A DNA stretch of 35,266 nt from Chloroflexota bacterium (GTDB taxonomy: Bacteria > Chloroflexota > Dehalococcoidia > Lucifugimonadales > Lucifugimonadaceae). The notes under the pieces are model-generated. The model was given only the letters and a program-made list of their open reading frames with translations. It made no database searches and was not told the origin of the DNA. Made by a program: the position numbers and the translations under genes. This document shows, one piece after another, positions 1-35,266 of the stretch (its first letter is position 1; each line of letters begins with the position of its first letter). Where the stretch lies: positions 1 through 35,266 of the forward strand of contig JABMNN010000105.1 in assembly GCA_013204545.1 (NCBI GenBank). Direction: 5' to 3'.

Positions 1-149
1 GGGTGGAAATGGAGGCGCTCACCGCAGCGAGTGTAGCTGCGTTGACCGTTTACGATATGTGCAAAGCTGTCGATCGTGGAATCCGCATCGATAATCTCAG
101 ACTGCTCAGCAAGAGCGGCGGCAAGAGCGGCGATTTCACGGCCGAGTAA
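1..149 (+). CDS. moaC: MoaC, cyclic pyranopterin monophosphate synthase, C-terminal part
   Basis: This is the last 48 codons of a gene that begins before the window; the frame starts at base 3 and ends at TAA 147-149. The translation reads [20 protein letters not shown], followed by KAVDRGI and a C-terminal [13 protein letters not shown]. That is the conserved MoaC C-terminus, and the YDMCK segment carries the aspartate and lysine known to be needed for catalysis. MoaC works with MoaA in molybdenum cofactor synthesis, converting the 3',8-cyclo-GTP intermediate to cyclic pyranopterin monophosphate in the cytoplasm. No other molybdopterin gene is visible downstream, where the tRNA cluster begins. 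Confidence 0.93.
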
Positions 150-298
150 GCTCAGGCTCGGTGTGTCTGTGATTCTGCGAGAGTACCTGGTGGACTTTCA
201 CCGTTCAAGAAATTTCACAAGACTTACTGCACTTACTACTCTGACAACCAGAATTATTCGTTGACCGGCGATTAGCCCGTGGCTACCATGAATGATTG

Positions 299-324
299 CA
301 ATTTGCGATTTGCTTCGCAGATTG
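299..324 (+). repeat. Hairpin between moaC and the tRNA cluster
   Basis: Arms CAATTTGCGA (299-308) and TCGCAGATTG (315-324) form a 10-bp stem with one U-G pair and a 6-nt loop. No T-run follows, so it is not a standard intrinsic terminator. It may still mark the end of the moaC transcript. The rest of 150-337 shows no gene. Confidence 0.35.
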
Positions 325-337
325 AATTGGATGTCAT

Positions 338-414
338 GGCGATGTAGCTCAGCCGGTTAGAGCGCGCGCTTCATAAGCGCGAGGTCGTAGGTTCAAGTCC
401 CACCATCGCTACCA
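338..414 (+). tRNA. tRNA-Met (CAT), elongator type
   Basis: A 77-nt cloverleaf with CCA encoded. The acceptor GGCGATG pairs with CATCGCT, with G1-U72 as a wobble. The D-arm is standard, the anticodon stem CGCGC/GCGCG encloses loop TTCATAA with anticodon CAT, and the T-loop is TTCAAGT. The anticodon stem lacks the three G-C pairs typical of initiator tRNA, so this is an elongator Met or possibly the lysidine-modified Ile2 species. The T-stem contains an A51-C63 mismatch. Confidence 0.92.
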
Positions 415-550
415 TCTATGTTCATGAACTTCATGCCTGGGCTTCGTTCAATGTAGAAAATCCTGACTTCTGCTACATGAAAAAGAACGGTGTCAGGTTG
501 TTCGTTTGCGGCCGTGAAAAGTCGCCAACGAAAGATACAATTGCATATTC

Positions 551-627
551 GGGCGATTAGCTCAGTTGGTTAGAGCGCTTGCTTCACACGTAAGAGGTCG
601 GAGGTTCGAGTCCCCCATCGCCCACCA
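551..627 (+). tRNA. tRNA-Val (CAC)
   Basis: A 77-nt cloverleaf with encoded CCA. The acceptor GGGCGAT pairs perfectly with ATCGCCC. The anticodon stem CTTGC/GTAAG holds loop TTCACAC with anticodon CAC. The body is almost identical to the Val(TAC) gene at 1137-1213, differing mainly in the anticodon arm, which suggests an old duplication. T-stem position 63 is C opposite A51, whereas the Val(TAC) copy has a paired T. Confidence 0.93.
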
Positions 628-674
628 TCAGTGCTAGTCAGTCAAAATAGTTTGGCTTGCCTGAAAATCTCTGT

Positions 675-760
675 GCCGGGGTGGCGAAATGGCAGACGCG
701 CTACGTTCAGGGCGTAGTGCCCGCAAGGGCGTGCGAGTTCGACTCTCGCCCTCGGCACCA
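675..760 (+). tRNA. tRNA-Leu (CAG)
   Basis: An 86-nt class II tRNA with a long variable arm (stem of GCCC and GGGC) and encoded CCA. The acceptor GCCGGGG pairs with CCTCGGC. The anticodon stem CTACG/CGTAG encloses TTCAGGG with anticodon CAG. The T-arm GCGAG/CTCGC is fully paired. Confidence 0.95.
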
Positions 761-809
761 CTTATTTGTGAGTTGAAGTAATATTCAACGTGTGGTTTTC
801 CACATTTGT

Positions 810-886
810 GCGCTTGTAGCTCAGCTGGATAGAGCGCAGCCCTGCGAAGGCTGAGGTCGTGGGTTCAAATCCCGCCAAGCGCGCCA
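810..886 (+). tRNA. tRNA-Arg (GCG)
   Basis: A 77-nt cloverleaf. The acceptor GCGCTTG pairs with CAAGCGC, the discriminator is G73, and CCA is encoded. The anticodon stem CAGCC/GGCTG encloses loop CTGCGAA with anticodon GCG. Most bacteria read CGU/CGC/CGA with a tRNA-Arg(ACG) whose A34 is edited to inosine; here position 34 is already G, so CGA would not be read by this tRNA. Confidence 0.93.
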
Positions 887-1136
887 TATTCTCACGCGGC
901 GCTCCGACTCGTTTGGGGCACCGTTAGTTTTATGGGATGCCCGAGGCACCATCAGACGATATGACTGTTCGTTTTGAGTTTGCGCCGTGTAGAATCGACG
1001 CTTGTGATAAGAAATGGTCATATTTCGACAGTTGAAGAAACTGGATTATGAGGAGTCCTGCAAGGGACATTTGAAACCGCTTGAATGTTGCTAACGCATC
1101 AGACCGCGTACAGATGGTTCATTTTCCGGTATGTTT
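887..1136. other. Spacer between tRNA-Arg and tRNA-Val
   Basis: This 250-bp gap inside the tRNA cluster has no supported coding sequence. The reading frame on its minus strand runs through the reverse complement of tRNA-Arg, so it is not a gene. The gap may hold a separate promoter for tRNA-Val(TAC), but no clear -35/-10 pair stands out. Confidence 0.6.
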
Positions 1137-1213
1137 GGGCGATTAGCTCAGTTGGTTAGAGCACCTGCCTTACAAGCAGGGGGTCGGAGGTTCGAGTCCT
1201 CCATCGCCCACCA
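1137..1213 (+). tRNA. tRNA-Val (TAC)
   Basis: A 77-nt cloverleaf with encoded CCA. The acceptor GGGCGAT/ATCGCCC is perfect, and the anticodon stem CCTGC/GCAGG holds loop CTTACAA with anticodon TAC. The T-stem GGAGG/CCTCC is fully paired. It is the close relative of the Val(CAC) gene upstream. Confidence 0.95.
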
Positions 1214-1309
1214 AACTTCTTCAGTTGCTCGACGGATCGGCCTAAACAAACCATTTACTGGCCGGGCTTGTCAGACCTGAATTCAGGTTACTTACGGCAG
1301 GCTGGGGAG

Positions 1310-2278
1310 ATGTCAGTGACTCTTACTTCTGATTCAAAAACGCTTGCTAATTCGCTTATCGAAAACGTCAGCAAAGTCATTGTTGGTAAAAGCGAAACCG
1401 TAGAGTTGGTGCTAGTTGCGCTGATAAGTAACGGGCACGTACTGATCGAAGATGTACCAGGCGTTGGTAAAACAATGCTGGTCAGAGCGATCGCTACATC
1501 AACAGGCTGCGACTACCGCAGAATGCAGTTCACTCCCGATTTGCTCCCGAGCGATATTACAGGTGCTTCGGTATACAACCAGAAGACAGGTAATTTCGAA
1601 TTCCGCCCCGGTCCCATAATGGCGCAAATTGTTCTCGCTGATGAGATCAATCGAGCGACTCCAAAAACTCAGTCAGCATTACTCGAAGCGATGGGCGAGC
1701 AGCAAGTTACTGTTGAAGGTACCACCCGCGTGTTGCCGAGTCCATTCATGGTTCTGGCGACGCAGAATCCGATCGAGTACGAAGGTACTTTCCCCCTACC
1801 AGAGGCACAGCTCGATAGATTTTTCATGCGGGTATCTCTTGGATATCCAAATGCTGAACAAGAAGTGGCGATTTTGGATCGGCATGAGCATGTCGACCCG
1901 ATCAACGAACTCAAGCCTGTATGCACACCAGAAGATCTCGTTAAATTGCAGCAGGAAGGCGATGGCATATTTATTGATGCGCTTGTGAAGCAGTACATCG
2001 TTGAGCTGGCTAATGCCACTCGAATGCACCCTGAGGCGGCCCTTGGCGTTTCTCCACGTGCGTCTATCAATCTAATGAAGGGCGGCAAGGCATATGCCCT
2101 TCTTCAGAAGCGGGACTATGTTGTGCCCGACGATATCAAGGCGGTCGCTACTGCGACCCTAGCTCACCGCGTGTTACTGACGCCTTCAGCAAGAATGCGT
2201 GAGGTTACGCAGGAGACGGTGATTTACGATGTGCTGAACCAGGTTTCGGTACCCGGCGCCAGCGTTCGAAGAATTTAG
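1310..2278 (+). CDS. MoxR-family AAA+ ATPase
   Basis: A MoxR-type AAA+ ATPase of about 322 residues. From the ATG at 1310, Walker A is GVGKT at residues 51-55, Walker B is VLADEINRA, sensor 1 is ATQNP, and the sensor 2 region is SPRASINL. The family acts as cytoplasmic chaperones that remodel or activate partners, usually VWA or DUF58 proteins. The DUF58 and TgpA-like genes directly downstream are the classic partners. The start is uncertain. A GGGGAG stretch (1304-1309) abuts the ATG and sits 6 nt before an in-frame GTG at 1316, which fits the ribosome better. A TTG at 1268 has no good ribosome-binding site. Confidence 0.93.
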   Translation: MSVTLTSDSKTLANSLIENVSKVIVGKSETVELVLVALISNGHVLIEDVPGVGKTMLVRAIATSTGCDYRRMQFTPDLLPSDITGASVYNQKTGNFEFRPGPIMAQIVLADEINRATPKTQSALLEAMGEQQVTVEGTTRVLPSPFMVLATQNPIEYEGTFPLPEAQLDRFFMRVSLGYPNAEQEVAILDRHEHVDPINELKPVCTPEDLVKLQQEGDGIFIDALVKQYIVELANATRMHPEAALGVSPRASINLMKGGKAYALLQKRDYVVPDDIKAVATATLAHRVLLTPSARMREVTQETVIYDVLNQVSVPGASVRRI

Positions 2279-2344
2279 TTAACCACCTCATCACTCCAGT
2301 ATGCATCTCTAACACTTTTGTACGCGGAGGCTGTCTCGGGGCAT

Positions 2345-3748
2345 ATGATCCGTTCATTTAGGTCAATACAGAATCAAAACACTGCGTCATCTGATGTTCG
2401 TTCCGGGCGTCGACGTAGAACTGCGGGGCGTCGTCTAAAGAAGAATCCGATTTTCTACGGGATTCTCGTCGTGATGCTGATCGAATTTTTAACTGGCATG
2501 GCCACCGGGTTCGATCTATCGGTGCGACTCTATTACTCGCTTGGCATTTTGCTTCTGGCGGGTTGGCTATGGGCTAAGAGCAGTTCTGCGCAGATGACCG
2601 CGGAAGTGGAGCGGCCAAAAGGCCCATACACGGTTGGTGATTCGATTTCGGAAACTGTGATTATTCGAAATCGTGGCGGCACGCCAAAGGCGTGGGTCGA
2701 AGTCGAAGATCGGACAGACCTACCAGGAGTGCAATTCAAGCAAGTCGCAAGTCTGGGTCTGATGGTGGCTTTCGATCGTCTCGTGATGTCGGGAACAGTT
2801 AGCAGACGAGGTGAATATACCGTCGGTCCACTCGTTGCTCGTACCTCCGACCCATTCAGCTTGTTTCCGCAAGAAGTGGTTTTCGGTGGGCAAGAAACGG
2901 TTCTGGTTTACCCTAAAATTGTCGATATACCCGATTTCGCCTCACCTTCGATTCATCTTGTCGGTGATAACTCGCGTCGGCAACGTGCACGTGTATTAAG
3001 CACAGATGTTGCCTCTGTGCGTGAGTACGAACCTGGAGATGCATTAGGCCGAATTCACTGGCTATCTACAGCCCGCATCGGTGAACTAATGGTCAAGCAG
3101 TTCGATCAAGGTTCTTCGAGCGATATGTGGGTGTTGTTTGATCAGCACATCGACTCTTTTGCGGCAATTGGCGACGATTCAACCGATGAAATTGGTGCGA
3201 CAGTAGCCGCGTCTGTTATCGATAAATACAACCGCCGATTTTTACCGGTTGGTTACGCTGCCCATGGTAGTAAGTCCCTTGTGGCAGCTCCGGAGAGATC
3301 GGCGCACCAACGTGAGCAGGTCATGCGACATATCGCTTCGAGTAAACCTGTAGGAGAAGTCACGATTCTCGAAACTCTTAGCGATTTGGAGCGTGACCTC
3401 GGTCAAAATACTTCCATGGTCGTGATTACTTCCGCTAGTGATGGCCCATGGGTCGATGCACTGGGAGGGCTGGCTAGGCGCGGTGTGCGTGTGAGCGCCG
3501 TGTTGATAGATCGAGAGTCATTCGGTGGTGACTCGAATAGCGATTCGGTTGTTCACTTAACTGCATCTGGTATCTCTACGTACCCAATATCAAAAGGTGA
3601 TTTGATCGCAAGTGCCTTACTGACGCGCTTGAGTGGCGATCAAGAAGGCCTCAGACAAGCCTCGGTTCGCGCACATTCGAGATTAGTCGAGCCAACGTCA
3701 CCGAACACACCTACCGCAGCTCAAGAATCTCAGATTGGTGGAGAATGA
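2345..3748 (+). CDS. DUF58 domain membrane protein
   Basis: A protein of about 467 residues. A basic N-terminus (RRRRTAGRRLKK) is followed by two hydrophobic segments, one starting near NPIFYGILVVMLIEFLTG and one near LYYSLGILLLAGWLWA. A soluble region with a beta-rich domain and then the DUF58 signature follow (YEPGD, GRIHWLSTARIGELMVKQF). DUF58 proteins have a VWA-like fold and usually occur with MoxR and transglutaminase genes, as here. Their exact role is not settled; envelope biogenesis is the usual suggestion. The gene lies 66 bp after moxR and shares ATGA (3745-3748) with the next gene. The chosen start is ATG 2345, the first ATG; an in-frame TTG at 2318 is an alternative. Confidence 0.9.
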   Translation: MIRSFRSIQNQNTASSDVRSGRRRRTAGRRLKKNPIFYGILVVMLIEFLTGMATGFDLSVRLYYSLGILLLAGWLWAKSSSAQMTAEVERPKGPYTVGDSISETVIIRNRGGTPKAWVEVEDRTDLPGVQFKQVASLGLMVAFDRLVMSGTVSRRGEYTVGPLVARTSDPFSLFPQEVVFGGQETVLVYPKIVDIPDFASPSIHLVGDNSRRQRARVLSTDVASVREYEPGDALGRIHWLSTARIGELMVKQFDQGSSSDMWVLFDQHIDSFAAIGDDSTDEIGATVAASVIDKYNRRFLPVGYAAHGSKSLVAAPERSAHQREQVMRHIASSKPVGEVTILETLSDLERDLGQNTSMVVITSASDGPWVDALGGLARRGVRVSAVLIDRESFGGDSNSDSVVHLTASGISTYPISKGDLIASALLTRLSGDQEGLRQASVRAHSRLVEPTSPNTPTAAQESQIGGE

Positions 3749-4635
3749 GCACCGCCACAGACTTCCTAATACATATTCCGGGTCCACCAACTGCAGATGA
3801 GATGACGCGTTCAGTGGGGCGGTTCGATCCGCTGATCGACTTGTTCGCGCGGTTTATTCCGATCCATGATTGGATAAGCCTAGTGATATTGATCTGGATG
3901 ATGGCCAATGTCGGATGGTCAGTTCAGCTCGCGGGATGGGGTGATCTTCCTACAATTATTCCAACTCTTATATTGGGAACGATCGCAGCGTTCGTCGTCT
4001 CAAAACTCAAATTCAGTTGGTATCTGATAGCCATATACGCACTCGGTATTGGCTTTTTTGTGGTGCTTTGGCAGGGAGCTGCGCAAGCCACCGGGTCGGA
4101 TCCGATCACCCGCGCTGTAGATGGATTTTCTCGATTCTCATCATGGATCACTACGGCCCAGTCCGGTGGAATCAGCACCGACACCGTCCCGTTTGCCCTG
4201 ATGTTCATGACTGCGTCGTGGATAGTCGGGTACGGAGTGACCACCCTTACATTTAGGTTACGGTCGCCGTGGTTACCGACAGTTCTGCTATCGCTCGTGA
4301 TTCTTACAAACCTCAGTTATCGTCATGGGCTACATGAGCACACATTTTTCTTGTTTTTGGTTGGAGGAATAGTGCTGTTTGCCCACCTGACGACTGTACG
4401 TCGTATCGAAAGATGGAAGGAACAGGGCATTACGTACTCTCGTAACTTGGCATGGGCTACGGTGCAGGACGGACTGCTGTTCGCACTGCCGATCGTGTTA
4501 CTGAGTGCACTTTTGCCGATCTGGGAGCCAAGATCGGCAAAAGGTTCACGATGCATGGGACATTTTCAGAGCACCGTTTTATGCCTTGCAAGAACCTGCG
4601 AATCGCTTGTTGGCAGGAGTAGATGGTGCCGGTAG
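3745..4635 (+). CDS. TgpA-like transglutaminase membrane protein, N-terminal part (frameshifted)
   Basis: The N-terminal membrane half of a DUF3488/TgpA-like protein. It shows about seven hydrophobic segments, beginning with WISLVILIWMMANVGWS and ending with LLFALPIVLLSALLPIW. ATG 3745 overlaps the DUF58 stop, with GGTGGAG just upstream. The family arrangement is an N-terminal membrane bundle, a periplasmic transglutaminase-like domain, one more membrane helix and a C-terminal tail. Here the frame breaks at about 4539-4542. The last 30 or so codons to the stop at 4635 do not look like family sequence. Dropping one A from AAAA at 4539-4542 joins SAK directly to VHDAWDIFRAP in the next frame, so the two frames together make one gene. 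Whether this is a sequencing error, a mutation or recoding cannot be told from the sequence. Confidence 0.85.
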   Translation: MSTATDFLIHIPGPPTADEMTRSVGRFDPLIDLFARFIPIHDWISLVILIWMMANVGWSVQLAGWGDLPTIIPTLILGTIAAFVVSKLKFSWYLIAIYALGIGFFVVLWQGAAQATGSDPITRAVDGFSRFSSWITTAQSGGISTDTVPFALMFMTASWIVGYGVTTLTFRLRSPWLPTVLLSLVILTNLSYRHGLHEHTFFLFLVGGIVLFAHLTTVRRIERWKEQGITYSRNLAWATVQDGLLFALPIVLLSALLPIWEPRSAKGSRCMGHFQSTVLCLARTCESLVGRSRWCR

Positions 4636-6562
4636 CAGAGCTCTATTTTCAACCCCTTCGCAAACGATGGCATTTGGTGGTTCACTCACGCTCACAGATG
4701 AGCCGTTGATGTGGGTTCGGTCGAGATATGTTGTTCCTTACGCCGGGCGTGTGTATCAGCAATATAGCTCAGAAGGTTGGCTGACTGGTGCCAGCACTAA
4801 AGTAAAAGCTCCGCCCAGATCAGCCTTAACGCTGGCCCCTACCGAGCTTGAGCGTGAACGTGTCTCACAGGTTTATATTCCGCTGGTTGATATCAAGACA
4901 GTAGTTCCCGCTGGCGGTGTGTTTTCGGTCGATAGGGAATCAACCGTTCAAGTGCTCAACCCATTGCTGTGGCAGGTGCCACTTTTTGGATCTGTCGCCC
5001 AGATCAGCAGACTCCCAGCCGATCTTCGTGACCTGTCGTTTGCGATTAGGTTCGCATTGAATGATCTTGTCCCGGTCAGTACGTTCCAACCGACTCAACT
5101 GAATAATCAGAACTTAACCCATTCTGAGGTAGTAGAGGAGGTGCTGTTAGCGCTGCAGGCAGCGGATCTTACGGGTGAGGACCAGGTGCTAACTCGAACA
5201 GTTGTCGATGATTTAGGTGTAGAAGAAAAGTTCGAAACGATTGTAATTCCGCTGAGTAAAAACAGCCGATCAGTCGATTGGGGACAGTTAAAAGTAACTA
5301 TTGGCACTGACAGTGAAACTGGGATGGCGAATCGGCTAAATTTTGAACGGAGTTCGCCAATCGAGCAGATAGGAGTAGAACTTTCCAGAGAGATTTCGAA
5401 AGATGAGACTTTTTCGATTCAAACATTTGTTTCGTTGGCTACGGACGATCAACTGAACGAAGCAGGGTTGGAATACCCGACATGGATTGGCGATAGATAT
5501 CTTCAGTTACCTCCTTCATTGCCAGATGAAGTCGGGATTCTGGCGTCACAAATTATCAGAGATGCTGATGCGGTTACGCCGTTCGAAAAAACTGAAGCGG
5601 TAAAGGCATTCTTGAGAAATCAAGAGTATTCCCTGGAGATTATGGGGCCTGAATTTGGAGTTGATGGAATTTACTACTTCCTATTTCAAACTCAAGATGA
5701 GCCTTGTGCGAGCATTGATCCCAACTGTGATACATCCAAAATCAAAGGTTACAGTCAGTACTTTGGCTCATCGGCGGCAGTTCTGCTGCGGTCAGTCGGA
5801 GTGCCGGCAAGATTTGTAGCGGGTTGGGCATCGGGAGAATATGTGCCCAGCGCTGGGATGTTCCTTGTTCGTGACAAGGATCGCCACGGTTGGACTCAGG
5901 TTTACTTCCCTGAGTATGGATGGATTGACTACGAAGTTACGCCAGGAAGAGCATCGGTTGAGCGTGGTAACCTCTCTCCTTCGTTGACCGGGGGTGATCG
6001 TTTGACAGCTGGTGCGGTTAGCTCCTCGGAAGATGACCTTGATTTCTTGCTCGACATCGCTGATCTTGAGCGACTGGCTCGCGAAGCTCGTGCATTAGCG
6101 GGAGAGCTCCCTGTACGAGACGATACGCAATCTAATCAGGACGTATTCCCTTGGGAGCCTTTTGTCTGGGCGGGTGGAGTGGTTGCTGCGATTGGTGTTG
6201 CAATGTTTGTTTGGTGGTTTAGCCTGCGTGGACTAGACGCTTCAGCCAAGGCGTATGCACGGGTGGGGAGGATAGCGTTCTTGCTGGGGATGAAACGTCG
6301 TAACAATCAGACTGCATTGGAATTCGTATCTGATTTAGGTGATCAGACCGTCGCTGCCCGTGAGCATGCAATTTTTATAGCGATCGAATTCCAGCGGCAG
6401 GTCTATGCAGGGTTATCTAACAAGGCAGATGTTGACCATGAGCAATCGAAGAATCTCGACAAGGCGTGGCGTAGAGTAGCTCGTGCATTGATCATTTATC
6501 GAATCAGACAACTGAGTGGCATTGGCCCAGAGTTCGGAGAAGGGCGGCGCGTTAAGTGGTGA
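4505..6562 (+). CDS. TgpA-like transglutaminase membrane protein, C-terminal part (frameshifted)
   Basis: This continues the gene begun at 3745. True continuation starts near 4543; the ATG at 4505 is only the nearest in-frame start. Features are a long extracytoplasmic region, a transglutaminase-like core (GYSQYFGSSAAVLLRSVG, PARFVAGWASGEY, DRHGWTQVYFPEYGWIDYE), one membrane helix (WAGGVVAAIGVAMFVWWF) and a tail resembling DUF4129 (TALEFVSDLGD). The usual catalytic motif is G-[FY]-C; here codon 5753-5755 is AGT, giving Ser where the Cys should be. The histidine at 5885-5887 is kept, and Glu stands where many family members have Asp. Catalysis is therefore doubtful. The stop overlaps the start of the alkyltransferase gene. 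Confidence 0.87.
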   Translation: MHFCRSGSQDRQKVHDAWDIFRAPFYALQEPANRLLAGVDGAGSRALFSTPSQTMAFGGSLTLTDEPLMWVRSRYVVPYAGRVYQQYSSEGWLTGASTKVKAPPRSALTLAPTELERERVSQVYIPLVDIKTVVPAGGVFSVDRESTVQVLNPLLWQVPLFGSVAQISRLPADLRDLSFAIRFALNDLVPVSTFQPTQLNNQNLTHSEVVEEVLLALQAADLTGEDQVLTRTVVDDLGVEEKFETIVIPLSKNSRSVDWGQLKVTIGTDSETGMANRLNFERSSPIEQIGVELSREISKDETFSIQTFVSLATDDQLNEAGLEYPTWIGDRYLQLPPSLPDEVGILASQIIRDADAVTPFEKTEAVKAFLRNQEYSLEIMGPEFGVDGIYYFLFQTQDEPCASIDPNCDTSKIKGYSQYFGSSAAVLLRSVGVPARFVAGWASGEYVPSAGMFLVRDKDRHGWTQVYFPEYGWIDYEVTPGRASVERGNLSPSLTGGDRLTAGAVSSSEDDLDFLLDIADLERLAREARALAGELPVRDDTQSNQDVFPWEPFVWAGGVVAAIGVAMFVWWFSLRGLDASAKAYARVGRIAFLLGMKRRNNQTALEFVSDLGDQTVAAREHAIFIAIEFQRQVYAGLSNKADVDHEQSKNLDKAWRRVARALIIYRIRQLSGIGPEFGEGRRVKW
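4511..4542 (+). repeat. Perfect inverted repeat at the frameshift site
   Basis: TTTTGCCGATCT (4511-4522) and AGATCGGCAAAA (4531-4542) are perfect 12-bp complements around the 8-nt loop GGGAGCCA. The 3' arm ends exactly on the AAAA where the reading frame breaks. No T-run follows on either strand, so it is not a typical terminator. Confidence 0.85.
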
Positions 6563-7080
6563 GATCTATCAGTATCGAAAATTTGACCTACGACGTATTT
6601 GATACCGCTATGGGCTGGGTGGCGATTGTGGGTGGCGATCATGGAATAGTTCGTGCAAGTCTCCCCGAGTATTCGCCAGAAGCGGCGCTTGATTTCGTCC
6701 AGCCAGAAATCAACTTCGCTGTTCATTCGCCCGAAGATCACGTTGACGCGCGAGTGCTGATTACAGCCTATTGCGCAGGTGAGCATGTCGATCTCGCCGA
6801 CATCCAGATCGACACACGGAAGACGACTCCGTTCTTCAGAAAGGCATGGGAAGCTTGCAGGTCGATTCCCGCGGGTGAAACCCGTAGTTATGGCTGGCTT
6901 GCTGAGCAGGCTGGTAATTTGAAGGCTGCACGGGGTGCTGGTCAGGCTATGGCTCGCAATAAGTTAGCGCTCTTGGTGCCGTGTCATCGAGTAGTGAACT
7001 CGAACGGTGATTTGCATGGATTCGGTGGCGCGGGACTGTCACTGAAGGCACGACTGTTGGCTATGGAAGCGAACCTCTAG
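6556..7080 (+). CDS. ogt: Methylated-DNA--protein-cysteine S-methyltransferase
   Basis: A 174-residue O6-alkylguanine-DNA alkyltransferase. It transfers alkyl groups from O6-alkylguanine to its own cysteine, repairing DNA by a suicide reaction. The active-site motif PCHRV places the acceptor at about Cys143. Before it come the DNA-binding region (PAGETRSYGWLAEQAG, ARGAGQAMARN) and after it the conserved NSNGDLHGFGG and LLAMEA tail. The cysteine is present, so it is not an alkyltransferase-like (ATL) protein. The start is one of two adjacent GTG codons (6556 or 6559) that overlap the upstream stop; GGAGAAGGG lies about 11 nt upstream. Its link to the MoxR/TgpA cluster is probably only transcriptional. 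The stop at 7078-7080 overlaps the convergent DUF2007 gene by 4 nt. Confidence 0.94.
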   Translation: MVRSISIENLTYDVFDTAMGWVAIVGGDHGIVRASLPEYSPEAALDFVQPEINFAVHSPEDHVDARVLITAYCAGEHVDLADIQIDTRKTTPFFRKAWEACRSIPAGETRSYGWLAEQAGNLKAARGAGQAMARNKLALLVPCHRVVNSNGDLHGFGGAGLSLKARLLAMEANL

Positions 7081-7346
7081 CTCGAAATATCATCGATCAA
7101 GTCGGAATAGATGTCGGCCGACCCTAGTTGTTTTTCATCATTCGCAATGTAGGAGTCGAGGAGCGATTGTGCTATTTCAATGTCTGACGCAAGCACCATA
7201 AGTCGAACGGGAAATACTGAGACGCCCATGAAACCCACGGCGTCACCGGGTTGAAGGTTACAGTCGATTCCTGCTGCTCGGACAAGTCCGCACCACACCT
7301 CAGCAATCATTTGATCAGGAGCTGTCGTGAGTACATCCCATTTCAC
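7077..7346 (-). CDS. DUF2007 family small protein
   Basis: An 89-residue protein with the DUF2007 pattern. VLTTAPDQMIAEVWCGLVRA leads into AAGIDCNLQPGD, a hydrophobic MGVSVFPVRLMVLASD strand, and a helix EIAQSLLDSYI. The acidic C-terminal tail ends DLIDDISS. The family is small and ferredoxin-like, annotated as a putative signal-transducing protein because of PII-like features; no function is established. The GTG start at 7344-7346 is supported by GGGAG 7 nt upstream on the minus strand. It lies between dnaE (same strand, upstream) and the convergent ogt gene, whose stop it overlaps by 4 nt, so no terminator fits between those two. Confidence 0.75.
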   Translation of the reverse strand: MKWDVLTTAPDQMIAEVWCGLVRAAGIDCNLQPGDAVGFMGVSVFPVRLMVLASDIEIAQSLLDSYIANDEKQLGSADIYSDLIDDISS

Positions 7347-7419
7347 AAATTCACTCCCATAATTCGGCCGATGGGGTTATTAATTTAACCTGAAGATACG
7401 TAGAGCGGTTGGACGATTG

Positions 7420-10400
7420 CTATACCACAGCTGATCGAACCGAACCGATTCCCAGTAGCTCATGTAAGCGTATCGTGAGCTGCGAACCAGACTGAACTTT
7501 GAATGGCATTTCAAGCCGGACAATTTTATCTCCGGTTTCGATCTCAAGGATTGCGGGATCAGTGCCCGAAAACTCGACAAATAGCCTCATGATATCTTCG
7601 AGGCGGTAACGATCGTCCGCAGCATCACCAGTTTCTTTTACGCGAACCAATACGGAACCAGTTTTGGCATCAGTGTGATTCATATCGGTCGGAGCTACGA
7701 ATTCAGTTGTCAGTGGCGTTCCCTCATTGATTGGCTCAGTAATGTTCTGAACCGGGTTTTCGTAAGGCTGAGTCGGCATTTCGTTGATCTGGGCAGCAGT
7801 CTTTGAAGGCCGACCGGTGATGGGAATATGCTGCACAGGGTCATTCAATACCGGATGTGGTTCACTCGCCTCATTGAACCCTGTTCTGGCTTTCGAAGCC
7901 GGTTCGTTGTTCACACCGTCGACATGGGATACAGTTTGACCTTCTGCTTTGAGTTGATATTCGGTTGCTGTTTCAACTGAAAGTGAGACTCGCCCAAATC
8001 GTTCCCGTATTTCACCTGAAACCGAAACAAAATTCCCGTTCTCCCAAAAAGTCGGAGTTTGCTCAAGCACGTTTGGCCAGACGACCAATTCGATGTTTCC
8101 ATCGAGCAAAGTGAGATTGAGAGATAAGAACTTGTCACCGCGTTTAGTGGTTAGTTCACGTACATCGTTGACCTGTCCAAGTGCTGCCCGTTTTTGACCT
8201 GACAATTCTGGTGTGATGTCTGAGGCGAAAACTATGATGTTGTCGGGCTGCATCCGCATTTCTCGTGTGAATGGGCTTTGAGTTAGCTCGACTCCGAGTA
8301 GGTCTCGCTCCCAGATCACGCGCTCTTGGTCGGTAGTGTCATCAGCACCCGAGATTTCAATCTCAATCATCGGTGCCGGAACCGATTCGCCAAGCATGTC
8401 GAACATCGAAGTTTGCCCCGACTCGCGTAGCTTGGTTTGGCGCTGGATTGTTGCGATGATTCGGTCGACAGACTCGAGGAGATTACCTCGTCCGCCGAAC
8501 TCGTCGAAAGCTCCTACACGAATCAGGCTTTCGAGCGTTCGACGGTTTAGAGACTTTGAGTCAACTCTGCGGCAAATATCTTCGAGGTCTTTGAACCTCC
8601 CAGCCGCCTCGCGTATTTCGACAAGTGTGTCGATGGCCCCTACTCCGACGTTTTTAACTGCAGCCATTCCAAATCGAATAGCGTCATTGCCATCGGCATC
8701 TCGTTCGATCGTGAATCCGGATCTTGAATAGTTGATACTAGGCGGTTTTACTGCCAATTTGAGGCGAGTCGTCTCTCGAATGGCTTGACCCACTTTTTCT
8801 GGATTTCCAGATGCGGAGTTGAGTACTGCAGCCAAGTATTCAGTTGGATAGTTGGCTTTGAAATAAGCTGTCCAGTACGCGATGTAGGCGTAGGACACGG
8901 CGTGTGCCTTATTGAATCCGTACCCAGCGAACGGTTCCATAAGCTCGAAAACAGTGTCGGCCTGTTGTTCTGTATAACCCTTTGCGAGCGCACCTTTAGT
9001 GAACTTTTCGTGCTCAGCAGCCATTACTGATGCGTTCTTTTTACCCATCGCTTTGCGGAGAATATCGGCCTCGCCAAGCGTGTAGCCACCGAATGCCTGA
9101 GCGATCAGCATCACCTGATCTTGGTAGACCAAGACACCGTAGGTAGGTTCAAGAAGCTCACGAAGATCGTCGTGCGGATATGAAATTTCGGCTCGCCCAT
9201 GCTTAGCCTCAATGAAAGTTCCGATATGTTCCATTGGGCCTGGTCGATAGAGCGCGATCATCGCTGCAAGGTCATTGATCGTAGTCGGCTTGAGCTGCTT
9301 AATGTTCTTCCGCATTCCCTCGGATTCGAGTTGGAATACACCGAACGTATCGCCTTCACCCAGAATGTCGAACGCTTTCGAATCGTCGATCGGAACGTCG
9401 TAGACGCCCATATGCTCGCCGGTGGTGTCGGCGATCAGCTTCACGCACTGGTCGAGAATCGAGAGGTTGGCGAGACCTAAGAAATCCATTTTAAGCAAAC
9501 CTACGTCGGCGACGTGGTGCATCGAGTATTGGGTCGTCGGGCTCGAATCTTCCTTTCCACTCGTCGAGCGTTGCAACGGGACGTAGTCGGTAAGCGGCTT
9601 TTCAGAAATAACCACAGCGGCAGCGTGGGTACTTGCGTGACGTACGGAACCTTCGACACGAATTGCCATATCTATTAGCTCTCGTGCGTCAGGGTTACGG
9701 CTAATTTCCGCCCTCATTTCGGGCGATTCGTTGATGGCATCTTTCAACTTGATGTTGAGTGTGAGTGGAACCATCTTGGCGAGTTTGTCGCTTAGGTCGA
9801 GCGGTAAAGCGAGTGCTCTCGCCGTATCACGAATGGCGGCTTTTGCACCTAGCGTACCAAACGTGATGATCTGGGCTACGTGCTCACGACCGTAGTGATC
9901 GATACAGTACTTGATCACTTCTTCTCGACGATCATCGGCGAAGTCCATGTCAATATCAGGCATCTCTCGACGCTCAATGTTGAGGAATCGCTCGAAGAAT
10001 AGGTCAGCCTCGACAGGGTCGATCTGTGTAACTTCTAGACAATAAAGTACTAGGCTTGCTGCAGCCGATCCACGTACGGCAGACAGAATGCCACGTTCGT
10101 TTACGAAATTGAATATGTCCCAACAAACGAGGAAGTAATCGGAGAATTTCGTCTCTTCGATAATCGCCAGCTCGTACTCAAGTCGTTTGAGTACTTCTTC
10201 ACTCGGATTATCGAATCGCTTCTTGAGTCCTTCATCGCAAAGTTCCCTCAGATAATCCATAGATGGTCTGTTCTGGGGAGTTGAGTAGCGTGGGACAAAA
10301 GTTTGCCCAAATTCGATATCTAATTCACATGATTCAGCAATTTTGACTGTGTTAGCCAACGCTTCTGGCAGGTGAGACCACTCTGAGTACATTTCCGTGG

Positions 10401-11142
10401 CGCTACGGAGGTAGTACGAAGTGTCTTCCATGTGAAGACGTTTCGGATCCTTCACGTTCGAGTTTGTCTGAATACAGGTGAGAATATCCTGCGCTTCGGA
10501 ATCTTCTCGCCTGACGTAATGCGAGTCATTGGTCACAACCATCGGCAGTCCCGTTTGGTTGCTGAGTTTTATGATCGACTCATTGATTTCTGCCTGCCTA
10601 GGCACGTGCTCGTGCATCATCATCTCAAGGTAGTAACGATCTTGAAATACGTTTCCGTACCACTCGAGAGTTTCTCTAGCGGCATCCATATCGCCGTTCT
10701 TGATGTACCGAGCGAGTTCGCCCGATGGGCAGCCGGAAAGAACAATTAGCCCTTCGGAGTATTTTTCGAGAATCTCTCGATCCATTCGAGGTCGGTAATA
10801 GAAACCCTCGATGTGTGAAGCTGTGACGAGCTTCAGGAGATTTTGATAACCAACCCTGTTCTGTGCCAGAATTGTTGTGTGGAATGGGGAGCGTTTTTGA
10901 GGGTTTCTCTCGTCACGTGGACCATCGGCTACGTAACCTTCGACCCCAATGATCGGCTTGATTCCTGCCTTCTTCGCCGATTGGTAAATACCTATCGCAC
11001 CGTGAAGGTTGCCATGATCAGTCAGTGCAATGGCCAGCTGTCCGAGTTCCACGGCTCTGTTCACCATGTCATCCAACCTGCTGAACCCATCGAGCAGTGA
11101 ATACTCGGAATGGTTGTGTAGGTGGACGAATTGGTCGGTCAC
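7420..11142 (-). CDS. dnaE: DNA polymerase III subunit alpha
   Basis: A 1240-residue replicative polymerase of the DnaE type. The N-terminal PHP domain (about 1-270) begins VHLHNHSEYSLLDG and keeps DHGNLHG and NDSHY. The palm shows RGSAAAS and the catalytic aspartates in PDIDMDF (about 395-401), with the third Asp probably in LLKMDFLGL. The finger region includes YRPGPM and YGVLVYQDQVM, and GYGFNKAHAVSYA follows. Then come the HhH region (SLNRRTLESLIRVGAFD), an OB fold with QKRAALGQVNDVRELTTKRG, and a linker rich in Pro, Thr and Asn. It ends with a roughly 80-residue domain (MRLFVEFSGTDPAILEIETG) that resembles the C-terminal region of DnaE. The start is GTG at 11140-11142. It lies 73 bp upstream of the DUF2007 gene on the same strand. 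Confidence 0.97.
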   Translation of the reverse strand: MTDQFVHLHNHSEYSLLDGFSRLDDMVNRAVELGQLAIALTDHGNLHGAIGIYQSAKKAGIKPIIGVEGYVADGPRDERNPQKRSPFHTTILAQNRVGYQNLLKLVTASHIEGFYYRPRMDREILEKYSEGLIVLSGCPSGELARYIKNGDMDAARETLEWYGNVFQDRYYLEMMMHEHVPRQAEINESIIKLSNQTGLPMVVTNDSHYVRREDSEAQDILTCIQTNSNVKDPKRLHMEDTSYYLRSATEMYSEWSHLPEALANTVKIAESCELDIEFGQTFVPRYSTPQNRPSMDYLRELCDEGLKKRFDNPSEEVLKRLEYELAIIEETKFSDYFLVCWDIFNFVNERGILSAVRGSAAASLVLYCLEVTQIDPVEADLFFERFLNIERREMPDIDMDFADDRREEVIKYCIDHYGREHVAQIITFGTLGAKAAIRDTARALALPLDLSDKLAKMVPLTLNIKLKDAINESPEMRAEISRNPDARELIDMAIRVEGSVRHASTHAAAVVISEKPLTDYVPLQRSTSGKEDSSPTTQYSMHHVADVGLLKMDFLGLANLSILDQCVKLIADTTGEHMGVYDVPIDDSKAFDILGEGDTFGVFQLESEGMRKNIKQLKPTTINDLAAMIALYRPGPMEHIGTFIEAKHGRAEISYPHDDLRELLEPTYGVLVYQDQVMLIAQAFGGYTLGEADILRKAMGKKNASVMAAEHEKFTKGALAKGYTEQQADTVFELMEPFAGYGFNKAHAVSYAYIAYWTAYFKANYPTEYLAAVLNSASGNPEKVGQAIRETTRLKLAVKPPSINYSRSGFTIERDADGNDAIRFGMAAVKNVGVGAIDTLVEIREAAGRFKDLEDICRRVDSKSLNRRTLESLIRVGAFDEFGGRGNLLESVDRIIATIQRQTKLRESGQTSMFDMLGESVPAPMIEIEISGADDTTDQERVIWERDLLGVELTQSPFTREMRMQPDNIIVFASDITPELSGQKRAALGQVNDVRELTTKRGDKFLSLNLTLLDGNIELVVWPNVLEQTPTFWENGNFVSVSGEIRERFGRVSLSVETATEYQLKAEGQTVSHVDGVNNEPASKARTGFNEASEPHPVLNDPVQHIPITGRPSKTAAQINEMPTQPYENPVQNITEPINEGTPLTTEFVAPTDMNHTDAKTGSVLVRVKETGDAADDRYRLEDIMRLFVEFSGTDPAILEIETGDKIVRLEMPFKVQSGSQLTIRLHELLGIGSVRSAVV

Positions 11143-11456
11143 AGGCAGATATTTCTCAAAAAACTAAGGTGAAAATGTGCGGTCAAGGGAGCATAGCGTT
11201 CCCTAAAGAATGAGTCGACACCGTAAATGCTTATACGCCTCCAAGATACCGCATTTCTGGTAAATCTTTGTCGGGGATGTCAGCGTGACAATTCGGGAAC
11301 TTTGCCCAAAGAGAATGGAGTAGATTACCCATATCATTTGTTATCTATGAGAAGGAGTAATCTCTTGGTGAATGATAGAGTCCATCAGATCAATCTTTGT
11401 GACAAGTCACCATTTAGCGACACACAGAACTCGGCAGGCAACCGCAGGGGACAATA
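11143..11456. other. Divergent spacer between dnaE and the response regulator
   Basis: A 314-bp intergenic region that must hold the dnaE promoter (minus) and the promoter of the two-component operon (plus). A short plus-strand frame covers 11227-11460 but has no ribosome-binding site or recognisable domain, so it is not called. GATTAC near 11330 and GTAATC near 11355 are weak inverted repeats. No clean -35/-10 pair is visible. Confidence 0.5.
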
Positions 11457-12257
11457 TTGACTTCAAAACGTAGTGGTGGCGGCCAAAAGATACTCGTCGT
11501 TGATGACGAACATATGTCGGATCTGATGCGCTCTGTTTTGCGGCGCTTAGAGACAGACGGATTCAAGCCGATTGTCGTGACGCCTGAGGGGCCGCACATA
11601 ACCGGTGATGATTATGAAGCCCAGACCCTGTTTGCGATGGAGACTGAGCGGCCTGCGGCGATCTTGCTCGATGTGAGGTTCGGCGAGTACGATTTGGATC
11701 GATTTAAGGGCTTATCTATCCTAAAAAAGATTATTGATAAAGATGGAAGCATGCCTGTCCTGATGTTCACTCAGTACAGCCAAGGACCGTACCGAGACAC
11801 GGCAGTGAACGCGAGCCTGAGTGTTAGCGGTTCAGTCGACTTCATTGACAAGCTAGCCAGCCCAGAAGAAGTAGTACTCAGATTGCGACGCCTGATAGGC
11901 AACGCTCCCGAGACTATCAAAATAGGTTCATTGTTTGAACTGGATGCAGATAATGCAGCCGTCTACGTTATTGAGAACGGACGCCGCGAATTGATCCGTG
12001 AGATTCAGGGTATGAAGCTCGAAATACTGAATGAACTTGCTTCCGCCATGTATCGATCTGAAGGTGAATTGGTTCCATTCTCGCGTCTAGAGAGATTCTC
12101 CGATGGCGAGGATTCTAGAGCTTCGCTGAGGGTGAGGATACGAGAATTGAAAGTTTCGCTAGGCAGGGCTGTGGCGCGTGATTTCGGTCCCAATGAATTG
12201 ATAATTAATGTGCGGAATCGCGGGTATAGATTGGTTAGCCCTCCAGATCAGCAGTAA
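11457..12257 (+). CDS. Response regulator, receiver plus winged-helix output
   Basis: A 266-residue regulator. The receiver domain (about 10-155) has the acidic pair in ILVVDDE, the phosphorylation Asp in AILLDVRFG, the Thr in LMFTQYS and the Lys in FIDKLASPEEV. It is longer than usual, with extra sequence between the first acidic pair and the phospho-Asp (PEGPHITGDDYEAQ) and around the DLDRFKGLS loop. The C-terminus (about 170-262) looks like an OmpR/PhoB-type winged helix (SLRVRIRELKVSLGR, NVRNRGYRLV). The start is TTG 11457, with AGGGG 6 nt upstream. It is the first gene of a unit that runs into the histidine kinase at 12295, its probable partner. Confidence 0.88.
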   Translation: MTSKRSGGGQKILVVDDEHMSDLMRSVLRRLETDGFKPIVVTPEGPHITGDDYEAQTLFAMETERPAAILLDVRFGEYDLDRFKGLSILKKIIDKDGSMPVLMFTQYSQGPYRDTAVNASLSVSGSVDFIDKLASPEEVVLRLRRLIGNAPETIKIGSLFELDADNAAVYVIENGRRELIREIQGMKLEILNELASAMYRSEGELVPFSRLERFSDGEDSRASLRVRIRELKVSLGRAVARDFGPNELIINVRNRGYRLVSPPDQQ

Positions 12258-12294
12258 GTGGGAGTGTGTTTGTGAAATTCAGGATCTGGGTTAT

Positions 12295-13266
12295 TTGAAC
12301 GATCAGTCGCTCAAAATATTGAAGTTTGCAGGCTTGACGGTCACAGTGGTCGGATTGCTGCTTTTTTTGCTTTCCCCACTAATTGGCGAACCGATTAGTG
12401 GCAACTTGGCTTGGTTTATTGAGCCGATAGCGTACATTGGCGCAGTCGTCTTTATGCTGGGTTCACTCGTAGTAATAGTCAGTTTTCAAGTGATTGAACG
12501 GCGAACCAAGGTGGTCAGTGGCGGTCGCACGTGGAGTCAGGTTACTCAGGACTATTTCGACACATTCGCACATGACATGGGTCGGCCGCTTAGGAGAATA
12601 CTTGGTAAGCAGCGGGAAGCTAGAGCTGTACTCAACGAAACCGGTGAAGTAAGTCAGCACATGGTGACAGAGCTACTTGATGAGATCGAAAATCAAGCAC
12701 CCAATTTCCGTTTAATGATCGAAAACGTCAGAGTGTTGGTCGACTTAGAGGACATCAATGCTGCTCCTGCTGTCGAACCGGTTGATCCTGCAGCGCTCGT
12801 CAGGAACGTTTCAGATCGATACACCCCTATCGCCCGTGAACGAGGGTTAGAGCTGGTGTGGTGGTGCGAACCGAGTGAGTTCGGATTAATCTACGGTGAC
12901 GGATCAGCCCTCGATCATATGATCACTAACCTCGTCGATAATGCTGCCAAGTTTGCCAGTGGGCATGTCGAAATCAGGTTAACTAAAACTGCTTCGACTT
13001 TCATAGTAACGGTGTGGGATGACGGTGCCGGACTTGTAGAATCTCATGTGCCCCACATATTCGATCGAGGTTGGACACCAGAGCTTTCCGCTAGGGCTGA
13101 AAAACAGAGTTCTGGCTTGGGACTTTTTATAGCGAGCTCCTTGGCAGAACGGTGTGGAGGCCAATTGTTGGTCGAATCCCAATTATCTAATGACTCGTCT
13201 TCGGGTGAACATTTCACTACATTCACATTATCGTTGCCGCTTGATAATCGAACAGTTGCCAAATGA
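12295..13266 (+). CDS. Membrane sensor histidine kinase
   Basis: A kinase of about 323 residues. Two adjacent membrane helices (LTVTVVGLLLFLLSPLIG and IAYIGAVVFMLGSLVVIVSF) sit at the N-terminus, with almost no extracytoplasmic sensor domain. The H-box is atypical: FAHDMGRPLR, with HDMGRP instead of the common HELRTP. The ATPase has the N-box MITNLVDNAAKFA, G1 WDDGAGL and G2 GLGLFIASS. The likely start is TTG 12295, shortly after the response regulator stop at 12257. An ATG at 12208 is in frame but lies inside the regulator gene without a ribosome-binding site. The stop overlaps the ATG of the lipoprotein gene by 4 nt, so the input may come from that lipoprotein or the next protein (inference). 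Confidence 0.87.
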   Translation: MNDQSLKILKFAGLTVTVVGLLLFLLSPLIGEPISGNLAWFIEPIAYIGAVVFMLGSLVVIVSFQVIERRTKVVSGGRTWSQVTQDYFDTFAHDMGRPLRRILGKQREARAVLNETGEVSQHMVTELLDEIENQAPNFRLMIENVRVLVDLEDINAAPAVEPVDPAALVRNVSDRYTPIARERGLELVWWCEPSEFGLIYGDGSALDHMITNLVDNAAKFASGHVEIRLTKTASTFIVTVWDDGAGLVESHVPHIFDRGWTPELSARAEKQSSGLGLFIASSLAERCGGQLLVESQLSNDSSSGEHFTTFTLSLPLDNRTVAK

Positions 13267-13826
13267 TGCCGGTGATGCACATGATCAGGTCGACGAAGTG
13301 GTTCACCACGGTCAAGCCAGTGCTAGTGATCATGGGATTCGTGCTGATCACAGCGACAGGTTGTGTTGAGCCTCGAGCTCGATACACGCCTGTTCCACCG
13401 ACTTCGACGGCAACTCCTCCAGCACCAACCGCAACTAGTATTCCGCCTTCGGTAACCCCGACACCGGTCAGCACAGCGACACCTGTAATGCCATCCCCCA
13501 CTCCTGTTCCGACGGTAGCACCTACGGCAACTGCCACTCCGGTTGCTTCAACAGGGACCTTCAATTTGGCGCTGAATTTCGAAGGCAGAGATGCCGAAGG
13601 GGTTGTTCGAAGTGACACTGTCTTATTACGTGGTATCACGTCAGCGGATGCGATCGTAAGCGTTAACGATGTGATCGTGGGTGTTCAATCCGACGGAACG
13701 TTCGAGCTGACGATTGTCTTAGATAACGGCCCAAATTGGGTAGATGTCGTGGCAAGTAATTTGGACGGTAGTACAGCCAGTTCATCCACCTCAATAATTT
13801 CCATTCCACCAGAGGGAACGCCGTGA
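13263..13826 (+). CDS. Lipoprotein with Pro/Thr-rich stalk and a C-terminal Ig-like domain
   Basis: A 187-residue protein. The signal peptide VLVIMGFVLITATGC ends in a lipobox, with the lipid-anchored Cys at residue 34. A stalk of about 60 residues rich in Pro, Thr, Ala and Val follows (repeats such as PTPVSTATP). The C-terminal 90 residues have a beta-sandwich pattern (RGITSADAIVSVNDVIVGVQ, TFELTIVLDNGPNWVDVVAS) resembling glucodextranase B/Ig-like surface domains that often end such stalks. It is presumably anchored on the outer face of the cytoplasmic membrane. ATG 13263 overlaps the kinase stop, and its own stop overlaps the GTG of the next gene, so the four genes are probably co-transcribed. 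No enzyme motif is seen. Confidence 0.8.
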   Translation: MMPVMHMIRSTKWFTTVKPVLVIMGFVLITATGCVEPRARYTPVPPTSTATPPAPTATSIPPSVTPTPVSTATPVMPSPTPVPTVAPTATATPVASTGTFNLALNFEGRDAEGVVRSDTVLLRGITSADAIVSVNDVIVGVQSDGTFELTIVLDNGPNWVDVVASNLDGSTASSSTSIISIPPEGTP

Positions 13827-16684
13827 TCATTCGATTACTCAGGCGGGTAGGATCTTTCCCATACAAAAAAAGAAGTAACACATACGTAACCGCGCCGGCA
13901 GCAGTATTAGACAGTTGGAGGCAACATCAAGCCCCTCGCGTGAACCAAAGCATGTATACGTCATCTGAAAAATTGATTGCACAAATTGTTCGCCCGTCCG
14001 TGGTGTTCGTTTTCGCGCTTTTTGCACTACTGATCACCCTCGGTAGCGATGTAGCGAATGCTGAGGTCAGATCTGCCGATATCGAGGCAGTATCTGGTAC
14101 CGCAGTAGAAGTTCGGCCACCGAGCGCAATCGTCGTTGCATCGAACTCTGGTTTGGTTACGCTCAATTTCGATTCTGAATCTGAATTGAGAATCGGATCA
14201 AACAAGGCGAGAGTTGACGAAGTCAGTGAGGGCGATCGCGTTGTTTCTACTGCAACACGAAATGCCGATAACGAACTTGTGGCATTGAGGACTCTTGTTC
14301 GAATTGCAAACTCACAGCCGGACACAAAGCACGTTGTTGGTGTTGTACGCAGTGCATCACCTGAACAATTGTCGATTCAAACTCGCAACGGTGACGTTGT
14401 TGATGTTTTGATTCCTGCTGGAATCGATGCACCATCTATCGGTGATGGAATCACGATGGTCGCTCGCCTAGATAAATCCAGTGGAATACTGACTGCTGTC
14501 GGATTCGAATTAACGAGCAAAACGGTTGAAAGAATCCAAAATGCGCAAGATAGTGCAGCTGATAAGGCGGAATCTACTCGATTGGCTGCGATCGCTGTCG
14601 AAGCTCGTAGCAAACATCTTTCAGCTTTGGATGACGCAGCCCGCGCCATTAAGCGTGTAATTGATTCTGGTCGGACCGATCCAATGGTGTTAGATCAGGC
14701 AAAAACTGAATTCGATGAAATACAACGTCGTTTTAAAGAACTGCAGGGCATTTATGAATCTGCAGCGCGTGCTCGCAGCGAGCCATTGCCATTGTTGCGA
14801 ATTTCAGGTGGGCTTGCAAACGAGATTGGTTTCAGAACGTTCACAGTTGTTCCGCAAGGTGAGCAGGATGATGACCCGTTCTCGGTCGATTTCACGTACG
14901 ACCCTGTAACTACTACAGTCGATCTTCCGGAAGACCTGTTGCGCCAGATATCCAATAGCGCCAAGAACCCTCAATTACTGAGCGATGTGAGACTTCTGAT
15001 CGATCTAGGTAGCGAATTCGATGTGAAGTATTCGATTGTCGGTACTTTGCGTGCTGCGACGTCACTTAGGGTTCGTTCGCCTCGGCTCGTTGAAGAGCTT
15101 GAAGCGGTGCTAGCACACGAACTGCGTAGAGCTTTCAACGGGGCGATTACTTTTGTTGAAATAAATGCAACGCTCGCAGATGCCCAGGGCATCATCATCG
15201 CATCAAACGAAAAGCAAGATATTAAAGTGGCAGCAAAAGTTACCGATGAGACGGAAATCACGGTCAATGGTCAGTCATCCGGAATCCTAGCGCTGAGACC
15301 GGGTCAATCTGTCGACATTCAGTTTGAATCTTCAGAGGTAGGTGCGATATCAGATATCACGGGTTCCGATGTTACTTTGCGAGCAGTGGCAATTCGAGCG
15401 CGGACATCGGCCCCTGTCGAAGAAGATCACATCTCAGGCATTGTCGAATCGATTGATTTGAACGAACCTTCGATTACGATTCGGCCTAGCAATGGATCGC
15501 TCATTAGTCTTTCGGTTAGCGACGACGTACCGATTGTGAGAAATGGAACTGGCGCGTTTCTTGATCACGTGAGAGTTGGAGATCTCGTAATTGATGCCAC
15601 TCGGACTGACGTGAGCTCAGATGAGTTGACACGACTAGTGGTCGTCGCTCGCTCGAACGTGAAATTCTCTGGAACCGTTACAGGCATAGGGCTTGAACCG
15701 GCTCGATTGCAGATCACTGGCGACAATGGCCAGTTGCTGAACATTCTCATCGCAGAAGAAACCTGGGTGATTCTGGACGGTCGTCGCGTAAGTATTGATG
15801 CTATTGCTACCGGGATGAACGTTCTAAACGGCGTGTACTCAGTTACAGGACTTGGTGGAGCGTTCTACAACGTAGCGACTATCGTGTCGATAGAGTCGCC
15901 TAAAGTGGTTCGTTCTAGTGGAATCATCACGGAGGTGAATGTTGTCGAGGGGAATCTTACGATCCTCTCCGGGAGGTCGGACGAGACACGGTTTATCAAA
16001 TTACATATGCCCGACGAACCATTAGGTGAAAATCTACTGAAAGACGGGTTGCCGATTCGTTCGCTGTTGGACATAGAGCGCGGGGACCGTGCTGACATTG
16101 TTTTCTATGTTCTGGAATCCGGTGTGATTGAGAAGCTGTCGGTTGTTTCGGACAACTTCATTCAATCTCGTGGAACTTTGATCGATGTCTCTGACAACAA
16201 CCGGTATGTTCAGGTCGAATTGATCAATGGCAAGGAATTCAATTTGTGGATTGGTCCTAGCGCAACTATCCACCTAAACGGTCGTCGAATATCAACTATT
16301 AGATCCGTCACTGAACTTCTCAGCGCTAACAGAATTCAAGATGATGAGATAAATGCTCAGGTTTCAGAAGTCTTGTTTATTCGAGATTCACTTGATTCAG
16401 ATCAAGGCGTGATTATCTCAATCAAATTCCAGATCAAGTCCGTAGAGACAGACGGCGAAGCGGGCGAAAACCAACAGAATGCAATAGTTGAATTAACCGT
16501 TTCTGGAGTCATTGAAGCAATCAATGAAGACAGATGGGCGATAGAGGGTCAAGTATTCAGCGTGAACGGATTGACGAAATTTATTGGCGGGCAACCTGAA
16601 ATTGGTGAAAATGTCGTTGCTGTTCTAGTGAGCAGGCGAGGCGGACTGTATGTCGCCCAAACGATTACTCTTTCCAGCCACTAG
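13823..16684 (+). CDS. Large exported repeat protein, DUF5666-like modules
   Basis: A 953-residue protein. It has a 50-residue basic N-terminal extension, a hydrophobic segment (SVVFVFALFALLITLGS) and a likely signal cleavage near DVANAEV. What follows is a series of roughly 60-70-residue beta-rich modules. Each starts with a V.G.V..I.....I.I... pattern and contains G.R...V. or VGD motifs, as in VVGVVRSASPEQLSIQT, ISGIVESIDLNEPSITIR, FSGTVTGIGLEPARLQIT and VSGVIEAINEDRWAIEG. This pattern matches DUF5666. A helical stretch interrupts the modules at about residues 235-315. The GTG start at 13823 has AGAGGGA 5 nt upstream and overlaps the lipoprotein stop. An ATG at 13952 would give a shorter signal peptide. 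It is probably a cell-surface protein of unknown ligand. Confidence 0.78.
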   Translation: MIIRLLRRVGSFPYKKRSNTYVTAPAAVLDSWRQHQAPRVNQSMYTSSEKLIAQIVRPSVVFVFALFALLITLGSDVANAEVRSADIEAVSGTAVEVRPPSAIVVASNSGLVTLNFDSESELRIGSNKARVDEVSEGDRVVSTATRNADNELVALRTLVRIANSQPDTKHVVGVVRSASPEQLSIQTRNGDVVDVLIPAGIDAPSIGDGITMVARLDKSSGILTAVGFELTSKTVERIQNAQDSAADKAESTRLAAIAVEARSKHLSALDDAARAIKRVIDSGRTDPMVLDQAKTEFDEIQRRFKELQGIYESAARARSEPLPLLRISGGLANEIGFRTFTVVPQGEQDDDPFSVDFTYDPVTTTVDLPEDLLRQISNSAKNPQLLSDVRLLIDLGSEFDVKYSIVGTLRAATSLRVRSPRLVEELEAVLAHELRRAFNGAITFVEINATLADAQGIIIASNEKQDIKVAAKVTDETEITVNGQSSGILALRPGQSVDIQFESSEVGAISDITGSDVTLRAVAIRARTSAPVEEDHISGIVESIDLNEPSITIRPSNGSLISLSVSDDVPIVRNGTGAFLDHVRVGDLVIDATRTDVSSDELTRLVVVARSNVKFSGTVTGIGLEPARLQITGDNGQLLNILIAEETWVILDGRRVSIDAIATGMNVLNGVYSVTGLGGAFYNVATIVSIESPKVVRSSGIITEVNVVEGNLTILSGRSDETRFIKLHMPDEPLGENLLKDGLPIRSLLDIERGDRADIVFYVLESGVIEKLSVVSDNFIQSRGTLIDVSDNNRYVQVELINGKEFNLWIGPSATIHLNGRRISTIRSVTELLSANRIQDDEINAQVSEVLFIRDSLDSDQGVIISIKFQIKSVETDGEAGENQQNAIVELTVSGVIEAINEDRWAIEGQVFSVNGLTKFIGGQPEIGENVVAVLVSRRGGLYVAQTITLSSH

Positions 16685-16725
16685 GTCATGCCTTGCCGTG
16701 CGTGATGATTGTGAACGCCAGTTAT

Positions 16726-18057
16726 TTAGTTTGATGACCTTACACTGGTTCGTTCGCCATAACTACGTCGGGTTATCTGTCTGGCTTTCGCAGCTACACG
16801 CCCCGCAGGTTCGAGCCCCAATGCCAGTGGTATTGAAATAATTAGCATTACCGCGAGGGTCGTGAATCCAAGTCGGTAGCTGCCATTGATATCGTGAATG
16901 AATCCGACCAATACAGGTCCGGCAGCACCGAAAATTGCGTTGACCGAACTTGTAAGCCCGACGATCGATCCGTAACTCTTCCTGCCGAAATAGTCTCCGA
17001 GAATCGAGAGTCGTAGGGGAATGGACGATCCGAAGCCGAGCCCGAAGAATACAACAAATAACGGTAGTGGCCACAGCCCTAAATTAACGCCAATGATTGT
17101 GGCATTGATACCAGCGAGCCCGGCGACACCCACCGTTTGCATAATCATAGCGATGGTGAGGAGCTTACGTTTGTCAAATCGATCACCGAGAACGGCGACA
17201 CCCGCCCGCCCGCTCAGGTCCCCAATCGCTACGGCACCGGCTGCCGTAGCTGCGAGAGCCGTCGTCATGCCATATTCAAGCAACGCAGAAAAATGAAACA
17301 GGTTGGTTGAGCTTACGAGTTGTCCAAGGCTGGTGACAATTGCAAGTTGCCAGAAGAATCGTAGTTTAATCGCCTGTCGCATCGTAATGGCGTGTTCTCT
17401 GAACACCGTAACGTGGCTCGATTTACCGGTATTTGATTCTTCATCACCGGTGACAGCCCCATCCGGGAGCAGGCCGTGATCTTCCGGGCGCCTTCTCATT
17501 ACAAGGGTCGCAGGGAATCCGACAATCCAGAATCCGATCCCGATGGCCATTAGCATTTCTCGCCAGCCAAAGGTTTCAATTGAGGCGACGAGAATCGGAA
17601 GTGTTAGTCCGCCTATGGCAGAGAACGACATTAGGGTTGCGAGTGCTCTCGCTCGTTTACGAAAAAACCAGTTGGCGACGGTGACCACAAATACAATGAA
17701 CGTGCCAAAGGACATTCCGAGGGTGAGAAGCCCGATGGCAACATAGAATTGCCAGAGCGTTTGCATCTGGCTCATATATATGAAGCCGCATCCAGTAACG
17801 AACACTCCGAACGCCATGACCTTACGTGGCCCATATTTGTCGAGCAGTGCACCGACGAATGGTGAGATCATCCCGCTTTCACTGCGCTGGAGAGATATGG
17901 CACCACCGGTTGCTCCGGAGCTCCAGCCAAAGGTACCTAGAATATGCGGGACGAACGCTTGGAATCCGCGCCAGAACACTGCTGATGTGTACCACTGAAC
18001 GATTCCCCCAGCTCCGACGATCCACCACCCGTAATACGTCTGTTTGAACGATTTCAT
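16726..18057 (-). CDS. MFS transporter
   Basis: A 443-residue major facilitator protein with 12 hydrophobic segments. The N-terminus YYGWWIVGAGGIVQWYTSA resembles oxalate/formate and monocarboxylate-type MFS carriers. The cytoplasmic loop after TM2 reads GALLDKYGPRKVM, the MFS signature G-x3-D-R/K-x-G-x-R/K, and a central hydrophilic linker contains RRRPEDHGLLPDG. The second half repeats the pattern with AVLGDRFDKRKL. It probably moves a small organic anion across the cytoplasmic membrane, but the substrate cannot be told. The ATG start (18055-18057) has no strong ribosome-binding site. The gene converges with the DUF5666-like gene, leaving only about 40 bp between their stops. Confidence 0.88.
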   Translation of the reverse strand: MKSFKQTYYGWWIVGAGGIVQWYTSAVFWRGFQAFVPHILGTFGWSSGATGGAISLQRSESGMISPFVGALLDKYGPRKVMAFGVFVTGCGFIYMSQMQTLWQFYVAIGLLTLGMSFGTFIVFVVTVANWFFRKRARALATLMSFSAIGGLTLPILVASIETFGWREMLMAIGIGFWIVGFPATLVMRRRPEDHGLLPDGAVTGDEESNTGKSSHVTVFREHAITMRQAIKLRFFWQLAIVTSLGQLVSSTNLFHFSALLEYGMTTALAATAAGAVAIGDLSGRAGVAVLGDRFDKRKLLTIAMIMQTVGVAGLAGINATIIGVNLGLWPLPLFVVFFGLGFGSSIPLRLSILGDYFGRKSYGSIVGLTSSVNAIFGAAGPVLVGFIHDINGSYRLGFTTLAVMLIISIPLALGLEPAGRVAAKARQITRRSYGERTSVRSSN

Positions 18058-18294
18058 ATGGTTAGATCGAGATCAGTTTGGCGATTGGGAATGAAAGGTG
18101 TTTTAAAAATATCCAAGTCAAGCACGGTAAGTGCATGATAGTCCAGTTCAAGGGTATTGCTGCTCCGATGAAGCTTAAAAGGGTTAATTTCTCGTATCTT
18201 GTATCGATAGGTTCTTTTGAAGAGAACGTGTGCTCATAGAGTTTGCCCCTGGATATATAGTGGCTCGTATTCATATCAGAAAGTCGTTGAATCA

Positions 18295-19488
18295 TTGCGT
18301 GGTTCTTTAAAGCTGTTCACAGTGTTTGGGATTCCGGTCGATATTAACCCGACGTGGCTGATCGCCGTCGCCATCATCACTTGGTCGTTATCGACAACTG
18401 CCTACCCGTCTTTTTTCGGGTTCTGGTCAACTACACAGTATTGGATCGCCGGTGCCATCACTACGTTGTTGCTATTCACGTCGGTATTGGCCCACGAGTT
18501 GGGACATTCCCTTGTAGCTTTGTCGCAGGGTCTTAAAGTACGTGGCATCACGTTGCTGCTATTTGGGGGCGTCTCGAAAATTCAGGGTGAGGCCTCGCGG
18601 CCGCGTAATGAGTTCTTCATCGCTTTTGCTGGACCTGCAGTTTCACTGATTATTGGGATAGTGCTGATCGGATGGTGGATCAACTTCGGGCCGATCTATA
18701 AAAATGAGGTGACACTCCTAAAAGGGGTTGTTTTCTTTACGGGGTGGATGAACATCCTCGTTGCTGGATTCAACTTGCTGCCTGGCTACCCTATGGACGG
18801 CGGTCGAGTCCTTCGTTCGGCTGTTTGGGGTTTCACAGGAGACTCCGGGCGGGCGACTAAAGTTGCATATGTCGTGGGGCGTGTCGTTTTTTACGCGCTG
18901 ATCGGTTGGGGCGTATGGCAGGTACTAACTGGCGATATTGTTGGTGGTATCTGGATTGTGATGATCGGTTGGTTCCTGATGTCATCGGCACGAAGCGAGA
19001 TACAGGGTGAACGAGCAAAGCAAGCCAGTGACTCTCTTACCTCGATCGATAAAATTGATCATTTGGGCTTTGGCGTCGATGCTGCAACTCGTCCTATGCC
19101 ACCAATTATCGAGAGTACTTGGTCCGTTGAGCAGATGACTCTCCAAGACTTGCCGGAGAATCCACTGGCTTCGATGCCAGTTGGTAGGCAAGGCGAGCTT
19201 GTAGGATTTATCGTCCGTCAGGATCTGGACATTGTTCCTGCTGAGCGCAAAGGGCATGTTTCCGTCGGTGATTTGATGAATCCTAATAGCTTGCAGATCA
19301 TTTCGAAAAATGACTCGATGCGCGAAGCTCTGTGGTCGATGGATCGGCACAAAGTCAATCAACTGGTCGTAATGGACACCGATTTCGTTATTGGAATCGT
19401 GACCAGAGAAGATATTGTCAGAACACTACTTCAATTTAGAGCAACGACTGATCGGGTTGATAGTGCTGGCGACGAAACTTCGATTTAG
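18295..19488 (+). CDS. Site-2-type M50 metalloprotease with CBS domains
   Basis: An intramembrane zinc protease of about 397 residues. HELGH within LAHELGHSLVALSQG gives two His ligands and the catalytic Glu, and the third ligand is the Asp in LPGYPMDGGRVLRS. Six or so membrane helices span the first 220 residues. Two CBS motifs follow (MPVGRQGELVGFIVRQDLDI and HVSVGDLMNPN through VNQLVVMDTDFVIGIVTRED), a common arrangement in which adenine nucleotide binding gates the protease. The start is taken at TTG 18295 because RGSLKLFTVFGIPVDINPTW begins like other members. An in-frame TTG at 18217 would add 26 residues. The stop overlaps that of the convergent kinase gene by 4 nt. Confidence 0.9.
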   Translation: MRGSLKLFTVFGIPVDINPTWLIAVAIITWSLSTTAYPSFFGFWSTTQYWIAGAITTLLLFTSVLAHELGHSLVALSQGLKVRGITLLLFGGVSKIQGEASRPRNEFFIAFAGPAVSLIIGIVLIGWWINFGPIYKNEVTLLKGVVFFTGWMNILVAGFNLLPGYPMDGGRVLRSAVWGFTGDSGRATKVAYVVGRVVFYALIGWGVWQVLTGDIVGGIWIVMIGWFLMSSARSEIQGERAKQASDSLTSIDKIDHLGFGVDAATRPMPPIIESTWSVEQMTLQDLPENPLASMPVGRQGELVGFIVRQDLDIVPAERKGHVSVGDLMNPNSLQIISKNDSMREALWSMDRHKVNQLVVMDTDFVIGIVTREDIVRTLLQFRATTDRVDSAGDETSI

Positions 19489-22400
19489 TCCGATACTTGA
19501 CTGTTCGACACAGCTTCTGGAAGCCATATAGCGAATGATGTGCCACCACCAACGCCATCTTCGACCCAAACTTTTCCATGGTGGAGTTCGACGATCTGCC
19601 GGACGATAGCGAGTCCCATTCCCGTTCCGGGAACGTTCGGGTTGTCGAGTTGGCTGTATGGTTCGAACACTCTGTCACGTTCAGCATGTGGGATTCCAGG
19701 CCCTTCGTCGGTGACTGTTATTCGCAAGTCTTGCTCGTCGACCCATATATCGAGTGAGATATTCGTGTTAGATGGCGAGTATTTGCTCGCGTTGGTAAGC
19801 AGATTCATGATCGCTTGGCGGAGAAGTTCGCGATCAGCTGTAGCGAATTGATGCTCGTCCGGAGCTGTGACTGCGAGTTTGTGATTTTGTCCTTTAGCAA
19901 TTGGCTTGAATGATTTCTCGAGGTCGTTTGCCAGCTCTGAAACCTGGAATTTTGAAGGTTTGCTTTCGAATGTTCCAGCTTCTATCTTAGAAATGTTGAG
20001 GAAGTCATTCACCAGAAGGGTCAAGCGATCGGCATTCTGCTGAACTACTTTGATTCGTTCTATTTGGTCTGGGTGTAAGTTGCCGCGGTCGTTCATACCC
20101 AGCAAGTCGGCTAGCGCTACCACTGTGGTTAGGGGCGATTTCATCTCGTGTGAAAGTGAGACGATGAATTTGCTTGCTCGATCTTTTTCTTCTTTGAGAT
20201 TTATAAGTGCTGCTTCGGCTCTTACTGCGTTCACTCGATCTGTAATATCCGAAACCACAACCGTGATAGAACCTAGTTCACCCTTCGGTGTGAAATTCGG
20301 TTCTATCCATGCGTCGAGAATTGTGCCGAAGACCCCTATCTCTATTCGGCAGGAATGTCCGCTTTGTGCACGGCTTATAGACTCTTCGAGACCGATAAGT
20401 TTACGCGAGTAGGCGATGAAATTTCGACCCAGAAGTCGCTCGGGGACGAGTTTCAATCCTTCAATTCCGCGCCCTGCCACCTCGGTCACGATTCCATCTT
20501 TGCTGACCGTCAAAGCAAGTACAGACGCGTTGTTGAGAATCGCATCAAGGTTAGGACCAAGTCGCTCTGAGGCAGTCTGGGCAGAGACCTGAGCCTTGTT
20601 TATCGATGGCAAAAAATGACTTGATCGCTCGGCGGATACTTCGAGTTCGGAGACGATTGAGGAGACCATTTTCATCTCTAGAGCACCAAATCCCGTAGGT
20701 TTACGAGATGCGCACATGAACATGGTGGTTACGACCCCGTTCATGTGGAGCGGCGCGCAAATAGCCGACCGTAGACCCGCTCTGTACATCCACCTTCCAG
20801 CGGCTCGTTGCCCAGGGGCTGCCGACTCAAGGTCGACTATAACTGGGCCCGACACAGCTAGGGTCGACGGTATCAGCAATGATCGTCTCGATACCCGCAC
20901 TCCGGGTGCCAGCTCCGAAATATCCAAGCCATCAGTGATTTCGGTTGTCGAGTGATCGTTTTCATGGTCCACGCTGCCGAAGTAAATCCAGTCGGCAGCG
21001 AAAAGATTACGTATAAGTGATGCAATTCGCGGGCTGCTTACGGGACTATGGGCTCGTTCAGATCGTATTTGCTCATTTACTCGACGGAGCATTTCGAGCT
21101 TGTCCAAAGTTGCTTGTGATATCTCAAGCTGCCTTAGGGTTGCGACAACCGGTGAACACGCGAGGGTGATGTCTTTGATTTGAGAAATGTCGGAACTGTT
21201 GAAGCCCGATCCGTCGCATGTTACTTCGACGAATCCGATAATTTGATTTGAAACTTTTATAGCGGTACGGATGTCAGAGAACCGAGGTTCATCGGATTGG
21301 TCGTTATTGAGTTCAGTGCACCGTTCTATTTCATCGGGAGATGCCCATGTATGGTCAAATAAATCATCTGACGATTCAGTGTCGAATCTACGTTGTGCAC
21401 GTCCGGTTCCTTCGTCGATCAATCCGATCTGTACACGCGAGGCAGCAGTTCGTTTTGCGATCTGTGTGGCAATCACGCCGCAGGCAGAAATTAATTCGGT
21501 GGCAGACGCAATGGATTCTAAGTATTCCGGCGCGCTGGAAGCTCGCTCGTGGTGTGATACCGCCTCAACCGGAGCCGAACTTCCATTTGCGAAGGCGGCG
21601 GTTAGCGCAGGAATGAACCTGTTGGCTACTGCTACTGCTTCAGATGTATAGGCAGCAAAACGCATCGACCCCAGAACGATCACAGTTGGTACGGAACTGA
21701 CGATAGGTATAACGAGAACCGATTCGATGCCTACAGATTTCCATGCCTTTTCTATGCGAAAACGATCCTTCGAATGGGTATGTTCGGTGGCATTAGTGAG
21801 TGCAACCGAGAAAACGGAGGCTCTAGATTCTATTGGACGTTCGTGTGTCGCCGAGCCGGATATGGGGCCTGCGTTTGGTACAGAGAAACTATGGCTCTGG
21901 TTGATGCCCAACACTTCTTGTGTAGTGAACTCTCCACCAGATTCAACCCGCAGGACGATTACATCGTATCCGAAAAATGGTCTAAGGTGCTCCGATATCT
22001 TGGCAAGGAGTGAATCCGGTTCACTTTGGTCACCGCGGTCCGATGAATTGACTGCAGTTGAACGAGTGATGAGGCGCGAAGCAGCAAACTGTGATTCACC
22101 ACGCTCAGCGACAGATAGGGCATTCGATCTCGAAGCAGAGAGACTTAGTAGGCTGACGACCATTTTTGCACTGTCTATTTGAGAATCATCAAAGCCAATC
22201 GGTTGTTGAGCGAACGCGATAACCATGCCTGCGGCCCCAGTTTTACCGGGAATTGCGAGCGCAATGGCTGATCGATAATGCATTCGAGCACCCATCGCAG
22301 ATATGGCACTAAACTGTGATGGGTCAACATCAACCATTATAATTGGGGAATTTACGTCTACCGGTGACATCCAATCCGGCAACCATAAGTCTGAATCTAG

Positions 22401-22808
22401 TACTGCTGATTCAATACCTGAAATTGCTCGAACGGTCTTTCCGCCGAAAGCATCTACGTAGTCGATGATGAGAACTGCGTCGGCATTGAGCTCTGTGCGA
22501 AGTGTTTTTGCCGCGTGCCGTCTGAATACTGGTGTCGAATTGTTCGAGGCTGCGAGCGTGGCTAGATCGGCAACCGTGAGCGAATTCCGACGCGCCAAGT
22601 CGTCTTCTGAAGAATTAGGATTATCATCCTGAGTTGCCGGAAAGTCGTTCACGTCGGTTGCAGCGTCTATAACGTCTGCACCGTTTGCATTTGGCGACTG
22701 GTTAGTTGTGTGTTGCTGGCTACTGCTCACAACGAAAAATGGAATCTCTATAGTTGGGATTGCACAATGCGTAGCACTGTTCACTCGTGCGACTAGATCA
22801 CCGTACAC
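19485..22808 (-). CDS. Soluble multi-GAF/PAS sensor histidine kinase
   Basis: A 1107-residue kinase with no membrane helix. The N-terminal 750 residues hold about four GAF-like domains, with segments such as LIDEGTGRAQRR and ICAPLHMNGVVTTMFMCASR. A PAS domain follows (ALTVSKDGIVTEVAGRGIEG, then LGSITVVVSDITDR). HisKA has the H-box SLSHEMKSPLTT, and the ATPase carries N-box MNLLTNASKYS, G1 TDEGPGIP, the F-box FEPYSQLD and G2 GTGMGLAIV. It probably senses cytoplasmic small molecules, with no partner regulator next to it. The GTG at 22806-22808 has no clear ribosome-binding site, and a GTG 26 codons later is also possible. The C-terminal stop overlaps the M50 protease gene by 4 nt. Confidence 0.9.
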   Translation of the reverse strand: MYGDLVARVNSATHCAIPTIEIPFFVVSSSQQHTTNQSPNANGADVIDAATDVNDFPATQDDNPNSSEDDLARRNSLTVADLATLAASNNSTPVFRRHAAKTLRTELNADAVLIIDYVDAFGGKTVRAISGIESAVLDSDLWLPDWMSPVDVNSPIIMVDVDPSQFSAISAMGARMHYRSAIALAIPGKTGAAGMVIAFAQQPIGFDDSQIDSAKMVVSLLSLSASRSNALSVAERGESQFAASRLITRSTAVNSSDRGDQSEPDSLLAKISEHLRPFFGYDVIVLRVESGGEFTTQEVLGINQSHSFSVPNAGPISGSATHERPIESRASVFSVALTNATEHTHSKDRFRIEKAWKSVGIESVLVIPIVSSVPTVIVLGSMRFAAYTSEAVAVANRFIPALTAAFANGSSAPVEAVSHHERASSAPEYLESIASATELISACGVIATQIAKRTAASRVQIGLIDEGTGRAQRRFDTESSDDLFDHTWASPDEIERCTELNNDQSDEPRFSDIRTAIKVSNQIIGFVEVTCDGSGFNSSDISQIKDITLACSPVVATLRQLEISQATLDKLEMLRRVNEQIRSERAHSPVSSPRIASLIRNLFAADWIYFGSVDHENDHSTTEITDGLDISELAPGVRVSRRSLLIPSTLAVSGPVIVDLESAAPGQRAAGRWMYRAGLRSAICAPLHMNGVVTTMFMCASRKPTGFGALEMKMVSSIVSELEVSAERSSHFLPSINKAQVSAQTASERLGPNLDAILNNASVLALTVSKDGIVTEVAGRGIEGLKLVPERLLGRNFIAYSRKLIGLEESISRAQSGHSCRIEIGVFGTILDAWIEPNFTPKGELGSITVVVSDITDRVNAVRAEAALINLKEEKDRASKFIVSLSHEMKSPLTTVVALADLLGMNDRGNLHPDQIERIKVVQQNADRLTLLVNDFLNISKIEAGTFESKPSKFQVSELANDLEKSFKPIAKGQNHKLAVTAPDEHQFATADRELLRQAIMNLLTNASKYSPSNTNISLDIWVDEQDLRITVTDEGPGIPHAERDRVFEPYSQLDNPNVPGTGMGLAIVRQIVELHHGKVWVEDGVGGGTSFAIWLPEAVSNSQVSD

Positions 22809-22890
22809 GGAACCGGTAATTCACTTGCCAGAAGATTTTGTACAAGTTTGCCTAAATAATGAGTATGGAGTGCCGTTGAAAACGACCACA

Positions 22891-23250
22891 CTATAGGCTA
22901 ACGATTGCCCGCCCGTGTGTGCCAGTTCCGACGAGAACTGCTCCGAATTTTGTCTCGACTTTGAATCGTAATTTCTTGCCGTGTATTTCGATCAATGTCG
23001 CCGTCGTTTCGACCGTTTCGCCCACAGGCGTCGGGGCTATATGTTTAACGTCTACGTGGAATCCAACTGACGCGCTGACGTGACCATGTACGGCATCAAC
23101 GCACGCTAGTTCCATCTCCATAATCATCGCCGGGCTTGAGAGAACTGAATGTTCGATTTCGCCGGTCGGACTATAGAGTTTGCATCCCTCTACGACGAGT
23201 GTTCTGGTCGCCGAAAGTCCTATGGAAAGTCCGTCTTGGTTTGGTGACAT
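22891..23250 (-). CDS. Hotdog-fold thioesterase, fluoroacetyl-CoA thioesterase (FlK)-like
   Basis: A 119-residue hotdog protein. Its pattern matches the FlK-type thioesterase family: a helix MIMEMELACVDAV containing a Glu, then SVGFHVDVKHIAPTPVGETV with the conserved His, and a final strand GTGTHGRAIV. In FlK the catalytic residues are Thr/Ser, Glu and His; here SSP, the helix Glu and the His of VKHIAP match those positions. The true substrate is unknown and need not be fluoroacetyl-CoA; acyl-CoA hydrolysis in the cytoplasm is likely. It starts at ATG 23250, 22 bp after fabI, so the two are probably co-transcribed. Confidence 0.82.
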   Translation of the reverse strand: MSPNQDGLSIGLSATRTLVVEGCKLYSPTGEIEHSVLSSPAMIMEMELACVDAVHGHVSASVGFHVDVKHIAPTPVGETVETTATLIEIHGKKLRFKVETKFGAVLVGTGTHGRAIVSL

Positions 23251-23272
23251 CTTGAGTTATGTGAGCGGCGCT

Positions 23273-24052
23273 CTAAATGGCGACGATGCCATAGCCAGCA
23301 TCTACTGGAATGATCGCTCCAGTTATTCCGCTCGACATGTCACTTAGCAAGAACAGGGCGGTGTCGGCGACTTCTTTGTGGTTGATGTTTCGACCCAGCG
23401 GTGAGCGTTCTCGATGTGCTCGTGTCATGTCACGGAATCCGGGAATGCTACGGGCAGCAAGTGTTGGCAAAGGACCGGCCGAAATAGCATTCACCCGGAT
23501 GTTTTTCAGACCAAATTCAACAGCGAGCTGCTTGGTTTCGTTTTCTAGTGCCGCTTTCGCTGTTCCCATAATGTTGTAGCCGGGGTACACACGCTGCGAT
23601 GCGTCGAACGTGAGTGTGATGACTGAACCACCGGACTCGCCGAATAGTGGTGCCGCTTTTCCAACAATTGGCATAAGTGTGTAAGCGCTGGTCTCAAGAG
23701 CGGTTCGGAACCCTTGCAAATTTGTATCGGAGAAATTTCCACCTAAATCATCTTTATCCGCGTAAGCGATGCAGTGGACGACGAAATCAATCTCTCCCCA
23801 TTCGCTTTTGATTCGATCGTACACGGCCTGTACTTGCGAATCGTCAGTCGCATCGCACTCTAGTAGGAGCGGGTTCCCAAGGCCTGCGGTTGCCTTTTCG
23901 ACCGGCTCTTTCATACGCTCGTTGAGATAGGTGAATGCAATCTCTGCTCCGGCTTCTGCGAGCCGTTCAGAAATAGCCCAGGCAATGCTGCGTTGATTTG
24001 CAACACCGAACACTACGCCGCGTTTTCCACTGAGGTCGATCGATACTGCCAT
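23273..24052 (-). CDS. fabI: Enoyl-[acyl-carrier-protein] reductase, FabI type
   Basis: A 259-residue short-chain dehydrogenase family member that reduces enoyl-ACP in the last step of each fatty-acid elongation round, using NAD(P)H. The cofactor site is GKRGVVFGVANQRSIAW. The catalytic Tyr and Lys occur in YNIMGTAKAAL, the FabI spacing of Y-x6-K. RVNAISAGPLPTLAARSIPG and DMSSGITGAIIPVDAGY complete the family pattern. The start is ATG 24052 (MAVSIDLSGKRG), which gives the standard length; ATG 24082 and the ORF start at 24196 lie in non-family sequence. The FlK-like thioesterase follows on the same strand. Confidence 0.95.
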   Translation of the reverse strand: MAVSIDLSGKRGVVFGVANQRSIAWAISERLAEAGAEIAFTYLNERMKEPVEKATAGLGNPLLLECDATDDSQVQAVYDRIKSEWGEIDFVVHCIAYADKDDLGGNFSDTNLQGFRTALETSAYTLMPIVGKAAPLFGESGGSVITLTFDASQRVYPGYNIMGTAKAALENETKQLAVEFGLKNIRVNAISAGPLPTLAARSIPGFRDMTRAHRERSPLGRNINHKEVADTALFLLSDMSSGITGAIIPVDAGYGIVAI

Positions 24053-24126
24053 TGCTAATACTTTACCTTCCACTCGTAACATCGTCGGGTCAATTCGAGT
24101 CAACCAAATGTAACAGCCAGAAATCG

Positions 24127-24174
24127 AAAACTGGCACGGGAATAACAATATGTTGAAATTCCTATGCCAGTTTT
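24127..24174 (-). terminator. Stem-loop between the dehydratase genes and fabI
   Basis: AAAACTGGCA (24127-24136) and TGCCAGTTTT (24165-24174) form a 10-bp stem, extended by AGGAAT/ATTCC pairing after a bulge. Read on the minus strand it lies about 50 bp after the 24224 gene's stop and is followed by TTTTCG, so it may end the dehydratase transcript and separate it from fabI. Confidence 0.55.
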
Positions 24175-24223
24175 TGTGATCGTGCGTCATAGACAATTAC
24201 TGTCTAAAAGCTGCGTTTGATTG

Positions 24224-25369
24224 TTACCAGTTCGTGTGTGAACCATCGGAGCGATGTGGGTGCGGAGCCTCCCAGAACGCAAATGGCTCAGTGAGCTTGC
24301 TTTCATCGACATCCACACCGAGACCAGGTTTGTCTGGTACGACATATCCGCTGCCCGTGAACTCAACCTGTTCAGTGAAGACACTGCGGTCAGGGTCTTG
24401 TGCACGCGACATGTTAACTTCGAGCCACGCGAAGTTTGGCACGGCTGCCCCGAGGTGAACTGATGCTGCAGTGCAGATCGGACCAAGTGGGTTGTGAGGC
24501 ATGAGGTCGATATAGTGTGCTTCTGCCCAACCGGCGACTTTCATAGCCTCGGTGAATCCGCCAACATTGCAAATATCGACTCTTACGTACTGGGTGATTC
24601 CACGTTCGATGTAAGGGAGGAATTGCCACTTTGATGCGAATTCTTCACCGATGGCAAATGGCACGTCGGTGAGCTTACGCAGGGCCTCATATGCCTCTGG
24701 GGACTCGTCACGGATCGGCTCTTCTAGGAAGTCGAGCGTGTGTGAAGGCATCATCTGGCAGAACGATGCTGTTTCCGCTGGTGAGAGTCGGTGATGGTAG
24801 TCAACTCCGAGAATCGCCTGATTGCCAAGAACTTCACGCGTCTTGATTAGCCACTCGGCGGAATTAGCGATCGATTCACGCGGCTCAAATAGTCCACCGC
24901 TCTGGATATCCATGTTGTCGTAGGACAGTCGGAAAGCGTTGATGCCACGTCCCATGAATTCTTTCGCCTGCTCGATCATATCTGGACCATAGGGCCCCTC
25001 CGTTGTAGCGAATACAGGGACGGTGTGTCGGTGCTTGCCTCCGAGGAGTTCATAAACCGGCACCCCAAGCTTCTTGCCTACGATGTCGTGAAATGCGAGG
25101 TCTAGAGCTGAAATAGCGGCAGTTAAAGTCCGCCCACCCTCGAAGTACTGGCTTCGGTACATCTCTTGCCAGAGAGCCCCGCGCTTCATGGGGTCTTTTC
25201 CTATTAGGAACTCTCGGTAGTGCTCAAGGATTCCTTTTACACCGAGTTCACGGCCAGAGAATCCTGACTCGCCCCAGCCGTAGATGCCCTCGTCGGTTTC
25301 GACTTTGACGAGCATCTGGTTTCGGGTGCCAACCCAAACTGCATAAGGTTTTACATCTGTAATTTTCAT
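24224..25369 (-). CDS. Enolase-superfamily sugar-acid dehydratase (copy 1)
   Basis: A 381-residue mandelate-racemase/muconate-lactonizing-type protein, closest by eye to galactonate dehydratase-like members. The N-terminal capping domain begins KITDVKPYAVWVGTRNQMLV and contains DEGIYGWGESG. The TIM barrel holds the metal ligands in LGVDYHHRLS (Asp), LDFLEEPI (Glu) and IGEEF (Glu). The His of DYHHR and of LMPHNPLGPI match acid/base positions of the galactonate dehydratases. The expected reaction is loss of water from a sugar acid to a 2-keto-3-deoxy acid in the cytoplasm, Mg-dependent; the substrate is not known. It starts at ATG 25369, 40 bp after copy 2, which is closely similar in protein and DNA sequence. 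Both end DGSHTNW. Confidence 0.91.
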   Translation of the reverse strand: MKITDVKPYAVWVGTRNQMLVKVETDEGIYGWGESGFSGRELGVKGILEHYREFLIGKDPMKRGALWQEMYRSQYFEGGRTLTAAISALDLAFHDIVGKKLGVPVYELLGGKHRHTVPVFATTEGPYGPDMIEQAKEFMGRGINAFRLSYDNMDIQSGGLFEPRESIANSAEWLIKTREVLGNQAILGVDYHHRLSPAETASFCQMMPSHTLDFLEEPIRDESPEAYEALRKLTDVPFAIGEEFASKWQFLPYIERGITQYVRVDICNVGGFTEAMKVAGWAEAHYIDLMPHNPLGPICTAASVHLGAAVPNFAWLEVNMSRAQDPDRSVFTEQVEFTGSGYVVPDKPGLGVDVDESKLTEPFAFWEAPHPHRSDGSHTNW

Positions 25370-25409
25370 ATGTTTTGCTTTTGTTAATCCGTAAATTGCG
25401 GCTAAGTGA

Positions 25410-26561
25410 TTACCAGTTAGTGTGGGATCCGTCGTTTCGCTTGAGATGAGGCATTTCTGAGTATCGGAATGGCTCGGTGAGAGAGGCTTCGTCGACTTCA
25501 ACTCCGAGTCCAGGTCTGTCGAGGACGGTCACTTTACCCGGAACAATTTCTGGCTGCACCGGGAAGACTTCCTTCGAGTAGAAGCCATTGTCTTCGCCAG
25601 CTGATTCTCTTATTTCTAACCATGAGAAATTTGCCGCTGCCATTCCCATGTGCGCAGTTGCGGCTACACAGATTGGGCCGAGCGGGTTGTGAGGCATCAG
25701 ATCGATATAGTGGGCTTCTGACCACCCAACGATTTTCATTGCTTCGGTGATTCCGCCGACGTTGCAAATGTCGACTCGGATGTAGTTTGCAAGACCTTTT
25801 TCGATGTACGGCAGGAATTGCCATTTCGAAGCGAATTCCTCTCCTAGTGCGAACGGCATTGGAGTCATAGTGCGCAGCGTTTCATATGCTTCGGGTGTTT
25901 CGTCACGAATAGGTTCTTCGAGGAAATCGAGCGTGTGAGATGGCATCATCTGGCAGAACGATGCTGTTTCAGCTACAGAGAGCCGGTGGTGAAAGTCGTA
26001 ACCGATTACCGGACGCATTCCGAGTACTTCTCGAGATTTGATGAGACCCTCTGCCGCCAGTGCGATGGCTTCGCGCGGTTCATAAGTGCCTTTGGACTCA
26101 GGCTGGTAGCTACGGTGTAGACGGAAACAGTCAAAGCCTTCTGCGATCATTCGCTGGGCAACGTCGATCATTTCTTCGGGAGAGTTACCTCCCCCGGTTG
26201 CGAAAGTCGGAACATATTCTCGATGCTTGCCTCCGAGCAGTTCGTACACGGGAACACCGAGCTTTTTGCCAACAATGTCGTAAAGAGCAATATCTATGGC
26301 TGAAATAGCCGCTGTGAGCGTTCGCCCACCCTCGAAGTACTGGCTACGATACATTTCTTGCCACAGAGCACCTCGTTGCATCGGATCTTTTCCGATCAGG
26401 AATTCTCGGTAGTGCTCGACAATACCTTTGACGCCGATTTCTCTGCTAGAAAGTCCAGATTCGCCCCATCCATATATGCCTTCATCCGTTTCCACTTTTA
26501 CCAACATTTGGTTTCGTGTGCCAACCCAGACCGGAAATGGTTTGATGTCGGTAATTCGCAT
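25410..26561 (-). CDS. Enolase-superfamily sugar-acid dehydratase (copy 2)
   Basis: A 383-residue paralogue of the next gene, sharing long identical runs such as QMLVKVETDEGIYGWGESG and GGRTLTAAISA. The metal-ligand segments are VIGYDFHHRLS, LDFLEEPI and LGEEF, and the later His is in LMPHNPLGPI. Copy 2 differs most in the segment after KHREY (the barrel entry, residues 140-175) and near ESAGEDNGFYSKEVFP. Those regions usually set substrate preference in this superfamily, so the two probably act on different acids (inference). The start is ATG 26561, with AGGGG about 10 nt upstream. An ORF start at 26648 lies in DNA used by the divergent clpS gene. The pair is probably one transcript from a promoter shared with clpS. 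Confidence 0.92.
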   Translation of the reverse strand: MRITDIKPFPVWVGTRNQMLVKVETDEGIYGWGESGLSSREIGVKGIVEHYREFLIGKDPMQRGALWQEMYRSQYFEGGRTLTAAISAIDIALYDIVGKKLGVPVYELLGGKHREYVPTFATGGGNSPEEMIDVAQRMIAEGFDCFRLHRSYQPESKGTYEPREAIALAAEGLIKSREVLGMRPVIGYDFHHRLSVAETASFCQMMPSHTLDFLEEPIRDETPEAYETLRTMTPMPFALGEEFASKWQFLPYIEKGLANYIRVDICNVGGITEAMKIVGWSEAHYIDLMPHNPLGPICVAATAHMGMAAANFSWLEIRESAGEDNGFYSKEVFPVQPEIVPGKVTVLDRPGLGVEVDEASLTEPFRYSEMPHLKRNDGSHTNW

Positions 26562-26583
26562 AAATAAAGAGCCCCTACATCGA

Positions 26584-26997
26584 GTGAATGTACTGTCGGA
26601 AAGAAATGATCGCCGAAGAAGATTGTTCTCGTCGGCAATCGGTGTCAAGGGCGATCAGATTTTCGTTGATAGTAACCCAAGCATCGAAATCGCTCTTGCC
26701 GCACAGGATACAAGGCAAATCACTACTACGGCAGAGGTGCATGAAACCTCGGATGGCAGATCCGATCGATGGGCTGTGGTGTTGTTTGATGATAGCCACC
26801 ACTCAATGGATTACGTGATCTGGGCCCTGATCAAAACAGTTCCAGAGCTTTCATCAACTGATGCAACGCTCATCATGCTTGAGGCTCACAACACCGGTAA
26901 AGGCGTGATCACGTTGTGTGGGCGGGAGCAGGCTGTGCAGATTCGCGATGCTTTACGGATTCTTCAACTTAGGTGTGAAGTAGAGCCCGGCTGGTAA
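26584..26997 (+). CDS. clpS: ClpS-like N-end rule adaptor
   Basis: About 137 residues; the last 75 form a ClpS domain. WAVVLFDDSHHSMDYVIWAL matches the ClpS core in its actinobacterial/Chloroflexi form (DD-x4-M-x-YV). IMLEAHNTGKGVI carries the conserved His of the degron pocket, and the end has AVQIRDALRILQLRCEVEPG. ClpS binds N-degron substrates and delivers them to ClpA/ClpC with ClpP in the cytoplasm. Here Phe and Asp stand where E. coli ClpS has Asn34-Asp35. The start is uncertain: GTG 26584, TTG 26623 and GTG 26737 are in frame, none with a strong ribosome-binding site. The gene runs away from the dehydratase genes, so its transcript starts in their shared promoter region. Confidence 0.78.
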   Translation: MNVLSERNDRRRRLFSSAIGVKGDQIFVDSNPSIEIALAAQDTRQITTTAEVHETSDGRSDRWAVVLFDDSHHSMDYVIWALIKTVPELSSTDATLIMLEAHNTGKGVITLCGREQAVQIRDALRILQLRCEVEPGW

Positions 26998-27344
26998 TCC
27001 TTAGCGACAGACCAATTTCATGCGTGCTTTCCAGAGAACCGGCTCGTTTGGTTAACTTCCAAAAACATACTCTTTGGTATTGGAATGGTGTGGTCTAATC
27101 TGGCTGACATGCCGAGTCGCGGGCAGTCTACCAGAGGCAATAGCGTGACTGCCCACACTACTGCTGAACCCATCGGTGCGGATGGGCGATTCCTTGAGTA
27201 TCAGTTGACAGATTGAATTGGTGATAACTATTGATATATGACCTCTGCACCGGACTGACGGACGGGTGATTGGTCATATGAATAACAAGCTTGCCATGGT
27301 TCATCTAAATCGAGAATCATGGAACGGTTGAGGAGCCAGACCAT
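26998..27344. other. Spacer upstream of the archaellin-like gene
   Basis: A 347-bp stretch without a gene. It contains a 7-bp inverted repeat (GGGCAGT 27121-27127, ACTGCCC 27148-27154) with a 20-nt loop, a possible promoter at 27205-27234, and about 100 bp of putative leader before the archaellin-like gene. Its ribosome-binding site GAGGAG is 9 nt before ATG 27345. Confidence 0.5.
27205..27234 (+). promoter_or_regulatory. Possible promoter for the archaellin-like gene
   Basis: A perfect TTGACA (27205-27210) is followed 18 nt later by TATTGA (27229-27234), a weak -10. The -35 match is good, the -10 poor. Confidence 0.3.
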
Positions 27345-28052
27345 ATGTTTAAGACAGTAACCAGAGGGACGTCGGAGCGCGGTATTACCGGGCTAGAGAC
27401 GGCGATCATCTTGATTGCATTCGTAGTTGTTGCTTCGGTGTTTGCATTCACCGTGCTTTCAACGGGTATTTTCGCGTCGGAGAGATCGAAGGAAACCATA
27501 TTCGCAGGTATTCAAGAGACCAAGAGTTCTCTCGAGCCACGTGGTGCCGTTGTTGCTTACAAAGCAGACCGCGGTGGCACGGATACCATCTACAAGGTGT
27601 CATTCATCGTTTCGAATGCCGTTGGTGGAGAGCCAGTCGACCTTACCGCCCCTTACACGGCTGACGGTTCAGCAACTGACCCCGACATTTCGAGCGGAGC
27701 TGAATACAAGACTGTTGTTTCTTACAACGACCCAAACCAGTTCATGTCAGATGTTCCGTGGACAGTTGACTGGCTCGGAACTAACAATGCTGATAATTTG
27801 CTTGAAGCCGGTGAAAAGGCTGAGATTAGCGTTTGGTTACTCATTAGAGACACCACTCAGGCGATTACTTCAGGTTCTGCTACGAGCTATTGGACTGCAG
27901 ATTCAAACGGTGCCAACGGAATTCTTTCAACCGGCACAATACTAGACAAGAACGACAAGTTCTCATTGACCTTGAGCCCTCCCGACGGTGCAACGCTGAA
28001 CGTAGAGCGAACACTTCCTGCTCGGCTCGATGCGATCATGGACTTGAAATAA
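27345..28052 (+). CDS. Archaellin-like filament subunit with class III signal peptide
   Basis: A 235-residue protein. The short N-terminus MFKTVTRGTSERG is followed by ITGLETAIILIAFVVVASVF, a long hydrophobic helix. This is a class III signal peptide: a basic leader, RG before the cut, Glu at +5 of the mature form and then about 20 hydrophobic residues. The pattern, especially G-L-E-T-A-I and a beta-rich C-terminal domain (VSFIVSNAVGG, KTVVSYNDPNQF, KAEISVWLLI), matches archaeal flagellins (archaellins) better than type IV pilins. Such genes are known from a few Chloroflexota. It would be cut by a FlaK/PilD-like peptidase and polymerised outside the membrane. No ATPase or membrane platform gene lies nearby. 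GAGGAG stands 9 nt before ATG 27345, and the gene is followed by a strong terminator. Confidence 0.82.
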   Translation: MFKTVTRGTSERGITGLETAIILIAFVVVASVFAFTVLSTGIFASERSKETIFAGIQETKSSLEPRGAVVAYKADRGGTDTIYKVSFIVSNAVGGEPVDLTAPYTADGSATDPDISSGAEYKTVVSYNDPNQFMSDVPWTVDWLGTNNADNLLEAGEKAEISVWLLIRDTTQAITSGSATSYWTADSNGANGILSTGTILDKNDKFSLTLSPPDGATLNVERTLPARLDAIMDLK

Positions 28053-28128
28053 ATCCAGTTTGACTTGGACCCAGATTAGGATTCCTAACCAATCCAAATT
28101 CGTCCCCCCAGTTTCCAAATCTTCTAAT

Positions 28129-28164
28129 AAAGAGTCCGCTCTCAGCCCCGAGAGTGGACTCTTT
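28129..28164 (+). terminator. Intrinsic terminator after the archaellin-like gene
   Basis: A 15-bp stem: AAAGAGTCC-G-CTCTC (28129-28143) pairs with GAGAG-T-GGACTCTTT (28150-28164), one G-U pair, loop AGCCCC, followed by ATTGTT. It lies 77 bp after the stop. Confidence 0.88.
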
Positions 28165-28283
28165 ATTGTTGTTCGAGCATGTATTGGGTTCGTACCGCTA
28201 CTGATAGGAAACGTACGATGGCTTTCGCGCGCTTTAATAATTCAGAACCCATAGAGTCTCTGATACGGCGTAGTGATTACAAA

Positions 28284-28323
28284 AACAGAAAGGGTGCAGT
28301 CAATTGACTGCACCCTTTCTGTT
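28284..28323 (-). terminator. Perfect 40-bp palindrome, terminator for the RRM gene
   Basis: The two 20-bp arms are exact reverse complements with no mismatch (centre TCAATTGA). On the minus strand the stem is followed by TTTTTG, so it should end transcription of the RRM gene, which stops at 28358. It also faces the archaellin-like transcript from the other side. Confidence 0.85.
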
Positions 28324-28357
28324 CAGATCTGTAGTTTGGTGTTACTACGAGTAATGG

Positions 28358-28747
28358 CTACCAGCGATCTTGTCTATCACCGCGGCCTCCGCCACGATCA
28401 TCGCGATCACCGCCTCCGCCACCACGGTATCCGCCGCCGCCTCCGCCGCCACGATCACCACCGCCGCCACGGTATCCGCCGCCTCCGCCGCTTCGGGGAG
28501 CCTGTTCTTTGGCTTCGTTGACCACGATTGGTCGGCCATCCAGATCAGATCCATTCATTTCTGAAATAGCCTGTTCCACAGTGCCTTCATCTTTGAACGT
28601 GACAAATCCAAATCCACGTGACCTACCAGTCTCACGATCGCTGATCACCTGCGCCTCTTCAATTTCACCGAATCGCTCGAAAGCGGCTCGTAGACCAGAC
28701 GAATCCGTCCCCCAAGCCAAGCTACCAATAAATAACTTCTTACCCAT
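28358..28747 (-). CDS. Glycine-rich RRM RNA-binding protein
   Basis: A 129-residue protein with one RNA recognition motif (about 3-80) and a glycine/arginine-rich tail. RNP2 is LFIGSLAW and RNP1 is SRGFGFVTF, with the aromatic residues that stack on RNA. The tail, from about residue 88, is made of GGGGYR, GGDRGG and similar repeats and ends DRQDRW. Bacterial proteins of this type are abundant, single-RRM, often cold-induced RNA chaperones; that role is inferred. GAGG lies 10 nt before ATG 28747. The long GC-rich tail on the opposite strand gives several spurious reading frames. Confidence 0.94.
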   Translation of the reverse strand: MGKKLFIGSLAWGTDSSGLRAAFERFGEIEEAQVISDRETGRSRGFGFVTFKDEGTVEQAISEMNGSDLDGRPIVVNEAKEQAPRSGGGGGYRGGGGDRGGGGGGGYRGGGGGDRDDRGGGRGDRQDRW

Positions 28748-29273
28748 AAATTCAAAACCTCGCGCGTGGAAATCCCATCGAATGCTCGTTATTGAACATA
28801 TCCTGCGCCGTTACGTACGGTTATCGTTCCACGTTTTTTTTGGCACCCCACTTTAAAGTTTGCTTCAAAACATCATCTCGTTGATGCTGTTGGTGGCAAA
28901 TAGGCAGAGTGCATCGCTAACAATAAACGTTTGCGTGAGGAAGCGGGGCTGTTATTCAGAATAATCAGCGCGAATTAACGGTTAATTTACAACGAATATC
29001 GTAATTTTTCGTATTGAACGCCCTGATAATTCGTTAATCCGTGAATTTCGAATGGCAGTTGATATGGAAATTTTCAATCAATCGGTATGAATTTTTCTAA
29101 CGCACTTGCGGTGGGGCGAATCGGTGTTAATGTTCACACGTCGCGCTTTCGCCATTGATCTAAGCGATCCAGTTGTGCCAGTATCGCTGGGCGCCTTGCC
29201 AATCGAATCTGGAAGTGACGACACCATTTAATTGATTTGGTGCAGTACCAGGAATAAGGAACAATTCATTTCG
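28748..29273. other. AT-rich spacer between the RRM and RraA genes
   Basis: A 526-bp region. The middle (about 28940-29110) is notably AT-rich, with short palindromes such as TTAACGGTTAA and TTATTCAGAATAA and repeated TTCGTTAAT/GAATTTCGA words. It must hold both divergent promoters. No gene is supported. Confidence 0.5.
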
Positions 29274-30017
29274 ATGCAAGATCCCAAAGATATCCAAGAT
29301 ATAAAACGACCTTCCAAAGAGTTGATCGATAAGCTCTACAAGCACGTCAGCTCAGCGACTGCCGCTGGTGATCTCAGTAAGATGGGCGTTCCAAACGCAT
29401 TTATCCAGGGGCCAACTCCATTCACTCCCGGTAAGAAGATCGTCGGACCAGCTGCTACTTTGCAATTTATGCCAAAACGGGGTGACATCTACCCGGACGG
29501 CGAGTACGTTGAGCCTGAAACCCAGCTTCACAGGCACGCTTTGTACGGCACGCAGGCAGGCGATGTGATCGTAGTCGACGCACGCGGCAGCATGACCAGC
29601 GGTGTGTTCGGAAACATGATGCTCACTTATTTTGTGGGGGCTGGGGGAATCGGTGCTGTCGTCGACGGTTGTATTCGGGACTTCCCGGAGGCTCCCGACA
29701 TGGGATTGTGGCTGAAAGGTGTTACACCAAACTTCCACACACAGACAGAAATATTCCCTTACGCGGTTAACGTACCGATTGCTTGCTCAGGCACTTATGT
29801 TGCTCCAGGCGACATCATCATTGCCGATGACGATGGAGTGGTTGTCGTTCCGATTCACTTGGCAGAAGAGCTGGCCGAAAAGGGTCAAGTTCACGCCGAA
29901 TGGGAAGAATTCAGCCGCCAGAAACTCGAAGCGGGAGGAGATCTTCGACTCTACTACCCACTTTCGGATCAGGCTCGCCCAGAGTACGAGGCATGGAAGA
30001 AAGCAAACGGCAAGTAA
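29274..30017 (+). CDS. RraA family protein (possible oxo-acid aldolase)
   Basis: A 247-residue protein with the RraA/dimethylmenaquinone methyltransferase-like fold. Core motifs are VPNAFIQGPTPFTPG, GDVIVVDARG, GAGGIGAVVDGCIRDFPE and APGDIIIADDDGVVVVP. The GxxxD..R-D pattern in VVDGCIRD matches the substrate/metal site of the aldolase members that cleave 4-hydroxy-4-methyl-2-oxoglutarate and 4-carboxy-4-hydroxy-2-oxoadipate. Regulator-of-RNase-E activity is also known for family members, so the exact job is open. ATG 29274 is the likely start, with AAGGA about 13 nt upstream. It follows the dehydratase region but on the other strand. An aldolase acting on their product would make sense, but nothing proves it. 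Confidence 0.86.
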   Translation: MQDPKDIQDIKRPSKELIDKLYKHVSSATAAGDLSKMGVPNAFIQGPTPFTPGKKIVGPAATLQFMPKRGDIYPDGEYVEPETQLHRHALYGTQAGDVIVVDARGSMTSGVFGNMMLTYFVGAGGIGAVVDGCIRDFPEAPDMGLWLKGVTPNFHTQTEIFPYAVNVPIACSGTYVAPGDIIIADDDGVVVVPIHLAEELAEKGQVHAEWEEFSRQKLEAGGDLRLYYPLSDQARPEYEAWKKANGK

Positions 30018-30043
30018 CCAGTATTGCCTATTGCGTGATTAAC

Positions 30044-30074
30044 AAAAGCCCGCTGATTCTGTCGGTGGGCTTTT
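30044..30074 (+). terminator. Intrinsic terminator after the RraA gene
   Basis: AAAAGCCCGC (30044-30053) pairs with GTGGGCTTTT (30065-30074), with one G-U pair and an 11-nt loop. It ends in TTTT, 26 bp after the RraA stop and just before the end of the convergent GDYXXLXY gene. Confidence 0.83.
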
Positions 30075-30080
30075 CGCGTT

Positions 30081-30638
30081 CTACGGCTGCCAGACTTCGC
30101 CATCAACGATGAGTTCTTTGATGGCGGCGGTTCCGGAACGGTTAATTTTGACTCTGACTTTTACGTCGTCGGCACGTTCAATCTCCACTCCACGTCCTTC
30201 GGATAAGAAATATTGCTCGATGCCGTATTCGACGGTGATGATGTTGTCTTTGCTCGTGATAACCCGTCCCTTGATGAACAAATCGGTGTCGTCAGACGGC
30301 TTGTCGGCCTGAACGTGAAGCATTGAGAATTGATCTTTGCTATCGTCAGTCGATTCCTCGTGAACGCCAACATATACCGTGTCACCTTCATTGATTTCAC
30401 CCATCAAAAGGTATGGCTTAGCATTCGGAACAGTTGAATTCTGGCCAAGTGTACTGATCTCGTAACGCAATGTTACGTACTCACCTTTGAATAAATCCCG
30501 TGGGTCGACCGGGACTGTTTGCAGGACGGCTGCTCTGCCCAGAGTGAGAATCGTTTCTCGGTAGCCGACCAGCCCGAGTAGGAACATGACCTGTACGACG
30601 ATCACCACGATGAAAAGTTGTTTGACTTTAGAAGCCAT
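30081..30638 (-). CDS. GDYXXLXY domain membrane-anchored protein
   Basis: A protein of about 185 residues with one N-terminal membrane helix (LFIVVIVVQVMFLLGLVGY) and an extracytoplasmic domain. The family motif occurs as KGEYVTLRYEIS after VPVDPRDLF, which matches GDYXXLXY with Glu for Asp. Further elements are TVYVGVHEES, FIKGRVI and IEQYFLSEGRGVEIE. These proteins are almost always found with a DUF2157 or DUF4401 membrane protein, as here; the function is unknown. The start is ATG 30638, with GAGG 6 nt upstream on the minus strand. It overlaps the DUF2157 stop by 11 nt. Confidence 0.87.
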   Translation of the reverse strand: MASKVKQLFIVVIVVQVMFLLGLVGYRETILTLGRAAVLQTVPVDPRDLFKGEYVTLRYEISTLGQNSTVPNAKPYLLMGEINEGDTVYVGVHEESTDDSKDQFSMLHVQADKPSDDTDLFIKGRVITSKDNIITVEYGIEQYFLSEGRGVEIERADDVKVRVKINRSGTAAIKELIVDGEVWQP

Positions 30639-31944
30639 TACCAACCTCTGTCATCTCGAACTGTCGTAACAGTCTGCGCCTCGCACGCTCCATGCCATAG
30701 CCAACTCCAAGCAGCAAGATACCGCCCACGATGAAGGCCAGCGATGTGTCGAGCATATCTATAGTTAGTTCGATATATCGGGTCGAAAGATCGATCACAA
30801 AGAACACGATTCCGACGTTCACCAATGCCTCACGCCTGTTCACAATTCCCAGCGAGATCGTCCCAAATATTAGAACGATCAAAAGCAGATTTGCAATGAC
30901 AACGTAAGGCGCTGACGACTCGAACAGGTGCGTTGCGATGAACCAGCCAGTAATCACCACCAGCGCGGCAACCGCAGGTTCGGCAAACTTCGCAGCGAGA
31001 TGTTCTTTAGATCGGAATGAACTTCGTGCGACAAATCCCAGGGCAGCGACAGTAGCGATCGAAATGAAGGAAGCAAGCACGATGTAGCCGGTAGACAGTG
31101 TCCAAGTGCTAGTTCTTGCATCGCGTGATATGTCTCGGAAGATCTCATTGAATGTGAGCATGTATGTCACACCGATTGCGAGTAGGAGGCCTCCGACTAA
31201 ATACGGTCCTGCATAGAAATTAAGGTTCTTACGACGCAGATGAATCATCCCAATAGCGTAGATCGCAGCTGCAGTGAAGAGCAGCATCGCCATCACGAGA
31301 ATCCCGCTGAACTCATCTTCTGATTGGGCCGCCGCCTTCCACGAAATCCCAATGGTGAATATTGCGACCGACATGACCGTGATAGCTTTGGATCGCGCTA
31401 TGTATGCCAGTGGTAATACGCCGATGAACCACCAGATCAGCAGATCTGGATTATCGGTGGCTAGATGGTAACTCTGAGCCACAAGAAAAACGTTGGCTCC
31501 GAACCACGCTGCGCCTGTGAACATGATTGCTCCACCGACTCGTGGGTATCCTCGAATGAATTGGAGTTGGTAGGCAGCCCAGTAGGTAGCCGTTTGCCCT
31601 CCGATTAGCAAAGCTAACTTTGCAATTACCGGAATACCTTGCCAATTGGCGGCGATGAACGAAATAATTCCAGCCCCAATCAGAATCGCACCGAGAGTCG
31701 ATAGAACGACAATAAGTCGGCTGAATCGCATGCCGAGCCGGAAGGGCGTTTCTGGCACCGATTCGAAGTTGAGAATAGCTTCAGATTGCTCACCAGATAT
31801 AAGACCGGATTCTCGCCACTGGTTGATTCTGCCTTTTAGCCAGCTTTGGCGCTGGTCGATTTGAACAGCCGAATCAACTTCAGATCGCGTAGCGATCTGG
31901 TCGTTGTTCTGATCGGAATCGTTGTTTGGAGTATCTGACTTCAT
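30628..31944 (-). CDS. DUF2157 multi-spanning membrane protein
   Basis: A 438-residue protein. After a hydrophilic acidic N-terminus comes the DUF2157 start (WLKGRINQWRESGLISGEQ), then about 12 membrane helices, including LIVVLSTLGAILIGAGIISFIA, MFTGAAWFGANVFLVAQSY and FIVGGILLLGVGYG. The family is found in diverse bacteria with GDYXXLXY proteins. Its role is not known; transport or sensing has only been guessed. The stop overlaps the downstream gene by 11 nt, so the two are certainly translated together. No clear promoter is seen upstream. Confidence 0.9.
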   Translation of the reverse strand: MKSDTPNNDSDQNNDQIATRSEVDSAVQIDQRQSWLKGRINQWRESGLISGEQSEAILNFESVPETPFRLGMRFSRLIVVLSTLGAILIGAGIISFIAANWQGIPVIAKLALLIGGQTATYWAAYQLQFIRGYPRVGGAIMFTGAAWFGANVFLVAQSYHLATDNPDLLIWWFIGVLPLAYIARSKAITVMSVAIFTIGISWKAAAQSEDEFSGILVMAMLLFTAAAIYAIGMIHLRRKNLNFYAGPYLVGGLLLAIGVTYMLTFNEIFRDISRDARTSTWTLSTGYIVLASFISIATVAALGFVARSSFRSKEHLAAKFAEPAVAALVVITGWFIATHLFESSAPYVVIANLLLIVLIFGTISLGIVNRREALVNVGIVFFVIDLSTRYIELTIDMLDTSLAFIVGGILLLGVGYGMERARRRLLRQFEMTEVGNGF

Positions 31945-32231
31945 CTACTCAAAGCGTACTCGTTCACCGTTACGCGTTCGCTACCGCAAATGTGATGTTA
32001 GTTTGTTGATTTTGCAATGACACGTTGTTGTTGGATTAAGATCGGCAAAACGGGTGTAATCACCGGTTGGTTGACCGGATTATAGAATGGTAGCTATCCG
32101 CAAGGTCGCAGGTGTTATTGTGTCATTTGTCGATCACATCAGTATCTACTCTGACCGACTGACATAGTACATACGACCGCACTAGCCGGACTCGTACGGT
32201 TGTGCCATCTATTGGGTATCGGGCAATAAAC
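31945..32231. other. Spacer left of the attachment site
   Basis: About 290 bp with no supported gene. A minus-strand frame within 32123-32305 runs through the tRNA fragment and is not coding. This DNA should be ordinary chromosome flanking the element, and it precedes the native terminator of the broken tRNA gene. Confidence 0.5.
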
Positions 32232-32256
32232 AACGCCCCGAAAATTTCGGGACGTT
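32232..32256 (-). terminator. Terminator of the interrupted tRNA gene
   Basis: AACGCCCCGAAA (32232-32243) and TTTCGGGACGTT (32245-32256) pair with a single mismatch. On the minus strand it is followed by a T-rich run (TTGTTTATT). It lies 14 bp past the CCA end of the tRNA fragment, as expected for a tRNA terminator. Confidence 0.7.
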
Positions 32257-32270
32257 TGTATTTACTAAAA

Positions 32271-32315
32271 TGGTACCCCCGGCGTGAATCGAACACGCTG
32301 CACATGGTTTAGGAA
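32271..32315 (-). other. Attachment site: 3' half of tRNA-Arg(CCU)
   Basis: On the minus strand this reads TTCCTAA (anticodon loop, anticodon CCT), ACCAT stem half, variable GTGCA, T-arm GCGTG-TTCGATT-CACGC, acceptor CGGGGGT, A, CCA. The 5' half of a tRNA is missing: the DNA next to it does not pair with ACCAT. Tyrosine integrases often use exactly this anticodon-loop-to-CCA segment of tRNA-Arg. The intact gene should be regenerated at the other end of the element, outside the window to the right. Confidence 0.8.
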
Positions 32316-32430
32316 TTCCTTGCAGATAGGTCTCATCAGTTTCAAACTGTCCGGTTTTCAGTTCAGAACGAAGATCATCTGTTCCACTCTGAGCCAACCT
32401 GTACCGCCACGGTTGCTGTCAATTCTGCTG

Positions 32431-33567
32431 TCAACTACCAGTCACTAATCGTTCTATGGCATCGGCGGCTCGACGTGGAGCTTCTGGTAGAGCATGCGCA
32501 TATCGCTGCAAAGTCACAGCCACATTTGAGTGTCCAGCTAGGTTGGCTACGTCTGTCGGGGCAACCCCGGCACTCAACGCTAGGCTAATTGCAGTGTGCC
32601 GTAAGTCATGCATACGTAGGTATCCAGTGATTCCTGCAGACTTGCGCAGATTCTTGAAGTCTCTCCGCCCTAAGTTTTGCATGATTACTGGGGTTCCTAT
32701 GGCAGACGCGAATACGTAATCGTTGTCCGTCCAAGCGTTGCCTAATTTCATTCGCTCTTGGTTCTGACGTGCTCGGTGTGACTCCAGTGCCTTCAAGACA
32801 GAGTCCGTGAGGTGAATCGTTCGGCGCGAACTCTTTGTTTTTGGTTCCGAGTTGATCAATCCCAGATCAGGATCATTTTCCAGAGTGGCGACTACACGAA
32901 GGCTACGACGGTCAAGGTCTACGAATTGCCACTTGAGCGCAAGTATTTCGCCCACTCTCATGCCTGTTCCAATAGCAACACGCCACAAAGCTTCATAGCG
33001 GGTGCCAGATGCTGCCGAGAATAACTCCTTCACTTCTTGAGGGGTCAGTGTGCGCATTTCTCGATACTCGACCCTAGGAGGCTTTACCAACGATGCCACG
33101 TTACGCCCGACAAGTTGCCATCTGGTCGCCTTGGCGAGCATAGCGTGAACAACTCGGTGCACATGAACGGCTGACTGGGCGGACAAACCTTTTCGGAGTA
33201 CTCCGCTGTATATCGATTCCAACTGCGCAGGTTGAAGTTGTTTGATCTGAATCGTTCCGATCACCGGCAGAACATGATTTTTTAGAAGTGCTTCATATCG
33301 TCGATATGTAGATCGCCGAACGGTTGTACCAAGACTCTCGATGTATTGCTGTGACAGTTGATCGACAGTGAGACGGTCGGATGAAACGAACGTGCCATCA
33401 GTAACCTGACGCTTGATGTCGTCAATCTTCTGCCTCGTAGCGTCCGCTGTTTGCCCGTATACAGTCTTACGTTTGCCGTTACCGAGGCTGACAGCTCCTG
33501 CCCAACGACCATCTTTTCGCTGGTAGATCGAACCTTCATTTTGTCCGCGTTTTCTCTTAGTGGTCAT
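32431..33567 (-). CDS. Tyrosine recombinase / phage-type integrase
   Basis: A 378-residue site-specific recombinase. The N-terminal arm-binding domain is GSIYQRKDGRWAGAVSLGN, followed by a SAM-like core-binding domain (LTVDQLSQQYIESLG). The catalytic domain has the first Arg in GTGMRVGEILALKW, the H-x-x-R box in MHDLRHTAISLAL, the His in LAGHSNVAVT and the Tyr nucleophile in LQRYAHAL. All catalytic residues are present, so the enzyme is probably active. The start is ATG 33567, set by AAGGAG 7 nt upstream; a TTG at 33573 is less likely. It ends 116 bp from the tRNA-Arg att fragment, which it presumably recombines, and starts 2 nt after the stop of the 352-codon ORF. Confidence 0.95.
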   Translation of the reverse strand: MTTKRKRGQNEGSIYQRKDGRWAGAVSLGNGKRKTVYGQTADATRQKIDDIKRQVTDGTFVSSDRLTVDQLSQQYIESLGTTVRRSTYRRYEALLKNHVLPVIGTIQIKQLQPAQLESIYSGVLRKGLSAQSAVHVHRVVHAMLAKATRWQLVGRNVASLVKPPRVEYREMRTLTPQEVKELFSAASGTRYEALWRVAIGTGMRVGEILALKWQFVDLDRRSLRVVATLENDPDLGLINSEPKTKSSRRTIHLTDSVLKALESHRARQNQERMKLGNAWTDNDYVFASAIGTPVIMQNLGRRDFKNLRKSAGITGYLRMHDLRHTAISLALSAGVAPTDVANLAGHSNVAVTLQRYAHALPEAPRRAADAIERLVTGS

Positions 33568-33569
33568 GA

Positions 33570-34589
33570 TCAATCTCCTTTATCCGCGACCTCGTCAGGC
33601 GTCTCAATTTGGAATGTCAAGGTGTCGAAAATATCCCAGTCTTGGTGATTGATCGCTTTACCCATCTTGATCGATCTAGCTTGTTGCTCGGATTTACTAA
33701 TTGAAGACCAATCTGTCGAGGATGTGAGAGCTTGAATTCCTAGGCTGATATATACAGATGCCCAATAAGGAATTCGAGCAGGATTAGAAGAGTTGCCCTG
33801 CTCAGACACCTTGGGTCGTACCGCTTCAGCATCGGACGTTTCGTCCCGCTCGGCCATCTCCGACCGGATCGCCTCAACAATCCAATCTCGAATGGAATGT
33901 GTCTGCTCGTCATCAATGCGCGCTGATTCGCTCGAAATTGCGTTTAGTTTGCTCACCAGACCGAGTTTGACAGCCACATCCAGCCCCGGGCCAGACCCAG
34001 AAGCCGCTGCATCTCCATCCAGTGTGGCCATTCCGAAAGCAATAATTGCATCCAAATCACCCGTCACTGGCCCGGACGAATCTTGATTACTTTCCGCTAG
34101 CTTTTCTCTCGCAGCGTACAACGAAGCCATCGAGTAAATAGTTTGAATCCATTGGTCGCCAGCTTGCGGATCGGCATCAGTGCCTATGGTGTAAAAACGA
34201 ACCAGCCGTGCACACCACCTCGCTTGCCTCACAGTGAGGTCACGTCCGCCGACACGAGAACGCAACCAGATTTGCAGTACGAACGGCAGTACCTCGGGAG
34301 AAATCACATCTCCAAAACTGCCAGATACTGTCTGTCCAATACTCCACGGTCGATCACCATCAGTCTTTTTACCGCGAGCCTCGGTGTAGTAATTCGATAA
34401 CGTCCCATCCTTGGGAAGCTCCTTAGCAAAACCACCGAGAGCCTTATCCCAAGTCTTACGACCGTCGATAGATCTCAACCAGAATTCGAGCGTTTTATTG
34501 GTGGCTTCGTACCCAACCACGTTGAGGCCAATGGCAATTGCCCGCAGCCAATTCTGCTTGTTACCTGTGGTCGTTCCTTTAGCTGGCAT
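33570..34589 (-). CDS. Unrecognised element gene, co-transcribed with the integrase
   Basis: About 339 residues from ATG 34589. I recognise no family. It begins MPAKGTTTGNKQNWLRAIAI and is mostly helical, with tryptophan-rich stretches (TLEFWLRSIDGRKTWDKALG, FVLQIWLRSRVGG, RQARWCARLVRFY). A Gly/Ser/Asp-rich middle (GDAAASGSGPG) and an acidic tail (IETPDEVADKGD) follow. There is no membrane helix and no obvious catalytic motif. The start is fixed by a promoter at 34612-34640, which excludes the longer frame starting at 34628. It stops 2 nt before the integrase start, so both are one transcript. It could be a recombination accessory, a regulator or a cargo gene. Confidence 0.7.
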   Translation of the reverse strand: MPAKGTTTGNKQNWLRAIAIGLNVVGYEATNKTLEFWLRSIDGRKTWDKALGGFAKELPKDGTLSNYYTEARGKKTDGDRPWSIGQTVSGSFGDVISPEVLPFVLQIWLRSRVGGRDLTVRQARWCARLVRFYTIGTDADPQAGDQWIQTIYSMASLYAAREKLAESNQDSSGPVTGDLDAIIAFGMATLDGDAAASGSGPGLDVAVKLGLVSKLNAISSESARIDDEQTHSIRDWIVEAIRSEMAERDETSDAEAVRPKVSEQGNSSNPARIPYWASVYISLGIQALTSSTDWSSISKSEQQARSIKMGKAINHQDWDIFDTLTFQIETPDEVADKGD

Positions 34590-34611
34590 TATGGGACATT
34601 CCGGGAATATT

Positions 34612-34640
34612 CTTATAGTTAAGAACAAATAATTCGTGAA
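34612..34640 (-). promoter_or_regulatory. Promoter of the element's integrase operon
   Basis: Minus strand: TTCACG (34635-34640), a 17-nt spacer, and TATAAG (34612-34617). The -10 matches 5 of 6 and the -35 4 of 6 consensus bases. Transcription would start near 34605, about 16 nt before ATG 34589. Confidence 0.65.
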
Positions 34641-34724
34641 AAAGAAGGCTATTCTGTCTGGATACTACTCCGCTAGATCATGTCGGTCAAGCGAAATAGA
34701 CGAATTAGAACTGTGAGGAATGGA

Positions 34725-34940
34725 ATGAATACTCCAACAGCACCACTTATTTCCGTAGATGAAGCCAGGCGGCTACTCGGCGGTCGAGGTCGAGGGCGCA
34801 TATACGAACTTCTTAAAGAGGGTTTACTCGAATCGGTAACGGACGGTAGCCGTCGATTCATCGTGACCGATTCCTTATACGCCTTCATAGATTCCCTGAA
34901 GGTGGCGAGCGAGCGAAGGGAATTCAAGCGAAATGTGTAA
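34725..34940 (+). CDS. Small helix-turn-helix protein, excisionase-like
   Basis: A 71-residue protein. ISVDEARRLLGGRGRGRIYE followed by LLKEGLLESVTDGSRRFI is a MerR/excisionase-type HTH with a wing: a helix, the GRGR turn, a recognition helix, and then a basic hairpin. The rest is DSLYAFIDSLKVASERREFK. Such small HTH proteins serve as excisionases or repressors in integrated elements. The start is ATG 34725, with GAGG 6 nt upstream; the frame's first ATG at 34680 has no ribosome-binding site. It faces away from the integrase operon and leads a run of overlapping genes (next starts at 34933). Confidence 0.82.
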   Translation: MNTPTAPLISVDEARRLLGGRGRGRIYELLKEGLLESVTDGSRRFIVTDSLYAFIDSLKVASERREFKRNV

Positions 34941-35109
34941 TGCCCTCACCTGTCGTGACGGTGTCAATAAATCCGAAGCCGTAATCACATCTTGTTACAG
35001 CCTGAGTAGCAAGCAAATATCCGATCCACATGAAGTTCAATTCAAGATACTCCGGTATGCGGTGGCTGTTTTAGAGCACAAACTCGAAAGGCTCCGATGT
35101 GATCAATAG
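34933..35109 (+). CDS. Small 58-residue element protein
   Basis: ATG 34933 to TAG 35109, overlapping the HTH stop by 8 nt and the next gene's GTG by 11 nt. The sequence has a helical C-terminal half (DPHEVQFKILRYAVAVLEHK) and a cysteine-containing start (MCNALTCRD). No family is recognised. Tight overlaps on both sides are the main support. AAGGG lies 12 nt upstream of the start. Confidence 0.55.
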   Translation: MCNALTCRDGVNKSEAVITSCYSLSSKQISDPHEVQFKILRYAVAVLEHKLERLRCDQ

Positions 35110-35266
35110 GTTCACGCAGAACTCACCCTGTCCGATCTGTGGGGGAAACAACTCTAATCCACGCGGGCAGGGTTCAAGGTGTTACGGATTCCTATCCGAA
35201 GACGGTCGCTTTGCGAACTGCACTCGATCCGAGTTCGCTGGTGATCTATTGCAGAGTCGAGAGAAC
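35099..35266 (+). CDS. Zinc-ribbon protein, N-terminal part (primase/replication-like)
   Basis: GTG 35099, open to the last base (56 codons). It has four cysteines in CPICGGNNSNPRGQG, RCYGFLSEDG and RFANCTRSEFAGDL, a zinc-binding layout seen at the start of primase/helicase-type replication proteins of plasmids, phages and integrative elements. AAAGG lies 7 nt upstream. The gene is cut off by the window end, so the function is inferred from the N-terminus alone. It overlaps the small ORF before it. Confidence 0.65.
   Translation, partial: MINRFTQNSPCPICGGNNSNPRGQGSRCYGFLSEDGRFANCTRSEFAGDLLQSREN

Follow-up and report, generated by a model that had tools for sequence, protein, structure and literature searches.

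Archaellum genes in Chloroflexota

A functional bacterial archaellum has been described in Litorilinea aerophila, where arlB shares a single locus with the machinery, and archaellum machinery has been reported in 243 of 3,780 Chloroflexota genomes (Sivabalasarma et al. 2025, PMC12488501), a count that does not bear out the statement in an earlier note on the DNA studied here that such genes have been reported from only a few members of the phylum. For the genus of Candidatus Lucifugimonas (SAR202), Lim et al. (2023, PMC10444878) described six tandem flaB genes, flaGFHIJ, six scattered flaB genes and a FlaK candidate; scattered archaellins together with machinery are thus already published for this bacterial group, and the scattered arrangement is not as unusual as the note had supposed. 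The passages of that paper on flaB concern a different species and do not treat the scattered copies, or their selection or decay, singly. In haloarchaea, some archaellins have been reported to be encoded, or transcribed, separately from the fla operon (PMC4187195; PMC6528647), and two archaellins of Haloarcula have been described as ecoparalogues (PMC6528647).

We analysed a window of 35,266 nucleotides (assembly GCA_013204545.1, contig JABMNN010000105.1, to which the coordinates below refer) from a congener of Candidatus Lucifugimonas marina, and found that the gene at 27345-28052 appears to encode a true subunit of the archaeal-type swimming filament of a marine SAR202 bacterium. It is dispersed, unlike arlB of L. 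aerophila, and resembles the separately encoded or transcribed haloarchaeal archaellins in arrangement, although those belong to archaea and are present in fewer copies. Our analysis adds the grouping of this gene with the second gene of a tandem array, its purifying selection and its co-occurrence with the machinery; in the literature searched, mostly open-access papers without their supplements, we saw no description of dispersed archaellins decaying.

The window gene encodes an archaellin

The forward-strand open reading frame at 27345-28052, with an ATG start and a TAA stop, encodes 235 amino acids, and its profile, sequence, alignment and structure matches identify it as an archaellin (arlB/flaB-type) gene. 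The protein matched the Pfam family PF01917 (Arch_flagellin) at 81.2 bits (cut-off 29.5, E = 1.4e-22), covering profile positions 1-161 of 162, and NCBIfam TIGR02537, the N-terminal domain common to archaellin/type IV pilin, at 31.8 bits (cut-off 20); no bacterial pilin family was among its Pfam or NCBIfam profile matches. The best solved relative by sequence was the L. aerophila archaellin (9i5h, E = 2.6e-36); archaeal flagellins came next. A class III signal peptide of 13 residues (27345-27383, forward strand) is predicted to be cut between G13 and I14 (MFKTVTRGTSERG / ITGLETAIILIAF), and the 9i5h chain starts at the aligned Ile. In the hydrophobic helix that follows the predicted cut, residue 5 of the mature protein is Glu, which was invariant across an alignment of 48 rows (A1, comprising 42 of the 64 references and six sequences from other genera of the family).

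With this alignment, AlphaFold2 modelled the mature protein (pLDDT 85.4) as a 46-residue N-terminal helix (mature residues 2-47, 27387-27524, forward strand), expected to lie in the filament core and with a pLDDT of only about 57 over residues 31-50, and a C-terminal beta-rich domain (27525-28049, forward strand), so that the long helix and beta-sandwich of the archaellin fold were both present in the model. In a structural search of the PDB, all 17 matches at E<=0.001 were archaellins and 9i5h came first (E = 7.3e-15, TM 0.56/0.65), the moderate TM-scores perhaps reflecting the low pLDDT at the end of the helix. No pilin was among the best 20 structural matches, and the first pilus (8fk7) ranked 41 of the 50 listed, with E = 0.14. 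On the basis of the two profiles and the structural matches, we rejected a type IV pilin or a non-filament protein. The earlier note had read the protein correctly, as an archaellin-type subunit with a class III signal peptide, Glu at +5 and a beta-rich C-terminal domain; in the structural comparison with archaellins and type IV pilins that it had proposed, the lead went to archaellins and not to the pilins or non-filament proteins that it had named as contrary outcomes.

The L. aerophila ArlB is the best solved relative by both sequence and fold, with 39% identity in the structural alignment, although the mature window protein is longer (222 vs 183 residues). The beta-rich domain contains an acidic motif (mature D137, E141 and E144) that, by eye, aligns with the similar acidic stretch holding the reported metal site of L. 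aerophila ArlB, and the window archaellin may also bind metal.

Further archaellins and the machinery in the same genome

The draft genome G000, of which the window is contig 97, comprises 2.95 Mb in 134 contigs and is estimated as 92% complete with 3.24% contamination. In agreement with the earlier note, the window's contig gave no match to a motor ATPase, an ArlJ-type protein or a leader peptidase, and all such matches were on other contigs. The description of the archaellin as a lone gene is true of this contig only, and the isolation that was read from it was wrong. A search with the window protein revealed eight archaellin-like genes at E<=1.4e-15, counting its own: a tandem group of three on C42, of which one is truncated at the contig end, single genes on C134, C132 and C71, and a divergent gene on C52, with 33% identity to the window protein. 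In addition, C131 starts with a 25-residue archaellin tail (E = 0.02), and C6 has a weak match (E = 0.5). The divergent C52 protein (L018:8210-8929) has a VAIEVAI N-terminus and scored 20.2 bits with PF01917, below the cut-off; of the 12 congeners with archaellins, 9 have one copy of this type.

An arl cluster containing arlH, arlI and arlJ was located on C131. ArlI scored 623.3 against a curated cut-off of 550 (NF058587), with the FlaI ATPase as its best solved relative, and ArlH scored 260.1 against 194 (PRK06067), with flagella-related protein H as its best solved relative, whereas the best match of ArlJ, PRK06041 at 392.8, was below its cut-off of 570. The ArlG-like protein matched PF01917 exactly at the cut-off and ArlG at 30.3 bits, under the cut-off of 110, and the ArlF-like protein was very weak (14 bits vs 28.4). 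Two open reading frames after the archaellin tail occupy the place of arlC/D/E in other clusters and gave no match to such families. Three open reading frames follow arlJ (L013:7432-10751), namely a sensor-kinase-like one, a response regulator with a LuxR-type domain (9144-9824) and a regulator-like one, the first and last named by eye, and these may control the archaellum.

A single A24 leader peptidase, above the cut-off, is encoded on C47, and its GWGD motif presumably conforms to the GxGD rule of A24 peptidases. The same protein (L019:8199-8954) also matched the bacterial A24 N-terminal domain just above the cut-off (24.6 vs 23), unlike the archaeal-like PibD reported for SAR202 members (Sivabalasarma et al. 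2025, PMC12488501). The ArlI, ArlJ, ArlH and peptidase for which the earlier note had recommended a search are thus all encoded in this genome, with ArlI and ArlH above and ArlJ below the curated cut-offs, and the absence of a processing peptidase, which it had listed as evidence to the contrary, was not observed. A gene without a machine was rejected on the ground of the C131 cluster; the tandem archaellins on C42 and the peptidase on C47 likewise contradict the implied absence of a machine, and the presence of motor genes and leader peptidase in the same genome favours an archaellum. T2SSE matches were found on C112, C131 and C96, with C112 carrying a separate type IV pilus-like locus with a T2SSE-family ATPase (416 bits) and pilin-like and PilC-like open reading frames (by eye).

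Orthologues, phylogeny and selection

The complete chromosome of JH1073 (Candidatus Lucifugimonas marina) contains a syntenic orthologue 92% identical to the window gene. We took G013 to be this strain; it gave 13 archaellin matches, six tandem, six dispersed (including the orthologue) and one divergent, in keeping with the scattered flaB genes of Lim et al. A scan of named genomes showed relatives in several Chloroflexi MAGs as well. All remaining matches within the genus were fetched, and the loci of matches outside it were examined in part. At all 15 loci examined (8 + 7 from two sets, with genomes partly the same), the orthologue has enolase-superfamily and ClpS-like genes on one side and, in most of them, RRM-like or RraA-like genes on the other (names by eye). 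Intact orthologues with conserved flanks were present at this locus in six genomes.

In a tree of 64 frames, from which frames with stops, frames shorter than 220 aa and L108 (without the searched N-terminal motif) were left out and in which a doubtful long-branch row (L084) and a copy truncated by the end of its contig (L014) were kept, the six intact orthologues formed one clade (support 100/100), and this clade joined the second tandem-array gene with moderate support (88/96). Several other dispersed archaellins also formed clades spanning several genomes, suggesting that dispersal probably preceded these species. Pairwise comparison of the intact orthologues gave dN/dS of 0.031-0.091 for 14 pairs out of 15; dS was high and near saturation, and saturated in the remaining pair. 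The window archaellin is under purifying selection.

Apparent joint loss of the gene and the machinery

Among 19 congeneric genomes, the orthologue was intact in six (G000, G005, G009, G012, G013 and G014) and frame-broken, at three different places, in three (G004, G008 and G015). G001 retained a short remnant at the site, G007 had a short match near a contig end, and in five genomes (G002, G006, G011, G017 and G018) the flanks were close together with the gene gone; the site was uncovered in G010 and G016, and the ClpS-like flank was not found in G003. Archaellins were detected in 12 of the 19 (E<=1e-10), arlI in five, arlJ in six (one partial) and an A24 peptidase in ten, broken or truncated in three of these; in a wider set of 60 genomes, the corresponding numbers were 20 for archaellin, 8 for arlI and 9 for arlJ. 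The orthologue was found intact in all six congeners in which arlI or arlJ was detected (for G012, the evidence is a partial arlJ where a contig starts) and in none of the other 13. The peptidase was broken or truncated in all three genomes with a frame-broken orthologue. These counts do not amount to a significance test, as the genomes are drafts and the congeners share ancestry and are not independent, and since 18 of the 19 are in at least 20 contigs, an absence can reflect assembly loss. The joint decay ties the isolated window gene to the archaellum without an experiment.

The association is not strict. G017, in which neither arlI nor arlJ was found, has tandem archaellins together with an intact peptidase, but its orthologue site is empty, showing that the gene can be lost without loss of the array; the assembly may lack the arl cluster, since this array sits at the end of a contig. 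Furthermore, other dispersed archaellins were open in genomes where arlI/arlJ were not found (one in G007 and two in G008), as was the divergent C52-type archaellin in G004 and G015, and these weaken a strict rule linking gene and machinery. The C52-type frame stays open in the latter two despite their broken or truncated peptidase, suggesting a possible different role for this type.

Upstream sequences and terminator-like hairpin

Stretches upstream of the window gene were conserved among the six intact orthologues. A ribosome-binding-site-like sequence, TTGAGGAG (27328-27335, forward strand), was exact in all six and was also seen before some array copies. Comparison of the orthologues revealed a conserved block of 16 bases, TAACTATTGATATATG (27225-27240, forward strand), which may be a promoter or control site; it had 0-3 mismatches in the intact orthologues and 1-4 in the three broken ones, against at least 5 upstream of the other archaellins compared. 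A further block of 11 bases, GAACCCATCGG (27166-27176, forward strand), also a possible control site, was exact in five of the six, with 3 mismatches in G009, but is weakly specific because some paralogues reach 2-3 mismatches. With three words from the window, no upstream word common to all archaellin genes emerged.

Downstream, an intrinsic-terminator-like hairpin (28125-28168, forward strand) has a 19-bp stem, with a folding energy, computed for the window sequence, of -29.9 kcal/mol (z = -9.9); its arms are visible by eye in the aligned orthologues, and it was missing from the output of a simple terminator scan. The earlier note had placed the gene between a possible promoter and a strong terminator. 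The folding result upholds a strong terminator-like hairpin, whereas a scan for sigma-70-like promoters did no better than chance (2 found vs a mean of 1.6 in shuffles). No known RNA family was found near the gene (Rfam, gathering thresholds); five tRNAs lie at 338-1210. The window gene may be under separate control.

Proposed role and alternative explanations

We consider it highly probable that the window gene, taking the reading as a whole, is a dispersed archaellin paralogue of the archaellum of a SAR202 bacterium of the Candidatus Lucifugimonas genus, serving as an accessory or alternative subunit. The gene would have arisen by duplication from the tandem arlB array, as its grouping with the second array gene suggests, and would now be transcribed on its own; the signal peptide would be cut by the leader peptidase encoded on C47, and the ArlH/ArlI/ArlJ machine of C131 would then incorporate the subunit, which would contribute a share of the filament. 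Against this, microscopy showed no archaella on SAR202 isolates, and non-motility is part of their description (Lim et al. 2023, PMC10444878). We suggest only tentatively that the dispersed archaellins are separately regulated and functionally distinct subunits (ecoparalogues), by which the make-up of the archaellum is changed with conditions; the basis for this is the window copy's own upstream block, not found upstream of the other copies compared.

The gene may instead be a spare copy without a distinct role, providing redundant dosage and drifting towards loss. Its absence from G017, its frame-broken, remnant or deleted state in other congeners and the archaella unseen in cultured SAR202 (Lim et al. 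2023, PMC10444878) would agree with such a copy, but the low dN/dS over six lineages, the gene's own upstream block and terminator and its stable syntenic place make this unlikely. Less probable by far is an archaellin-derived subunit of a separate pilus, built by the PilB/PilC-type system of C112 and not by ArlI/ArlJ, for which the pilus-like locus itself and the dispersed archaellins open where arlI/arlJ were not found could be cited; against it, nearly all array copies seen have the same mature N-terminus (ITGLETAIILIAFVVVASV), the gene is disrupted or missing in genomes in which no arl genes turned up, and archaellins lead the structural matches, far ahead of the 8fk7 pilus. The draft state of the assembly and its contamination estimate might point to an archaeal contig or a chance reading frame, a proposal to which we give almost no credence: the strong PF01917 match and the purifying selection speak against it, the flanking genes are syntenic in the complete JH1073 chromosome and other congeners, and the orthologue in that chromosome already led us to reject contamination. 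In our view the window gene most probably encodes an accessory filament subunit and is transcribed separately. The finding fits the published view that archaella entered bacteria as a working system; the aftermath may have been an expansion of the subunit gene family and its dispersal in marine SAR202 bacteria, and the archaellum system, peptidase included, seems to have decayed or to be missing in part of one genus.

Neighbouring genes

Upstream of the archaellin, a ClpS-like open reading frame (26428-26997, by eye) and the enolase-superfamily gene on the opposite strand at 25410-26648 overlap at the start of the latter. Relatives show the same overlap, and internal stops in the matched stretch of some of them suggest a later true start for the ClpS-like frame. 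Two enolase-superfamily genes (by eye) lie in tandem at 24224-26648, and three at the corresponding loci L048, L053 and L064, which agrees with a report of 80 enolase-superfamily genes in SAR202 isolates (Lim et al. 2023, PMC10444878).
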